Below are positions 1 to 64,000 of a stretch of 64,000 nucleotides of DNA, piece after piece. Every line of letters starts with the position of its first letter. Position 1 is the stretch's first letter. Origin of the DNA: Polyangium jinanense (GTDB taxonomy: Bacteria > Myxococcota > Polyangia > Polyangiales > Polyangiaceae); the NCBI RefSeq assembly GCF_028435365.1, contig NZ_JAGTJJ010000019.1:62001-126000 (forward strand), in the 5' to 3' direction. The position numbers and the translations under genes were made by a program. The notes under the pieces are model-generated. The model saw only the letters and a list, made by a program, of their open reading frames with translations, had not been told where the DNA came from and ran no database searches.

Positions 1-1
1 C

Positions 2-454
2 GACCTTTTCCCGCCCGGCGATCAGCAGCAGGTGCGCGTGACGCTCGCCGGCGGCCTCAGGCTCGTCGTGAGCCAGCGCCTTTTGCCGCGAAAGGACGGC
101 CCCGGCATGATCGCCGCCGCCGAGATGCTCCCCGGATCCGTGCCCCTCTGGAACCTCATCCGCGAGAGCAAGACCTGGCAGATCCCGAGCTTGCAACAGC
201 GCGGCAAGGGCTTCGGCATCGTGCGGCTCGACGACTCGCTCGCCGATCTCGTCCGCGCCGGCAAGGCCTCGCTCGAAGACGCGCTGCTCGTCGCCGAAGC
301 CCCGGACGAGCTCGAAGCCGCGCTCGCGGGCAAACGCGCGTCGGCAGTTCCTCAGGCGGCGCCCGCCGAGCCGCCCAAACCCGCCGAGCCCGAGGCGAAC
401 AAGGGCCTGCTCGGGCGCGCCGGCGCGCTCTTCGGCAAGAAGGGAGGCGCGTAG
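2..454 (+). CDS. PilT-like twitching ATPase, C-terminal fragment (runs off window start)
   Basis: The frame is open from base 2 and ends at the TAG at 452-454, so only about 150 C-terminal residues are seen. It starts with FPPGDQQQVRV, which matches the PilT stretch after the His box, and continues through VVSQRLLPR and the helical SLEDALLVAEAPDELEAAL typical of PilT/PilU ATPases that power type IV pilus retraction. The last 40 or so residues are a Pro/Ala/Glu linker and a basic Gly-rich tail ending FGKKGGA, which is longer than in classical PilT. The stop overlaps the GTG start of the next ATPase by one base, so the two are co-translated. The ATPase core lies outside the window. Confidence 0.85.
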   Translation, partial: DLFPPGDQQQVRVTLAGGLRLVVSQRLLPRKDGPGMIAAAEMLPGSVPLWNLIRESKTWQIPSLQQRGKGFGIVRLDDSLADLVRAGKASLEDALLVAEAPDELEAALAGKRASAVPQAAPAEPPKPAEPEANKGLLGRAGALFGKKGGA

Positions 455-1527
455 TGGCCCGCATCGACCGGCTCTTCGACGAGCTGCTCGCGAAAAAGGG
501 CAGCGACCTGCACCTCGGCGTCGGGTATCCGCCGCTCCTCCGCGCGCGCGGCGAGCTCGTGCCACTGCGCGACGCGCCGCTCGACACGGCCGAGATGGAG
601 GAGCTTCTCTTCGAGATCACGTCGGCCGAGGAGCGCGAAAAGATCACGAACGAGCTCGACCTCGATTTCGCCTACCAGTACGAGGACAAGGCGCGCTTCC
701 GGGCGAACTATTTCTACAAGATCACGGGGCTCGCCGCGGTCTTCCGCATCATCCCCACGAAGATCCTCACGCTCGACGATCTCGGCTGTCCGCCGGTCGT
801 CCGCAAGCTCGCGGACAAACGCAGCGGGCTCTTGCTCGTCACGGGCCCGACGGGCAGCGGCAAGTCGACGACGCTCGCGGCGATGATCGATCACATCAAC
901 ACGACGCGGCCCTGCCACATCCTGACGATCGAGGATCCGGTCGAGTTCGTGCACCCGCCGAAGACGTCGCAGGTCACGCACCGCGAGGTCGGGCCCCACG
1001 CGTCGAGCTTCGCGGCCGCGATCCGGAGCGCGGGGCGCGAGAACGCGGACGTCATCCTCATCGGCGAGCTGCGCACGAACGAGACCATGAAGCTTGCGCT
1101 GCAGCTCGCGAGCTTCGGCGTCCTCGTCTTCGGCACCGTGCACACGAACAGCGCGGCGGCGACGATCGACCGCATCATCAACGCCTTTCCCGCCGACGAG
1201 CAACCGCAGGTGCGGGGCATGCTCGCCGAGAGCCTCGTGGCGATCGTGGCGCAGCAGCTCCTCAAGACGGCGGACGGCAAGGGGCGCGTGGCCGCGCACG
1301 AGATCCTCGTGGGCTCGTCGGCGCTCGCGGCGATGATCCGCGAGGGCAAGACGTTTCAGATCCCGAACATCATGCAGGCGGGCCAGGCGCAGGGGATGCA
1401 GACGATGGATATGGCGCTCGAGCGGCTCGTGCAAAAAGGGACGATCTCGCCGGAGGTCGCGCTCGAAAAGGCGATCGACAAGGAGAGCTTCCAGAAGGTC
1501 GTCGCGCAGCGGCTCGCGGGAGGATGA
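454..1527 (+). CDS. PilT/PilU-family pilus retraction ATPase
   Basis: A 357-residue secretion-type hexameric ATPase, the usual PilT/PilU length. It shows Walker A GPTGSGKSTT near residue 130, a Walker B-like segment DVILIGELRTNETM, and a His box FGTVHTNSAAATIDRI, followed by the C-terminal domain. PilT normally has GEMRD in Walker B; here it is GELRT, so the Asp after Arg is a Thr. The start is the GTG overlapping the upstream TAG. Its ATGA overlap with the next gene implies translational coupling. Being the second of two tandem ATPases, it could be the PilU-like accessory motor or a second PilT; the sequence alone does not decide. Confidence 0.9.
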   Translation: MARIDRLFDELLAKKGSDLHLGVGYPPLLRARGELVPLRDAPLDTAEMEELLFEITSAEEREKITNELDLDFAYQYEDKARFRANYFYKITGLAAVFRIIPTKILTLDDLGCPPVVRKLADKRSGLLLVTGPTGSGKSTTLAAMIDHINTTRPCHILTIEDPVEFVHPPKTSQVTHREVGPHASSFAAAIRSAGRENADVILIGELRTNETMKLALQLASFGVLVFGTVHTNSAAATIDRIINAFPADEQPQVRGMLAESLVAIVAQQLLKTADGKGRVAAHEILVGSSALAAMIREGKTFQIPNIMQAGQAQGMQTMDMALERLVQKGTISPEVALEKAIDKESFQKVVAQRLAGG

Positions 1528-2156
1528 TGGGAATCTCACGGAGAATGGGGGCATTCGCAATCGTGGCGGGCTCGCTGCTCGCGCCGGCGGCGGCGTTCGC
1601 GCAGCAAGTCACGCCCGCGCCCGCGCCCATGCCGCCGGGGCCGTCGCAGGCCACGTACATGCGCTACCGCGGGCGGGAGGTCTACTGGGGCACGCTCGGA
1701 TTCGGCCCGCGGTTCGCGACGCTCTACAACATCCCGCGCGGGAAATTCGCGATGGGCGGCGGCGCGGTGATCCGCATGCATCCGATCTCGTATCCGTCGA
1801 GGCCGGCGAGCTACATGCCGCTCGAGGTCGAGTTCGACATCGGCTACGACCGTTATCTCGGGACGAACCATTACGAGCTCAGTTATGGCGGGTCGTTCCT
1901 CCTTCACATGGCGTCGGGGAAGTGGCAGCCGTACATCCTCGCCTCTGCAGGCCGGTCGCTCGGTCAGGTGGACGCGGGGCGCGACACGCGGTGGCACCTG
2001 GGCGGTGGATTCGGCGTCGGGTATCGGACGAGGACGTTTACCGTGGGCGCCCAGGTGAAAGGCGGCGGGTACGTCGTCCCGGGCCCGCCAGGGGGCCCCC
2101 TCGGGGCCGAAGGGTTCGTCGAGGCGAAGCTCGTGGGGGTCGTTTATGTCTTCTGA
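1524..2156 (+). CDS. Small outer-membrane beta-barrel-like protein
   Basis: This 210-residue protein begins with a Sec signal peptide (basic start, hydrophobic stretch, AFAQQ cleavage site near residue 27). A short Pro-rich segment follows, then alternating polar/hydrophobic strands rich in Gly and aromatics, ending VVYVF. A terminal Phe is the classic outer-membrane insertion signal. Its start codon overlaps the stop of the pilus ATPase (ATGA), and its own end overlaps the next gene by 11 bases. It resembles the following protein in the barrel part (FGPRFATLYN here, YGPRFAMSGR there), so the two are probably paralogues. No specific function can be assigned; a link to pilus function rests only on position. 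Confidence 0.75.
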   Translation: MMGISRRMGAFAIVAGSLLAPAAAFAQQVTPAPAPMPPGPSQATYMRYRGREVYWGTLGFGPRFATLYNIPRGKFAMGGGAVIRMHPISYPSRPASYMPLEVEFDIGYDRYLGTNHYELSYGGSFLLHMASGKWQPYILASAGRSLGQVDAGRDTRWHLGGGFGVGYRTRTFTVGAQVKGGGYVVPGPPGGPLGAEGFVEAKLVGVVYVF

Positions 2157-2955
2157 GCGCCGCCGTTCCAGTTTCTGTGTTCGCCTCCTGCCGGCGGTGA
2201 TCGTCGTCTCGGTCGCGGCGACGAGCCAGATGATCTCGGTGCCCGACGTGCATGCGACGGGGCCGATGGGCACGGGGATGAAGCCGCCTCCGCCGCCGCC
2301 TCCGCCGCCGCCTCCGCCTCCGCCGCCGCCTCCGCCTCCGCCGCCTCCGCCGCCGTGGACCACGCCGCCGCCTCCGCCTCCGCCGCCCCCGCCGCCGTGG
2401 ACCATGCCGCCGCCGCCGCCGCCGCCGCCTCCGCCACCGCCTCCGCCGGTCTATACGCCGCCGGTGACGCCTACCACGCCGGCGAAGAGTGGCCCCCCGC
2501 CGATCGGCGGGTACGGGCCGAGATTCGCCATGTCCGGGCGGTTCTCGTCGCTCTGGATGGTCAACCGCAATGAATTCGGGATTGGCGGCGGGGGCGGGCT
2601 CCGCTTCTACGGAGGGTATCTCGAGCTCGAGCTCGAGTTCGGCTACAACAGCTATCTCGGCATCGATCGCAACGACATGCCGCTGCTCTTCAACACGTTC
2701 ATCTTTTATCGCGAGGACAAACGCCTCCAGCCGTACCTGGTCCTCGCCTCGCTCGGCGTGTCGTTCTCCGAGGAGAACAAGAAAAAGGACATCCTCTTCC
2801 AGGGCGGGCTCGGGTTTGGCCTTGCCTACCGGCCCAAGAACTGGATCGCCTTCATGGGCGAGGCGCGCTTCAGCCTCGCCGATTCCGCGGAGCCGACCGT
2901 CGCCGGCGACGGGATTGCGGAGTTTCGGCTGTACTCGGTCGTCTATCCGTTCTGA
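2146..2955 (+). CDS. Proline-rich outer-membrane beta-barrel-like protein
   Basis: Of 269 residues, about the first 38 look like an N-terminal signal or anchor (RRRSSFCVRLLPAVIVVSVAATSQ). Residues about 46-100 are nearly pure polyproline broken by WTT, WTM and VYT. The remainder is a barrel domain with alternating strands, ending SVVYPF, again with a terminal Phe. The Pro segment is encoded by a CCG/CCT-type microsatellite at 2284-2450, which could vary in length. The 11-base overlap with the upstream barrel gene suggests co-translation. Polyproline spacers in envelope proteins can cross the periplasm or cell wall material; that role is inference. Confidence 0.72.
   Translation: MSSERRRSSFCVRLLPAVIVVSVAATSQMISVPDVHATGPMGTGMKPPPPPPPPPPPPPPPPPPPPPPPPWTTPPPPPPPPPPPWTMPPPPPPPPPPPPPPVYTPPVTPTTPAKSGPPPIGGYGPRFAMSGRFSSLWMVNRNEFGIGGGGGLRFYGGYLELELEFGYNSYLGIDRNDMPLLFNTFIFYREDKRLQPYLVLASLGVSFSEENKKKDILFQGGLGFGLAYRPKNWIAFMGEARFSLADSAEPTVAGDGIAEFRLYSVVYPF
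2284..2450 (+). repeat. Proline-codon microsatellite (CCG/CCT triplets) inside the barrel gene
   Basis: The stretch is an almost uninterrupted run of CCG and CCT triplets, interrupted at about 2356-2367 and 2398-2406 by codons for Trp-Thr-Thr and Trp-Thr-Met. It encodes the polyproline spacer. Triplet slippage here would lengthen or shorten the spacer without breaking the frame. Confidence 0.85.
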
Positions 2956-2958
2956 GCG

Positions 2959-3810
2959 TCAGGGCTCCTTCGCGGGCGCGGGCGAAAGGAGGCGCTCGCC
3001 GCGCACCGGCGCGCTGAACGTCGGGAGCTGGAACTCGACGCGGAAGATCGGGACGACGTCGCTCCAGACGGCGCCCTGGCCCTGCGTGGAGTCGAGCGAG
3101 ATCTGCGTGCGGGGCCCGGAGCGCGTGCCGGTGTCACTGTATCGCACCGCGTACGTGAACGTCCCAGCTTCCTTGCCCGGCTGCTCCCCGAGGCCGTATC
3201 CGTTCATGCTCATTCCTTCGAGCTGGTCCGTCGAGCGATACACGGGGCGTCCGCCGCACGTCACCGAGAGATCCACGACGCTGCCCTTTTCGCCGTTGCC
3301 TTCGAGGGTCGAATCCACGTCGCAGGCGGCGCCGGCGCCGAACGGCAATCCATTCGCGCGGGTGACCTTGCCCTTCCAGCGCGCCGCGACCTGACGCGCG
3401 GGCGCGGGCGGCGGCGCAGGGGGCGCCTCCGTTCCAGGCGGTTCTCCGGGAGGGGCGGGCGCGGTGACGACCGCGGGGGGCGGGGCGATACGCTCGTGTG
3501 GGCGCGGCGGCGGCGCCTTGTAGACTATGGCGAGGAAGGCGCCGCCGAGGGCGAAGAGCGTGAACGTGCCGCCGATGAGGAACGGCAACACGCGGGCGCG
3601 CTTGTTCGGCGGCGGCGCTCCCCGGAGCGAGGCGAGCTCGCTCCGCAGGGCTTGCAGATCCTGCTCGGCCTCGCGCATGCGGCCTTCGATCTGCTCGATG
3701 CGCGCGCGTTTCTCCTCGGCCGTCTGCTGGGACCTGCGGGCTTCGTCCAGGTCCTGCTCGAGGCCCTGGATCCGCCCGCGGAGGGCATCTCTTTCATCAC
3801 GATAGGTCAT
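2959..3810 (-). CDS. Hypothetical membrane-anchored protein with N-terminal coiled coil
   Basis: In this 283-residue protein, residues 1-65 form a charged heptad-like coiled coil rich in Glu, Arg and Gln. After a PPPNKRARV break comes one transmembrane helix at about 72-93 (LPFLIGGTFTLFALGGAFLAIV), then a Pro/Ala linker to about residue 150. The C-terminal domain of about 130 residues has two Cys (AACDV and VTCGG) and predicted beta structure. The topology suggests a cytoplasmic coiled coil and an exported C-terminal domain. I do not recognise the family. The gene is convergent with the preceding barrel gene, with only three bases between stops. Confidence 0.7.
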   Translation of the reverse strand: MTYRDERDALRGRIQGLEQDLDEARRSQQTAEEKRARIEQIEGRMREAEQDLQALRSELASLRGAPPPNKRARVLPFLIGGTFTLFALGGAFLAIVYKAPPPRPHERIAPPPAVVTAPAPPGEPPGTEAPPAPPPAPARQVAARWKGKVTRANGLPFGAGAACDVDSTLEGNGEKGSVVDLSVTCGGRPVYRSTDQLEGMSMNGYGLGEQPGKEAGTFTYAVRYSDTGTRSGPRTQISLDSTQGQGAVWSDVVPIFRVEFQLPTFSAPVRGERLLSPAPAKEP

Positions 3811-3888
3811 GCCTGCGCTCCTCGGAGGACGAGATTGTACGCTTTGCAGCGCGGCTCGTCACCCCGAGGAGCACGAGGGCGGCGATGC

Positions 3889-5244
3889 TCAGGGGCACCG
3901 GCCGGCTTCGTAATAATTCGGGCCGGTCTTGCGGATCCAGGTGGGCAGCACGTTGTTGAGGCCGAGGTTCTGGTTCGAGCCGACGGCACACGCATAACTG
4001 TTGAATGCGCCGCACACGACCGCGCGCCCCTTCTGCACGTGGTAATAGTTTCCCTCGTAAAACTCCTCGCAGACCGGGGCGGGGTCGCCGCCGCTGCCGC
4101 CGCTGCCGCCGGTCCCGCCCGTTCCGCCGGTCCCGCCCGTGCCCCCAGCGCCGCCCGTGCCGCCCGTGCCACCGGTCCCGCCGGTCCCGCCCGTGCCGCC
4201 CGTGCCGCCCGTGCCGCCGGTCCCGCCACCCGGCACGCCCTGGTCGAGGCCGAAGAATTGGCCAATACGATACGTCGAGCAGAGATTGACGTCGAGAATG
4301 TACGCGCCCGCGGTCCCGCAGCCGCCCGCCGCGGCGAATCCGGGGTCGACCGGGGTCCCGTGGCCCATGTTCGGGATCGACCAAGATTCGACGACCGTCT
4401 CCCCGTTCGCGTCGCGGTATTCCTTCCGCGACGCGCCGTCGACCGTCCACGTCGCGTCGGCCGTCGCGTCGACGCCGTGCACGTTCGTCCATTGCTCGAC
4501 GAGCTCGGTCGCGTTGAGCGGCTTCACGACGATGTCGCTCGTGCCGTGCCAGATCGAGACCTTCGGCCGCGGTCCGACGTAACCCGGCACCGCGTTCCGC
4601 ACGACGTCGCCGTGGACCGTCGCCGTGCGATCGAAGCCGCCCATGCATTTCGTGAGATCCGCCGAGCCCGCGGCGCAGCGGTACGGAATGCCGCCGACGA
4701 TCGCGCCGCCCGAGAACACGTCCGGATACGTCGCAATCATGACCGCCGTCATGGCCCCGCCCGCCGAGAGGCCCGTCGCGAAGACGCGCTCGTCGTCGAT
4801 CGAGACCTGGCCCTTCATCCAGTCGACCATCTGCTTGATCGAGAGCGCCTCGCCCTGACCACGCTGAATGTCGCCGAGCTCGTACCAGTTGAAACAACGC
4901 GTGCTGCTGTTTGCCGTTTGCTGCTCGGGGTAGATCACGTGGAACTTCCACGTGTCCGCGAGGCTGTTCCAGCCTGCCTTGACGTAATCGAGCGCCGATT
5001 GTGTACAGCCATGCATCACGACGACGAGCGGCGCGTCCGCGCCCACGCCCGCCGGGGAATACGTGTACATCTTCAGGTTGCCCGGGTTCGTGCCGAAGCT
5101 GGTCACGGTCGTGAGGCCCGAGGCGTCGGTCGCAATGGGACCGTCGAGCGTTTCGCCGTCGTCCGAGGGGGTGCCGAGGCAACCGGCGCCGAGGGTGACG
5201 AGGGCGAGGGCGAAAAGAGCAGAGCGGGTCATCGAGCGCGGCAT
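3889..5244 (-). CDS. PHB-depolymerase-family esterase lipoprotein with Gly-Thr linker and C-terminal binding module
   Basis: The 451-residue product starts with a signal peptide ending in a lipobox (LGAGC near residue 22). The catalytic alpha/beta hydrolase of the PHB depolymerase/CE1 type has oxyanion segment VVMHGCTQS, nucleophile GLSAGGAM, probable acid in WHGTSDIVV and His in NMGHGTPVDPG. A GGTGGTGG-type linker of about 60 residues follows. The C-terminal module of about 60 residues (EEFYEGNYYHVQKGRA to NYYEAGRCP, four Cys) resembles substrate-binding modules attached to secreted depolymerases. It probably degrades an external polyester or a polysaccharide ester at the cell surface. Which substrate is not decided by the sequence. 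Confidence 0.87.
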   Translation of the reverse strand: MPRSMTRSALFALALVTLGAGCLGTPSDDGETLDGPIATDASGLTTVTSFGTNPGNLKMYTYSPAGVGADAPLVVVMHGCTQSALDYVKAGWNSLADTWKFHVIYPEQQTANSSTRCFNWYELGDIQRGQGEALSIKQMVDWMKGQVSIDDERVFATGLSAGGAMTAVMIATYPDVFSGGAIVGGIPYRCAAGSADLTKCMGGFDRTATVHGDVVRNAVPGYVGPRPKVSIWHGTSDIVVKPLNATELVEQWTNVHGVDATADATWTVDGASRKEYRDANGETVVESWSIPNMGHGTPVDPGFAAAGGCGTAGAYILDVNLCSTYRIGQFFGLDQGVPGGGTGGTGGTGGTGGTGGTGGTGGTGGAGGTGGTGGTGGTGGSGGSGGDPAPVCEEFYEGNYYHVQKGRAVVCGAFNSYACAVGSNQNLGLNNVLPTWIRKTGPNYYEAGRCP

Positions 5245-5392
5245 GGGTCGTTCTCCTTGGTTTCCGGGGCGGTCGGAGACGACCCATGAGCAGGCGGCAT
5301 GCCACGACGCAGCGCCGCGGTCTTCGCGAAAATTCGCGGGAAATGGCCCGGGGGGGCGTCACGCGCGTCGCACCCGGTCCCGGCAGAGGGGG

Positions 5393-5408
5393 GCGTCACG
5401 CGTGACGC
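5393..5408. promoter_or_regulatory. 16-bp perfect palindrome upstream of the esterase gene
   Basis: GCGTCACGCGTGACGC is perfectly self-complementary. It lies about 150 bases upstream of the esterase start (minus strand) and just past the 3' end of the neighbouring minus-strand gene. The half-site context GGGGGGCGTCACGCG occurs a second time at about 5351-5365. It could be a dimeric regulator operator; no regulator is assigned. Confidence 0.4.
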
Positions 5409-5421
5409 AGGCAGGTCGAGG

Positions 5422-6744
5422 TCAAAGGGCGCGGGCGCTGGCCGGACTCGAAGGCGCGCTCGTGCCGCGAGAGTTCGCCGCAGCCACCACGTAAAAATAC
5501 TGGGTACGTGAGACCACGTTCGTATCGACCCAGCTCGTGGCGGAGACGTTCGCCAAGACGTTGTACGGGCCACCGTTGACCAGGCTGCGCCGAACCTCAT
5601 AGCGGCTCGCGCCATTCGAGGCGACCCAGGACAACGTGATGCGACCCAGGGTCGCGGCGGCGGCGAGCGAGGTCGGCGGCGTGGCGTCCGGAATGGGAAA
5701 GGTCCGCGTCACGGGGGTGAGCCAGAGGAGCGGGTCGCGCGCCTCGCGCTTCTGCTCGACGTGAATGAAGGCTCCGCTGGCGGCCGTCGCGGCGGTGCTG
5801 CACACCTGGTTGATCACGACGCCGTTCAAGAATCGCCCCTCGACGTTGTCGGTGGCGTTCAGCCCGCAGGTGCCGCTGCCGGGCAGCGTGACGTTCCACG
5901 TCGGATTCGTGGCCTTGGCCTGGGCCTCGAGCGTACGCACGAGAGCGTTCGCCGCGGGCGCGCTCGCGAGGCCTGGCGAGATGTACGCCGTGACGCCCGG
6001 GCACGTGTCGGTCCCCATGCCGTGCCACTGCACCTGGTGATGCGAGCGAGAGCCGTAAAACGCGGAGATCTCGCGCGACGCCGCGTAGAACAGGCCCGCC
6101 GTGTCGTGCGCGCAATCCGCCTTCTGGTAGTCGGCATCGCAAGCACGCGTCGCATTTGCATTGCGATGCGCGCCGCAGAGGAGGAAGCTCCGCGAATCCG
6201 TTCGCTTGAAGATCTCGATGGCCTCGATGTCGGTATCGAGATCCGCGAGCGGGTGCGGCGCCTGGTGCGAGACCTCGCGCGAGGCGGTGGGGTCGACGAT
6301 GAACGTGCCCCAGCCTCGATCCACGACGCCGTCGCCGTTCGCGTCGGTGTCCTCCAAAAGCACGCAATACGTCTTGCCGTTCTCGACGTCCCTGAACGTC
6401 CGGAGATCCATGACCGGGGCGATGCTCGCCCCGAGAGCAAAATCGCAATGTCCGTTCAGCATGCGCGACACGGCCGTGCGGAGATCGGCGAGGGCCGTGG
6501 CGGACGGCGCGATGTACCCCTCGGACCCCGATCTCGGCATCGTGTCGCGGATACACGTGGCGAGCTCGCGCAACGTCTCGGCCGGGCGGCACCCGATTTC
6601 GACCGTCGCGATCGCGGACGTGGCGACCCCGATGGCATGCGCATGGGCCGATTCGTCCGTCCGGACGAACCAATCCTCATACCCACACGAAGCCAGGAAC
6701 ATGGTCACGACGCATGCACCCGTCCCCTTGCGAATGGAACGCAT
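5422..6744 (-). CDS. Exported lipoprotein with C-terminal fibronectin type III-like domain
   Basis: This 440-residue protein begins MRSIRKGTGACVVTMFLASC, a short signal with lipobox (FLASC). The central region has several Cys residues, a calcium-loop-like DTDANGDGVVDRGWGTF near residue 135, and a candidate active or metal site in SHHQVQWHGMGTDTCPG. The last 90 residues (DATPPTSLAAAATLGRITLSW to YFYVVAAANSRGTSAPS) are a typical Fn3 domain. The central part is not assigned to a family; a hydrolase is possible given the His cluster. It lies on the same strand as the esterase, 177 bases away, so probably has its own promoter. Confidence 0.75.
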   Translation of the reverse strand: MRSIRKGTGACVVTMFLASCGYEDWFVRTDESAHAHAIGVATSAIATVEIGCRPAETLRELATCIRDTMPRSGSEGYIAPSATALADLRTAVSRMLNGHCDFALGASIAPVMDLRTFRDVENGKTYCVLLEDTDANGDGVVDRGWGTFIVDPTASREVSHQAPHPLADLDTDIEAIEIFKRTDSRSFLLCGAHRNANATRACDADYQKADCAHDTAGLFYAASREISAFYGSRSHHQVQWHGMGTDTCPGVTAYISPGLASAPAANALVRTLEAQAKATNPTWNVTLPGSGTCGLNATDNVEGRFLNGVVINQVCSTAATAASGAFIHVEQKREARDPLLWLTPVTRTFPIPDATPPTSLAAAATLGRITLSWVASNGASRYEVRRSLVNGGPYNVLANVSATSWVDTNVVSRTQYFYVVAAANSRGTSAPSSPASARAL

Positions 6745-6869
6745 ACATCCCTCCCCTCGAACACACCATCTGCCACATCGTCGCAGGATGTGCTCGCCGC
6801 ACGGAGATTCGCGCCTGTCGGGAGACCCGTTTCGCTGCGGAACGGATACGTTTTACAGGACGAACAAGT

Positions 6870-7313
6870 TCAAGGCGTGCAGTACGGACCCTGGCCGCCC
6901 ACGATGAGGCACATCCCCGAGACCACGACGGAGCAGCCTCCCGCGCACGACGGCTTGCAGTCGGCCGAAAGGAACGCCTCGACCGCCGCGGCGAAGCTCT
7001 GCGCCTCGGCGCTGCCGCCGGCCTTCACGAACGAATGGCAGCCGCATTCGTCCGTGACCTTCTCCGCGCACTGCCCCGAGGCGCCGAGGACACACGACTT
7101 CGCCGCGATCCGCGCGGCGTCGAGGTCGGCCAGCAGATCCGCGCAATCGGCGCCGCCGCCGCCGCCGCTGCCGCCTGCGCCGCCCGTCCCCGGGCCGGCG
7201 TCCGTCGACGCAGGCGCGCCGACCTCCCAGTCGTATACGCAGCTCGCCACGAACGCAGAAATCGTGGCGCAAAGGAAGATCACGCAGCGCGTTATACCAG
7301 GGACGGGGGACAC
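6870..7313 (-). CDS. Small Cys-rich putative lipoprotein
   Basis: The mature part has a Gly-rich linker ([13 protein letters not shown]) followed by about 95 residues with ten or so Cys residues spread as ADC, KSC, QC, CGC, DC, SC, GGC, MC and YC. This suggests a disulfide-stabilised surface domain. I chose the GTG at 7313-7311 because it gives a short signal peptide with an Arg and a lipobox-like FVASC; a longer GTG start at 7361 and a shorter one at 7283 are also in frame. The Gly-Ser linker after a lipobox is the same architecture as other lipoproteins here. Function unknown. Confidence 0.6.
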   Translation of the reverse strand: MSPVPGITRCVIFLCATISAFVASCVYDWEVGAPASTDAGPGTGGAGGSGGGGGADCADLLADLDAARIAAKSCVLGASGQCAEKVTDECGCHSFVKAGGSAEAQSFAAAVEAFLSADCKPSCAGGCSVVVSGMCLIVGGQGPYCTP

Positions 7314-7419
7314 GAACGGGCAGGCTACCAAGAGAGGCCCGCCGCCGCCAAGCGTTGCCACGGCAAACGTTTATCCGGGACGCTCTGCGCACCGGGTCTT
7401 GTGGTAGGCTCGGGCCCTC

Positions 7420-8349
7420 ATGCGACGCGAGCGCTCGCACGGCCGGATGACCTTTGCCCTCGCCGCAGCCGCGCTCGTGCTCCTCTGCGTGACCACGAGC
7501 GGAGCGGCCGAGCCCGACGCCGCGACCGAGGCGAAGGCGGCCTACGATCGCGGCGCGGCCGCCTACGAGCGCGGCGACATGGCGACGGCCGCGCGGGAGC
7601 TTGCCCGCGCCGACGCGCTCCTGCCGAACCCCGTGGCGCTCGCGTCGGCGCTGCGGGCCGCGATCGAAGGCGACGAGCCGGTGCTCGGAATGGAGCTCGC
7701 GGCGCGCGCGTCCGCGCGGAGCGAGGATGCAACGCTCGTCGAGCTCGCGCGCACGGCACGCGCGCGCTTCGGGGCACGCGTGGGAAAACTCCGCGTGATT
7801 TGTCCGGGGGCATGTCGTGTGTCCGTCGACGGCGCGCCTTTCGAGGCGAACGAGGAACGCTACGTGCGCGCGGGTCCGCGTGTGGTGACGATCGAGCAAG
7901 GCGCCGCGCGTGAGGAGATTGCGGCGGAGGTCTCCGCCGGCGCATCTCTCACGGTCACGCCGAAACGTCCGCCCGATACGCAGAAACCCGCGGATGGATC
8001 ACGTCGACGTTCGCCCGTGTGGTTCTTCGTGGGCCTCGGCGCGACGGTGGCGTCCGGCGCGGCGCTCACCGTGTCGGGCCTGCAAACCAAGGGCTTGCAC
8101 GACGACTTCGTGGCGCGCGGGTGTCCCGGCCCCGCGGCCCCGAGCGATTGCCGTGGGATCGCGAGCGACGGGGAAGGCGCGCAGGTCCGGACGAACGTGT
8201 TCGTCGGTCTGACGGCCGTCTTCGGCCTCGCGACCATCCCCCTCGGCCTCTTCTCGTTCGGCGGCGGTGACGAGCCGGCGTCCGCTCGTTTGTCCTTTGA
8301 AACCCAGCCCGGCGGCGGCGTCGCCAAGGTCTCCGTATCCCTGCCGTGA
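7420..8349 (+). CDS. TPR-like periplasmic/membrane protein with PEGA-like domain
   Basis: The protein has 309 residues. A signal peptide at 1-30 is followed by a helical TPR-like region (AYDRGAAAYERGDMATAARELARA), a PEGA-like beta segment (VICPGACRVSVDGAPFEANEERYVRAGPR), a transmembrane helix at about 204-223 (SPVWFFVGLGATVASGAALTV) and a second hydrophobic segment near 265-285. This layout (TPR, PEGA, two C-terminal helices) is common in myxobacterial proteins encoded beside Ser/Thr kinases. The last codons overlap the kinase start (GTGA), so the two are translated together. It may sense envelope state for the kinase; that is inference. Confidence 0.75.
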   Translation: MRRERSHGRMTFALAAAALVLLCVTTSGAAEPDAATEAKAAYDRGAAAYERGDMATAARELARADALLPNPVALASALRAAIEGDEPVLGMELAARASARSEDATLVELARTARARFGARVGKLRVICPGACRVSVDGAPFEANEERYVRAGPRVVTIEQGAAREEIAAEVSAGASLTVTPKRPPDTQKPADGSRRRSPVWFFVGLGATVASGAALTVSGLQTKGLHDDFVARGCPGPAAPSDCRGIASDGEGAQVRTNVFVGLTAVFGLATIPLGLFSFGGGDEPASARLSFETQPGGGVAKVSVSLP

Positions 8350-9779
8350 GCGCCCCTCGTTACGAGCCGCTCGTGAAGATTGCCTCCGGCGGCATGGCGA
8401 CGGTGTACGTCGGCGTGCTGCGCGGGCCGCTCGGCTTTCAGCAGCTCGTGGCGATCAAGCGGCCGCACGAGCACCTGCTCGAAGACCCCGGCTTCCGCGA
8501 GGCGCTCGTCCGCGAGGCGCAGATCGCCGCGCGGATCCACCACGCGAACGTGGTCGACGTGCGGGACGTCGAGCTCACGGGCGCGTCGATGAAGCTCGTC
8601 ATGGACTACGTCGAGGGCGCGTCGCTCGGTCAGCTCATGGCGGCCGCGGGGCGCGCCGGCCAAAGGCTCGCGCCGGGCGTGGTCGTGCGTATCGCGCTCG
8701 ACGCGTGCGCGGGGCTCGCGGCGGCGCACGCGCTCGCGGATGACGAGGGGAGGCCGCTCGGGCTCGTGCATCGCGACGTGTCGCCGCAGAACATTCTGGT
8801 CGGTCTCGACGGGGTCTCGAAGATCACGGATTTCGGCGTGGCGAAAGCGGAGGACGATTCCCGCGCGCCGACGACGGTGGGCACGCTCAAGGGAAAGGTC
8901 GGGTACATGGCGCCCGAATACATCCGGGGCGAGCGTCCGGACGCACGGGTCGACGTGTTCGCGATGGGCGTGGTGCTCTGGGAGGCGCTCGTGGGCAAGC
9001 GCCTGTTCAAGGGCCAAAACGAGGGTCAGGCGCTCGATCGCGCGCTCAAGGAGGAGGCGCCGCTCATCAGCGTGGTGTTGCCGGAGATGGGGGATGCGCT
9101 CGACGCGGTGGTGCGGCGGGCGCTCGAAAAGGATCCGGCGGTGCGATTTCAGAGCGCGGACGAGTTTGCCGCGGCGCTCGAAGAGGCGGCAAGGCGCGCG
9201 GGGTATTTCGCGAGCGCGGCGGAGGTGTCGCGGGTCGTGCGGGAGACCGTCGGCGACACGCTGGCCGAGCGGCGAAAGGAGGTGCGCGCGAGGCTTTCGG
9301 AGTTCGGTTTGCCTTCGGTGCGCGCGCCGTCGGCGTCGATGTTGGAGGTCGCGACGCCGCGGAACGAGGTGGCCGTCGCGGAGACGACGACCCACAAGAT
9401 GCTGGCGCGGGAAATCGCGGCGATGCCTGCGAACGAGCCGCGGCGCGGGATCGTTTTGGGGGTGGCGGGGGCGGTGTTGATGGTGGCCGTGGGCGGAGGC
9501 GTTTTCCTGTTTGGAAGAAAGAACCACGAAGAAACGGGGACCGCGAGCGCGACCGCTTCCGTGACCGCGAGCGCGACCGCTTCCGCCTCCGCTTCCGTGA
9601 CCGCTTCCGCTTCCGCTTCCGCTCCCGCTCCCGCTTCCGCTCCCGCTCCCGCTTCCGCTCCCGCTCCCGCTTCCGCTTTCGCTCCCGCCTCTGCGCCGAG
9701 CCCCGCGCGCCCGAAATCCACGGCGACCGCCACCGGCAAGACCAAAAGCCGCCTGCCGCCGAACCCCTACGCAAAGTGA
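8346..9779 (+). CDS. Eukaryotic-like membrane Ser/Thr protein kinase
   Basis: This is a 477-residue kinase. The Gly loop is SGGMATVYVG (14-23), the ATP lysine is K38 in VAIKR, the catalytic loop is HRDVSPQN (142-149) and the metal-binding motif is DFGVAK (162-167). An APE-equivalent MAPEY and the WEALVGKRLFKG segment follow. All catalytic residues are present, so it should be active. A juxtamembrane region, one transmembrane helix at about 367-390 and an extracytoplasmic tail of about 85 residues made of Ala/Ser/Thr/Pro dipeptide repeats complete it. The tail lacks PASTA domains. GTGA overlap with the upstream gene and a 7-base gap to the FHA-sigma54 activator place it in one signalling operon; that FHA protein is a likely partner. 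Confidence 0.93.
   Translation: MSAPRYEPLVKIASGGMATVYVGVLRGPLGFQQLVAIKRPHEHLLEDPGFREALVREAQIAARIHHANVVDVRDVELTGASMKLVMDYVEGASLGQLMAAAGRAGQRLAPGVVVRIALDACAGLAAAHALADDEGRPLGLVHRDVSPQNILVGLDGVSKITDFGVAKAEDDSRAPTTVGTLKGKVGYMAPEYIRGERPDARVDVFAMGVVLWEALVGKRLFKGQNEGQALDRALKEEAPLISVVLPEMGDALDAVVRRALEKDPAVRFQSADEFAAALEEAARRAGYFASAAEVSRVVRETVGDTLAERRKEVRARLSEFGLPSVRAPSASMLEVATPRNEVAVAETTTHKMLAREIAAMPANEPRRGIVLGVAGAVLMVAVGGGVFLFGRKNHEETGTASATASVTASATASASASVTASASASAPAPASAPAPASAPAPASAFAPASAPSPARPKSTATATGKTKSRLPPNPYAK
9539..9690 (+). repeat. Hexanucleotide-type repeat encoding the kinase Ala/Ser/Pro tail
   Basis: Imperfect CCGCGAGCG/CTTCCG and CTCCCG-type hexamers in tandem encode the ASATAS and APAPAS tail of the Ser/Thr kinase. 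The frame is kept at every unit. Only the extracytoplasmic tail is affected, so unit number could vary without loss of kinase activity. Confidence 0.75.
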
Positions 9780-9786
9780 GAGCCGC

Positions 9787-11144
<1,358 letters not shown>

Positions 11145-11148
<4 letters not shown>

Positions 11149-11834
11149 TGGAGGAGGCGCAGAGAATCAGGAGGGGCGCCGGCATTGCCGCAGCGGTTTT
11201 GCTGATTCCTGCCTTTGGGGCCGGCGTTTGGGTCAGCCGTACGATGCTGGAGCGGAGGGAGCGGAGCGCGCCGACGACGAAGACCGAGACGAAGCGGAAG
11301 ACCGGGCTGGAGCGCGCCGCGGAGGAAGCGGATCGGCAAGATCTGGCTGCGTGCCGAGAGAAAGTGGCGGCTCGTTCGGGGGCGCGTGGAACCTCATCGG
11401 CCCCTGCGGCGCCTCCGGGGGATACGCCAGAAGACGCGGGCGAGCGAATCGCCACGGCCTTGGAGCTCGAAGCCGAGCTCGCGCAGTGCAGAAAGAGCGA
11501 GGTCGTGGTGAGCGCGGAGGTCTGCGTCGCGGCCGCTCGTCAGTACCGCGCGCTCCTGTCCTTGCCGCAGAATGGAAGGTGGTGCGGGCCCAAGTCGAGG
11601 GCCGCGGATCTCATCGAGGAGAACTTCGAGCATTGTGCCACCTTGGCAGACGTCCCAGAGGACTTTCGATCGAATGACCTCACGAAGGAGCAGTCGAGCC
11701 TCGTCTCCGAGGCGATCCGGATTCACAAGACCCTTCCGGAAGACGAGGTGCTCCGCCGCCTGAAAGAGTTCGTCTGGACGTGCACCGAGACGCCGAAGAG
11801 CACGACGGAGCCCGAGGCTCCGAGGCCTTTATGA
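11145..11834 (+). CDS. Hypothetical single-pass membrane protein (paralogue of next gene)
   Basis: In 229 residues there is a short basic N-terminus, one transmembrane helix at about 11-30 (GIAAAVLLIPAFGAGVWVS), then a charged linker and a domain with conserved Cys in LAACREK, LAQCRK, EVCVAAA, EHCATL and WTCTET. GTG at 11145 and ATG at 11148 are adjacent start choices; both overlap the activator stop. The next protein has the same layout (helix, linker, CRREWAEL, VQECRVRATLVNAHVC, DKCAEF), so the two are diverged duplicates. They complete the kinase/FHA operon; function unknown. Confidence 0.7.
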
Positions 11835-11841
11835 GGTTGGC

Positions 11842-12483
11842 ATGAATGAACGCCCCAAGAGCGCGGGCCTTCGGGTGCCTCTCCTCGCGGCGGCGAGCGT
11901 CTTGACTCTCGCCTTTGGTGGCGGCGTGCTTTTCGGCTGGGCGACGCGGGAGCGCAAGCCGAAGGCCCCGGAGACGAGCGCGGCTTCCGCGCCGGATCCG
12001 CAGGAGGTGAAGAGAGAGCTCAAGGCGTGTCGGCGCGAATGGGCGGAGCTCTCGAGGCCTCGCGTGATCCCGACCGTCGTTCCTACGGCGGGAGAAGCGA
12101 ACGACGCGGGGGCGGAGAGCCCCGCCAAGGTCGAGGCGCTGGAAAAGGAGGTCCAGGAATGCAGGGTCCGCGCGACTTTGGTCAATGCCCATGTCTGCGG
12201 CACCATGATGGACCATATCACCATGCTGAGCGTCTTCATGAATCACTCGGGATGCGTGGAGACGGGCGGGGTCGATGAGTACATGGTGAATAGTTTCGAC
12301 AAGTGCGCCGAGTTCGAAGACTTCCCGGGGCATTTGGATGAGGACGAGATCAACAAAGGAGAAAGGATTAGACTCGCGGAGTCCGAGAGCAATCGGCGCC
12401 TGATGAGCAGAGAAAAAATGGAACGGTGGAGGGATAGTGTTGTCAGTGAATGCCGCAAGCGAAATGTGTTGCCCAGCGAATAG
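11842..12483 (+). CDS. Hypothetical single-pass membrane protein
   Basis: Of 213 residues, the helix at about 11-30 (VPLLAAASVLTLAFGGGVLFGW) is followed by a charged linker, a short coiled-coil-like stretch (EALEKEVQECRVRATL), and a C-terminal helical domain with paired Cys residues. It matches the preceding protein in Cys order and anchor position. It starts 7 bases after it and is the last gene of the kinase operon. Its stop lies 9 bases from the stop of the convergent minus-strand gene. No family recognised. Confidence 0.7.
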   Translation: MNERPKSAGLRVPLLAAASVLTLAFGGGVLFGWATRERKPKAPETSAASAPDPQEVKRELKACRREWAELSRPRVIPTVVPTAGEANDAGAESPAKVEALEKEVQECRVRATLVNAHVCGTMMDHITMLSVFMNHSGCVETGGVDEYMVNSFDKCAEFEDFPGHLDEDEINKGERIRLAESESNRRLMSREKMERWRDSVVSECRKRNVLPSE

Positions 12484-12492
12484 ACGAATTGG

Positions 12493-13377
12493 TCATAACG
12501 TCATTTCCCAGGGCGTCTGGGTGGGTGGGGCGGCTTCGGCGGGCGAACGGACCAGATCGAAGCGAGGCGAGGCGTCATGCGCTCCATGGAAGCGGTCATC
12601 CCTCCCATCGTTCATTTCGTCGAGCAAGAAGGTCAAGGCACCCCAGAGCCGCCATCGGAAGGGCGTGGGGGCGCTGGCCAGCTCGATGGGCGAGCGAAAC
12701 TCGAAGCCAATCGCCACCTTGTAGCCCCATATCGCGAGGTCGCTGACCCGAAACGCGAGGGAGGGGACGAGCATGACGGCCGCGTTGCTACCGCCGATCG
12801 TCATCCCCAGGTTCGCTTGCGTGTGCCTACCGTGGAGAGGATAGACCCGTACCCCTCCGAGATACGCGAACGACAGGGGAATATCCGGCGATTGCGGCAC
12901 GATCGCCGCGGACACTGCTCCCGTGAGCTGGATCAACGGCAGCGGCGTCTCCCAGAGGTTGATGTGGCCGGCCGTGGCGGGCGCCCCGGTGATCGTCCCC
13001 CGGACGGGATCGCCCGCCTTCTGCGAGCCCTGTCCTTGGGCGGCCATTTGCAGGACCCACCCACCTCGACGGTTGTTGAATAGCGGGATTCCAACCATGA
13101 CGCTCGCTTGGCCGACCCCTGGGGGCAGTACAGCCCTCCCGCCGCCGCAGGTCGAATACCGTATCTCCCTGTACGAGAACCGCGCCGTAGCGAGGACTGG
13201 AATCCCCGCCACGCGCTTGCTCACCTGGACCTGACCCCCGCCCCAGAACCCGTTGTATGGCTTCACGGGTGCCGCGCAGGGATCCTCCTGGGCGACGACA
13301 GCCGAGGTACCGGTAAGGCCGGCGATGACGGTGAAGGTCGCAAAGGTACGGGCGCGGTAGACCACGATCTCGCTCAC
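12493..13377 (-). CDS. Exported hypothetical protein, possible outer-membrane protein
   Basis: With the GTG start at 13377-13375 the product is 294 residues. This start overlaps the stop of the upstream gene in a GTGA arrangement and puts the hydrophobic signal (TFATFTVIAGLTGTSAVVAQ) at the N-terminus; a longer in-frame reading from 13440 would bury the signal. The mature part is Gly-rich with alternating hydrophobic strands (VMVGIPLFN, GGWVLQMAAQG, AYLGGVRVYPL), consistent with a beta-barrel. Its C-terminal 45 residues are charged and do not end in an aromatic residue. No family recognised. It forms a two-gene unit with the lipoprotein gene upstream. Confidence 0.68.
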   Translation of the reverse strand: MSEIVVYRARTFATFTVIAGLTGTSAVVAQEDPCAAPVKPYNGFWGGGQVQVSKRVAGIPVLATARFSYREIRYSTCGGGRAVLPPGVGQASVMVGIPLFNNRRGGWVLQMAAQGQGSQKAGDPVRGTITGAPATAGHINLWETPLPLIQLTGAVSAAIVPQSPDIPLSFAYLGGVRVYPLHGRHTQANLGMTIGGSNAAVMLVPSLAFRVSDLAIWGYKVAIGFEFRSPIELASAPTPFRWRLWGALTFLLDEMNDGRDDRFHGAHDASPRFDLVRSPAEAAPPTQTPWEMTL

Positions 13378-13922
13378 TCCTGGAAGGTGAACTCGATTCC
13401 TTCCAGTGGATGTGCCGCTTTCTGGCCCCTCGGCGGGCACACCGAGAGTTTCAACCCCGAATACTCGCGGGTGCCATCAGGGTTGATCTTTCTTATGACG
13501 TCGGGCGGGTAAATGACCGTGCATAACCCCCCTTCGAAGTGGGCAAATTCCTGAATGCACTGGTTCCAGTCCTCCCTCATCAGGTTTTCGTACTCCAGGT
13601 ACTCCGGCCTGTTTTGGTAGGTGCCGCATTCTTGGGCTATGACGGATCCCCCGTGGAACAGGGGTGTTGGACTCCAATGCCACCCATTGCAGCACTCGCG
13701 TAAGCACTCCACAGGGACGCAGTTGTCCTGCGGCCAGTTGATGACGCTGCTGGGGGGCGCTTCCATCGGCTCATCGCCGAACGTGCACCCCGCCAGGGTG
13801 AGCGCCGCCACGGCCGTGGCGCTCACCATCCCCGTCCCTCGAACCACGCCCCCCACGTCCCGCCGGCTCATCTCTCCACCCGCTTCCCCCTTGACTTCAT
13901 CCGCGTCTGTGCTCTCGGCCAC
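13374..13922 (-). CDS. Putative Cys-rich lipoprotein
   Basis: The 182-residue protein has a hydrophobic segment ending in lipobox LTLAGC about residue 46. The first 18 residues before MSRRDVGG are acidic, so the true start may be that internal Met (near 13871), which would make a normal lipoprotein signal. The mature part has Cys in CVPVECLRECC, QECG, NQC, GLC and SVC, and ends EFTFQE. It is coupled by GTGA to the next gene. Function unknown. Confidence 0.68.
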   Translation of the reverse strand: MAESTDADEVKGEAGGEMSRRDVGGVVRGTGMVSATAVAALTLAGCTFGDEPMEAPPSSVINWPQDNCVPVECLRECCNGWHWSPTPLFHGGSVIAQECGTYQNRPEYLEYENLMREDWNQCIQEFAHFEGGLCTVIYPPDVIRKINPDGTREYSGLKLSVCPPRGQKAAHPLEGIEFTFQE

Positions 13923-14427
13923 CTCGCCTCACGATCGACGGGACGACGAGACCAGGGAGATCCTACCAACACGCCTCCAACGTGTGCGAAGGCGGGCGCT
14001 GCGGCCGATGCAACGCGTCCGAAAAGGACACGGGGATCCCTGGGCGGCTCCGGGCCGTCTCGAAGCGGCTTCGGGCCGTCTCGAAGCGGCTCCGCGCTGT
14101 CTCGAAGCTGCTTCGGGCCGTCTCGAAGCGGCTTCGGGCCGTCGAGGGAAACCCGAGGGGCCGTCTCGAAGTGGCTTCGGACCGTCTCGAAGTGGCTCCG
14201 GACCGTCGAGGGAAACGCGAGGCGCCGTCTCGAAGCGGCTCCGGGCCGTCAAGGTACGGCTCCGGGCCGTCAAGGTACGGCTCCGGGCCGTCGAGGGAAA
14301 CGCGAGGCGCCGTCTCGAAGCGGCTCCGGGCCGTCAAGGTACGGCTCCGGGCCGTCAAGGTACGGCTCCGGGCCGTCGAGGTACGGCTAGCGGCGGCGCC
14401 GTCTACGAGCGCAGACGGCGCTGAGCC
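13923..14427. other. Intergenic region dominated by a tandem repeat array
   Basis: About 500 bases separate the lipoprotein gene from the end of the membrane glycosyltransferase-like gene. Most of it is the repeat array at 14055-14390. The 130 bases before the array hold the presumed promoter of the minus-strand lipoprotein gene. Frames open through the array on both strands are artefacts of a repeat unit divisible by three. Confidence 0.7.
14055..14390. repeat. Compound 21/22-bp tandem repeat array, 16 units
   Basis: Sixteen head-to-tail units begin CCGTC or a one-base variant. Three unit types are seen: type A (CCGTCTCGAAG then a CGGCTYCGGG-like end), type B (CCGTCAAGGTACGG then CTCCGGG) and type C (CCGTCGAGGGAAACGCGAGG, 22 bp in all). 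The order is A A A A C A A C A B B C A B B and a final truncated B-like unit. Units at 14203-14287 are duplicated exactly at 14288-14372, an 85-bp higher-order repeat. Types A and B each hold short hairpins (CGAAG-CGG-CTTCG, CCGT-N6-ACGG). There are no spacers, so this is not CRISPR. Confidence 0.93.
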
Positions 14428-16299
14428 TCAATCGCTCCGCCCGGCGACCGCCACGAACGAGACCGGCACGAATCGCTCGCCGTCCCATTTCATGAAGCGA
14501 TACCGCGGCGAGCTCAGGGGCTCCGGGAAGGTGAAGCGCACCTTCAGGACCTCCCCCGCCGGCGAGACCTCCTCGATCGTCGCGCGGTGCGTGCCGGGCT
14601 CGAAGACCTGCCCCGCCCGCCACGGTTTGCCCGTCGTGTAGAGCTGCTCGAAGAGCGTCGGGAAGAAATGGCCCTGCTTCGGGCGAACCGCGATCTCGTA
14701 CTCCGAGAGGACCTCCACGTCGACCTCGCCCGTCACGTACGACAGCGAGTAGTAATGGATCCGCTCGCCGCCGAGGCCCTGGTAAAGCTTGTCGACGTAG
14801 GAGATGTTCGGGTTGTGCGTGATCGGCTTGTAATCGGTTACGCCCGTCGGGAGCACGCGGCGGAGGTAGAGGCCGTAGAGCGCGGTCATCTCGCGCTGGT
14901 GCCAGTTCAGGAAGTAGACCTCGAGCTTGTCCTCGGGCAAACGCCGGTAATCGATCGACTTCGCGAGCGAGTCCGAGATCACCCGGAAACGGCCGTCGAA
15001 CGTGGCGACGATGTAAATGCACACCTGGCAGAGCACGGGCGCGAGCACGAGGTGCAAGAAGACCAGCGTGCCAGCGACGGCGCGATACGGGCGGCCCTTG
15101 GGGAAACGCGCCACGGCCTCTTCGAGGACACGCGCGACCATGTAGGCGAAGCCGATCGAGGGCAAGAAGAGGTTGCGCGGGTCGGGGAAGCTCGTCGTGA
15201 CGATGACCTGGCCCGCGACCATCGTGAGCACGAAGAAGCGGAGCGGCCTGTCGTTCCGGAGCCAGCGCCACGCGAGCGTCCAGAAGCCGACCGTGACCAC
15301 GCCGAGCGCGAGCGCCGCGAGCGGATAGTCACGCACGGGCGTGCTCGAGAGCACGTGCAGGGGCACGCCCGTCGCGAGGATCACGGCGTGGAAGAAGCCG
15401 GACCGGAAGAAATGCTCGGCCCAGAGGCCCGGGTTCTTCAGCGGGTTGATGTAATAGACCGAGTTCGCGCCGTGCCCGAGCACCACGAAGTAGAGGACGA
15501 TGAACGCCACGCTGACCAGGAAAAACCCGGCCAGCATGCCGAGGTGGGGGCGAATGCGCGCGAAAAAGGGTTGTCCGGGGCGCTCAGGGAAGACCACGAC
15601 GTGCGCGAGCACGAAAAGCGGGAGCACGAAGCCCGACTCCTTGGAGAGCAGGGCGCAGGTGTACGAGAGCAGCGAGAGGCCCGCGAAAGCGCGGCCCGAT
15701 CCCTCGCGGTACCGGATGAATGAGAGCAGCGACGCAAGGACGAAGATCGCGCCGACGGTCTCGTTGCGGTTCGCGCTCCACACGATGTTGAGGGCGTGCG
15801 CGTCGTCGAGCGCGAAGACGGCGACCGCAAAGACGAGCGGCCAGCGGGACGGCGAGAGGTAACGCGCGAGGAGGCGGTGGACGAGGAAAACGGTGACCGT
15901 GTAAAACCCGATGTTGATGAGGTGCGCCGCGATCGCGCTGTGGCCGAAGAGCTGGTACTCGAGCCAGTGCGTGATCGACGGGATCGGGCGCCAGAAGTTG
16001 ATCCGCATGTCCGGATCGGTCCACCAGGGCGCGAGGCCGAACTTCTTGAATGCGACGACCTCCTCCGTCGAACGGATGAGGCCAAAGAGGTTCAGGTGCT
16101 CGCGGAAGATGTCCGGGAACTGATCGAGCGCGAGCCGGTGCAGCCAGTCGTCCGCGAAGAAGCCGCAGCGAAGCGAGGGGATGTAGAAGATCGCCGTGAA
16201 GAGCGCGACGAACGCGACCGCGCGCCGCACCTTCGCCCGCGCGAGGGACTCTTCCGAGGGCGCGGCTTTCTCCTCCTGGGCCGTGAGCGCCGTCGTCAC
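14428..16299 (-). CDS. PMT/ArnT-like multi-pass membrane glycosyltransferase
   Basis: The GTG at 16299-16297 overlaps the stop of the upstream CDP-alcohol phosphatidyltransferase (GTGA) and gives 623 residues; an upstream frame extension is less likely. About 11-12 transmembrane helices fill residues 30-460. The first loop carries FFADDWLHR, the acidic pair expected of GT-C glycosyltransferases that use polyprenyl-phosphate sugars. The C-terminal 160 residues are a soluble extracytoplasmic domain. The likely role is transfer of a sugar or lipid-linked group to an envelope component; substrate unknown. Coupling to the phosphatidyltransferase suggests a shared lipid or glycolipid pathway. Confidence 0.72.
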   Translation of the reverse strand: MTTALTAQEEKAAPSEESLARAKVRRAVAFVALFTAIFYIPSLRCGFFADDWLHRLALDQFPDIFREHLNLFGLIRSTEEVVAFKKFGLAPWWTDPDMRINFWRPIPSITHWLEYQLFGHSAIAAHLINIGFYTVTVFLVHRLLARYLSPSRWPLVFAVAVFALDDAHALNIVWSANRNETVGAIFVLASLLSFIRYREGSGRAFAGLSLLSYTCALLSKESGFVLPLFVLAHVVVFPERPGQPFFARIRPHLGMLAGFFLVSVAFIVLYFVVLGHGANSVYYINPLKNPGLWAEHFFRSGFFHAVILATGVPLHVLSSTPVRDYPLAALALGVVTVGFWTLAWRWLRNDRPLRFFVLTMVAGQVIVTTSFPDPRNLFLPSIGFAYMVARVLEEAVARFPKGRPYRAVAGTLVFLHLVLAPVLCQVCIYIVATFDGRFRVISDSLAKSIDYRRLPEDKLEVYFLNWHQREMTALYGLYLRRVLPTGVTDYKPITHNPNISYVDKLYQGLGGERIHYYSLSYVTGEVDVEVLSEYEIAVRPKQGHFFPTLFEQLYTTGKPWRAGQVFEPGTHRATIEEVSPAGEVLKVRFTFPEPLSSPRYRFMKWDGERFVPVSFVAVAGRSD

Positions 16300-17192
16300 G
16301 AAAGGACCTCGCCAGGCTCGGCGTGACTCGCAAGGACGCGGCGCTCCCATACGGTCGCGAAGAGGGCGATCAGCGTGAAGACCACGATACGAAGCACGAA
16401 ATAAACCTCGAAACGATCGAGCACGATGGCGAGGACCATCAGATCCATGTGCGGGGCGTTGCCGCAGAGCGCCCATAACCGCATGGGCGCGCGGTGCGTC
16501 GCGACGTACGTCTTGCCGAACGCGTCATCGGCCGGTCGCTCCGAGAGGCGCACGCCAAGAGGGCTCACCTTGGCGAGCAAGGATTGACGGTTGCCGAGTT
16601 GCCAGACGAAGACCGTCATGAGGACGCGCTGGAAGAGCGAGCCCCCCTGCCGCACGTTTTCCAGCGTCTTCTGCGCCCGCTCGCGATCACCGCCCTGGTG
16701 TTTGCCACCCGAGTAGAAGCGCAGATAGAGGGCGCAGTGGAAATCGTAGAGCATGAGGTGGTGCGCCCACGCAAGATGCGCGCCGAGGCCAAGCGCCGCC
16801 GCGAGCAGGGGGCGGCCCGAGGTCTGCCCGAGGTGGTAGATGGCCGCGAGGGTCGTGGTGATGTTGACCGCGTAGTCCGAGGCGCCGTCGATCGCGTGGC
16901 CCGTCTCGGACGAGGTCTTTTTCAGCCGCGCGATCATGCCGTCGACGCCGTCGAGGATGGCCGACGCGAAGAGCAGGAGCGCACCCGCGAGCCGCACGTA
17001 GAGGCTGCCCCAGGCGATGCAAGCGGCGGCGCCGAGGCCCGCGCAGAGGGACAGGAACGTGACCTGGTTCGGCGTGATGGAGGTCTTCACGAGCGGCCGC
17101 GCGAGCAGGAGCTGGAGCGGCCGGTGGACGTGGAGGTTCACGGGGTCCTCCACGTCGGGAGATTTGATCACGTCGCTGAGGCGGATGGTCAT
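16296..17192 (-). CDS. CDP-alcohol phosphatidyltransferase family protein
   Basis: The start at ATG 17192-17190 gives 298 residues. The family signature DG-x2-AR-x8-G-x3-D-x3-D is intact, starting at DGMIAR and ending IDGASD, so the metal-dependent transferase should be active. The N-terminus has PVNLHVHRPLQLLLARPL then ITPNQVTFLSL, typical of the family. About six membrane helices are seen. A frame extension to 17360 adds only unstructured basic residues. It joins an alcohol to a CDP-activated lipid or polyol; which substrate cannot be told. It is co-transcribed with the GT-C-like protein. Confidence 0.87.
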   Translation of the reverse strand: MTIRLSDVIKSPDVEDPVNLHVHRPLQLLLARPLVKTSITPNQVTFLSLCAGLGAAACIAWGSLYVRLAGALLLFASAILDGVDGMIARLKKTSSETGHAIDGASDYAVNITTTLAAIYHLGQTSGRPLLAAALGLGAHLAWAHHLMLYDFHCALYLRFYSGGKHQGGDRERAQKTLENVRQGGSLFQRVLMTVFVWQLGNRQSLLAKVSPLGVRLSERPADDAFGKTYVATHRAPMRLWALCGNAPHMDLMVLAIVLDRFEVYFVLRIVVFTLIALFATVWERRVLASHAEPGEVLS

Positions 17193-17297
17193 CGCTTGGA
17201 ACGCAAAAGAAGGAGAGGTCTGCCGCGCGCCCGGGGGAGGCGCGAGCGAGGCCCCATTTGGCATGAAGGACGACGGAAAGAAACCGTCGCCGCACGG

Positions 17298-17320
17298 CAC
17301 ACGGTGTGAACGTGGTTCAC
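17298..17320. promoter_or_regulatory. Overlapping inverted repeats in the divergent promoter region
   Basis: CACAC-G-GTGTG (17298-17308) overlaps GTGAAC-GTG-GTTCAC (17306-17320). They lie in the 275-bp gap between the minus-strand phosphatidyltransferase and the plus-strand MMPL exporter. A dimeric regulator could control both directions from here; no regulator gene is adjacent. Confidence 0.4.
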
Positions 17321-17467
17321 GCCCCCGAGGACGGTGCGTAGGCAAGGTAGCGGCGAGCACGTTCTCCGCCGGGGCTTTCCGGCCCGCGGGCTTGCAGGCC
17401 CTCTCCGGCGTGCACTATCCTGCCGCGTCCGGCGGCCGTGGATCCCGCGCCGAGACGCGCTTTTCCA

Positions 17468-20032
17468 ATGCACGAACGTACCTCCCCCCGGCCTCTTCGC
17501 GCCCTCGGTCGATTCCAGGCGCGTCGGCCTTTTCTGGTCCTTCTCTTCGCCCTGCTTTCGCTCGTGCCGACGGGCTTCTTCGCCACGAAGATCGGCTTTC
17601 GGCCCGACTTCTCGGAGTTATTGCCCGACAACAAGGACAGCGTGATCGAGATGCGCCGGGTGTCGGCGCGCCTCTCGGGCATCACCACGCTGACGATCAC
17701 CGCCGAGATCGCGGACGGGAAAAACGAGGCGGCCCTCAGGGCATTCGTGGACGCGCTCGCGCCGAAGCTCCAGGCGCTCGGGCAACCGTGGGTCGAGCAG
17801 GTCGACTGGAGCGCGGGGGAGACGAAGAAGTTCGTCGAAGAGAACAAGCTGCTCTTCGCGGATGTCGCGGACCTCGAGAAGGCGCGTGACGAGGTCGTCG
17901 CGAGGTACGAGTACGAGGTCCAGAAGGAAACGGGCCTCCTGCTCGACGACGCGGATCCACCGCCGCCGATCACCGCCGCATCGCTGAAGGAGCGGCTGAC
18001 GGGGAAAAAGGCGGGCGAAGCGCCGGCAAAACCGAAGAGCCAAGCGGAGATCGATCGAGGCCCGCACCCGAACGGGTATTACATGAGCGCCGACGGCAAG
18101 TTCGCCGCCGTCATCGCGCGGACGAGCCTGTCGAAGAAGGCGGATCGCGAGGAGCTCCGGCGCAAGGTCGAAGGGATCGTCGCGGAGATCGACCCGAAGA
18201 AGCTCGATGCGACGATGGAGGTCGGATACACGGGAGATCTCGTCATCAGCGGCGAGGAGTACGACGCGATCGTGCGTGACCTCGGCGAGGTCGGCGTGGG
18301 CGGCGTGCTCGGCGTGCTCGTGCCGGTGCTCTTGTTCTTCCTGCGGGTGCGCACGGTGCTCGTGATGGCGGGTAGCCTGCTCGTGGGGCTCGTGTGGACG
18401 TTTGGCCTGACGTACTTCACGATCGGATACCTGAACAGCTCGACGGGCTTTCTGGTCACGATCATCGCCGGCAATGGCATCAACTACGGCATCATGTACA
18501 TGGCGCGGTATCTCGAGGCGCGCCGTGACGATGGGGCCGACGTCGAGGGGGCGATCGAGGCGGCGCACAAGGACACGTGGCTGCCGACGCTCTCGGGCTC
18601 GGCGACGACGATGCTGGCGTACGGCTCGCTGATGCTGACGGATTTCCGGGGCTTCAAGCACTTCGGGGTCATCGGCGCCTACGGGATGCTGCTCTGCTGG
18701 CTCGCGACGTACCTCTTCACGCCGGCCCTGCTCGCGGCGACGGAGCGGGTGCGCCCGGTGTATTTCCCGAGCAAGGAGAAGACGAAGGCGCGCGGGTATT
18801 ACGGCGTGCTGTTCGCGAAGCTCGCGCAGGCGGCGCCACGCACGCTCGGGGCGATCGGCGTCGTGGTGGGGCTCATCTCGGTGGGGCTCACCTATCGGTA
18901 TTTGACGAAGGATCCGATCGAGTACGACATGCGCAACATCCGCAGCGAGCGGCGCGACAAGAGCGCGGCGCTGTCGCTGTCGGTGCGCGTGGGGTACATC
19001 GTCGGGCGGATGTCGCAGGACGGAATGGCGGTCATGACGGACCGCCTGGATCAGGTCCCGCTGCTCGAAACGGAGCTGCAAAAACGGCTCGATGCGGCGC
19101 CCGCCGACGCGAAACCGTTCGAGAAGGTGGTGACGATCCATTCGCTGATCCCGAAGGAGCAGGAGCGAAAGATCCCGCTCGTCGAGGACATCCGGCGCAT
19201 CGTGCAAAAGGCGCGGAAGCGGAACCTGATCTCGGACGCGGACTGGGCCGAGATCGGGCCGTACATGCCCGCGGAGAACCTGAAGCCGATCGCGATCGCG
19301 AATCTGCCGGAGACCGTGGCGCGGCCGTTCACGGAGAAGGACGGGACGCGCGGGCGGATCGTGTACATCGTGCCGAAGCAAGGCCAGAGCGTGTGGGACG
19401 CGCATTACCTCATCCGCTGGGCCGATAGTTTCCGGTCGACGACGCTGCCGAACGGCGACGTGATCAAGGGGTCGGGCCGCGCGGTCATCTATGCGGACAT
19501 GATCCAGGCCGTGGTGGAGGACGCGCCGAAGGCGGTGGGGCTCGCGGCGATCGGGGTCGTGGTGATCATCCTGATTGCGTTCCGGGGCAGCGCGCAGTCG
19601 CTCGGGGTGTTCGTCCCGTGGCTCTTCGGCGTGTCGATGCTGCTCGGGTTCCTCCATCTGCGGGGCATCAAGCTCAATTTCTTGAACTTCATCGTCCTGC
19701 CGATCACGTTCGGGATCGGGGCCGAGTATTCGCACAACCTGATGCAGCGATATCTCTCGGAGGGCGGTGAGCGGCTCGATCGGGTCTTCACGGAGACGGG
19801 CGGCGCGCTCGTGCTCTGCTCGATGACCACGTGCATCGGGTACTTCGCGCTGATGTTCTCCATCAACAAAGGGATCGCGAGCTTCGGGCTGGCGGCGGCG
19901 GTCGGGGAGATCGCCTGCTTGCTCTCCGCGGTGCTGATCCTGCCGGCGTTCCTCGTGTGGCTGGACCGCCGGCGCAAGGCGGCGCAAAACGCGACGCCTT
20001 CGGCCGAGGGCAGCGGCGGTCAGGCGGCCTGA
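17468..20032 (+). CDS. MMPL/RND-family lipid exporter
   Basis: From ATG 17468 the product is 854 residues (an in-frame GTG lies 30 bases upstream). It has the RND plan: one helix at about 20-40, a large extracytoplasmic loop (DFSELLPDNKDSV onwards), five to six helices at about 270-450, a second loop at about 480-680, then helices 690-840. The half-repeat GNGINYGIMYMARYLEAR is matched by GIGAEYSHNLMQRYLSEG in the second half. MMPL proteins export lipids or hopanoids to the envelope; the adjacent lipid and glycosyl transferases support this. The glycosyltransferase gene follows 1 base later. Confidence 0.9.
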   Translation: MHERTSPRPLRALGRFQARRPFLVLLFALLSLVPTGFFATKIGFRPDFSELLPDNKDSVIEMRRVSARLSGITTLTITAEIADGKNEAALRAFVDALAPKLQALGQPWVEQVDWSAGETKKFVEENKLLFADVADLEKARDEVVARYEYEVQKETGLLLDDADPPPPITAASLKERLTGKKAGEAPAKPKSQAEIDRGPHPNGYYMSADGKFAAVIARTSLSKKADREELRRKVEGIVAEIDPKKLDATMEVGYTGDLVISGEEYDAIVRDLGEVGVGGVLGVLVPVLLFFLRVRTVLVMAGSLLVGLVWTFGLTYFTIGYLNSSTGFLVTIIAGNGINYGIMYMARYLEARRDDGADVEGAIEAAHKDTWLPTLSGSATTMLAYGSLMLTDFRGFKHFGVIGAYGMLLCWLATYLFTPALLAATERVRPVYFPSKEKTKARGYYGVLFAKLAQAAPRTLGAIGVVVGLISVGLTYRYLTKDPIEYDMRNIRSERRDKSAALSLSVRVGYIVGRMSQDGMAVMTDRLDQVPLLETELQKRLDAAPADAKPFEKVVTIHSLIPKEQERKIPLVEDIRRIVQKARKRNLISDADWAEIGPYMPAENLKPIAIANLPETVARPFTEKDGTRGRIVYIVPKQGQSVWDAHYLIRWADSFRSTTLPNGDVIKGSGRAVIYADMIQAVVEDAPKAVGLAAIGVVVIILIAFRGSAQSLGVFVPWLFGVSMLLGFLHLRGIKLNFLNFIVLPITFGIGAEYSHNLMQRYLSEGGERLDRVFTETGGALVLCSMTTCIGYFALMFSINKGIASFGLAAAVGEIACLLSAVLILPAFLVWLDRRRKAAQNATPSAEGSGGQAA

Positions 20033-20033
20033 A

Positions 20034-21110
20034 ATGCGTATCGTTTATCTCGCCCCGAACATCCCGGTCCCGGGCACGCATGGCGGCTCGACGCACGTGA
20101 CCCACGTGTATCGCGAGCTCTCGAAGCGCCACGACGTGCTGCTCTATTGCCGCTCGGGCTCGACCGAGGAGGGCGCGCTCGCGCGTGGATTCAACCTCCA
20201 CCCGGTGCTGCAAAAAGGCTTCTTGCCCGTGGCGTTCGCGCGTGTGGTCGGGGCGGTGCGGCGCTTCCGGCCCGACGTGATCTACGAGCGATACTCGGCG
20301 TTCGGGCTCGGGCCCTTGCTCGCGCGGGCCACGGGCGCGCCGTGCGTGCTCATGACGCTCGACCGGGACGCGAGCGCGCTCTCGTTCCGGTACTCGGATC
20401 GTATCGTGGCCACGAGCGCGGAGTTCATTCCCCAGGAATACCGGGACAAACTGCGGATCGTGCACTGGGGCGTCGACGTGGACGGGCTCGTCGGCAAGAG
20501 CGGCGAGGCCGTGCGGGCGCGATATGCGCCGCGCGGGGAGCGAATCGTGCTGTACACGGGCAGCTTCCCGGACTGGCACGGGGTCGAGGTGCTGGTCGAG
20601 GTCGCACGGTCGTGGGCGGGGCCGGACGTGGTGTTTTTGCTCGTCGGGGATGGACAAGACAAACGGCGCGTGGAGCGGCTGGCCGCGGCGCGCGGGGCCC
20701 GAGGGCGGGTCGTGTTCGCGGGGCGGGTGCCGCACGGGGAGATCGGCGCGTACATCGACGCGGCGGACGTGTGCGTCGCGCCGTATGCGCCCTCGAAGCA
20801 CCCGATTTTCCGCGTGTACGGCATGAACCGGGACCCCATCAAGGTGCTCGAGTACATGGCGCTCGGGAAGGTGGCCGTGACGATCGATACGCCGCGCATG
20901 CGGGAGCTTTTCCGCGCCGATGACGAGGTGCTCCTTTACCGGGCCGAGGACCCGGATGCCTTGCGGCAAACGCTCGAAAAAGTGCTCACGGACGGGGATC
21001 TTCGCGCGCGTGTCGGCGCGGCCGGCGCCTCGCTCGTGCGATCGCGGTACACGTGGAGCCACCACGCCGAGGAGCTCGAAGCCGTGTTCGGCGAGGTCGT
21101 TCGGCGCTGA
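20034..21110 (+). CDS. Group 1 glycosyltransferase (GT-B fold, GT4-like)
   Basis: The 358-residue protein starts MRIVYLAPNIPVPGTHGGSTHV, the N-terminal Rossmann start of GT4 enzymes. The C-terminal half has YTGSFPDWHGVEVLVE, VVFAGRVPHGEI, and YGMNRDPIKVLEYMALGKVAV, where the E-x7-E sugar-nucleotide motif is recognisable but altered. It should be a cytoplasmic enzyme that transfers a sugar from a nucleotide donor. It is probably co-transcribed with the MMPL exporter upstream, so it may glycosylate the exported lipid. The stop falls inside a hairpin shared with the converging TetR gene. Confidence 0.9.
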   Translation: MRIVYLAPNIPVPGTHGGSTHVTHVYRELSKRHDVLLYCRSGSTEEGALARGFNLHPVLQKGFLPVAFARVVGAVRRFRPDVIYERYSAFGLGPLLARATGAPCVLMTLDRDASALSFRYSDRIVATSAEFIPQEYRDKLRIVHWGVDVDGLVGKSGEAVRARYAPRGERIVLYTGSFPDWHGVEVLVEVARSWAGPDVVFLLVGDGQDKRRVERLAAARGARGRVVFAGRVPHGEIGAYIDAADVCVAPYAPSKHPIFRVYGMNRDPIKVLEYMALGKVAVTIDTPRMRELFRADDEVLLYRAEDPDALRQTLEKVLTDGDLRARVGAAGASLVRSRYTWSHHAEELEAVFGEVVRR

Positions 21111-21135
21111 GCGTTTCGCCCGGCGAAAGACTCAG
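21107..21135. terminator. Bidirectional hairpin between converging genes
   Basis: The outer stem CTGAG/CTCAG encloses an inner stem TTTCGCC/GGCGAAA with almost no loop. The stop codons of the glycosyltransferase and of the converging TetR gene both fall within the outer stem. No U-tract follows on either strand, so it is at best a weak or Rho-assisted terminator. Confidence 0.5.
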
Positions 21136-21716
21136 GGCGCGCCTTCGTCGACGATCGCTTGGGTCGCGTCCTCCAGCCACCGGCGGGCGGAAGCGATGCG
21201 CGTGTCGTCGAGCGCCTGGATGGGCAAGAGTCTCCAGCTCGTGAGAAAGCCGCTCCAGAGAATGTGGAGCCGCGCCGCGCGCCACTCGCCGTCGGGGGGT
21301 CCGAGCCACTCGGCCAAAGGCGTGAGCACCTTCGTCTGAAGCAGCTCGACGCTCGTCGCGTGGGCCTCGGGATCGGCCGCGGAGAGGATCATCATCGCGA
21401 GCGGGCCCCGGGCATCCGGCGTGTCGCAGAGGGCCGACACCATGTCCGCGCAGAAGCGGCGCCGATCTCCTTGGAGCACCGGCGTGATGTCGAGCACGGA
21501 GTCGAGCGCCGCTCGGAACAGCCCCTGCTTCGAGCCGAAGTAGCGGCCGACGAGCGAGGAGTTCACCCCGGCGAGGTCCGCCACGTCGCGCACGCCGGTG
21601 TTGGCGAAGCCTCGCGTGGAAAACAGCGTCCTCGCGGCGACGAGGAGCGCGGCGCGCGTGCGGTCGGCATCGCGCTGGCGCGCCAACGTCTCAGGCTCGG
21701 TCGGGGGTTTGTACAC
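21132..21716 (-). CDS. TetR/AcrR-family transcriptional regulator
   Basis: The protein has 194 residues. The N-terminal helix-turn-helix is [42 protein letters not shown] in family order (quoted in part: [21 protein letters not shown]). The C-terminal helices form the ligand and dimer domain. The start is a GTG at 21716-21714, which lies inside one operator copy. It is divergent from the Baeyer-Villiger monooxygenase operon and probably represses that operon and itself. The ligand is unknown; a ketone or hydrophobic substrate is plausible. Confidence 0.92.
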
Positions 21717-21726
21717 AACTGTTTAC
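21711..21726. promoter_or_regulatory. Operator copy 1 for the adjacent TetR regulator
   Basis: GTACAC-AACT-GTTTAC has the same half-sites and 4-base spacing as the second copy at 21758-21773, with one mismatch in the right arm. It covers the regulator's own GTG start, so bound repressor would block its expression. Confidence 0.65.
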
Positions 21727-21757
21727 TTACGACGGAGGATGAGGTACGTCCAGCCAT

Positions 21758-21773
21758 GTACACAGCCGTGTAC
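21758..21773. promoter_or_regulatory. Operator copy 2, perfect inverted repeat
   Basis: GTACAC-AGCC-GTGTAC is a perfect 6-bp inverted repeat with a 4-base spacer. It lies 32 bases upstream of the monooxygenase ATG at 21805, where a repressor would block transcription of the operon. It matches copy 1 in spacing and half-site. Confidence 0.72.
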
Positions 21774-21804
21774 TACGGCGACAGAGTCGAAAGGATGCGT
21801 ACCG

Positions 21805-23601
21805 ATGGATGCGACGACGAAGGGCGAGGTCACCTTTTCCCCGGAAGCGCTGAAAGAGAAGTACCGGCTCGAGCGCGAGAAGCGGCTGCGCGCTGACGGC
21901 AGCACCCAGTACATCGAGCTCAGCCGGGTCTACGCGGACTTCGACAAGGATCCCTACGTCGAGCCCGGCTTCACCCGTCCGGCGGTGACCGAGACGATCG
22001 ACGTGCTCATCGTCGGCGGTGGCTTCGGCGGCATGCTGGCGGCGGTGCGGCTGCGCCAGGCGGGGGTGCATTCCTTCCGCGTCGTCGAGAAGGGCGGCGA
22101 CTTCGGCGGCACTTGGTACTGGAATCGCTATCCGGGCGCCGCCTGCGACGTCGAATCCTACATTTACATGCCGCTGCTCGAAGAGACCGGCTACATCCCG
22201 ACGGAGAAGTACGCCAAGGCGACCGAGATCTTCGCCCACTGTCAGCGGATCGGTCGGCAGTTCGATCTCTACAAAGCGGCGCTGTTCCAGACCGAAGTCG
22301 AGCAGATGGACTGGGACGAGAACGAGCGGCGCTGGATTGTCACGACAAGCCGCGGTGACAGGCTCGCGGCGCGGTTCGTGGTCATCGCCGGTGGCATCCT
22401 CCACAAGGCGAAGCTGCCCGGCATCCCGGGGATCGAGACCTTCAAGGGCCATAGCTTCCACACGAGCCGGTGGGACTATTCCTATACCGGCGGCAGCCCG
22501 AGCGGCAACATGACCCGGCTCGCGGACAAACGCGTGGGCATCATCGGGACGGGCGCGACCGCGGTGCAGGCGATCCCCCACCTCGGCGCTTCGGCCAAGC
22601 AATTGTACGTCTTTCAGCGCACGCCCTCGGGCGTCGGCGAACGGAACAACCAGCCGACGGACGAGGCCTGGGCGAAGACGCTGAAGCCCGGCTGGCAAAA
22701 AGAGCGCATGGAGAACTTCACCGCGATCGTCTCGGGCAACCCGCAGAACGTCGATCTCGTGCGGGACGGCTGGACCTACATCTTCGATGATCCCGCGACC
22801 CGCGGCGCCACGACCCCCGAGGAGGCGGCAAAGCTTCGCCAGATGGCCGATTTCCGCAAGATGGAGGAGATCCGCACGCGGGTGACCACCATCGTCGAGG
22901 ATCCGGCCGCGGCCGAGGCGCTCAAGCCCTATTACAACCAGCTCTGCAAGCGGCCGTGCTTCCACGACGAATACCTGCAGACGTTCAACCGCCCGAACGT
23001 GCAGCTCGTCGACACCGACGGCAAGGGCGTGGAGCGTATCACGCCCACCGGCGTGGTCGTGAATGGCAAGGAGTACGCGGTCGACTGCCTCATTTACTCC
23101 ACGGGCTTCGAGATCTCGAGCGAATACACCCGACGGCTCGGCTTCGACATTCGCGGGCGCGGCGGCAAGTCCCTGCGCGAGAGCTGGGCCGACGGCCCGG
23201 CGACGCTCCACGGCATGCAGACCCGCGGCTATCCGAACCTCCTGATGTTCAGCCCCACCCAGAGCGGTTGGGCGATCAACTTCGTCCACGTCATCGACGA
23301 GCAGTCGAAGCACGCCGCCTACATCATCGAGCGTTGCCTCACGCGGGGCATCGAGACCATCGAGCCGACGGAAGAGGCGCAGCAGAAGTGGTGGGAGGTG
23401 ATCCTCGGTAGCCTCATGAAGAGCACCATTCACTTCGGCGGCCCGGAATGCACGCCCGGCTATTACAACAACGAGGGCCACCTCAGCCCGAGCTTGGCGC
23501 GCTTCGCCGCGTATGCGGGCGGCACGCTCGAGTTCTTCGAGATCCTGCAGAACTGGCGCAAGGCCGACGATCTCGCGGGGCTCGAAGTGACGCGTGGCTG
23601 A
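21805..23601 (+). CDS. Baeyer-Villiger flavin monooxygenase
   Basis: From ATG 21805 (AAGGA 10 bases upstream) the product is 598 residues. A longer frame to 21598 would overlap the divergent regulator and is rejected. It has two Rossmann motifs (VGGGFGGML for [14 protein letters not shown] for NADPH) and the family fingerprint [12 protein letters not shown] between them, matching F-x-G-x3-H-x3-[21 protein letters not shown] is also typical. It should convert a ketone to an ester or lactone using NADPH and O2. The downstream SDR could make the ketone from an alcohol. It is controlled by the divergent TetR. Confidence 0.93.
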
Positions 23602-23646
23602 TCGGTCGAGCATGAGCGCCTGAGCCCCACCCGGAGGTCCCCACCC

Positions 23647-25365
23647 GTGAACCGATTCCTCTCCAAGTCCCTGTTCGCCTTGCTGCTTTTGGGATGCCAG
23701 CCCTCGGCCGCGCCTCCCCAGACCCCGCCCGAGACGCCTCCGCAGGCTTCTGCACAGGCGTCTCCGCAGGCGTCTCCACAGGCCCCTCCCAAGGTGTATC
23801 GCAAGGAGGTGGTCGTGGCCGGTTCTCCCTTCCAGGGCGTCCATGGGATGGCCGTCGATGGCAAGGGACACCTTTTGGCCAGCAATCTGCTCGGCCAGAC
23901 GGTCCATTCCGTCGACTTGAAGAGCGGCGCGGTGTCCACGTTGGTGGGGCCTCCTCTCGGCGGCGCGGATGACGTGACCCTGGGGCCCGATGGCTCCGTC
24001 TACTGGACCGGCTATTTCTCCGGTCAGTTGATGCGGCGCACGCCGGATGGCAAGACGCACATCATTGCCAAGGATCTGCCGGGCCTCAACTCGCTGGCCT
24101 TCCGCCGCGACGGCCGGCTCTACATCACCCAGCTCGGCCGGGGCGATACGCTGTGGGAGGCGGATCCAGAAGGGAAAAAGCCTCCGCGCAAGATCCTCTC
24201 CCCGGTCGGCTTCCTCAACGGATTCGAGTTTGGCAAGGACGATCGGCTCTACGGCCCGATCCTGCTCAAAGGGCAGATTGTCCGGATGGACGTGGACACG
24301 GGGAAAATGGAGCCCGTGGCGGAGGGCTTCGCCATGCCGACCGCCGTCAATTTCGACGCGCGCAAGGAGCACCTCTACGTGGTCGACGCGGCGCGCGGCG
24401 AGCTCGTCCGCGTCCGGTTGCCCAAGGGAAGCAAGGAGGTCGTCGCGAAGCTGCCCACCGGGCTCGATAACCTGGCGGTCGGCCCCGACGACCAGGTGTA
24501 CGTGTCGAACATGGTGGATAACGACATTCGTGTCGTCAATCCCGCCGACGGCTCCGTCCGGCCCCTCGTCGAGGCTCGATTGAGCGTGCCCTCCGGGCTC
24601 GCCGTCGCGCCGGAGGATCCGGACGAGCAGCTTTACGTGGCGGATGTGTATGCCTTTCGCCGGGTGGGAGGGCGTGATGGGAAAATCAACCAGACGACCC
24701 GCGTCCTCTCCACCCGGTTGAATTTCCCCATGAACGTGAGCCTGAGCGCGAAGCACGTGGTGCTGAGCACGGCCTACCTCGGCGGGCACAGCAGCGTGCA
24801 GGTGCTGGATCGGGCCTCGGGAGAGCTCCTGCGGACGATTCCCACCCCGAATGGCGCCCAGGGCGCGCTCGAGCTGCCCGATGGCACGCTGCTCATCGCC
24901 GAGGCGAGCACGGGCAAGCTCGTGCGTATCGATAACGCCGAGCCCGCAAAGACCACGGTGCTCACCGAGGGCCTTTCGGGGCCGGTGGGGCTCGTGGCAG
25001 ACACGGAGGCGAAGGAGCCGGCGGTGTACGTCACCGAAGTGGGCTCGGGGAAGGTGACCCGGGTGCGTTTGTCGGATGGATCGCGGCAAACGGTGGCCAG
25101 CGATCTTCGGGCGCCCGAGGGGATTGCCCGGCATCCCGACGGCGGATTGATCGTCGCCGAGGTGGGCCGAAAGCAGCTCGTGCGCATCGATCCGGCCACG
25201 GGGCAGTCGACCGTGCTCGCGAGCGACCTGCCCATCGGTTTGCCCGAGAGCGAGGGCCTGCCGCCGGGCTACATTCCCACGGGGGTTGCCGTGGGCCGCT
25301 CGGGCACCATCTACGTGTCGTCGGACATCGAGAGCGCACTTTATCGATTCGTGCCAGCGCCCTGA
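23647..25365 (+). CDS. NHL/SMP-30-like beta-propeller lipoprotein
   Basis: The 572-residue protein starts at GTG 23647 with a GGAGG-type ribosome site 10 bases upstream. The signal ends in lipobox LLLGC near residue 17, followed by a Pro/Gln/Ala linker ([10 protein letters not shown]). The rest is a tandem beta-propeller with repeated blocks such as [59 protein letters not shown] and [14 protein letters not shown]. It may bind or hydrolyse a small ester or lactone, like SMP-30 gluconolactonases, which would suit a Baeyer-Villiger product. That link is inference. Confidence 0.82.
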
Positions 25366-25392
25366 AAACCGATTTCGAAGGAGTATACGGCC

Positions 25393-26193
25393 ATGAAGGT
25401 CCGGAACAAGGTCGTCGTCGTGACCGGCGGCGGAAATGGCATCGGCAGAGAGCTCTGCCTCGGCCTCCTGTCGAAGGGCGCGAGCGTCGCAGCCGTCGAC
25501 GTCGACGCGTCTGCCCTGGAAGAGACGCTCGCGCGTTCGGGGAAGAACCGGGACAGGCTCGGCACCTACGTCGTGAACATCACGGATCGGGCCGCGGTGG
25601 ACGCGCTCCCGGCCGAGGTCATCTCCCGCTTCGGCGCCGTCGACGGCATCATCAACAATGCGGGGGTCATTCAACCGTTCGTCCGATTGAAGGACCTCGA
25701 CTATGCGGCGATCGACCGGGTGATGAACGTCAACCTGTTCGGGACGCTCTACATGATCAAGGCGTTCCTGCCGCACCTGCTCGCGCGGCCCGAGGCGCAC
25801 ATCACGAACGTCTCGAGCATGGGAGGATTTTTGCCCGTTCCGGGACAAACGATTTACGGAGCGGCCAAGGCGTCCGTGAAGCTCTTGACGGAGGGCTTGA
25901 ACTCGGAGCTCCAGGGGACGAACGTGAAGGTCACGGTCGTCTTCCCGGGAGCGGTTCACACGAAGATCGTGCAGAACTCGGGAGTCAGCGTGGAGACGAA
26001 GGGCGGAGAGGGGTCGGCCAGGATGCTTCCAGCCGACAAGGCCGCGCGGATCATCATCGAGGGCATCGAGAATGACCGTTACCGCGTCCTCGTGGGCCCC
26101 GATGCCATGCTCATGGATGCCCTCTACAGGCTGGATCCGCAACGCGCGGCGCGGTTCATCTACAAGCAGATGGCCGGCTTGTTGCCGAAGTAG
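25393..26193 (+). CDS. Short-chain dehydrogenase/reductase (classical SDR)
   Basis: A 266-residue classical SDR with cofactor motif TGGGNGIG, NNAG, catalytic Ser in NVSSMGG, and YGAAK (Y-x3-K). A good AAGGAG site lies about 10 bases before ATG 25393. It probably interconverts an alcohol and a ketone with NAD(P). Placed 27 bases after the propeller gene, it is the third gene of the monooxygenase operon and would naturally feed the ketone to the monooxygenase. Substrate unknown. Confidence 0.92.
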   Translation: MKVRNKVVVVTGGGNGIGRELCLGLLSKGASVAAVDVDASALEETLARSGKNRDRLGTYVVNITDRAAVDALPAEVISRFGAVDGIINNAGVIQPFVRLKDLDYAAIDRVMNVNLFGTLYMIKAFLPHLLARPEAHITNVSSMGGFLPVPGQTIYGAAKASVKLLTEGLNSELQGTNVKVTVVFPGAVHTKIVQNSGVSVETKGGEGSARMLPADKAARIIIEGIENDRYRVLVGPDAMLMDALYRLDPQRAARFIYKQMAGLLPK

Positions 26194-26239
26194 GCGCGGG
26201 CCGAGGAAGGCGCCTCGGCTGGCAAGGAATGAGTCGAAA

Positions 26240-26270
26240 GGGCGCCGCAGCCGGGTAGGCCTCGGCGCCC
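26240..26270. terminator. Hairpin between converging genes
   Basis: GGGCGCCG and CGGCGCCC form an 8-bp perfect stem with a 15-base loop, in the 87-base gap between the SDR (plus) and the small lipoprotein (minus). No U-run follows. It could terminate both directions. Confidence 0.4.
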
Positions 26271-26280
26271 GGCGTTCGCT

Positions 26281-26664
26281 CTAGCGGGCGGAGTGGCTAT
26301 CCCAGCACGCACCGGGCTGGACGGGCAGCGCGGCGAGGTCCGATTTCCCACGGATGGCCTGCCGATACGCGATCAATCGCTCGTCCATCGCCGCCAGGGC
26401 TCCCGACGGGTGCTCCTGGCGATATGCGGCCGTCGCGGAGACCGCCAGGCGCTTGGCCTCGCCGCGCGTCGGAGGCGGCTGAAGGACGGCGCGCAGGACC
26501 TCGGCATCCCGGACAGTCACCACGTCGTCACCCACGCGGGCCACGGTGCAATCCGGCTCGTCATGGGGCGCGCTGCGCGCCTCTGCGCAACCGGAGGCGA
26601 GCGCGAGGAGCCCTGCGAAAACCACGCGCGCTCCGGAGACCCACGTCGAATCAAGGCGACGCAT
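26281..26664 (-). CDS. Small putative lipoprotein
   Basis: This 127-residue protein carries a signal with lipobox (LALASGC near residue 26). The mature part is acidic and helical, with two further Cys (PDCTVARV and GACWDS). Its first 14 bases overlap the end of the S8 protease gene upstream, so it is probably co-expressed with it. Function unknown; an accessory or inhibitor of the protease is possible but not shown. Confidence 0.65.
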   Translation of the reverse strand: MRRLDSTWVSGARVVFAGLLALASGCAEARSAPHDEPDCTVARVGDDVVTVRDAEVLRAVLQPPPTRGEAKRLAVSATAAYRQEHPSGALAAMDERLIAYRQAIRGKSDLAALPVQPGACWDSHSAR

Positions 26665-29170
26665 CGTCGTTCACCCCCGCGTAGTAACACATCGCCTGCA
26701 CGGTCACGCCCTGGGTGGTCACGTTTTCGGCCTCGATCTGCACCTCGACGCAGCGATTCGTGAAGGTGAAGCCCTCGAGCGCGGCGACTTTCTTCGTGTC
26801 GAAGTTGTCGCTGATCCTCGTCGCCGTCGCGGTGCCCGTGCAGGTCGACCCCGCGGTCGGCCGGACGCGCACGGACAGCTTGATCTCGCTGATGTCGCTC
26901 TTGTCCGACATGTCCTCCGCCTGCATCGCGACGCACTTCACGAGCTCGATTCCGTCCGGCATCGGGGACGTGCCGAAGGGGTAATACGTCACGGTCTGCT
27001 GCGACGTGAACGTGTACGTGGCGAAATGGTTGGCCCACGGGCCGAGGTCCGTGCCTTCGAGCAGGCGCAGGCGCGCGCGGCCGACCCCGTACCACTTGTC
27101 GGGCGTGGCCGCGATCTGGTCGGTCCACGTCGTGCCGCTCGAGGGATCGGCGCTGAAATGCCGATCGCCCATCGCGAGCATGATCGTCTGCAGGCGACCC
27201 GGCGAGTTCACCCAGCTCTGACCATTGTGCAGGTACCAATCCTTCACGACCGCCGCCATACCCGCCACGTGCGGCGCCGCCGCGCTCGTGCCGACGAACC
27301 GTCCGGTGTTCGCCGCGATTCCGTCGCTGCTCGTGGTGACTTGCGTCGTATAATTGGTGACGTTGTTGGGCCCGACGAGGTCCACGATGGACACGGCGTC
27401 GGTTTGCAGGCCGCGCCCTGCCACGACGACGTTCCCGCCGCCCCGCGCGGAGCAGCCAATGATGTTGCCCGAGGAGTCCTTGCAGTGGTCCCTGTCCAGG
27501 AGGCAACGCGTGGACGGCGTGTTCAGGCAATCGGTGGTGTTCCCATCGAATGCATTGACGGCGAGCGCCTTCGGGGTGTCCCCGGGATCGCTCATCGTGC
27601 AGGAGGTCGCGTCGTCGCCGTTCTGGTTGCCCGCTGAGAACACGACGAGCATCCCGTCGTCGTAGGCGTTTTCGATCGCATCCTCCGTGGACGAGATCGC
27701 CGCGATGTCGCAGTTCGGGGAGCCCCAGCTCCACGAGTTGCTCGAGATATCGAGGCGGAGCGTGGTGGACTCCTCGAACATGGACGTGAAGCTGCTTTCT
27801 TTTGCCGTCCCGGGCAGGGTGATCCCGAACAGCACGGCCCTGGCCTCGGGGGCCATTCCCGTACGCGCATCCTCCCAGGCGGCGCTGTGGGCGCAGAGGC
27901 CGGCCTCGCACGGCTGGCCGACGCAATCCGCGCTCGACGTGCAGGTATTCGATGCCCAGGTGTCGCCGAGGGCCTTTCCATTGCCCTGCCCGTCCGTGTA
28001 ATCGCCGAGGGCGATCGAAGCCGTCATGGTGCCGTGGCTATCCGTGCAGCCGTCGGAATCGCAGAAGTTCGTCTCCACCGGGTCCGGCTGGCAGACGGTC
28101 CCCGTGTGGTCGCATCGGTAGGTCTCGATGATGCGGCTCGCGCCCGTGCAGCCTGCGCCCTCCTTGAATGCGCACGCGCCGCTCTCGAAGCCCCCGGGCT
28201 CGTTCACGCCGATGACGATGTCCCCGAATGCGTGCCTCGCCGCGTTCGGTTGCTCGCCGAGATATCCGGCCGCATGGAACCTGTCGACGTCGAGATAATT
28301 CGGGTCCCTGCCCCCGCCGAGGCTCCACGTCGGCCCGCCGGTCTTGCCGTACGGCCCGTCGATGCGCGCGAGGGCGGTGTTCCTCGCCAGAGAATCGAAC
28401 ATCGCGAAGGGCACCTCGACGCTCAACCACCCGGTCTTTTTGTGACGCGCGACGACGCGCCCGCCGCGCTCCGTCACCTCCGCGACGATGCCCGCGGCCA
28501 TCCTGTCGAACAGCGCCTCGCGCTCCGCCATCGCGCGGGAGCGCCGGTTCGTCTGCGCCTCGACGTCGGCAGGAGCCATGTCCTCGGCGCGCGGCGCCAA
28601 GGGGATGTTCCACTCCGGAAAGTTTTGGAGCTTGAGATCGAGCTCTAGCTTCCCCTCGGCCTTCGCCTCCGGCCTTTCGACGAACTGCGCCACATTGTCG
28701 TTGATCTTCGGCGGGCCGGATTTTCGCTCGGCTCTCAAGGGCGTCGTATTTTCGTGCCGCCAAACCCGATAGCCGCGCTCGGTCACGCCGTCCTTACCGC
28801 CCTTGGACCACGCCTCTTCGGCATACAGGTAAGGCTCGTCGACGAACCGATAGGGCCGCGCGACGCGATCCCGCTGGTCCTCGTCGAGCTCGCCGACCAC
28901 GTCGGTCCTCACGACCTTCTTTTCGGCCGTCTCCTCGACGCGCGATTGGAAGACGAGCTCCATCCTCTCTTGCTGCGGAGCCTCCACCGCGGCCTTCGCG
29001 ATCATCGGCGCCTGCGCCTCCGCCGCGGCAGCTTCGAGCCGCGCCTCTTCCGGGTCGCCCTGCTCGCATGCGGCGGCGCCGAGCGTCAAGACGCCGAGCG
29101 CGAGGGCGCTGCAGAACGTCGGATTCGAACGAGATCGCCCACGTAAAGAATGCAAGAAATGCCAGTGCAT
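26651..29170 (-). CDS. Secreted subtilisin-family (S8) serine protease
   Basis: From ATG 29170-29168 the product is 839 residues; a longer frame to 29254 gives an unsuitable N-terminus. The signal is near residues 15-35 (LALGVLTLGAAAC), followed by a prodomain of about 230 residues. In the catalytic domain the His motif is DSHGTMTASIALG, the oxyanion Asn is in VFSAGNQN, and the Ser motif is GTSAAAPHVAGMA. The expected Asp motif (V-I-D-x-G) reads IGVNEPGG, so the Asp position appears to hold Glu. Several Cys-rich insertions lie between the Asp- and Ser-bearing parts, and a C-terminal domain of about 150 residues follows. It probably acts outside the cell in prey or polymer degradation. Confidence 0.87.
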   Translation of the reverse strand: MHWHFLHSLRGRSRSNPTFCSALALGVLTLGAAACEQGDPEEARLEAAAAEAQAPMIAKAAVEAPQQERMELVFQSRVEETAEKKVVRTDVVGELDEDQRDRVARPYRFVDEPYLYAEEAWSKGGKDGVTERGYRVWRHENTTPLRAERKSGPPKINDNVAQFVERPEAKAEGKLELDLKLQNFPEWNIPLAPRAEDMAPADVEAQTNRRSRAMAEREALFDRMAAGIVAEVTERGGRVVARHKKTGWLSVEVPFAMFDSLARNTALARIDGPYGKTGGPTWSLGGGRDPNYLDVDRFHAAGYLGEQPNAARHAFGDIVIGVNEPGGFESGACAFKEGAGCTGASRIIETYRCDHTGTVCQPDPVETNFCDSDGCTDSHGTMTASIALGDYTDGQGNGKALGDTWASNTCTSSADCVGQPCEAGLCAHSAAWEDARTGMAPEARAVLFGITLPGTAKESSFTSMFEESTTLRLDISSNSWSWGSPNCDIAAISSTEDAIENAYDDGMLVVFSAGNQNGDDATSCTMSDPGDTPKALAVNAFDGNTTDCLNTPSTRCLLDRDHCKDSSGNIIGCSARGGGNVVVAGRGLQTDAVSIVDLVGPNNVTNYTTQVTTSSDGIAANTGRFVGTSAAAPHVAGMAAVVKDWYLHNGQSWVNSPGRLQTIMLAMGDRHFSADPSSGTTWTDQIAATPDKWYGVGRARLRLLEGTDLGPWANHFATYTFTSQQTVTYYPFGTSPMPDGIELVKCVAMQAEDMSDKSDISEIKLSVRVRPTAGSTCTGTATATRISDNFDTKKVAALEGFTFTNRCVEVQIEAENVTTQGVTVQAMCYYAGVNDDASP

Positions 29171-29248
29171 GTTGGCCTCCGCCAGGCATGCAAAGCAATG
29201 TGCTTGCCAATCGTGATCCACCTGCGTGCGCGGTACCGCGGAGAGCGG

Positions 29249-29310
29249 TGTCACGCGGCCATGTCAGTCGACTGTCACGTGGCCATATCACCTGTCGCGG
29301 CCACGTGACA
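29249..29310. promoter_or_regulatory. Three copies of TGTCACGYGGCC, one inverted
   Basis: Copies at 29249-29260 (with CACGCGG) and 29273-29284 (CACGTGG) are direct, and 29299-29310 is the exact reverse complement of the second. The second and third form a 12-bp perfect inverted repeat with a 14-base spacer. CAGTCGACTG, a 10-bp palindrome, lies at 29265-29274. The block is 80-140 bases upstream of the S8 protease start and just after the FAD monooxygenase stop. It may be an operator for the protease, or a terminator for the monooxygenase. Confidence 0.5.
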
Positions 29311-29328
29311 ATCGATCGCTCCCTGTCG

Positions 29329-30888
29329 TTACCCGCGCGTCGCGAGCGCCACCTGCGCGAGCGCATCACGCAGCGCCGTTTTCGCATCGATCGGCGGCGG
29401 CGGCGCGCGCCACGCGACGTAGCCGTCCGGCCGCACGAGCGACGCGCCTCCTTCTTCGAGGCCAAAGGACGCGCACACGTCGGGCAGGAGGACCTCGACG
29501 GTGACGTCGATGCCGAGGGCATCTCGCGCGGCCGCGGCGGCGGCGGACCAGCGCTCCCCTTCGCCCTCGCCCGTGACGAGCACCCAGCCTCGGCCGAAGA
29601 GGTCGAGCGTCGAGAGGCGTGCGCCGTCTCGCTCGAGCCACGCATGCGGCGCGCGCGTGCCGGGCTGGCCACGCCACGCGTCGGGATGGCGCGCCGGCGG
29701 GAGATCGGGACCGGCGCCGAGGACGGCCGCGGATCGATAGAGCTGGCCGAGCTCCATCGCATCGTCGTCGTAAATGGGCGCCGCGCGGGCGGATTCGTCG
29801 GCGAATGCCTTGAAGTCGTCGCGCGCGAAGATCTGCTGATGGCGAAGCCACGCGATGGGTCGGCGCTCGGCGTCGTACGTGTCGAGCAGCGCGGGGGAAG
29901 AGACGCCGTCGATCACGGACGCGAGCTTCCACGCGAGGTTGTGCGCGTCCTCGATGCCGGTGTTGGCGCCGAAGCCTCCGCGGTTCGGCGGCAGCGCATG
30001 CGCCGCGTCGCCCGCGAGGAAGACGCGGCCTGCGGAAAAGCGGTCGGCGATGAGCGCGCAGATCTCCCAGCGCCCGGTGGCGACGATCTCGATGGGCATA
30101 TCGTCGCGGCCGATCGCCCGCATGATCATCGTGCGGAGGTCGGCCTCGTCGCGGTCGACGTCGTCAGAGAAGATGAGCACCCAGCGACCGTCGCCGTAGC
30201 TCGCCAGGAAGGCTTGGAAACCGGGCTGGTCGATCGAGAACTGCACGATGCCCTCGCGGAGGTACGCGTCGAGCGGAGCACGGAAGAGGACGCTCCGCGC
30301 CGTGCGCAGGTATCCGCGGCCGCTTCGGCCGATCCCGAGCGCGTCGCGGATCGTGCTGCGCGCGCCGTCGGCGGCCACGAGATGAGCCGCGCGCACGGTC
30401 GTCTCCGTGCCGTCGTGCCCGCGGAGGACCGCGGTGACGCCCGCGGCGTCCTGCTCGAACGACACGAGCTCGGTCCGCGTCCGCACGTCGGCCCCGAGCT
30501 CGATGGCGCGCGCGCGGAGCATCGGCTCGAGGCGATCCTGCGCGATGCCTGCCGCGTTCACCGGCGAGCACGGCGGGCGCTCTTCGGAGGGCGCGGGAGC
30601 GGCTGACGACCACGACGACTCCTCGAACCACGCGCCCGCGAGGCTCCGCACGCGCACGCGACGCACGCGGTGATCCCGAGGCGCTTGCGGGATGGCGTCG
30701 CCGAGGCCGACGCCACGGAACAGCTCCATCGTCCGCCGCGTGTAGCCGATCGCTCGCGGATGCGGCGAGCTACCGGCATGCCGCTCCACGACGATCGGGC
30801 GCACGCCGCGCGCGGCCAGAAACACGGCGGCAGAGAGCCCCACCAGGCTCCCGCCGACGACGAGCACGTCGGTCTTCTCCAGGTTCAT
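29329..30888 (-). CDS. FAD-dependent aromatic-ring hydroxylase-type monooxygenase
   Basis: ATG 30888-30886 gives 519 residues; a longer frame would run through the operator. The FAD-binding start is DVLVVGGSLVGLSAAVFLA, followed by VVERHAGSS and RAIGYTRRTMELFR. The second FAD motif is FLAGDAAHALPPNRGGFGANTGIEDAHNLAWKL (quoted in part: GDAAHALPP, GANTGIEDAHNL). The C-terminal 120 residues are a thioredoxin-like domain, as in the phenol hydroxylase/MhpA/polyketide hydroxylase group. It adds oxygen to an aromatic substrate using NAD(P)H. It is divergent from a TetR gene that likely represses it. Confidence 0.91.
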   Translation of the reverse strand: MNLEKTDVLVVGGSLVGLSAAVFLAARGVRPIVVERHAGSSPHPRAIGYTRRTMELFRGVGLGDAIPQAPRDHRVRRVRVRSLAGAWFEESSWSSAAPAPSEERPPCSPVNAAGIAQDRLEPMLRARAIELGADVRTRTELVSFEQDAAGVTAVLRGHDGTETTVRAAHLVAADGARSTIRDALGIGRSGRGYLRTARSVLFRAPLDAYLREGIVQFSIDQPGFQAFLASYGDGRWVLIFSDDVDRDEADLRTMIMRAIGRDDMPIEIVATGRWEICALIADRFSAGRVFLAGDAAHALPPNRGGFGANTGIEDAHNLAWKLASVIDGVSSPALLDTYDAERRPIAWLRHQQIFARDDFKAFADESARAAPIYDDDAMELGQLYRSAAVLGAGPDLPPARHPDAWRGQPGTRAPHAWLERDGARLSTLDLFGRGWVLVTGEGEGERWSAAAAAARDALGIDVTVEVLLPDVCASFGLEEGGASLVRPDGYVAWRAPPPPIDAKTALRDALAQVALATRG

Positions 30889-30903
30889 CGTTGCTCCTTC
30901 CAT

Positions 30904-30936
30904 CGATACACTGTATCTACAAGATACAGTGTATCG
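30904..30936. promoter_or_regulatory. Double palindromic operator between monooxygenase and TetR genes
   Basis: Two 13-bp palindromes, GATACA-C-TGTATC and GATACA-G-TGTATC, lie end to end with a 6-base gap. Including the flanking C and G they form a perfect 14-bp inverted repeat with a 5-base spacer (TACAA). The block is 16 bases upstream of the monooxygenase start and 47 bases upstream of the regulator ATG at 30983, so a bound TetR dimer pair would block both. Confidence 0.85.
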
Positions 30937-30982
30937 TCTAGAGACATTGTCAACCACGCGCAAGACGGGCAAGACGAGCGCG

Positions 30983-31720
30983 ATGGCTGCACGCACGAAA
31001 GCAGAAGGAGCTGCGCTTCTCTGGGAACGCCCCGAGCCGCCGAAGCGACCCGCGCCGGAGCCGCTGAGCCGCGAGCGGATCGTGACGGCTGCGATCGCGC
31101 TCGCCGATCGCGACGGCCTCGAGGCGGTGTCTTTGCGCAACGTCGCGGCGGCGCTCGGCGCGGGACCGATGCGCCTCTACGGCTACATGGAGTCGAAGGA
31201 CGAGCTGCTCGAGCTCATGGTCGACGCGGTCTACGGAGAGATGAACGCGGCGGGCGCGCCGAAGGGCGACTGGAAGACGGCGCTGCGCACGCTGTCACAT
31301 CGCACGCGCGACGCGAGCAAGAAGCATCCGTGGTTCGTCGAGCTGCTCGGCGGTCGTCCGCAGCTCGGCCCGAACGCGCTCGCGCATCTCGAAGCCGGTC
31401 TCGCCGCGCTGAGCGGGGCGAAAGGCTTCGATGACATCGACCACGTGGTCACTGCGCTGGGCACCGTGAACGCGTACGTCGTCGGCGCGATCCGCAGCGA
31501 GGCGAGCGAGCTCCTCGCCCAGCGTGCGACGGGCATGACCGAGAAGGAGTGGCAGGAGGCGACGGGTCCGTACATCGAGCGTCTGATCGCAACGGGCCGC
31601 TTCCCGACGCTCGCGCGTGTCGTCCACGATGCGAAGCATCCGCCGGCAGACGTCGTGTTCGAGCAAGGCCTCGACTGCGTCCTCGACGGCATCGCTGCCA
31701 GCGTGAAGCGCGCCCGATGA
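30983..31720 (+). CDS. TetR-family regulator with TetR_C-type ligand domain
   Basis: ATG 30983 gives 245 residues. An earlier in-frame GTG at 30929 lies within the operator and is rejected. The HTH is SRERIVTAAIALADRDGLEAVSLRNVAAALGAGPMRLYGYMESKDELLELM (quoted motifs: GLEAVSLRNVAAALG, LYGYMESKDELL). The C-terminal part has the KHPWFVELLGGRP and AYVVGAIRSEA stretches typical of tetracycline-repressor-like C-terminal domains. It should bind the double operator and be released by an aromatic or drug-like ligand, inducing the monooxygenase. Confidence 0.92.
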   Translation: MAARTKAEGAALLWERPEPPKRPAPEPLSRERIVTAAIALADRDGLEAVSLRNVAAALGAGPMRLYGYMESKDELLELMVDAVYGEMNAAGAPKGDWKTALRTLSHRTRDASKKHPWFVELLGGRPQLGPNALAHLEAGLAALSGAKGFDDIDHVVTALGTVNAYVVGAIRSEASELLAQRATGMTEKEWQEATGPYIERLIATGRFPTLARVVHDAKHPPADVVFEQGLDCVLDGIAASVKRAR

Positions 31721-31875
31721 CGAAAGACGGGCTTTCACGCTGCCCGCTCCGCGGAAAACACCCCTAACGCGGCGCGTGACCCGGGAGAATAAAAAGTCAA
31801 GGCGCGCTAAAAGAAACTTGCACGTGTGTCACCGTCCTGTAACAATCAGTCCTTCGACTTGACATGGAGGCGGCC
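31721..31875. other. Intergenic region with presumed promoter of the small ORF
   Basis: The 155 bases after the TetR stop include an A-rich patch (AATAAAAAGTCAAGG at about 31788-31802) that stands out from the G+C-rich background. No hairpin with a U-run was seen. It is the likely promoter region for the small membrane peptide or the genes after it. Confidence 0.35.
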
Positions 31876-31983
31876 ATGATGCGCGAGCGCGTTCACCAAG
31901 TTCTGAAGTTCGTGGGACTGGCCCTTGCCGTGGTCTTCCTCGGCCCGGGCGTGGAGATCACGTCCCAGGACGGCCAGGGTTGA
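31876..31983 (+). CDS. Small membrane peptide (35 residues)
   Basis: A good GGAGG ribosome site (31866-31870) sits 5 bases before ATG 31876. The product is 35 residues: a short basic N-terminus (MMRERVHQVLKF), one hydrophobic helix (VGLALAVVFLGPGV) and a polar tail. The ribosome site, amphipathic start and lone helix are what a genuine small membrane protein would show. No homologue is recalled and no neighbour defines its role. An upstream ATG at 31864 would overlap the ribosome site. Confidence 0.5.
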   Translation: MMRERVHQVLKFVGLALAVVFLGPGVEITSQDGQG

Positions 31984-32153
31984 AGCGGGGACGGGCTCCG
32001 GAAGGCCGGGGCCCAAGATGACCAGGACGTGCGGGCAGGCCCCGCACGCGATGGTCAAACGTATCCGTCGCAGACGAGCTTGACCCTCGGGGAGGGTCGA
32101 CGTACGAGCGCGGAGAGAGTCGACGTGGTGGGGGCGAGGGGTCTCAGGCGCCG

Positions 32154-32570
32154 GTGAGCGCGGACCACGAGACCGTGAGGGTCGGGGCGCATCAGCTCGC
32201 GTTCGAGCCGCCCGATACCGCGCTCGTGCGATTCGTGGGAGATGTGACCGACGCGGATGTCGAACGCATTCTGGATGCGTTCTCGGCGTTCGCGACGGCG
32301 TCGGGGCGCGCGTATCTGCTGATCGACGTGGCGGACGTGGGGCGCGTGACCCCCGAAGCGAGGCGCGTCGCGGCGATGCGGCAATTGCCACCCGCGTACG
32401 CAGGGCTCGTGGTCTTCGGGGGGACGTTCCAGCAGCAGCTCGTGGCGAAGCTCGCGACGACGGCAGGCTGGTTTCTGCGGGGGCGAGCGCTCGGCAAGCC
32501 GATGCCCGTCTGCGTGAAGGATGAACGCGCGGCGCGGGCGTGGCTCGCGGAGCAACGCCGCGCGCATTGA
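32154..32570 (+). CDS. STAS/SpoIIAA-like protein
   Basis: The 138-residue protein from GTG 32154 has a VRFVGDVTDADVERILDAF segment followed by YLLIDVADVGRVTPEARRV, matching the SpoIIAA-like fold (Lipid-binding STAS-like family). The C-terminal half has VVFGGTFQQQLVAKLATTA. These proteins are cytoplasmic or membrane-associated and often bind lipids or act as regulators. It stands alone on the plus strand with 63 bases to the chitinase gene; no operon partner is clear. Confidence 0.72.
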   Translation: MSADHETVRVGAHQLAFEPPDTALVRFVGDVTDADVERILDAFSAFATASGRAYLLIDVADVGRVTPEARRVAAMRQLPPAYAGLVVFGGTFQQQLVAKLATTAGWFLRGRALGKPMPVCVKDERAARAWLAEQRRAH

Positions 32571-32633
32571 GGCGCGCGCAGCCGGCCACGCTGGTGTGGA
32601 TTTCGAGGGCAGCCCGAGTGACGATGGCGGCCC

Positions 32634-33641
32634 ATGAAGACCCGGTGGACGAGCTTGATCGTGGCCATGGCCCTGCTCGGCGTGGCGTGCGGCAACGGTG
32701 AAGGAGGCGCGGGCGGCAGCGGCGGAAGCGGCGGCGCCGGCGGCAGCGGTGGCGTTGGCGGCAGCGGTGGCGTTGGCGGCAGCGGTGGCGCGGGCGGCAG
32801 CGGCGGCGCGGGCGGAAGCGGCGGCGCGGGCGGCAGCGGCGGCGTTGGCGGAAGCGGCGGCGCCGGCGGAATGGGCGGCGCCGGTGGAATGGGCGGCAGC
32901 GGCGGCGGCGGCGGCAATGGATTCGCGGCGATCGTCTCGAAAGAGGTCTACGACGCGATGTTCCTGCACCGGAACGCTCTTTACGCGTACGAATCGCTCG
33001 TCGCCGCGGCGGAGACGTTCCCGGCGTTCTGCAACGAGGGCAGCCTCGACGACCGGAAGCGCGAAGCGGCCGCGTTCCTCGCGAACATCTCGCACGAGAC
33101 CACGGGCGGCTGGCCCGCGGCCCCGGACGGTCCATATGCGTGGGGCCTCTATTTCACGCAGGAGGTCGGCTGCGAGAACGGGGGCTGCACCGGTTATTGC
33201 AACCCGACCTACCAGCAATGGCCTTGCGCGGCCGGAAAGACGTATCACGGGCGCGGGCCCATCCAGCTCTCGTGGAACTACAACTACGGGCAAGCGGGCG
33301 ACGCGCTGGGGCTGCCGCTCCTGACCGATCCAGATCAGGTGATTTCGAATGGCACGGTGGCCTTCCGGACGGGCGGGTGGTTCTGGATGACGCCGCAATC
33401 GCCGAAGCCGTCCTGCCACGACGTGATGACCGGGAAGTGGACGCCGTCGTCGCAGGATCAAATGCTCGGCCGCGTGCCCGGGTTCGGGATGACGATCAAC
33501 ATCATCAACGGCGGGCTCGAGTGCAACCAGCCGACGAACGCCAAGGTCGAGGACCGCGTCGGGTTCTACCACCGATACACGCAGCTACTCGGCGTGGATC
33601 CCGGCCCGAACCTTTATTGCGACACGATGAAATCGTATTGA
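32634..33641 (+). CDS. GH19 chitinase lipoprotein with Gly-Ser linker
   Basis: The 335-residue product has a signal with lipobox (LLGVAC near 19). A linker at about 22-100 is made of GGSGGAGG repeats coded by GGC/AGC triplets (about 32701-32925). The GH19 catalytic domain follows: [13 protein letters not shown] holds the catalytic Glu, a second acidic region is [13 protein letters not shown], and the substrate groove motif is [16 protein letters not shown]. Several disulfide Cys are present. It should cut chitin or a related polymer, possibly peptidoglycan, at the cell surface. The linker type matches the PHB-depolymerase-like protein at 3889. Confidence 0.92.
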
Positions 33642-33648
33642 GCGAAAC

Positions 33649-33725
33649 TGGTCGGGGAGGTGGGATTTGAACCCACGACAACGAGCACCCAAAGCTCGTG
33701 CACTACCGGACTGTGCGACTCCCCG
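33649..33725 (-). tRNA. tRNA-Pro (anticodon UGG), CCA encoded
   Basis: The minus strand folds as a perfect cloverleaf of 77 bases. Acceptor stem CGGGGAG/CTCCCCG, D stem GCAC/GTGC, anticodon stem CGAGC/GCTCG with loop TTTGGGT (anticodon UGG, followed by G37), T stem GTGGG/CCCAC with loop TTCAAAT, discriminator A and encoded CCA at 33651-33649. The tRNA follows the chitinase stop by only 7 bases on the opposite strand. Confidence 0.97.
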
Positions 33726-33846
33726 GACGCCGCCCGCTGTCGGGCACCGCGCGGCGGCACTCTAGACGACGTCCGGGTCCAGAGCAAGGGCCTCGAAGGG
33801 GCTCGGCGGAGCTCGTCCGAGCCGAGTCCCCTCCCCTGCAGGACGC

Positions 33847-33886
33847 CTAGAACATCGATCGGTTTGACAACCGCTCGATGTTCTAG
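33847..33886. repeat. 40-base strong inverted repeat (hairpin)
   Basis: A 12-bp arm starting CTAGAACATCGA pairs with TCGATGTTCTAG. One T/C mismatch separates it from an inner 5-bp stem CGGTT/AACCG around a TGAC loop. This is the first of four near-perfect hairpins in 165 bases between tRNA-Pro and the end of the S9 peptidase gene. No clear U-run follows on either strand. Confidence 0.85.
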
Positions 33887-33900
33887 CCTTCTTTCGTCCC

Positions 33901-33925
33901 GAGGGGGACGCCTCGCGTCCCCCTC
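33901..33925. repeat. 25-base perfect hairpin
   Basis: The arms GAGGGGGACG and CGTCCCCCTC are perfectly complementary around the loop CCTCG. It begins 14 bases after the previous inverted repeat. Confidence 0.8.
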
Positions 33926-33929
33926 TCGT

Positions 33930-33944
33930 CCGGGCAAAGCCCGG
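33930..33944. repeat. 15-base hairpin
   Basis: CCGGGC-AAA-GCCCGG, a 6-bp perfect stem with a 3-base loop. On the minus strand it follows the stop of the S9 peptidase gene by 5 bases and could assist termination, together with the larger hairpins beyond it. Confidence 0.7.
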
Positions 33945-33949
33945 CCGAT

Positions 33950-36328
33950 TCACCCCCCGAGGCGAAAACCGCTTCGCGATCTCGCAGAGCGCCGAACTGT
34001 TCGGCGCTCTACCGCAGGTTCCACGAAGTATTCGATCGACCGCTGGGTCGCGTAGAGCTTCGCAGCCGGCGCCCGGTAGCCGTGGCGCTCGCCGGGGAAC
34101 ACGAGCAGGTCGAAGCGCTTGTTCGCCGCGACGAGCGCGTCGATGAGCTCCGCCGTGTTCTGGAAATGCACGTTCTCATCCATGAGCGCGTGCAGGAGGA
34201 AGAGCTTGCCGCGGAGGTTCCCCGCGAGCTTCGTCAGGTCCGCCGCCTCGTACGCCTTCGCGTCCGCCTTGGGGTCGCCGAGGTACCGCTCGGTGTATGC
34301 GCTGTCGTAGAGCCGGAAGTCCGTCACGAGCGAACCCGCGACGCCCACGTGGAACCGATCGGGCGCCTTGAGCAACGCGAGCGTCGCCATGTACCCGCCA
34401 TAACTGTGGCCGATGATTCCGACGCGGCTCGCGTCGACGTACGGGTGCTTGGCGACGGCGTCGAGGCCGGCGATCTGGTCCTCGAGCTCGACGTGGCCCA
34501 CGTTCTTGTAGAGCGGCGCCTCGAACGCCGGGCCGCGCCCCGCGGTGCCGCGGTTGTCGAGCTGGTAGACGACGAACCCGCGATCCGCGAGGTGCTGCCA
34601 CAGGAGGTACGGCGACCACATGTTCAGCACCGTCTGCACACCCGGGCCGCCATACACCATGACGATGACCGGATACTTCTTCCCGGGCTCGATCACGCGC
34701 GGCGGAAGGAGCGTGCCATAAAGCTTCACGCCGCCGGGGGCGTCCACCGAGAAGATCTCGGGCGTACGCACGCCGAGCGAAGCGAAATCGGCATCCATCG
34801 GGAACGTGAGATCGCCGATCACGGCGCCCCCGAGCTCACGAATGACCACCTTCGGCGGCCGATCCTTCGCCGAATGGATGTCCATGACGATCTTCCCGTT
34901 CCGATCGACGCCCGCGAAATGCACGCCAGGCTCCTCGGTCCAGCGCTTCGTCTCTCTGCCGTCGAACTTCACCGAATAAAGGTTCCGATCGAGCGGCGCC
35001 TCTTTGCTGTCCGCGATGTAAAAGACGCGCCCGTTCGCCTCGTCGACGCGGCTGAGGAGATGCACGTCCCATTCGCCCGAGGTGAGCTGCTTGATCGGCG
35101 CGCCCGTGGCGGCGTCGCGGACTTCGAGGTGGGTGTGCCCGCCGATGTCGCGCGTCCAGAGGAACCGCTTGGAATCGTCGAGCGGCTTGAACGAGGCCGG
35201 ATCGAGCCACGTGGCCGAGGTCTCGGCGAAGAGCTCCTTCGTCTCGCCGTTCTTCGCGTCCACACGCACGAGCGCGAGGCGCTTCTGGAGCCGGTCGAGC
35301 GTCTGCAAATAAAGCGCATTGCCGTCGGGCGCCCAGTGGAAGCGGACCATGTAGCGCTCGGCCTCGGCGGGCCATTTCAACCAGGTCGTCTTCTTCGTCT
35401 TGAGATCGACGATCCCCGCGCGGACCTTGGGGTTCTTGTCGCCCACGGCAGGATACTTCTGCATCATGAGGTCGGGCTTGTCGCCGCGATACCCGAGCAC
35501 CGGATGCTCGGGGACCTCGCGCTCGTCGACCTCGAGATACGCAATCTTGTCGCAGCCCGGGGACCAGAAAAACCCGTGCGGCTCGTCGAACTCCTCCTGG
35601 CCGAGGAAATCACTCTGGCCGCGCGTCGTGCCAGCAGGTCCGCCCGTCGTGAGCCGCGTCTCCTTGCGCGTCGCGACGTCCACGACCCAGAGGTCATCCG
35701 ACCGGACGAACGCGACACGCTCACCCGTGGCGCAGATCTGCGGGTCGAGCTCGGGCTCCTTCGTCTCCGTGAGCCGCGTGATCGTGCCCGCCCCTTGCCG
35801 CACGAAGACGTCCCCCGACGAAGGCACGATCATCACGGGCGCCTTCTCGGCCCACTGGTACGCGACGATGCCCATCGTCTTCTGCCGCTGGCGCTCGCGT
35901 CGGAGCTCCTCCTCGCGCGAGAGCGGCTTCGAGCTGCCCGGCAGATCCGAGGCGCGGAGCAACACCTTCGACGTGCGCGTCGAAAGGTCGAACCCGTAGA
36001 GCGACATCGTCATGTCGCCCGACTCGCTCGCGAGGTACGTGACGAGCTTGCCGTCGGGCGAAGGCTGGACCGCGCGCGGGATGTTCCACCCGGGCTCCGG
36101 CATCTTCACCAAACGCTCGTACGTGATGGCGCTCTTCTCGGGACCGAGGATCGCGCCGCGCGTCGGATCGGCTTCTTGCGCCGCCGCCTTGGGCGCGCCC
36201 TCCGCCGCGCGGTCCTTCGTCATCTCGTTCAAGAGCGGCCGCTTCGGCCACGGCTCGCCGGCCCCGCCACAACCGGAGAGCACCCCCGCGAGCACGAGCA
36301 CGCCCGCCAAACCCTGTGCCTTGTGCAT
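33950..36328 (-). CDS. S9 prolyl-oligopeptidase (DPP4-like) lipoprotein
   Basis: The 792-residue protein starts with a signal and lipobox (LAGVLSGC near 20). Residues about 60-500 form the DPP4-type beta-propeller (DPPIV N-terminal domain). The C-terminal hydrolase carries DNRGTAGRG, nucleophile IGHSYGGYMA, Asp region LMDENVHFQNTAELI and His in VFPGERHGY. All triad residues are in place. It should cut dipeptides or short peptides in the periplasm or at the cell surface. The last 20 or so residues (ERRTVRRSARSRSGF) are basic and encoded across hairpin DNA, so the C-terminus may be a later extension. Confidence 0.92.
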   Translation of the reverse strand: MHKAQGLAGVLVLAGVLSGCGGAGEPWPKRPLLNEMTKDRAAEGAPKAAAQEADPTRGAILGPEKSAITYERLVKMPEPGWNIPRAVQPSPDGKLVTYLASESGDMTMSLYGFDLSTRTSKVLLRASDLPGSSKPLSREEELRRERQRQKTMGIVAYQWAEKAPVMIVPSSGDVFVRQGAGTITRLTETKEPELDPQICATGERVAFVRSDDLWVVDVATRKETRLTTGGPAGTTRGQSDFLGQEEFDEPHGFFWSPGCDKIAYLEVDEREVPEHPVLGYRGDKPDLMMQKYPAVGDKNPKVRAGIVDLKTKKTTWLKWPAEAERYMVRFHWAPDGNALYLQTLDRLQKRLALVRVDAKNGETKELFAETSATWLDPASFKPLDDSKRFLWTRDIGGHTHLEVRDAATGAPIKQLTSGEWDVHLLSRVDEANGRVFYIADSKEAPLDRNLYSVKFDGRETKRWTEEPGVHFAGVDRNGKIVMDIHSAKDRPPKVVIRELGGAVIGDLTFPMDADFASLGVRTPEIFSVDAPGGVKLYGTLLPPRVIEPGKKYPVIVMVYGGPGVQTVLNMWSPYLLWQHLADRGFVVYQLDNRGTAGRGPAFEAPLYKNVGHVELEDQIAGLDAVAKHPYVDASRVGIIGHSYGGYMATLALLKAPDRFHVGVAGSLVTDFRLYDSAYTERYLGDPKADAKAYEAADLTKLAGNLRGKLFLLHALMDENVHFQNTAELIDALVAANKRFDLLVFPGERHGYRAPAAKLYATQRSIEYFVEPAVERRTVRRSARSRSGFRLGG
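33986..34010. repeat. 25-base perfect hairpin inside the S9 peptidase 3' end
   Basis: An 11-bp arm AGAGCGCCGAA pairs with TTCGGCGCTCT around CTG. It overlaps codons for the basic C-terminal tail of the peptidase, so a mobile hairpin may have extended the reading frame. Confidence 0.8.
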
Positions 36329-36371
36329 GCCCCCGGTTAGACCGAGACCGAGCGCGAGTCCACTCCGGCCA

Positions 36372-37724
36372 TCAATCGGGTAACACGCCGCCGTCCGCCT
36401 CGGCCGCTGAAGGCGGCGGCGGCGGCACCGACTTGTCGGTCGTGACGATGCGGACGCGGCGCACGCGCCGGCCGACGACGTCCGTCACGACGAGCGTGTA
36501 GCCCTCGCACTCGACACGATCCCCAGGCTCGGCCGGATGTTCGAGACGCTCGAGGATGTAGCCGCCCACGGTCTCGACGGTCTTCGCCTCGGGCAGGAGG
36601 ACGATGCCCGCGTCGCGCTCGAGGTCCGCGAGCAGGACGCGGCCGTCGACCTCCACGATGCCCGGACCACGGCGATGGATCGGCGGCACCTCCTCGTCGT
36701 TCTCGTCCCGGATCTCGCCGACGATCTCTTCGAGCACGTCCTCGATCGTGACGAGTCCGACGAACTCGCCGGTCGGGCTCGTCACGATCGCCACGGGGAT
36801 CTGCTTGGCCTGCATCTCCAGGCGCAGGCGCTCGACGGAGGTGGTCTCGCGGGCGAAGATCGGCTTGCGGAGGAGCTCGGCGACACGCGCGGCCTTGCGG
36901 CGTCCCGAGAGGACGTCGAAGAGGTCGCGCAGGTGCAGGTACCCGAGCACGGTGTGGCCCTGGGCGTCGAGGACGGGATACCGCGAGTAGCCGGCCTCCG
37001 CGACGATCTTCACGGCCTCGTCGATGCTCATCGCGGCCCGCAGCGTCGCGGCCTCGCTGCGCAGCGACATGACGTGGCGCGCGGTGCGGCGGCGGAGATC
37101 GAAGATGCGCACGAGCATGCTGCGCAGCGCGGGATCAAGGCCGGCGGGGCTGCGCGTGAGGAGGATGCGGAGCTCCTCGGACGTGTGCGCAATCTCCTCC
37201 TCGTGCGCGGGCTGGAGGCCGAAGAGCCGGACGAAGCCGTTCGCCGCGGAGTTCAAGACCCAGATGATGGGCCACATCAGGACGAAGAAGACGTGGAGCG
37301 GCTGCGCGGCGAAGAGCGTGACCTTCTCGGTGCGCTGGATGGCGAGCGTCTTCGGCGCGAGCTCACCGATGATCGTGTGCAGCGACATGATCAGGGTGAA
37401 GGCGACGCCGAGGGCGATCGCGCGCGTGGCCTCGGGGCCGACGCCGAACCGGAGGAGCGCAGGCTCGAGGAGGTGCGCGACCGCAGGCTCGCCGATCCAG
37501 CCGAGGCCGAGGCTCGCGAGCGTGATGCCGAGCTGATTCGCCGAGAGGTAGGCGTCGAGGCGCTGCGACATCGTGAGCGCCCGTTTGGCCCGCGCATCAC
37601 CGCTGCGCACGAGCTGTTCGAGCCGCGAGGGGCGCATCTTGACGATGGCGAACTCGGAGGCGACGAAGAACGCGTTCAGCAGGATGAGAAGCGCCGTCGC
37701 GAGCAGATAGAGAATCGTCGACAT
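36372..37724 (-). CDS. CNNM/CorC-HlyC-type membrane transporter with CBS domains
   Basis: The 450-residue protein has the DUF21/CNNM membrane domain at 1-190 (LLATALLILLNAFFVASEFAIVKMR, with ASLGLGWIGEPAVAHLLEP), a CBS pair at about 210-330 (FDLRRRTARHVM, YPVLDAQGHTVLGYLHLRDL, AIVTSPTGEFVGLVTIEDVLEEIVGEI) and a C-terminal CorC/HlyC domain of about 80 residues. These proteins are linked to Mg/Co efflux or homeostasis, with the CBS pair sensing adenosine nucleotides. It is not an exported haemolysin. It lies 43 bases before the S9 peptidase on the same strand, but the two are probably functionally separate. Confidence 0.92.
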   Translation of the reverse strand: MSTILYLLATALLILLNAFFVASEFAIVKMRPSRLEQLVRSGDARAKRALTMSQRLDAYLSANQLGITLASLGLGWIGEPAVAHLLEPALLRFGVGPEATRAIALGVAFTLIMSLHTIIGELAPKTLAIQRTEKVTLFAAQPLHVFFVLMWPIIWVLNSAANGFVRLFGLQPAHEEEIAHTSEELRILLTRSPAGLDPALRSMLVRIFDLRRRTARHVMSLRSEAATLRAAMSIDEAVKIVAEAGYSRYPVLDAQGHTVLGYLHLRDLFDVLSGRRKAARVAELLRKPIFARETTSVERLRLEMQAKQIPVAIVTSPTGEFVGLVTIEDVLEEIVGEIRDENDEEVPPIHRRGPGIVEVDGRVLLADLERDAGIVLLPEAKTVETVGGYILERLEHPAEPGDRVECEGYTLVVTDVVGRRVRRVRIVTTDKSVPPPPPSAAEADGGVLPD

Positions 37725-37795
37725 CGTCCGAACCCCGTCCCCCAGAAGCGAGAGAGCGCGCCGAACGAGGGCTCGTTCTCCCTGCGATGGCGGCT

Positions 37796-39157
37796 CTAGA
37801 TGCGAGCCCGCACGAGGATCTCGCTACGGAGATCCGAGTCGGCGGAGAGCCCCTCGACGAGCGCGTCCGCGGGACACTGGCCCTTCTCGATGAGGCTGCC
37901 GAGGCGCGCGAGGTGCACGCGTTCGTCCTTGCCGTTGCGCATCCGAGCCCGCCGCGCGAGCCCGCCCTCGGCGATGACGAGCACGCGCTCCGCGAGCGCT
38001 GCGAGCTTCTCGCCGCGGAACGTCGCCCCGAGCCCCTTCTCGGCGAGCGCCGGACGGAGCGCTTCGAGCTCGGCATAGGTGAAACTCTCGGTGAGTGCCT
38101 CGGCTTCGTCGAGGGCGCGCTCGTCGTAGAGGATGCCCGTCCAAAGCGCAGGCAGCGCACACGTGAGCGCGGCCGACTGCGAGTCCGCGCCGCGGACCTC
38201 GATCGTGCGCTTGAGGCGCACCTCGGGGAAGAGCGTGTTCAGGTGCGTCTGCCAGTCCGTCGAGGTCGCGCGGTGGCCGCGGAAGCCGTGCTTCAAGAAG
38301 CTGCGGAAGGACTGCCCCGTGTTCTCGAGGACCGTGTCGCCGCGCTTGATGAGGAACATCGGCGCGTCGAGCGCCCACTCGACGTAGTCGACGAAGCGCT
38401 TGCCGCGCTCGAGCACGTTCTCGAGCAGCCCTTGCCGCGCGGGATCCACGCTGAGCCACGTGAGCGCGCGCCGGCTCTTGCCGCCCCAGAGTGCGCCCTC
38501 GACGAACGGGGAGTTCGCGAACATCGCCGTGGTGACGGGCGAGAGCCGGAGCGAGACGCGAAGCGCGCGCATCGCGCCCTCTTCGCTCGAGTAGTCGAAG
38601 TTCGCCTGCACCGTGGCCGTGCGGCGCATCATGTCGAGGCCGCCGGTGCCGCGTGTCGGCAGGTAGCGGCGCATGATGCCGTATCGAGACTTCGGCACCC
38701 ACGGCAGCTCGTCCTGCCGCGCGAGCGGATGAAAGCCGACGCCGAGCCAGCTCAGGTTGAGCTCGCCCGAGATGTCGCGCAGCTCCGCGAGATGACCGCT
38801 CATCTCCAGGCAGATCTGGTGGACGTTGTCGAACGCGGCGCCGGAGAGCTCGAGCTGGCCGCCGGGCTCCAGGGTGACGGAGGCGCCCGCGCGTTCGAGG
38901 GCGATGATCGGGCCCGTGGGCGACTCGCGATCGATCTTCCAGCCATGGCGCTCGACGAGCGCTTCGAGCACCGTGAGGACGCTGCGCGGGCCCTCGTAAG
39001 GGAGGGGCGCCCCGGTCGTCGTGTCGACGCCGAATTTTTCGGCTTCCGCGCCGATACGGTAACGATCTCGCGGCTTCATCGCCGCGTGGAAGGGGATCAG
39101 GAGGTCATCGATGCCGCGGATGATCTCCGCCTGATTCGAAAGGCTCGCTTCGGCCAT
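37796..39157 (-). CDS. gshA: Glutamate-cysteine ligase (GCS2/plant-type family)
   Basis: The 453-residue enzyme shows GAEAEKFGVD near residue 37, LEPGGQLELSGAAF and RYGIMRRYLPTRGTGGLDMMRRTATVQANFDYSSEEG (quoted in part: TATVQANFDYSSE), all typical of the GCS2 family that includes plant GCL and EgtA. It joins Glu and Cys in an ATP-dependent step to make gamma-glutamylcysteine, the first step to glutathione or a related thiol. No glutathione synthetase is in the window. EgtA-like function cannot be excluded. The neighbouring gene is a homocysteine methyltransferase relative, which suggests a sulfur-metabolism pair. Confidence 0.9.
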   Translation of the reverse strand: MAEASLSNQAEIIRGIDDLLIPFHAAMKPRDRYRIGAEAEKFGVDTTTGAPLPYEGPRSVLTVLEALVERHGWKIDRESPTGPIIALERAGASVTLEPGGQLELSGAAFDNVHQICLEMSGHLAELRDISGELNLSWLGVGFHPLARQDELPWVPKSRYGIMRRYLPTRGTGGLDMMRRTATVQANFDYSSEEGAMRALRVSLRLSPVTTAMFANSPFVEGALWGGKSRRALTWLSVDPARQGLLENVLERGKRFVDYVEWALDAPMFLIKRGDTVLENTGQSFRSFLKHGFRGHRATSTDWQTHLNTLFPEVRLKRTIEVRGADSQSAALTCALPALWTGILYDERALDEAEALTESFTYAELEALRPALAEKGLGATFRGEKLAALAERVLVIAEGGLARRARMRNGKDERVHLARLGSLIEKGQCPADALVEGLSADSDLRSEILVRARI

Positions 39158-39206
39158 CGTTCGTGGTTCTCAAACTGTTCGGGGAGTTGGGGGGCGCAGA
39201 TCAGGC

Positions 39207-40151
39207 CTAGACGGCCTGCGGCCACATCGGGGAGCGCTCCGAGCCGGATCCCTTCGGACCAAGCACACGCGCGAGGACAGCGACGTGTTTTGCCGTGGTC
39301 CCAGCACCACCGCCGACGAACCTCGCCCCTGCGTCCACCAGACGTTTGCACGCCGCGGCCCACGCATCCACCGATGTCGTGGTGTCAGGTACGCCATGTT
39401 GGCACTCGGGGCTCGCCGCGAGCAGAACCCCGACGCGAGGAGCCCCCGCGCGCGTCACGATCTCCAGCGCAGCCTTGGCCGCGCTCTCGCTCGGGACGTC
39501 GACGAGCACGGCATGCACGCCCGCCTCGACCGCAGCGCGTGTCCCCTCTTCCAGCGAGTCCCCATCGACGACACGCTCGCCGTCGGATGTTTCGAGCAGC
39601 GCCCACGTGGGGAGTTGCGTCGCGCACGCGCTCACGATGGCCGAGAGCCGCGCCATGCGCGCCAGCTGCGTGCCGTGCGGGAAAGCCTCCGGCGAGAAAC
39701 CACGCGCGATGATGAGCTCGCAGCCCGACGTCGACAGGCGCGTCGCGTGCATCGCGTACTCTTCGGTGATCCGCTCGGGGAGCGCCGGAGCTATCCAGCG
39801 CGCGCCGAGCAGGCCCGCCACGACGACCGGACGATGCGCGGTGCCGACCGCTTCGATCGCGAGATCGACCGCGGCGCCCGTGAGCGCGGCGGAGCGGAAC
39901 GCCATGCCGATCTGCGCGAGCGCCCGCGGCATCGTCTCGTCCGTGACCGCGACGATCACGTCCGATCCGGCCGCGATCTCCTGGCGGTAGTGCTCGGAAA
40001 CAGCGCCGGGGTTCTCGCGCACGGCGCGACCGAGGGGCGCCGCGCCGGAGGTCTCCACGCCCCTCGCCACGAAGGACGAGACCGGATCGCCACCCAGGAC
40101 GAGCGGGCGCCCCGCTTCGAGGCGGGTCAGGAGGGCATCGAGAGAGCTCAC
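39207..40151 (-). CDS. Homocysteine S-methyltransferase-family protein lacking zinc cysteines
   Basis: GTG 40151-40149 gives 314 residues and begins SSLDALLTRLEAGRPLVLGGD, the usual family start; a TTG start at 40214 is also in frame. The barrel pattern of the family is visible (AAGSDVIVAVT, SAIVSACATQLPTWALLET, RFVGGGAGTTAKHV). Active members have Cys-Cys in the GGCCGT motif and an upstream Cys; here the motif reads GGGAGTT, so both zinc Cys are absent. It probably cannot transfer methyl to homocysteine by the known route. It may have lost catalysis or gained another role. Confidence 0.75.
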   Translation of the reverse strand: MSSLDALLTRLEAGRPLVLGGDPVSSFVARGVETSGAAPLGRAVRENPGAVSEHYRQEIAAGSDVIVAVTDETMPRALAQIGMAFRSAALTGAAVDLAIEAVGTAHRPVVVAGLLGARWIAPALPERITEEYAMHATRLSTSGCELIIARGFSPEAFPHGTQLARMARLSAIVSACATQLPTWALLETSDGERVVDGDSLEEGTRAAVEAGVHAVLVDVPSESAAKAALEIVTRAGAPRVGVLLAASPECQHGVPDTTTSVDAWAAACKRLVDAGARFVGGGAGTTAKHVAVLARVLGPKGSGSERSPMWPQAV

Positions 40152-40347
40152 GTCATCACGCAGGGGTTCGAGGGCCGAGCCGGGAATCCAAGATCGGCCG
40201 AAGGCCGTCGACAACAGGACGAACCTTCGTCCCCTTCTACCACTTCACCTGGAAACACGGAACCCGAGACGCGGCTGCCACGTGCATTTCCCGTCCGGGT
40301 CGGCGAGCAAGCCTTCACGTGCTCGTCACAACGCTTCGCTCCACGCA

Positions 40348-43152
40348 TCAAGCCCCTCGCGCAGAGGCCGCTTGCCCGGACGGGCGCGCCCCACGCTTCG
40401 GGAGGAACTTCCGATCGAACAAGCGGACGCGACGGACGAAGAGGTCGAGGAGGAAGACCACGATGGCCGCATACACGAAGCGCGTCCAAAGCTCCTCGTG
40501 GTACGTCACCTTCTCCCCGCCGGGGTCGAAGATCGCCTGCACGGACGCGGGATCGACGGCCGCACCCGTGGCGAGGGCCGCCTTCTCGAGCGTCGGGAGA
40601 TCGGCTTCGAAGCTTGCGTACTCCTTCGGATACGGGTTCGACACGTGGCCGAAGCTCACGGCGACCTGCTTCATCGCGCCGCCCTCGGCCTCGCGCATGT
40701 GCTCGGCCCTGAGCAGGAACGAGCCGTACTTGTCGAGCGGCTCGTCGACCTCGTAACGACCGGGCGCCGTCTGCCGGAAGTCGACGACCTTCGTCTCGCC
40801 GCCCGGCACGATGATCGAGAGCTTCGAGGTCAGGTTGTTCTCGAAGCGCTCGTCGGCCCCGAAGGCATCGACCGACGCGCGCAACCGCCCGCCCACGACG
40901 TCGGCCTTCATGTCGAGCTCGCGCCGGTGCTTCTGCCGCATGTGCTCGTGCACGAGCTGGCCCCAGAAGCGCTCGAAGCCCGGCCACCGGAGCCACTCGA
41001 CGGCCCAGCGCGACTTCACGTCGCTCGTCCACGCGAGTGTCCAGCCAAGGCCCACGCGCCAGCGCGCGAGGATGGGCTCCTGCGTGTCGCTCTGGAGCAG
41101 CTCCACCGCAGGCGGCGGCTTCATCTTCGTCGAGACGTAGCCGTGCAGGTTCGGCGCGGTGCGCACGTCGACGCCGCGCAGGAAGGCCGCGTCGCCGACC
41201 TGCGTGACGGGGAACCACTCCTCGACCGCGGCCGCGCGCGCGATCATCTCCGTCTCTTTCGTGAAGATGCGCGGCAGGTTGTTCGCGTCCGCGACGGCGT
41301 GATAACGGCCGCCGCCGACGTCCGCGATCATCTTGAGGAGCTGCTCGTCCACGTCGCCGCCGAGGCCGACGGTCGTCACCGTGATCGACTCGGCGATCAT
41401 GGCCGAGACGAGATCACGAATGCCCGAGCTCGACGCCTTGCCGTCCGTCAGCAGCACGACGTGCTTCTTGCGAGCCTGCGTGACCGTGAGGTCCTGGTAG
41501 GCCGCGTCGAGCGCCGGGAAGATCTCGGTGCCGCCGCCCGGCTGGATGCGCGCGATGTCGCCCGTGATGCGCGAGCGGTTTCGCGCCGGCTGGAACTTCA
41601 CGTAACGCGTCGGCGCCGAGTCGAAGGCGATCACCTCGATCAGATCATCCGACGAGAGCACGCCGGCCGTCGCCTTCGCCGCGGCCTTCGCCATCTCCAG
41701 CGGCAGGCCGGTCATCGAGCCCGAGCGATCGATGACGAGCGCCAGCGCGACGCTCGGCATCTCCTTCTTGCGCTCGTTGTCCATGCGGACCGGCAAGATC
41801 CGCTCGATCGTCGAGTGATACCAGCCGCCGAGCCCATAGCCCGCCTCGCCGCCTGCGAAGAGGAAGCCGCCGCCGAGATCACGGACGTACGTCTCGATGA
41901 GCTCCTGCGCCTGCAGCGACACGGCGTCCTTCGGCGTGTCGCTCAGGATCACGAAGTCGAAGCGCTCGATCTCCTTGACCGAGGCCGGAAAGCCCGCGGG
42001 CGGACGCACGTCGACGTCGAGCTGCTGTGCCGTGAGCGCGCTCGAAAGCGGCCCCGCGTGCTGCGGCGTGCCCTCGATGTAGAGCACTGCAGGACGTCCG
42101 GGGACGTCGATCGTCGTCGCGTACTTGTTGTTCTCCTTGAACTTGTCGGCCGGGATCTCGTCGACCTCGAACGCGTACGTCACCTGGCCCGGCAAGCGCA
42201 CGACGCTCTTGAAGATGACGTCGTTCGGGCCGGCCTTGAGATCGAGCTCCTTGATGCCTTCGAGCCCGTTCAGCGCCTCGCCCTGGTAGAGCCGCGCGCG
42301 CGCCTTCGTCGCCCGCGTCGCGTAGATGTCGGCGTGGATCGCAAACGTCTCGCCGACCTTCACGCGCTCCGGCATCTTGAGCTCGCGCACGGCGACCTCG
42401 GGCGGCGCGGGCCTGCGATACGGGATCGTGAAGAGCTTGATCCCGAGCTCCTTGGCGCGGTTCGACTCGGCGAGGATGTCGCCTTCGGTCTGCACGCCGT
42501 CCGTGAGGAGCACGGCGCGCTTGAGGTAGCCCTGCGGATAGAGGCCGTACGCGAGCTGGAGCGCCGCCTGCAGGTTCGAGCCCGCGCCGAGCGACTCCGA
42601 CTGCGCCTTGTCGGCGCTCTCGTGCCGCGTGATCGGCGGTGGTTTTGCGTTTTCCTCGCCCTCGACCTCGGGCACCTCCACGACGCGTGGCCGCTTCGCG
42701 AACGTGACGAGCTTGACGACCGCGTCCTTCGGCTTCTCGGCCCAGGCCCGTTGCACGGCCGCGCGCGCGTCGTCGAGCGCCTCGTCCGTGACGGAGTCCG
42801 AGACGTCGACGAGGTAGACCGTGCACACCTTCTCGGTCGTGGCCGTGCGCGCGAGGCGCGAGAGGCCGAGCGCGAGGAGCGCGACGAACGAGATGCGGAG
42901 CAGCACCGAGAGCACGCGCTGCGGCCACGGCAGATCGGCGAGCGACTGCGAGAGGACGCCGACGAACCACGGCGCGAGCAGGATCGCCCCGAGCATCTTC
43001 GGGTTGAGCAGCTCGTAGGTGATCCCGCCGCGAACCCACGTCAGCGTGGGATCGGGGTGCAGGAGGACGAAGCGCCGATAGGCCCAGAAGAGGAGCCCTG
43101 CGAGCGCGACGCAGGTCGAGACCCAAGCGATGACCCGGAGGCGCTTGTTCAC
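40348..43152 (-). CDS. Large membrane VWA protein of the MoxR operon
   Basis: GTG 43152-43150 overlaps the stop of the preceding gene (GTGA) and gives 934 residues; an ATG 30 bases upstream is possible. Three helices lie in the first 95 residues. A first VWA-like domain starts VYLVDVSDSVTDE near 115; a second, with an intact MIDAS motif VIDRSGSMTG, starts near 470 after a class I glutamine amidotransferase-like segment (DVRPPAGFPASVKEIERF). A C-terminal helix is near 895-915. It resembles the large membrane partner of MoxR/BatA systems. The metal-binding VWA domains probably hold client proteins in the periplasm or membrane. Confidence 0.82.
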   Translation of the reverse strand: MNKRLRVIAWVSTCVALAGLLFWAYRRFVLLHPDPTLTWVRGGITYELLNPKMLGAILLAPWFVGVLSQSLADLPWPQRVLSVLLRISFVALLALGLSRLARTATTEKVCTVYLVDVSDSVTDEALDDARAAVQRAWAEKPKDAVVKLVTFAKRPRVVEVPEVEGEENAKPPPITRHESADKAQSESLGAGSNLQAALQLAYGLYPQGYLKRAVLLTDGVQTEGDILAESNRAKELGIKLFTIPYRRPAPPEVAVRELKMPERVKVGETFAIHADIYATRATKARARLYQGEALNGLEGIKELDLKAGPNDVIFKSVVRLPGQVTYAFEVDEIPADKFKENNKYATTIDVPGRPAVLYIEGTPQHAGPLSSALTAQQLDVDVRPPAGFPASVKEIERFDFVILSDTPKDAVSLQAQELIETYVRDLGGGFLFAGGEAGYGLGGWYHSTIERILPVRMDNERKKEMPSVALALVIDRSGSMTGLPLEMAKAAAKATAGVLSSDDLIEVIAFDSAPTRYVKFQPARNRSRITGDIARIQPGGGTEIFPALDAAYQDLTVTQARKKHVVLLTDGKASSSGIRDLVSAMIAESITVTTVGLGGDVDEQLLKMIADVGGGRYHAVADANNLPRIFTKETEMIARAAAVEEWFPVTQVGDAAFLRGVDVRTAPNLHGYVSTKMKPPPAVELLQSDTQEPILARWRVGLGWTLAWTSDVKSRWAVEWLRWPGFERFWGQLVHEHMRQKHRRELDMKADVVGGRLRASVDAFGADERFENNLTSKLSIIVPGGETKVVDFRQTAPGRYEVDEPLDKYGSFLLRAEHMREAEGGAMKQVAVSFGHVSNPYPKEYASFEADLPTLEKAALATGAAVDPASVQAIFDPGGEKVTYHEELWTRFVYAAIVVFLLDLFVRRVRLFDRKFLPKRGARPSGQAASARGA

Positions 43153-45044
43153 ACCGTCACCCTCCGATGGTACGTGAGCCACTCGATCGCGGTGACGAGG
43201 AGCACCGCGGCGAGCAAGTAGATCCAGATCTCGCGCCGCACGCCGACCTTGAACTCCCCAACGGGGCCCGCGGCGCGCCCGCCGACGACGAGCTCAGTTG
43301 CCGGTTTGATCACGCTCTCGGCCGGATCGACGAGGTTTGCCGCGAAGGTCGTGGTCTCGTCCGGGCCCGTGGACAGCTTGTAGAAACCCGCTTGCTGGCC
43401 GAGGAAGACCGCGCGGCCGTCCTTCACGGGCACCTCGCGCTTCGTTCCATCGGGCAATTCGAGCGTCGCTGTCGCCGCCGCGGACGAGGCCGGGATCTGC
43501 CAGACCGTGCCCGTGCGGAACGAGGAGATGTACTGCACGTCCTCCTCGACGAACTCGTTGATCGTGTTGAGCAAAAAGAGCGGCCAGGAGATCCGGAGCG
43601 GGAAATCGCTCTCGCGGACGTCGAAGCCGAGCGCGACGAACTTCACCCCCGCGCGGCTGCCGGCGATGAGGATCGGCCCCTTGTAGCTCTTGCCGATCAC
43701 CTTGTCCTCCTTCTCGCCCTTCAGCGGACGCGCGCGCCCAATGTTGACGTCCGAGAGGACCGTGTAGCGGAGGATCGGGTGCTTCTCGTCGAGCTCGTCG
43801 AAGCCGAGCCGATAGTTCGGATCCGTATCTTCGACGGGCTTGCCCACCTCGAACGGCACGTTCTCGCCCGAGGGGTTCAGGTAGAGCAGGCTGCCGCTAC
43901 CCGGCGCGACGTTCGGCGTCACGCCGTCGAAGATGGTCACGTCGAAGTTGCCCTTGGCCGGGTAACGCGACGGATCGATCGACGTGACCTCGAGATACTC
44001 GTCGAGCAGGAGCGCGGCTTCGAGGAACATGTTGCCCGTCGTGACGACCTGCACGCGGGCCCGCCTGCGCTCGGGCAAGAGCGCGAAGGCGTGATCGTCG
44101 GCGGGCAGATCGTCGCGGCTGCCGTTCGCGTAGGCGATCTTCGCTTCGAGCGTCTTCGATGCGCCCGAGAGATTCGGATAGAAGCGTGGCAGCCGCTCCT
44201 TCGGCCCGAGCCGGATCTGCGAGAGGTCCGTGAGCTGCCCGTCGCCGAAGAGCGAGAGCTCGACGTCGACCGGCTCTTCGTTCGTGTTCGTGACCTCGAG
44301 CATCACCTCGTAGCGGCTCTTGTCGAGCGGGTAACGCCGCACCGAGAAGCCCGTGATCGCGACGTTCGTCGCGCGTGATCCGATGGGCAGGTACGAGATC
44401 CGCACGTCGCCGAGCTCCACGGGCCCGGCCCCGTCGACCGCGGGGCCGAGCGCGCCGTCGGACACGACGATGATCTCCGGCGAGGAGAGGCCACGCAGCG
44501 TGTCGGCCCCGAAGCGCAAAGCCCGCGCGAAGTCGGCGCTCGCGTCCGTGGCCTTGATCGACGCGACGGCCGCTTCGAGATCGGGGATCTCGCTCGTCAT
44601 CGTGGAGAGCGGCGTCACGGCCGCATCCATCTGCGCGATGAGCATGCGATCGCTGCCCGAGAGGCCGCGGACCATGCGCTTGACCTCGTCCTTCGCGGCA
44701 TCGATGCGCGACGGTGCGGCGTCCGTGGCCTTCATGCTCGCGCTCGCGTCGACGAGCACGATGATATTCCGGCCTTCGAGGATGTTCGCCGCAGGGCGCG
44801 GATCGCCAAGCGCGAGGAGGAGGAGCGCGAGGAGCGCGAGCTGCAGGAGGAGCGAGAGGAAGCGCTTCAACTGCGAGAAGAGGCTCGTCGCCTCCTTGTC
44901 GCGCAGGATGCGCTCCCAGAGCTTCTCGAAGGGCACGGCGACGGGACGCCGGCGCAGCTTCAGGATGTAGAAGACGACGACCACGCTGCCGGCGAGGGCG
45001 CCGATCTGGAGCAGGGTCGCGAGCGGGACGCCGACGAAATGCAT
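43149..45044 (-). CDS. BatA-like membrane VWA protein
   Basis: This is a 631-residue protein. The N-terminal BatA-type segment has two helices (VPLATLLQIGALAGSVVVVFYILKLRRRPV in part, and FLSLLLQLALLALLLLALG). A VWA domain follows with MIDAS VLVDASASMKA near 96. A long extracytoplasmic region and one C-terminal helix (IWIYLLAAVLLVTAIEWLTY) complete it. It is transcribed three bases after the DUF58 gene and coupled by GTGA to the next gene. In MoxR systems these proteins form the membrane-side complex controlled by the ATPase. Confidence 0.87.
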   Translation of the reverse strand: MHFVGVPLATLLQIGALAGSVVVVFYILKLRRRPVAVPFEKLWERILRDKEATSLFSQLKRFLSLLLQLALLALLLLALGDPRPAANILEGRNIIVLVDASASMKATDAAPSRIDAAKDEVKRMVRGLSGSDRMLIAQMDAAVTPLSTMTSEIPDLEAAVASIKATDASADFARALRFGADTLRGLSSPEIIVVSDGALGPAVDGAGPVELGDVRISYLPIGSRATNVAITGFSVRRYPLDKSRYEVMLEVTNTNEEPVDVELSLFGDGQLTDLSQIRLGPKERLPRFYPNLSGASKTLEAKIAYANGSRDDLPADDHAFALLPERRRARVQVVTTGNMFLEAALLLDEYLEVTSIDPSRYPAKGNFDVTIFDGVTPNVAPGSGSLLYLNPSGENVPFEVGKPVEDTDPNYRLGFDELDEKHPILRYTVLSDVNIGRARPLKGEKEDKVIGKSYKGPILIAGSRAGVKFVALGFDVRESDFPLRISWPLFLLNTINEFVEEDVQYISSFRTGTVWQIPASSAAATATLELPDGTKREVPVKDGRAVFLGQQAGFYKLSTGPDETTTFAANLVDPAESVIKPATELVVGGRAAGPVGEFKVGVRREIWIYLLAAVLLVTAIEWLTYHRRVTV

Positions 45045-45047
45045 GGC

Positions 45048-45995
45048 CTACCGGAGGAAGCCGCCGCGGCGGAAGACGCGGAGGATGAGCTCGTCGAAGG
45101 ACACGTCGACGTCGGCGCGGAAGTAACTCACCTGGCGCGTCGTGCAGAACCGCTGCACCTCGTCCAGGTACCCGTCGTACGCCTGCTGGTATTTTTCGAG
45201 CACCTTGGCCGTGACCGTGACCTCGCGCTCCGTGCCCGTCTCGCAGTCGTACACGCGCACGTCGCCCTTGATGTCGGGCCGCGCGTCGTGCGGATCGACG
45301 AGATGGATCACGTACGGCTCGAAGCGGTTGAAACGCAGCACGTTGATGCCGCGCTCGAAGCCCTCCGGATCGTAGAGATCGGTGAGCAGCACGGCGAGTC
45401 CGCGCCGTTTGTGCTGCGCGACGAACGTCTTCATCGCCGTGCCGAGGTCCGTCGGGCCCTCGGCCTTCACGCCGTTGAGGAAGCGGAAGATGCGGAAGAT
45501 GCGCGCCTTGCCGCGCGTCGTCGGCATCCGCCCGCTGATCTCGTCCGTGGCCGCGACGATCGCGATCCGATCGAGGTTCGCGAGGCCGACGTACGCGAGC
45601 GCCGCACAAAGCCGCTTCGCCTGCCGGAGCTTCTCGCCTTCGCCGAAGCCCATCGACGAGGACGTATCGAGGATGAAGTAGATCGCGAGATCCTCTTCCT
45701 CCTCGTAGAGCCGGATCAGCAGCCGATCGAACTTCTGGTAGGCGTTCCAGTCGAGGTAGCGGATGTCGTCGCCGGGCGCGTAGTCGCGGTGATCGGCGAA
45801 CTCGATGCCCGAGCCCGTCTTCTTCGTCCGCCGCTCGGCGCGCATCGCGCCCGAGAAGACGCGGCGGCTCACCATCGCGAGGAACTCGAGCTTGCGCTGG
45901 AACTCGTCGTCGAAGAGGTCGTCTTCGCCGGCCGCGCCGCCGCGGCGCAAGGACGGCTTGTCGGGCCGGAGCCCCAGGAACTCGAGCACACCCAT
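45048..45995 (-). CDS. DUF58 protein of the MoxR operon
   Basis: ATG 45995-45993 gives 315 residues; the longer frame to 46124 adds only non-native basic residues inside the MoxR coding region. The DUF58 signature RRVFSGAMRAERR, DHRDYAPGDDIRYLDWNAYQKFDRLLIRLY (in part) is followed by a VWA-like fold with DTSSSMGFGEGE near 133 and VLLTDLYDPEG. DUF58 proteins are cytoplasmic partners of MoxR ATPases and contain a degenerate VWA. It starts 14 bases after the MoxR stop and lies 3 bases before the BatA-like gene. Confidence 0.92.
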   Translation of the reverse strand: MGVLEFLGLRPDKPSLRRGGAAGEDDLFDDEFQRKLEFLAMVSRRVFSGAMRAERRTKKTGSGIEFADHRDYAPGDDIRYLDWNAYQKFDRLLIRLYEEEEDLAIYFILDTSSSMGFGEGEKLRQAKRLCAALAYVGLANLDRIAIVAATDEISGRMPTTRGKARIFRIFRFLNGVKAEGPTDLGTAMKTFVAQHKRRGLAVLLTDLYDPEGFERGINVLRFNRFEPYVIHLVDPHDARPDIKGDVRVYDCETGTEREVTVTAKVLEKYQQAYDGYLDEVQRFCTTRQVSYFRADVDVSFDELILRVFRRGGFLR

Positions 45996-46009
45996 GGCGA
46001 GGACGATCC

Positions 46010-47011
<1,002 letters not shown>

Positions 47012-47063
47012 CTCTTCCCCTATCGTTCTACTTGGAAAAACCAATCGTGCCCGCGCGCGCCGC

Positions 47064-49061
47064 TCACTCCCTGGGTCGAATGAGCTGGAAATAGCGGTGC
47101 ACGTAGAATCGGTACCCGTCGGGCACCTTTTCTTTGTTGATTTGCTCCTCGGCGACGGTCCTGTACTGCGTGAAGACCTTCTTGTAGCCGCCGCCCCGGA
47201 AGCCCTTCTCGGCCGCCGCGAGGATCACCTCGCTGTTCGAAGGACCGCCGCCGGAATCGAGCCCCTGGGCCTGCACGTCCTGCGTCCCCATCTTGGGATC
47301 GGTGCGCTTGCCGGCGATGTCGCCGTCGTGCCCCGAGCCGACGCCCTTACCGCCCGGCTCCGTGCCCTGACCGCCCTGCCCCTGGCCCTCGCCCTGGCCT
47401 TGCCCCTGGCCCTCGCCCTGGCCTTGCCCCTGCCCCTGCCCACTGCCTTGCGAGAGCACGAGCATCTTCTTGCCGCCGGGGCCGATCACCCACTGTTTGC
47501 CCTGACCACCGCTCTGCTGGCCGCCGTTCTGGCCGTTCTGACCATCCTGGCCCTCGCCATCCTGGCCCTCTTGACCGTCCTGACCCTCTTGGCCTTGGCC
47601 TTCCTGACCCTGGCCTTGTTGCGGCTGACCTTGCCCCTGCCCGCCCCGCGCGCGTTTGCCGAAGCGAAGCATGCGGGCCATGCGCTGCTTGCCCGATTGC
47701 CCCTGCTGCCGGAGCATCTCGCGCAGCTCTTCGAGCCGCTGCCTTAGCTCTTCCTTCTCCTTCTCGGACATCTCCTCCTGCTGCATGCGGTTGATGTCCT
47801 CGGCAGCCTGTTCGAGATCCTCGGCGGACGCGCCGAGCTCGCGCATCAGATCCTCGGCCGCCTTCGCGAGCGCGCGATCGAGTTTGTCGAGCTGCCGCCC
47901 GAGGCGTTCCTGCTTCTCCGCCTCGCGATCGAGCCGCTCGAGCTCGCGCTCCTTCTTCTTGAGCAGGCGCTCCTCTTGCTCGTCCTGCGGGCCGCCGTCC
48001 TGCTCGTTCTTCTTTTGCTTCTTCTTGAGCAGCTCCTCGCGGGCCTCGGCGCGCTTCTCGTTGATCGCGGCGAGCGCCTCCTTCTGCCGATCGGAGGCCT
48101 TCTTCAGCGCGTCCTTGAGCCGCTCGAGCGAGGCCTTGTCGGGCTTCTTCTTCCCGTCGCGCAGCCGCTCGGCGAGCTCCTTCAGGTCCTTCTTCGCCTT
48201 CTCGAGGTCCTTCTTCTTCAGCGACTCGCCGACGGGCTTCGAGAGCTCGCTCGATTCGAGGTCCTTGCCCATCTGCTCGAGCGCCTCTTCGAGCGCCTTC
48301 CGATCGGCCTCGGCGCCCTTCAGAAGGTCACGCTCGATGGCCTCCATCTTGCGGAAGGCCTCGGTGCGATCGAGCCGCTTGTTCGCGATGTCCTCGACGA
48401 GCTGGTTGAACCTCTCGATCGCGGCCTGCACCTCGGGCGTCTGATCCTTCTTCGCGAGCTCCTTCGCGGCCTCGCGGAAGAGCTCCAGATCGTCGTCCGA
48501 GAGCGCGACCGCGTCGATCGTGCGGAGCTGCGGCGGCGCCTCCTTGATCGGCGTGCGGATCTCGAAGAGCGCGAGCGCGACGGCGCCGATGCCCACGAAA
48601 AGCGCCGCGAGATAGTCCGAGGGCAAACGGATCGGCGCGGCCTTGCTAGGCTTCAGATCCCGCGCGTTCTCGACCGCGTCATCGATGGCGACCTCCATCA
48701 GCGGCGTGCGCTCGGAGGTCTTGATCGCGTCGAACGCGAGCGCGTTCGTGAGCCGGTCGTGGAGTTTGTGATGGCGATCGAGCGCGATCGTCCCGGCCCG
48801 CGGCGGGAGCTTTCGGAGGAGCCCCACGAGCGCCACGGCGACGACGGCCGCGGCGGCGCCGATCAGGATGTGGCGCGCGCGCTGCTCGGAGAGGTGGTCG
48901 GGGAACAACTTGCGGCACGCGAGGGTGCCTGCGACGACGGCAAACGCCAGCGTGAGCGCGTTCGGCACGTAACGTACGGCCCGCGCGATGCGCAGCCGGA
49001 GCGAGACGATCGCTGCGGCGCGGCGGATGCGAGAGAGCCCTTGGGTACGGTGATCGCTCAC
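47064..49061 (-). CDS. Membrane coiled-coil protein with Gly/Gln-rich segment, first gene of MoxR operon
   Basis: The 665-residue protein starts at GTG 49061-49059. Three helices lie in residues 25-180. A long charged coiled coil runs from about 200 to 475, rich in Lys, Glu and Leu. Residues about 480-600 are Gly/Gln/Glu-rich (GQGQPQQGQ, GQGEGQGQG) with repetitive coding. The last 60 residues are a folded-looking end (SEVILAAAEKGFRGGGYKKVF). It resembles DUF4175-type proteins found upstream of MoxR genes. It may anchor the ATPase complex at the membrane. A candidate ECF promoter lies 70-94 bases before the start. Confidence 0.82.
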   Translation of the reverse strand: MSDHRTQGLSRIRRAAAIVSLRLRIARAVRYVPNALTLAFAVVAGTLACRKLFPDHLSEQRARHILIGAAAAVVAVALVGLLRKLPPRAGTIALDRHHKLHDRLTNALAFDAIKTSERTPLMEVAIDDAVENARDLKPSKAAPIRLPSDYLAALFVGIGAVALALFEIRTPIKEAPPQLRTIDAVALSDDDLELFREAAKELAKKDQTPEVQAAIERFNQLVEDIANKRLDRTEAFRKMEAIERDLLKGAEADRKALEEALEQMGKDLESSELSKPVGESLKKKDLEKAKKDLKELAERLRDGKKKPDKASLERLKDALKKASDRQKEALAAINEKRAEAREELLKKKQKKNEQDGGPQDEQEERLLKKKERELERLDREAEKQERLGRQLDKLDRALAKAAEDLMRELGASAEDLEQAAEDINRMQQEEMSEKEKEELRQRLEELREMLRQQGQSGKQRMARMLRFGKRARGGQGQGQPQQGQGQEGQGQEGQDGQEGQDGEGQDGQNGQNGGQQSGGQGKQWVIGPGGKKMLVLSQGSGQGQGQGQGEGQGQGQGEGQGQGGQGTEPGGKGVGSGHDGDIAGKRTDPKMGTQDVQAQGLDSGGGPSNSEVILAAAEKGFRGGGYKKVFTQYRTVAEEQINKEKVPDGYRFYVHRYFQLIRPRE

Positions 49062-49130
49062 GGTAGAAGTCGCTCCGATCGCCCCGGGAGGACCGATCGC
49101 CGGGTGGTGAGGGGCGTCATTGTAGCTGTT

Positions 49131-49155
49131 GACGTTTCGAGCGCTCGTAAGTTCC
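49131..49155 (-). promoter_or_regulatory. Candidate ECF sigma promoter of the MoxR operon
   Basis: On the minus strand GGAACTT (from 49155) and CGTC (49134-49131) are separated so that GGAAC and CGTC lie 16 bases apart. This matches the GGAAC-N16/17-CGTC pattern of many ECF sigma factors, and is placed about 70 bases upstream of the GTG start. No sigma gene is nearby. The match is by eye only. Confidence 0.45.
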
Positions 49156-49350
49156 TAACCTTGGGAACGCGCCGCGCATCGCGATCTTACGCGCCATGTG
49201 CCTGGATGATTCCCCCACGGCGCAAGCACGTTCGGGGCTGCCCCCTACCCGCCTCCAGGAACCTCGCAGCTCGCAAGCAGCCACAAACGACGAAGGGCGC
49301 TTCGGACGAAGACCGTCCGCCGCGCCCTCCTCGTGCCGGCCCTCGTGTCG

Positions 49351-50121
49351 TCAGCTCGATCGACGCGCGGCCGCGCGGGGCTTCTTCGCCGTCGACTTCC
49401 GCCCCGCCGTCGACTTCGCCTTCGTGGGCGCCGCCTTCTTCGTCGCAGCCGCCTTGCCGCCCGAAGCCTTCTTCGTGGCCTTCTTCGCGGCTGCCTTCTT
49501 CGCCGGCGCCGCGGCCTTCGCGGCCGGCTTCTTCGTGGTCTTTGCGGCCTTCGCCGTGGCCTTTCCGGCCTTCTTCGCGGCGGCCTTCTTCACCGGCTTC
49601 TTCGCGGCCTTCTTCGCGACGCGCGCGGGCTTCGGCGCGGGCGCGGGCGCGGCTTCCTCGGCCGGCTCCTCGTCGAGGTCGGCGTCGTCGAGCGCGCGGC
49701 GCGCCGGCATCTCCTTGCCGTACTTCGCGAGCAGCTCGCCGATCTTCTCGTCGAGCTTGGCGAACTCGAACGGCTTGTCGAGCCACCCGTCGGCGAAGAG
49801 CGGCGAGGTCATCGCGTTCATGCTCTCGCCGATCCCCGTGAGCATGAGGACGGGCGTGTTCGCGAGCGTTCCGCCCGCGGCGCCCGGTGCCTTGACGAGC
49901 TTCGCGACTTCCCAGCCGCTCATCTGCGGCATCATCACGTCGAGCATCACCAGATCCGGGTGATGCTGCTGCGTCAGGCGCCAGGCGGTCTCGCCGTCGG
50001 CGGCATCGTGAACCTGGAAGCCGAGGGTCTTCAAATGCCGCGCCACCAGGCTCAGCATGGCGGGCTCGTCCTCGGCGACGACGACGGTGAGAGGCTTCGT
50101 GCTGGTGCTGGCGGACGACAT
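49351..50121 (-). CDS. Response-regulator receiver fused to histone H1-like tail
   Basis: From ATG 50121-50119 the product is 256 residues. The receiver has acidic pair ED at 17-18, phospho-acceptor D61 in VMLDVMMPQMSG, and K116 in WLDKPF, so it can be phosphorylated. After an acidic linker (DDADLDEEPAEEA) the last 100 residues are AKKA, PKPAR, KKPVKKAAAKK-type repeats like eukaryotic histone H1 and bacterial Hc1/AlgP tails. Such tails bind DNA without sequence preference. Phosphorylation could thus control chromatin-like DNA binding. There is no classical output domain. No kinase gene lies next to it. Confidence 0.88.
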   Translation of the reverse strand: MSSASTSTKPLTVVVAEDEPAMLSLVARHLKTLGFQVHDAADGETAWRLTQQHHPDLVMLDVMMPQMSGWEVAKLVKAPGAAGGTLANTPVLMLTGIGESMNAMTSPLFADGWLDKPFEFAKLDEKIGELLAKYGKEMPARRALDDADLDEEPAEEAAPAPAPKPARVAKKAAKKPVKKAAAKKAGKATAKAAKTTKKPAAKAAAPAKKAAAKKATKKASGGKAAATKKAAPTKAKSTAGRKSTAKKPRAAARRSS

Positions 50122-50372
50122 CGTTTCGGGATGAGAGTACGCCGAAGGGGAGAAGGTCAAGGCCTACATGCGCCGGGCACTTTCACCGCAGCGCTTCGGA
50201 GCCCCGGCGCAGGCGCCCCGGCCCGGAAGCAACGAGGACGCCTGGACATTCCCGATGCCGTCGTAGAGTCCTGCACCTACACGCGGACGCGCATCGGGGA
50301 GCGCCGGACGAACTTCGCCGCGACGTACCTCGTTCCCTCGGACGCAAACTCGGGCGAGCATGGAGGCGCACC

Positions 50373-51380
50373 ATGACCACCCAGGACCTCGCCGCCGTGA
50401 GCGGCGCCACGGGATTCATCGGCTCGGCCGTCGTTCGCAAATTGCTCGACGCGGGGCGCAAGGTACGCGCGCTCGTCGAGCCCGGCGCCAATCCGAAAAA
50501 CCTCGCGGGTTTGCCCGCGGATCGTGTCGAGCAGGTCGAGGTCGACGTCTGCGATGCGAAAGGCATGCGCAAGGCACTCGAAGGCGCGAGCGCGTTTTAC
50601 CACCTCGCGGCGATCTACAAGGTGTGGATGCCCGATCCGACGCCGATCCACCGCGTCAACATCGAGGGCACGTTGACCTCGCTCCTCGCGGCCCGCGATG
50701 TCGGCGTGCGCCGCGTGATCTACACGTCCTCGATCGCGGCCGTCGGCTTGAAGGAGGACGGGACGCCCGCGGACGAGTCGACGCCGTGGAACCTCTGGAA
50801 CATCGCGAACGACTACATCTCCTCGAAGTACCACGCCGAACGGGTCGTCACGCGCCTCGCCGAGGCGGGTTTTCCCGTGGTGATCGTGAACCCCGCGTTC
50901 CCCTTCGGCCCGCGCGACATCGGGCCCACGCCGACGGGCGGGATCATCCTCTCGTTCCTCCAGGGAAAGATGCCCGGCGTGGGGAAAGGCGGGTTCTGCG
51001 CGGTGGACGTGGACGACGTCGCGACGGCGCACGTCGCGGCCGAGACGCGCGGGCGGTTCGGCGAGCGGTACATCCTGGGAAACCACAACGTCACGTTCCG
51101 CGCGTTCCTCGAGCTCGTGGCCGAGGTCTCGGGGAGGAAGCCGCCGCGGCTACCGATCCCCTCGGGCCTCGCGCGGACCATGGCCGCAGGCCTCGAATTC
51201 TGGTCCGATCACGTGAGCCACGCGCCGCCGATCGCCACGTACAAGAGCGTCCGCTACATGCAGGAGTACGCGTACTTCAGCGGCGAGAAGGCGCGGCGCG
51301 AGCTCGGCATGCCGTGTACGCCGCTCCGGACCTCGGTGGAGCGCGCGGTCGAGTATTTCCGGACGAACGGGATGGTCTAG
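50373..51380 (+). CDS. NAD-dependent epimerase/dehydratase (HpnA-like extended SDR)
   Basis: The 335-residue extended SDR has cofactor motif VSGATGFIGSAVVRKLL, catalytic TSSIAAVG and YISSKY (Y-x3-K), and NPAFPFGPRDIGPTPTGGIIL, which is typical of hopanoid-associated sugar epimerases (HpnA) and related dihydroflavonol-reductase-like enzymes. It probably changes a sugar or hydroxyl group on a lipid-linked or terpenoid substrate. No hopanoid synthesis genes are adjacent, so a specific role is not assigned. It converges with the next gene, overlapping by four bases. Confidence 0.85.
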   Translation: MTTQDLAAVSGATGFIGSAVVRKLLDAGRKVRALVEPGANPKNLAGLPADRVEQVEVDVCDAKGMRKALEGASAFYHLAAIYKVWMPDPTPIHRVNIEGTLTSLLAARDVGVRRVIYTSSIAAVGLKEDGTPADESTPWNLWNIANDYISSKYHAERVVTRLAEAGFPVVIVNPAFPFGPRDIGPTPTGGIILSFLQGKMPGVGKGGFCAVDVDDVATAHVAAETRGRFGERYILGNHNVTFRAFLELVAEVSGRKPPRLPIPSGLARTMAAGLEFWSDHVSHAPPIATYKSVRYMQEYAYFSGEKARRELGMPCTPLRTSVERAVEYFRTNGMV

Positions 51381-51985
51381 GCGGCGCGCGCGAGGGTGAT
51401 CTTGTCGGATTGTCCGGCCGCGTAGAAAGAGCGAAGCGCGCGGCGCATGCGATCGAAGTGGCCACGCCGCGCGAAGGTCTCTTCGAGCCTGCCGGCGAAG
51501 CGGGCGGCGAGATCGTTCGCGAGGCGGTAGCGATCGCCGCGTTCGGTGCCCGGCGGATGGAGATACTCGACGGCTTCGAAGAGCCGCGCGCGGATGCGGG
51601 CCGCGCGGTCCGGATCGAAGCGGCGCGCGGCGAGCGGGCCGTGCACGAAGAGCACGTACTTGTCGACCTCGGCCTGGAGCTCGAGCTCGAGCTGCGTGAC
51701 CGGCAGCTCACGTCGCGCACGCTCGGCCAGGCAGAGGAAATGGCTCACTCCCTCCACCACCTGGCAGAGCAGATCGAACGGGAGGTTCTTCGATTCGAGC
51801 GCCGCGCGCGGCAGGTGGAGCAAGAGCGAGACGCCATCCTCGTCCTCGCGCACGAAAAGCACCTCGCGCCCTTCGTCTTCCGACGCGTCGATCGGCCGGA
51901 TGAAGTCCTCCACCGAGGGCGCCTCCGGGATGCCGTACGTGCCTTCGAGCGCTGCCTGAATGCGCGCGGGCAGCGAGGGCGCCAT
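51377..51985 (-). CDS. Hypothetical protein
   Basis: The 202-residue protein is Leu/Arg/Glu-rich and mostly helical, with EVLFVREDEDGVSLLLHLP and DLLCQVVEGVSHFLCLAERARR segments and no signal or membrane helix. Its ATG shares a base with the TGA of the upstream gene (TGATG), so the two are translated together. It is probably cytoplasmic. I do not recognise the family. The pair sits between a sugar-epimerase-like gene and the groESL operon without an evident link. Confidence 0.72.
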   Translation of the reverse strand: MAPSLPARIQAALEGTYGIPEAPSVEDFIRPIDASEDEGREVLFVREDEDGVSLLLHLPRAALESKNLPFDLLCQVVEGVSHFLCLAERARRELPVTQLELELQAEVDKYVLFVHGPLAARRFDPDRAARIRARLFEAVEYLHPPGTERGDRYRLANDLAARFAGRLEETFARRGHFDRMRRALRSFYAAGQSDKITLARAA

Positions 51986-52542
51986 CAGTGGACGCCCTCC
52001 TTTCCACGCACGGGCACGAGCCCACGCGCGCCGAGCTCTTCCGCGAGGCGTGACGATCCCGTGCGCAGCCAGCGCTCGTAGAGCTTGAGCAGCCCGCGCT
52101 GGCCTTGCGCGCCCTTTGCGATGGCGCCGTCGGCGACCTCGTTCAGGACCTCCACGAATTGCTCGAATCGGTCGGCGAGCTCCGACAGGACGTCGTGGGT
52201 CGCGCGCTGGCCCGGCGTGCGCAGCATGGCCGAGGCGTTGTCGTACGCGGTCGCGCCGACGCGGATCACGTAGCCGCGATCGATGCCGCGCAGCTCGACA
52301 TGGCTGCCGAAGAAGCCGACCCCGTAGAGCACGCCGTCGCCGAGCGCGCGCAGGCGCCGGAAACGCGTGGCCCCCGAGGCCTTGAGCGCGTCGTGGAGCT
52401 GGAAGGCGAGGGGTCGGGAAAAAGCCGACTCGTTTTCCTCGCTAGGGTGGGCATAGTCACAGAGAACACCGACGAGGTAATGAGACGCCGCCGCGGAGGC
52501 CTCCATCTTCCGCGAGCGCAGCGCATCGCCAACGGCGCTCAT
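51985..52542 (-). CDS. Hypothetical protein coupled to the next gene
   Basis: ATG 52542-52540 gives 185 residues; a longer frame to 52647 adds a basic Ser/Arg-rich lead of doubtful reality. The sequence is mixed alpha/beta with ALGDGVLYGVGFFGSHVELRG and a helical C-terminal half, with no signal peptide. It is the first of two overlapping genes. No family recognised. A regulatory or adaptor pair is possible. Confidence 0.7.
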   Translation of the reverse strand: MSAVGDALRSRKMEASAAASHYLVGVLCDYAHPSEENESAFSRPLAFQLHDALKASGATRFRRLRALGDGVLYGVGFFGSHVELRGIDRGYVIRVGATAYDNASAMLRTPGQRATHDVLSELADRFEQFVEVLNEVADGAIAKGAQGQRGLLKLYERWLRTGSSRLAEELGARGLVPVRGKEGVH

Positions 52543-52857
52543 GAAGTAGTCAGAGATACTGGGAGAGATCGCAATGCTGGTTGTACGGCTCACGGGGCAC
52601 CTCGTCCTGGACGGGGCGCCTCGGGACCGGGATCCAGCAGGCGCCACGCGCCCGGTTGAACAGCTCGTCCTCGAAAGACCGGAGACAGAGGCTTCGCGGA
52701 CGGCTCGGGGCCGGACGCGGGCCTCATGAACGGAATCTACCGCAGCGGGCGCACGACGCCCAGCGGACGGCAGATGGTTTTACGTGGGATTCCGAGGATT
52801 TGTGGCCACCCCCAGGGGCGGCTGCCAGCGATCGCGAAGGCCGTGATTTGCAGCCGC
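52543..52857. other. Intergenic region before the groESL promoter
   Basis: About 315 bases lie between the start of the minus-strand hypothetical gene and the groESL -35. It must contain the promoter of the minus-strand pair. I see no ORF with credible coding features, RNA gene or strong repeat in it. Confidence 0.4.
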
Positions 52858-52885
52858 TTGACAGCCGAACGACCATGACTATCTT
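52858..52885 (+). promoter_or_regulatory. Housekeeping-sigma promoter of groES-groEL
   Basis: A perfect -35 TTGACA (52858-52863) is followed 16 bases later by a -10-like TATCTT (52880-52885, 4 of 6 matches to TATAAT). The CIRCE element begins 12 bases further on, at or near the expected transcription start, which is the classic HrcA-repressed layout. Confidence 0.7.
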
Positions 52886-52897
52886 CCGCGCCGTTCG

Positions 52898-52924
52898 TTA
52901 GCACTCACCCCCCGTGAGTGCTAA
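52898..52924. promoter_or_regulatory. CIRCE operator (HrcA binding site)
   Basis: TTAGCACTC-N9-GAGTGCTAA is an exact match to the CIRCE consensus, 124 bases upstream of the groES ATG. HrcA binds it and represses groESL until heat or misfolding stress releases it. hrcA is not in the window. The leader between it and groES also has a small hairpin CCCATT-GCG-AATGGG at 52996-53010. Confidence 0.96.
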
Positions 52925-53047
52925 CAATCGAAAAACCGCAAGCTCATCGGGCATGTGGCGGGGGCGCCCACAGATGAATGCGCGCCCCGCGCCTGCCCAT
53001 TGCGAATGGGATCTGGTGGCTCTCGGCCACCCCCGGAGGGTTTCACG

Positions 53048-55010
<1,963 letters not shown>

Positions 55011-55057
55011 TCCGACGGGCGTCGTGACACCCACGACGCAATCGTGAAAGCACAGCG

Positions 55058-55092
55058 AAGGCCGGCCCTGTGAGGGGTCGGCCTTTTGCTTT
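55058..55092 (+). terminator. Terminator of the groESL operon
   Basis: AAGGCCGGCCC pairs with GGGTCGGCCTT (one G-U pair) around a six-base loop, followed by TTGCTTT. It lies 48 bases after the groEL stop and is the clearest intrinsic-type terminator in the window. Confidence 0.75.
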
Positions 55093-55156
55093 CCATGGCG
55101 CACGAACCCGACGATGCAGCGCGCCATCGAGGCCGGAGCCTTGCTACAGTGGAGGC

Positions 55157-56083
55157 ATGTGGGATCGGCGGCACCTCTCCGGGTTGGCGAGCTCCGCCTT
55201 CCGGGCGCTCGGCCGGCTGGTCCATTACCTCGATCTGCACGAGGCGCCGCGGGCGGCGAGCGCGATGGCGTTCGACGCGTTCCTCAGCATCATCCCGCTG
55301 CTCGCCGTGGCCGGCTGGGCACTGCATCGGCTGCGCGACGCCGCGGCGGAGCTGCTCGGCTCGCTGCTCAGCGCGGCCCCGCCGTCCGTCTCGGCCGCGC
55401 TCGGTGAGGACTTCTTCCGCATCTCCGACGCGAAGGCCCTCGTGCTCGCGCCGCTCGGGCTCCTCGCCTTCCTGTGGGTCTCGTCGGCGGGCGCGGCGAC
55501 AGCGATCGGCGTGTTCGAGACGATGTTCGTGTGCACGCCCCGTCCCTGGTGGAAGCGGCGCCTCGTGGGTCTCGGGCTCGTGCTCGGCGCGATCCCGGCG
55601 GTCGGGATCGCCACCTTCGTGGGCATCGTGTTCACGCGTGTGACCGGCTCGCTCGGCGACGCGCTCGTGGCCGCGCTCGGGCCTGGGGTGATCCTGATCG
55701 CGCTGGTCGCGGGGTTCTTCCGCTTCACGATCACGCGTCCGCCCACGGTGCGGAGGCGCGTCTGGCCGGGCGCGATCGTGACCGTGTCGCTCTGGGCGAT
55801 CGTCTCGACGTTGTTCTCGGTCTACGTGCGGAGTTTGGCGCGGTACGCGACGCTCTACGGCACGCTCGCGAACGTCGCGGTGCTCCTGTTCTGGCTCTGG
55901 CTCCTCTCGATATCGCTGCTCGTCGGCGGTGAGGTGAATGCGCAGCTCGAAGGCGTGCGCGATCCGCACGACGACGCGCCCGAGCGCTGGCTCTCGCCGA
56001 AAGCCGAGGGGCCGCGCTCGATTCAGCCGCCTCCGCCGCCGGCGTCGGTCTTGCGACCGAAGAGGACGGCGTCGAGCGAGTAA
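55157..56083 (+). CDS. YihY/BrkB-family membrane protein
   Basis: ATG 55157 with a GGAGG site gives 308 residues. Six transmembrane helices span about 45-275 with the YihY/virulence-factor BrkB pattern: AMAFDAFLSIIPLLAV, WVSSAGAATAIGVFETMF, YATLYGTLANVAVLLFWLWLLSISLLVGGEVNAQL (in part). The C-terminal 35 residues are Pro-rich and cytoplasmic. These proteins are inner-membrane proteins of unresolved function, once misannotated as RNase BN. Its 3' end overlaps the converging DoxX gene by 61 bases. Confidence 0.9.
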   Translation: MWDRRHLSGLASSAFRALGRLVHYLDLHEAPRAASAMAFDAFLSIIPLLAVAGWALHRLRDAAAELLGSLLSAAPPSVSAALGEDFFRISDAKALVLAPLGLLAFLWVSSAGAATAIGVFETMFVCTPRPWWKRRLVGLGLVLGAIPAVGIATFVGIVFTRVTGSLGDALVAALGPGVILIALVAGFFRFTITRPPTVRRRVWPGAIVTVSLWAIVSTLFSVYVRSLARYATLYGTLANVAVLLFWLWLLSISLLVGGEVNAQLEGVRDPHDDAPERWLSPKAEGPRSIQPPPPPASVLRPKRTASSE

Positions 56084-56487
56084 CGGCCGCCGCCCGTGAG
56101 GGCGAGCGCGAGGCCGAGGATCGAGAGCAGGAACGGATACTCGAAGGCCCCGCCCTTGGCCGAGCCGAAGTGCGCGGCGTCCGCCATGTGCATCGAGGCC
56201 CAGGCGACGACCATGTTGAACGCGACGACCGCGGCCGCGGGGCGCGTGAGCAGGCCGAGCATCACGCAGACGCCGCCGAGGAATTCGGCGAGGGTCGCAC
56301 ACCAGGCGAGCAGCGTCGGCGCCGGAAACCCCTTCGCCGCGAGGCCACCGGCGAGCCCGGCGGGGCCGGCCGTGAGCTTGGAGAGCCCGTGCGCGGCGAG
56401 GAGCACGCCCGTCGCGAGCCGGACGAGCAAAAGGCCCAGTGAGCCCGTGCGGCTCGGATCGGGATAGAGGAGGGATCGGAACTTCAT
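56023..56487 (-). CDS. DoxX-family membrane protein
   Basis: ATG 56487-56485 gives 154 residues. Four helices are seen, with LLLVRLATGVLLAAHGLSKL at the start, followed by CATLAEFLGGVCVMLGLLTR, MVVAWASMHMADAAHF and LLSILGLALALTGGGRYSLD, all as in the DoxX family. The family includes a quinol-oxidase subunit but most members are of unknown role, often redox-linked. It overlaps the converging YihY gene, so the two cannot be fully transcribed together without antisense. Confidence 0.88.
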   Translation of the reverse strand: MKFRSLLYPDPSRTGSLGLLLVRLATGVLLAAHGLSKLTAGPAGLAGGLAAKGFPAPTLLAWCATLAEFLGGVCVMLGLLTRPAAAVVAFNMVVAWASMHMADAAHFGSAKGGAFEYPFLLSILGLALALTGGGRYSLDAVLFGRKTDAGGGGG

Positions 56488-56611
56488 GTCCGTGGCGTAG
56501 CACGGCGCACGCCAAGCGAGGCGAGAGCCGGGCGAGCTACGCGGCGGGGCGCACGAATGCGACGTGAGGGGAGGACACGCAGGAAAAACGATTGGCTCGA
56601 AAAACCGTTTT

Positions 56612-57988
56612 CTATTTGAGGATCGTCTCGCAGCCGACCTGGATGTCGACCTTCGCATCGGTGGCGGCGCCGAGGCCCTCGCAGGCCTTGCCCAGGAGCT
56701 CAACCTTGCCATCCGGGGTGTAGTCCCAGCAGCCGTCCTGCGGGCACAAATCCAGCGGATCCGTGCGCTTCTTCAGGTTTTGTAGCATCCCGTCGAGCGT
56801 GAGGTTCACGTTGACCTGGTTCTTGTCGATCTGCTCGCCGGGCGGCGGGGGCGGCAGGTCGTAGATGCAGCCGAGCGCCTTGCCGCGGACGTCGGCGATC
56901 GCCTGGGCCAGCGCGTCGGCGTTGAACTGCGCGCCGTTCGAGAGATCGATATGGCAAGGTTTGGCAGGGGCGGCCCCCCCTTGCGTGAAGGTGGCGTCCT
57001 TCGAGCAGGCCGGATCCACGGTGTCCGGCGAGCCGCTGACGGCGTAGGTCGAGAGCGCGAGGAGCATGTTGTAGGGCGGCGTGGCGAACCCGTCGACGGC
57101 GACGCCCGTGCTGTTCGAGCCGGGCACGCCCACGATGAACGTGAAAATGGGCTTGTTCGGGTCGGTGCGCGCGGCCGCGATCAGCGTATTGACGCTGTCC
57201 GGGTACTCCCAGTCGGGGCAGCTGTAATCGTCGGCGTACCCGGGCCGGGTCGGGCTCGCGACGGAGGTGCACGAGAAGCCGCCGTCCGTGATCAAAACGA
57301 GCATGCGCCGGGCGATGTTCTCGGATTTCAGCGATTCGTAGCCGGCCCGGAGAGCGTCGTAAATCGGGGATCCGTCGTCGCCGTTGCTGAGCGGCGGATG
57401 GGCGACGAGCCAATCGTACATCTGGCGGCGCACGCCGGTCGGGGCGTTCGTCTTGTCTTTCCCGGCCGGCGCGACGGGCACCTGCGGCAGGACGGAGACG
57501 CCGCATGAGACACCCGGGGCGAGGAGGGCATTGCACGTCGCCTGATCGAGCCCCACATAGGCGCAAACGCAAGGCGGGGGGTTGACGAAGCTCGACGGAA
57601 AGACCGTGAGGCCGAGGGACATCGTATCGAAGACGTCCTTGTCGATGGCCGATTTGACCGCGAGTTGCGCCGTCCCCCACTTGGACGATTTGTTCATGCT
57701 GGCGCTCGCGTCGAGCACGGTGAGCATGGCCGCGGGCGCCTGCGTGGCCTCGGCCGTGAACTTCGCGCAAGCCGGGCCGCCGCCGCCCACGCCTCCGCCG
57801 AATCCACCAACGCCGCCGCCTCCAGGCCCGACAGGACCATTGCCCGATCCCCCCGAGCCATCCTCGCCGCCTTCTCCCCCGCTGCCAGGCCGACTGTTGC
57901 CGCCCGCCGCGCAGCCTCCCCCGAGCCCGATTCCAATCGAAACGAAAAGCCCCAGGCTCACGCCGAGCCACCGCAGAACGCGCCCCAT
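56612..57988 (-). CDS. VWA-domain surface lipoprotein
   Basis: Of 458 residues, the signal ends in lipobox GLGGGC near 26, followed by a Gly/Ser-rich linker to about 75. The VWA domain has MIDAS VLDASASMNKS near 92, SPIYDAL (Thr site region) and LITDGGFSC. Many Cys residues are present in VCAYVGLDQATC, SCPDW, PCHIDL and CPQDGCWDY. It is probably a metal-binding adhesion or scaffold protein on the surface. The linker type matches other lipoproteins of this strain. It is divergent from the GHKL ATPase pair, with a 190-base gap. Confidence 0.88.
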   Translation of the reverse strand: MGRVLRWLGVSLGLFVSIGIGLGGGCAAGGNSRPGSGGEGGEDGSGGSGNGPVGPGGGGVGGFGGGVGGGGPACAKFTAEATQAPAAMLTVLDASASMNKSSKWGTAQLAVKSAIDKDVFDTMSLGLTVFPSSFVNPPPCVCAYVGLDQATCNALLAPGVSCGVSVLPQVPVAPAGKDKTNAPTGVRRQMYDWLVAHPPLSNGDDGSPIYDALRAGYESLKSENIARRMLVLITDGGFSCTSVASPTRPGYADDYSCPDWEYPDSVNTLIAAARTDPNKPIFTFIVGVPGSNSTGVAVDGFATPPYNMLLALSTYAVSGSPDTVDPACSKDATFTQGGAAPAKPCHIDLSNGAQFNADALAQAIADVRGKALGCIYDLPPPPPGEQIDKNQVNVNLTLDGMLQNLKKRTDPLDLCPQDGCWDYTPDGKVELLGKACEGLGAATDAKVDIQVGCETILK

Positions 57989-58181
57989 CGTTTCCTCCTC
58001 AGTCGTAAGGAAAACGACCCGAGCGTATCAGAAGCCAGACCTCGAAATCGACCACGACGAGCGCGCTGTGAACGAAATGGGCGGATCGCGTCGCGACGCC
58101 CAGAACACACGCCAAAGAGAACGCTCGGCAGCGGAACCCCCCCTTGCGCGGGAGGTAACTTGGCCCACCATTGCTTGCTCG

Positions 58182-59900
58182 ATGGCGACGGCACGCAGCG
58201 CTCCGGATTCCTCGCCCCTCGGGACGCCTCCGGCCGAGCAATCGGCGCACGCAGGGCCGTTCACGAGGACGCACATCGACCTCGCCGCAGCCCGCGCCGG
58301 CGGAATCGCCCGCGGCGGGGTGCGCGAGGGCGAGCTCTGCTTCCTGGGCTCGCTGCACGAGCTCGTCGCCATCGGGCTCTACCGGCCCGCACTCTCGGCG
58401 CTCGTCTCGGGCACCGGGACGCCGGCCCGCCCGCCGATGGATCGAGCCTACCTGCTCAAGATCCTCGATGAGGAGGTGGGCCGGCAGTTCGGCCACCCGC
58501 TGCGGCCGGTCGTCGAGCTCGTGCTGAACGCGATCGACGCGACACCCGAGCACCCCGCACGCGTGGACGTACGGGTGCGCGAGGGCGTGGTGACCGTGAC
58601 CGACGATGGGATCGGCATGGATCTGCGGACGATCCTGTCACGTCTGCTCGTGCCGTTCGCCACCGACAAGCGGCCAGGCCTGGACCTCGGGCGCTTCGGC
58701 GTGGGCTTCTTCTCGGTCATCGGCCTGGGGCTGCCCGATCCGGCCAGCCTGTCGATCGAGGTGGAGACGGGTGACGGTGCGTCGGGCTGGTCGCTGTCGG
58801 TGCTCGCCGACGGACCGGAGCCTTCATCGCTCATCTGCGCGATCCGCAGGCTCACGCCGCGCGCCGGGACGCGCGTGCAGGTGCGCTCGTCGCTCATCGA
58901 GGCCGAGTCGCTCCGCGCGTACCTGCGCGACGCGCTGCACTTCTTCCCGAAGGAGCGCGCGATCGTGAACCTCGACGGCGTGCCGTTGAACGACGGCCGT
59001 TACCTCTCGGGAGGCACGCACTTCACCGACCCGCTCGCGCCCGAGGATCCGAGTCGCGTCGCGCGCTTCTACGTGGGCGGCCGTTCGCTCGTGACGGGGA
59101 TCTGCGCCGCGACGTACCACGCCGGCGTGAAGGTCGAAGGCTGCCTAGCGATCCCGGAGCTCGCGCTGATCGACTTTCCCTCCGCGGTAGAGCTCACCGA
59201 GGGTCGCGACGCGCTCAAGCCTTGCCGCAACTTCCGCGCGACCGCGGCGGCGTTCTACCGCAAGCTCACGGACCTCGCCCGCGCCCCGGGGACGACCCGC
59301 AAGACAGCCGATCGCCTCGCGGAGGTCGCCGCGCAGATCAGCGCGCTGATGCTGCAATCCGCGGCGTGGAACGAGGTCGCGCCCGAGCTCGCGCGGGCCT
59401 TGCTCGGCCCCGATCGGTACCTCGTCGGGCCGGAGCGGCGCGAGCCTCTCATCGGCTTCCTCGGCAGCAACGTGGAGAGCCGGCTCTTCGTCCCCGAGAG
59501 CTTCTGGGCCGAACGCGAGTGGCAAGGGTTCATCCCCGGCGAGCGGGAGCTGCTCGCGCGCGAGCTCGAGATCGATCACGCCGAGAGCCTCTCGAGCCTC
59601 GCGCGTCGCCGCCCAGATCTGCCCGGGATCCTGGAGCTCGCGCGTCGATCCGAGCGGCCCGAGGCCGTCCCCGTGGCGCTCGCGCGCGGCCGCAAGAACG
59701 CGCCGGGTCCGCTGCCTTGCCTCGGGACACGTCATGCGCTGCTCGTGCGCGAGGACGCGCCTGCGGTCGCGCGGCGCGTGGGCTGGGCGGAGCAGTACGC
59801 GCTGCGCGTCGCGTTCGATCGCGCGACGGGCATGCGTGAACCGGATCTCGAGCGCGAGCTCATCGTCAGCGAGCCGATCGGGGTCATGGGAGCGGCGTAA
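58182..59900 (+). CDS. Hsp90-like GHKL ATPase, first of a pair
   Basis: ATG 58182 gives 572 residues; frames open far upstream overlap the divergent VWA gene and are not used, and the exact start is uncertain. The GHKL (Bergerat) motifs are all present: N-box ELVLNAIDAT with N116, G1 TDDGIGM (about 140-146) and G2 FGVGFFSVIGLG (about 172-183), with LLVPFATDK before it. A second ribosomal S5-like domain follows (YLRDALHFFPKERAIVNLDGVPLND), then a helical C-terminal half. No histidine-kinase, MutL or HtpG C-terminal features were seen. Length and plan match its neighbour, so the two are paralogues, 41 bases apart. Confidence 0.82.
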   Translation: MATARSAPDSSPLGTPPAEQSAHAGPFTRTHIDLAAARAGGIARGGVREGELCFLGSLHELVAIGLYRPALSALVSGTGTPARPPMDRAYLLKILDEEVGRQFGHPLRPVVELVLNAIDATPEHPARVDVRVREGVVTVTDDGIGMDLRTILSRLLVPFATDKRPGLDLGRFGVGFFSVIGLGLPDPASLSIEVETGDGASGWSLSVLADGPEPSSLICAIRRLTPRAGTRVQVRSSLIEAESLRAYLRDALHFFPKERAIVNLDGVPLNDGRYLSGGTHFTDPLAPEDPSRVARFYVGGRSLVTGICAATYHAGVKVEGCLAIPELALIDFPSAVELTEGRDALKPCRNFRATAAAFYRKLTDLARAPGTTRKTADRLAEVAAQISALMLQSAAWNEVAPELARALLGPDRYLVGPERREPLIGFLGSNVESRLFVPESFWAEREWQGFIPGERELLARELEIDHAESLSSLARRRPDLPGILELARRSERPEAVPVALARGRKNAPGPLPCLGTRHALLVREDAPAVARRVGWAEQYALRVAFDRATGMREPDLERELIVSEPIGVMGAA

Positions 59901-59941
59901 CCGAGCGCGCCTCGGACGGTGGGGAAATCAGGGGGGAACCG

Positions 59942-62056
59942 ATGACCGAAGTCTACGCTGGCCGTCTCTCGGACCTGCTCCTCGTACGCGTGCATGGTCG
60001 CTCCGCGGCCTACCTCGCGGCGAGTCGCGCGGCCCGCCCGGGCATCGTGGAGGCTTGCCGCAGAGAGGCGACGGTCCCCGATCTCGCCGAGCGGATCCTC
60101 TCTCGCACGATCTACGCGCAGAGCGCCTCGCGCATCGCGCCGCTGCGTGAGCTCGTGCAGAACGCGCTCGACGCCTCGCCGCGCGGCTCCGCGATCGACG
60201 TGCAGTCGGGCCTCGGCGGCACCGAGATCATCGTGACGGATCGCGGGCGCGGCATGACGGCCGACGAGGTCCTCGGCGATCTGCTCGTCCCGTTTCGCAG
60301 CGGCAAGGAAGGCGAGGAGCTCGCGATCGGCGAGCACGGCATCGGCTTCTTCAGCGCGCTCGAGATCGCGCCGCGGCTCGAGGTGAAGACACGCACGCGC
60401 ACCGAGGGCCACCTCCTGCGCGTCGAGCCACTCGGCAAGGGCCCGCCCTACGCCGATTTCGCCTGGTCACTTCGGCCGCTGCCGCACGTCGAGGGCTGGA
60501 CGGGCACGTCGGTGCGGCTCCTGCTCGACGAGCCGATCAGCCGCTCGGTCCTCGCCTCGGAGGTCGCTGCGGCCGCCTCGTTCGTCGATCCCGCCGTCGC
60601 TCGGATCTACGTCGACGGTGTGCTCATCAACGTCGCCCGCACGCGCATGCGCCGCGTCGCGCGCGCGCACGTCGCGGGCCCGCTCACCGGCCCACTTGGC
60701 GAGCTCTCGATCTGGGTCGGCCGCGGCGACGGCGCCTTGCCGCACGTCACGATCACGCAGCGCGGATTGCTCGTCGCGGTCCGCCAGGATCTCTTCACCG
60801 CGCCCGAGCTCTCGCTCCACCGCGACCTCGCGCGGGCGATCGTGTCGGCGGGCTTCGGCATCGTCGTCGAGCTGCCCGCCGAGGTGCCGCTCAACAAGGG
60901 TCGATCTGCGGTGGCCGCGCATGCATCCGCGGCCGTCGAGTCCGCGCTCATCGCGGCGTTCGAGCGCTTCGTGCTCCACGACGCGCTCTACGATCGCGAA
61001 CTCCTCCGCGCCGTGGATCATCGCCTCTCGTCGGTCCTCGATCGCCTGCTCTGTGCTGCGCTCGCGGGCCAGCCCACGCAGCCTGCGACGGCGAGCGCAC
61101 CCGAGGAGCTCACGGAGGCGACCCGCTCGTCGAAGCCCTGGCCGCTCATCACGCCGCCGAGCTCCGTGCCGCCGGAGTCCGAGCGACGACCGCAGCGGCG
61201 CCCCACGGTGGCCGCGCCCGAGGAGGTCGTGCGGTTCGCGGACGCGCTGCTCGACACGCCGGCCATCCGCGTGCTCACCATCGACGACGAGCACGAGCAG
61301 CACCCGCGCATCGTCACCTTGCGCCATCTTCTTGGCGCTTACCGTGCGGGCACGCTCCGGCCTATGGGCGAGCCGCAGCTGCCGGGTCGCACGTACATCT
61401 CGCTCGACGATCCGCTCGCGGACGCACTCTGGCGGCGGCTCGTCGCGACCTCCGCGGCGGCGGCGGCGGCGAGCTCGCAGGACCGTCGGGGCCGACGCAT
61501 CGGCGCGCTCGCGATGCAGCGCATCGATCGGGAGACCTTGCTCGCGACGGCGAAGGCGGTGCCGGGTGTCGATGCGCTCGCGGCGGCGATGACGGTGCTC
61601 GAGGGGATCGACGCGGCGATCTCGATCGCGGCGGAGCTCACGCCCTCGCCGATCTCGGTGCATCAGGATCTCTACGGCCCGGACGAGATGGCGCACACGG
61701 ACGGCAGCGGCATCAGCGTCAACCTCGCGTCGGCGCGGGTGCGTGCGCTGCTCGTGTCCGTGCTGCAGCAGGACGATCCGGCGGCGTTCGGGGCGCTCGT
61801 GGATCTGATGCTGCACGAGAAGACGCACGTCTCGCTTGCGAGTTACGTCCCGCATGCGAACGCTGAGCACGGGGCGAGTTTTTACCGGCGCAAGGATCTC
61901 CTGCGGCGACGGCTCCTCGAGTCGATGGCGCGGGGCCTCGTGGGCGATCCGTCCTCGTGGCTCCCGGCGGCGCGGCGTGGACTTTCGTCGGTTGCCCTAC
62001 CTGCGCCCGACGTCCTTGCTGCCACGTTCCAGTCCGTACCTTCGGTCGCTGCCTGA
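59942..62056 (+). CDS. Hsp90-like GHKL ATPase with C-terminal HExxH zincin-like domain
   Basis: The 704-residue protein has N-box ELVQNALDAS (E70, N74, D77), G1 DRGRGM (100-105) and G2 GEHGIGFFSAL (130-140). A second S5-like domain and a Pro/Ser-rich linker at about 380-425 follow. The C-terminal part has HEKTH at 625-629 and a third candidate ligand H643 in EHGASF, the spacing HExxH-x13-H seen in SprT/WLM-like zinc proteases. An ATP-driven conformational change may present a substrate to the protease; this is inference. The upstream paralogue lacks HExxH, so the two could form a heteromer. Confidence 0.83.
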   Translation: MTEVYAGRLSDLLLVRVHGRSAAYLAASRAARPGIVEACRREATVPDLAERILSRTIYAQSASRIAPLRELVQNALDASPRGSAIDVQSGLGGTEIIVTDRGRGMTADEVLGDLLVPFRSGKEGEELAIGEHGIGFFSALEIAPRLEVKTRTRTEGHLLRVEPLGKGPPYADFAWSLRPLPHVEGWTGTSVRLLLDEPISRSVLASEVAAAASFVDPAVARIYVDGVLINVARTRMRRVARAHVAGPLTGPLGELSIWVGRGDGALPHVTITQRGLLVAVRQDLFTAPELSLHRDLARAIVSAGFGIVVELPAEVPLNKGRSAVAAHASAAVESALIAAFERFVLHDALYDRELLRAVDHRLSSVLDRLLCAALAGQPTQPATASAPEELTEATRSSKPWPLITPPSSVPPESERRPQRRPTVAAPEEVVRFADALLDTPAIRVLTIDDEHEQHPRIVTLRHLLGAYRAGTLRPMGEPQLPGRTYISLDDPLADALWRRLVATSAAAAAASSQDRRGRRIGALAMQRIDRETLLATAKAVPGVDALAAAMTVLEGIDAAISIAAELTPSPISVHQDLYGPDEMAHTDGSGISVNLASARVRALLVSVLQQDDPAAFGALVDLMLHEKTHVSLASYVPHANAEHGASFYRRKDLLRRRLLESMARGLVGDPSSWLPAARRGLSSVALPAPDVLAATFQSVPSVAA

Positions 62057-62682
62057 CGGTTTTTCCCGTCCGCCCCCCTGGTCCTCGCCCTTCGGAGGCC
62101 CAGTCTCACACAGTCCGGCACATGGATGCGCATGTGCCGGCGATCCAAATCAGCATCTCAATTCACACAATTAGATCACAAGAGTCATCCGAAGCGAGAT
62201 GACCCACTGTTCGTCCGGTTTTCCGAGCGGGTCTGTCGGACCTGATCGGCGAGCTGGATGCTTTCTTGTGATCGCGTGCGATGCCGCGTATCCTCGCGGT
62301 GCCCGGAGCCCCTTGGCGGGGATTTCTTGGCTAGCATCGGGGTCCGTTTCAGTCTATCCTGCCTTGGTTCAAGGTATTCTGCGGAACCCGGGGCGGGTCC
62401 ATGGACCGCACCCGGCCTCCGCGACCTCGTAGGCACACGCCCCGGGGTGCAACGTCAACGCTTGGATTTCCCGCCGATTTTTCACGCGATGGTCGAACCG
62501 ACGGTACACTCTGCTTCTACCCCGCCGAGCTGGCACGTGGGTTCGCCCGCTGTCCTGCCTGTGCGAGGGCGTGTGCAGACGGTGGGTGGCGGGTGTCCCC
62601 GCGCCGGCCGCGCAGGGTTGGGTCCGCATCACAGGGAGGTTGGTGTGAGTCCAGGTCAATCCAAGGACAATGAGGTGCTCTA
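62057..62682. other. Long intergenic region with one strong palindrome
   Basis: About 625 bases without a convincing gene. A less G+C-rich patch runs at about 62145-62205. The palindrome at 62115-62140 lies early in the gap. The region should hold the promoter of the V4R-roadblock genes. Frames open at 62199-62432 and 62258-62683 have no ribosome site or protein-like composition. Confidence 0.45.
62115..62140. promoter_or_regulatory. 10-bp perfect inverted repeat after the ATPase-protease gene
   Basis: CCGGCACATG-GATGCG-CATGTGCCGG, 58 bases after the ATPase-zincin stop. It could terminate that operon, though no U-run follows, or act as an operator for the V4R genes. Confidence 0.5.
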
Positions 62683-63159
62683 ATGGGTCTCATCCAAGAA
62701 GTCGCTCAGACCCACAGGCCGATTCTGGGAAACGACATTCCGCTGTTGGTCTTTCGCGTGTTCCGTCACTTCTCCGCGGGTTACGTGGAGGAGGTGCTGG
62801 GACGCGGGGCGGCGGTCGTTTTCCAGAACGGTGGTAGGGAGCTCGGCAAGGAAGCCGGCCAGATGCTGTACAAGCCGAGCACGGACGAATACCTCAAGGA
62901 GGTCGTCCAGTTCGTGCGCGATTCACGTATTGGCATTCTCATCCCTCGCCAGCTCGACGACAAGCTTCTCGTGGTGGACCTGGACGAGTGCATCACGTGC
63001 GCGGGCATGGCGAGCATCTCGAAGCGTATTTGCCACTTCGAGGTCGGCTTCGTCGCAGGGATCACCGAGGTCCTGATCAAGAAGAAGCCGAAGGCGTACG
63101 AGACGAAGTGCGGCGCCAACGGCGAAGGTACGTGCCAGGTGACGGTCGAATTGGGCTAG
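62683..63159 (+). CDS. V4R-domain protein
   Basis: The 158-residue V4R protein contains PLLVFRVFRHFSAGYVEEVLGRGAAVVFQ, GKEAGQMLY and the Cys-bearing second half DECITCAGM, RICHFEVGFVAGI and KCGANGEGTCQVTV (quoted in pieces). The five Cys match the V4R small-molecule or metal-binding pattern. V4R proteins bind hydrophobic ligands or act in signalling and assembly. It is followed 192 bases later by a roadblock/LC7 gene, a partner often seen with V4R in myxobacteria and archaea. Confidence 0.88.
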   Translation: MGLIQEVAQTHRPILGNDIPLLVFRVFRHFSAGYVEEVLGRGAAVVFQNGGRELGKEAGQMLYKPSTDEYLKEVVQFVRDSRIGILIPRQLDDKLLVVDLDECITCAGMASISKRICHFEVGFVAGITEVLIKKKPKAYETKCGANGEGTCQVTVELG

Positions 63160-63351
63160 ACGACGCCGCCACGTGGTGGTGGCGGCCTCGCCCACTCACC
63201 GGTTTTCCGATAGGCCCTCGGCGTAGGACGGTGGCCCGAGGGATTCCGGAGAGCAGTGCGAGAGGGCAGAACATGTCCCGGACGCGGCGCCCGGGTTGAT
63301 TGATGAGCTCGAGCACGAACTCGGGCTCGGCTTGCCCGCACAGGAGGAGAC

Positions 63352-63726
63352 GTGGCAGCTGGAAGTCGAGTCGAAAAAATCCAGGAAATTCTTCGCAATC
63401 TTCGTTCGGTATCGCCCGACATCATCGGGTCGGCCATGGTGAGCACCGACGGCTTCATCATCGCCTCGCTGCTCCCGAACGAGATCGACGAAGAGTTGGT
63501 GTCCGGTATGGCCGCCGCGCTCCTCGGTGTCGGTGAGCGTATCGCCCACGAGCTCATGGGTGGCGCCATGGAGCAGACGTACGTGCGTGGCCGTCAGGGC
63601 TACGTCATCCTGAACGCGGTCGGCGCGGAATCGCTGCTCATCGTGCTCACGACGCCGGACGCGAAGCTCGGCCTCGTGTTCCTCGATATTCGCCGGCGCG
63701 TGACCGAGCTGTCCAAGATCGTATGA
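63352..63726 (+). CDS. Roadblock/LC7-domain protein (MglB-like)
   Basis: The 124-residue protein starts at GTG 63352 with an AGGAGG site. The roadblock fold is clear: VSPDIIGSAMVSTDGFIIASLLP, then AAALLGVGERIAHELMGG and YVRGRQGYVILNAVGAESLLIVLTTPDAKLGLVFLDIRR (in part). In myxobacteria MglB of this family is the activator of the small GTPase MglA that sets cell polarity, but no GTPase lies in the window. It is in frame with and 18 bases before the next gene, so probably shares its transcript. Confidence 0.92.
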   Translation: MAAGSRVEKIQEILRNLRSVSPDIIGSAMVSTDGFIIASLLPNEIDEELVSGMAAALLGVGERIAHELMGGAMEQTYVRGRQGYVILNAVGAESLLIVLTTPDAKLGLVFLDIRRRVTELSKIV

Positions 63727-63743
63727 CGGCGGCCTGATTTGTT

Positions 63744-64000
63744 ATGGCTAACTCGACTGGAAACGCTCGGCTGGCCTTTGGTGGGCTGCTGCTCCTCGGT
63801 CTCACGGACCTCGGGCTGATTAACCTCAAGCTCGCGCCCGAATACGCCGAGGAGCAAGCGAAGCAGGCCCAAGTGACCGGGGCACGGCCGGGGGGAACGA
63901 CCTCGGCGCAGGCCTCGGCGCAAAGGCCTACGGCCACGCCTGGCCCGAGCGTCGCCGTCGCGCCGCCTCCACGACCGACCCCCACGCCCGAGCCGCCGAC
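63744..64000 (+). CDS. N-terminus of a Pro/Thr-rich membrane-anchored protein (runs off window end)
   Basis: ATG 63744 starts MANSTGNARLAFGGLLLLGL, a single hydrophobic helix at about 9-28, then EYAEEQAKQAQ and a Pro/Ala/Thr-rich linker (SVAVAPPPRPTPTPEPP). About 85 residues are visible. A TolB- or OmpA-like C-terminal domain is common after such a linker, but nothing here shows it. It follows the roadblock gene by 17 bases and may be its membrane partner. Confidence 0.7.
   Translation, partial: MANSTGNARLAFGGLLLLGLTDLGLINLKLAPEYAEEQAKQAQVTGARPGGTTSAQASAQRPTATPGPSVAVAPPPRPTPTPEPP

What the first reader, a model, noticed from the sequence alone, without database searches (positions are those of the whole stretch)
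58182..62056. Paired Hsp90-like ATPases, one fused to a SprT/WLM-like metalloprotease
Two adjacent paralogues each keep the full GHKL ATPase motifs (N-box, DxGxG, GxxGxG), and the second adds HEKTH and a third His 14 residues on (HExxH-x13-H). ATPases of this fold act as conformational clamps (Hsp90, MutL, MORC); coupling one to a zinc protease suggests ATP-gated proteolysis of a captured substrate. I know of no described system with this pair. The gene order, coupled strand and 41-bp gap imply one operon.
Basis: partly seen in the sequence, partly recalled or inferred. Interest (0 to 1): 0.88.

Follow-up and report, generated by a model that had tools for sequence, protein, structure and literature searches.

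The report
Hsp90-like clamp with protease tail
A group of soil bacteria carries a conserved two-gene unit in which an Hsp90-like ATP-driven clamp protein appears to end in a zinc protease site and is made together with a related partner, a combination we have not found described and whose activity has not been tested here.

Summary
ORF1 (58182-59900, 572 aa) and ORF2 (59942-62056, 704 aa) each carry an Hsp90-type ATPase and middle domain. ORF2 ends in HExxH-x13-HG-x2-F, found in 107 of 111 database matches; three misses end or go out of frame before the site, one is a kinase. Of eight segments of ORF2 compared, the one round the motif is best conserved. Profile comparison puts it nearest SprT (31.4; best of 100 shuffles 19.8) and WLM (26.7; 19.5), not M48 or YgjP. 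All Pfam zincin matches are below cut-off and no zincin is among four weak solved-structure matches: the fold is probable, not shown. ORF1 lies directly upstream in 13 of 13 genomes where that side is visible; in seven, stop and start overlap as ATGA, which suggests translational coupling and a hetero-complex. ORF1 has no HExxH. ORF2 occurs in 14 of 108 genomes of the family, Polyangiaceae. Best reading: an Hsp90-type clamp whose C-terminal part is a zinc protease, gated by ATP and ORF1. Substrate and activity are unknown.

The parts
58182..59900 (+). ORF1, 572 aa: Hsp90-type ATPase (from about residue 82) and middle domain; C-terminal region without HExxH
58515..58529 (+). ORF1 N-box (ELVLN: E112, N116)
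   Evidence: coordinates checked; aligned with the HtpG N-box
59193..59213 (+). ORF1 LTEGRDA, invariant R342 at the place of the Hsp90 middle-domain arginine
59631..59897 (+). ORF1 C-terminal region, residues 484-572; the AlphaFold model aligns with full-length Hsp90 out to here in part of the rows, but profile comparison gives no signal
59942..62056 (+). ORF2, 704 aa: Hsp90-type ATPase and middle domain, variable linker, C-terminal HExxH domain
60149..60163 (+). ORF2 N-box (ELVQN: E70, N74)
60890..60910 (+). ORF2 LNKGRSA, invariant R321, aligned with ORF1 R342
61082..61210 (+). ORF2 variable linker, residues 381-423, low confidence in the model
61499..62053 (+). ORF2 HExxH domain, residues 520-704
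61661..61705 (+). Near-invariant stretch HQDLYGPDEMAHTDG (574-588) before the HExxH helix
61814..61828 (+). HEKTH, residues 625-629
61868..61882 (+). HGASF, residues 643-647: third His, Gly, aromatic residue

Best explanation
ORF2 is an Hsp90-type clamp (ATPase plus middle domain, supported by sequence and predicted structure) whose C-terminal part, the dimerisation domain in Hsp90, is a SprT/WLM-like zinc protease domain (probable). ORF1 is its paralogue (tree support 91/90) without the protease motif, encoded next to it with overlapping stop and start in seven genomes, and likely bound to it as a hetero-complex (inferred). By analogy with Hsp90, ATP binding would close the ATPase domains over a client held by the middle domains and bring it to the zinc site; hydrolysis would reopen the clamp (inferred). 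The substrate is unknown.
Against: No Pfam zincin family reaches its cut-off (WLM best 0.015 and SprT best 0.061, each in 2 of 16 rows), and an unrelated capsid family has a better value (0.0017, also 2 of 16). A profile of the domain finds no solved zincin. With HExxH masked the SprT score falls to 18.4, shuffle level, so the signal rests on the motif and its spacing; only 37 columns align. The M78 score (11.9) is a poor control, since only 4 of its 12 rows have HE..H. No coordinates were at hand to measure the zinc site; the loop before H643 has low confidence. No complex of ORF1 with ORF2 was modelled. One distant ORF1 homologue (P0231) has lost the N-box Asn and the glycine motif, so ATP binding by ORF1 may not always be needed.
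Confidence: 0.55

Rival explanations
1. The HExxH site arose inside an Hsp90-type C-terminal dimerisation domain instead of coming from a SprT-like protease: same order of strands and helices, with a zinc site built on it.
For: Element order of the ORF2 C-terminus (three strands, then helices 598-610, 613-633, 645-664) resembles that of ORF1, and ORF1's model aligns with full-length Hsp90 to its end in 17 of the 50 rows shown (for instance 424 residues at 6.2 A). A low-threshold profile alignment puts ORF2's GISVN-RVRAL stretch on the matching stretch of other Hsp90-like proteins.
Against: Scores of ORF2 against ORF1, HtpG and Hsp90-like C-terminal profiles are noise (at most 17.7), against 31.4 for SprT. 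The HG-x2-F after the third His is also seen in the SprT-like and WLM rows listed, in many but not all of them.
Confidence: 0.15
2. The pair is a DNA clamp with a protease, like MORC or MutL joined to SPRTN, that clears protein-DNA crosslinks.
Against: Pfam scans of 41 ORF2 and 39 ORF1 rows show no DNA-binding family beyond single-row chance values (RHH_1 0.062, HTH_IclR 9.9). The seven neighbouring frames scanned match no repair family. Sequence and structure rank Hsp90/TRAP1 first.
Confidence: 0.15
3. The HExxH is a structural or inactive metal site, and the pair is a chaperone only.
For: All zincin family matches are below cut-off; no activity data exist here.
Against: The Glu of HExxH is kept along with the three His in every match that reaches the site in frame, the kinase aside. 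A purely structural site would not need it.
Confidence: 0.15

Closest known systems
Hsp90 / HtpG / TRAP1
   Same: GHKL ATPase, middle domain with its arginine, same order
   Different: No match to the Pfam HSP90 model; ORF2's C-terminal part carries HExxH; two different proteins encoded side by side; the nearest genome held has a separate true HtpG (G001)
SprT-like / WLM proteases (SPRTN, Wss1)
   Same: HExxH with a third His followed by Gly and, four residues after the His, an aromatic; nearest profile match of those tried
   Different: Below Pfam cut-off; joined to an Hsp90-type clamp; 37 columns aligned with SprT
MORC and MutL GHKL clamps
   Same: ATPase fold, weaker match
   Different: No known zinc protease part (recalled)
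Tiamat TmtA (PADLOC)
   Same: ATPase domain only, best 4.1e-9 over residues 61-150
   Different: The matches cover 68-89 positions of models of 1063-1655 positions

Membership tests
Hsp90 | GHKL ATPase motifs | tested here: met
Hsp90 | Middle domain with conserved arginine | tested here: met
   Profile alignment ORF1-HtpG and ORF2-ORF1; structures
Hsp90 | C-terminal dimerisation domain | tested here: inconclusive
   ORF1: structure alignment reaches the end in 17 of 50 rows without a gain in Z, profiles do not match. ORF2: noise
Hsp90 | Match to Pfam HSP90 (PF00183) | tested here: not met
   Not among matches up to E 10 for 41 ORF2 and 39 ORF1 rows
SprT-like / WLM | HExxH, third His, HG, aromatic residue | tested here: met
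SprT-like / WLM | Pfam cut-off reached | tested here: not met
   Best E 0.061 and 0.015, 2 of 16 rows each
SprT-like / WLM | Zincin fold | tested here: inconclusive
   Order of elements fits; the search lists were filled by the Hsp90-like part
SprT-like / WLM | Zinc-dependent proteolysis | not testable with these tools
   needs protein
Tiamat (TmtA) | Match over the TmtA model beyond the ATPase | tested here: not met
   68-89 positions of models of 1063-1655, one stretch each

The most novel reading that the evidence does not exclude
A new class of ATP-gated protease that runs on an Hsp90-type clamp instead of an AAA+ ring: a pair of paralogues encoded together in every genome where that could be seen, one with and one without the protease site, in which client capture by the Hsp90 chassis delivers the client to a zinc site at the place of the dimerisation domain.
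Probability: 0.4. Interest if true: 0.9.

Novelty: new variant of a known kind. Interest (0 to 1): 0.72.

Why it matters
Known ATP-dependent proteases use AAA+ rings to unfold substrates (recalled). A protease driven by an Hsp90-type clamp would show a second way of coupling ATP to proteolysis, and a chaperone turned into an enzyme. It would also allow a direct test of whether Hsp90-type cycling can hand a client to an active site. The two-gene unit is small.

Tried and rejected
Chance HExxH: rejected by conservation. Genuine loss of the motif in P0106, P0109 and P0110: not accepted, as P0106 ends before the site and P0109 and P0110 run into out-of-frame-looking sequence before it (by eye). 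Pfam, NCBIfam and PADLOC on the whole proteins gave matches in the ATPase part and its edge only. A profile of the HExxH domain against solved structures gave four weak matches (E 0.3 to 1.2), none a zincin. A search for free-standing copies of the domain (proteins of about 0.55 to 1.75 times its length) gave 33 proteins, which by their similarity belong to this family, most on contigs under 3 kb. The domain in 282 genomes of the phylum: only the nearest relative, with at most 12 candidates scored per genome. Whole-model structure searches listed no zincin in the 50 rows shown each; one domain filled the lists, so this says nothing against it. Global profile alignments gave meaningless end overlaps. 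Defence-system reading: only ATPase-level similarity; the neighbours were scanned with Pfam, not with PADLOC. Mobile element: not supported, as the neighbourhood is partly kept between genera. Three passages of PMC7159879 (conflict systems in multicellular bacteria) were seen; the words Hsp90, HATPase, GHKL and HExxH do not occur in its text.

Full report
What is there. The window comes from a Polyangium: the stretch round the pair is syntenic with four named Polyangium records, whose ORF1 and ORF2 are 95-98% identical in protein. ORF1 (58182-59900, 572 aa) and ORF2 (59942-62056, 704 aa) lie on the + strand 41 bases apart. Upstream stand GroEL, a BrkB/YihY-type membrane protein, and, on the other strand, a DoxX gene and a gene with a sub-threshold von Willebrand match; downstream a frame of 141 aa without a match, a V4R gene and a Roadblock/LC7 gene.

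Paralogues. In a tree of ATPase and first middle domain (39 rows), ORF1 and ORF2 each form one group (100/99) and are sisters at 91/90, with ten proteins of a second Hsp90-like family of Polyangiales outside and HtpG beyond that; an eleventh such protein (L048) falls with HtpG. The program warns that the stems of ORF1 and ORF2 are long.

The HExxH domain. HEKTH (625-629) and H643 with G644 and F647 recur in 107 of 111 matches to ORF2 (the letter before the second His varies), always 13 residues apart; the four misses are three proteins that end or go out of frame before the site and one kinase. The stretch 568-660 has a mean majority-residue fraction of 0.83 and 34 invariant positions of 93, against 0.70 for the ATPase (26 of 156) and for the first middle part; the other five segments are lower. 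In the model HExxH lies in helix 613-633, after strands 571-575, 584-586 and 591-594, and H643 stands just before helix 645-664, in a loop of low confidence. Profile against profile, residues 520-704 score 31.4 with 15 SprT-like rows from Myxococcota; 100 column-shuffled versions reach at most 19.8; masking HExxH leaves 18.4 and masking HG 25.9. WLM gives 26.7 (40 shuffles at most 19.5), YgjP 13.8 and M48 17.8, although all rows of the last two have HExxH; M78 gives 11.9, but only 4 of its 12 rows have the motif. In the same test these five zincin families score 22.5 to 90.8 with each other. Pfam agrees but weakly: WLM (0.015) and SprT-like (0.061) are the zincin matches, each in 2 of 16 rows, under cut-off; seven other families appear in the same list, one of them at 0.0017. 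I take the domain as a zincin of SprT/WLM type with about 80% confidence. The fold itself is not shown.

ORF1 C-terminus. It has no HExxH. In 17 of the 50 rows shown its model aligns with full-length Hsp90 over 411-434 residues at 6.2-7.8 A. That suggests an Hsp90-like C-terminal domain, but Z does not rise above that of ATPase and middle domain alone, and profiles do not confirm it.

The pair as a unit. In 14 of 108 genomes of the nearest genome's family (9 of 61 good ones; 5 of 48 genera) ORF2 is present, in one as a fragment at a contig start (10 candidates scored per genome). In the other 13 ORF1 is next to it on the same strand. The gap is 34-48 bases in six genomes of the nearest genome's genus, and in seven others stop and start overlap as ATGA. 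Such an overlap is the usual sign of translational coupling, so matched amounts of the two proteins, and a hetero-complex, are likely (inference). The named records with both are four Polyangium, three Sorangium, one Byssovorax MAG and Minicystis rosea; a tenth, Sorangium cellulosum So0008-312, starts inside ORF2. A genome with a contig of 11,388,132 bases is probably Chondromyces crocatus, since a protein of that name (P0039) lies on a contig of that length. The YihY-type gene lies upstream in the four Polyangium, the three Sorangium and that genome, there on the other strand; it was not found in the Minicystis stretch, and the Byssovorax contig ends too soon. This looks like a chromosomal, vertically kept locus (inference). 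In 115 genomes of the order, 34 match the ORF2 profile at 1e-10 but only five over the whole length; the other 29 match the ATPase and middle part only.

Mechanism. Supported: ATPase and middle domain of Hsp90 type, conserved protease-like motif, coupled genes, purifying selection (dN/dS 0.08-0.09 for ORF2, 0.11-0.17 for ORF1, 0.03-0.08 for the HExxH domain). Inferred: zinc, proteolysis, hetero-complex, ATP gating. Hsp90 closes its ATPase domains over a client on binding ATP and is held together by its C-terminal domains (recalled). Here that place holds the protease-like domain, so a closed clamp could put a client next to the zinc site, and ORF1 could supply the second half of the clamp. A distant pair, P0231 and P0105, both on a contig of 21,019 bases, fits an accessory role for ORF1: its ORF1 has lost the N-box Asn and the glycine motif while its ORF2 keeps all.

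Known or new. Full-text searches that asked for Hsp90 or GHKL or HATPase together with zincin, HExxH, metallopeptidase or protease terms gave no paper with all terms. For looser combinations I saw the titles and abstract starts of 15 of 402 and 15 of 19 papers; none shows such a fusion. The library holds open-access papers only. The parts are known kinds; their combination, as far as these searches go, is not described. I therefore file it as a new variant of a known kind; with proven ATP-gated proteolysis it would be a new kind.

Noticed in passing
L016-L025 (loci; open frames of 475-821 aa, L022 cut by its contig): A second Hsp90-like protein family in Polyangiales; a profile of nine of these aligns with HtpG along most of its length (99.6% probability, 455 columns), yet in the tree the ten group apart from HtpG, nearer ORF1 and ORF2.
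   Followed up: partly
ORF2 residues 574-588, window 61661-61705: HQDLYGPDEMAHTDG is almost invariant, with two further invariant His (574, 585) upstream of HExxH; it may line the active site or bind a second metal.
   Followed up: no
   Followed up: partly
P0109 and P0110: Copies of ORF2 that run into out-of-frame-looking sequence before the HExxH; P0106 ends soon after the linker.
   Followed up: partly
window 53382-55010: GroEL (542 aa) with a His-rich end ([11 protein letters not shown]) in place of the usual Gly-Met tail (the usual tail is recalled).
   Followed up: no
window 56612-57988: A gene with a sub-threshold von Willebrand match (0.0011) on the opposite strand directly upstream of ORF1, also beside the pair in Minicystis (54% identity).
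   Followed up: partly
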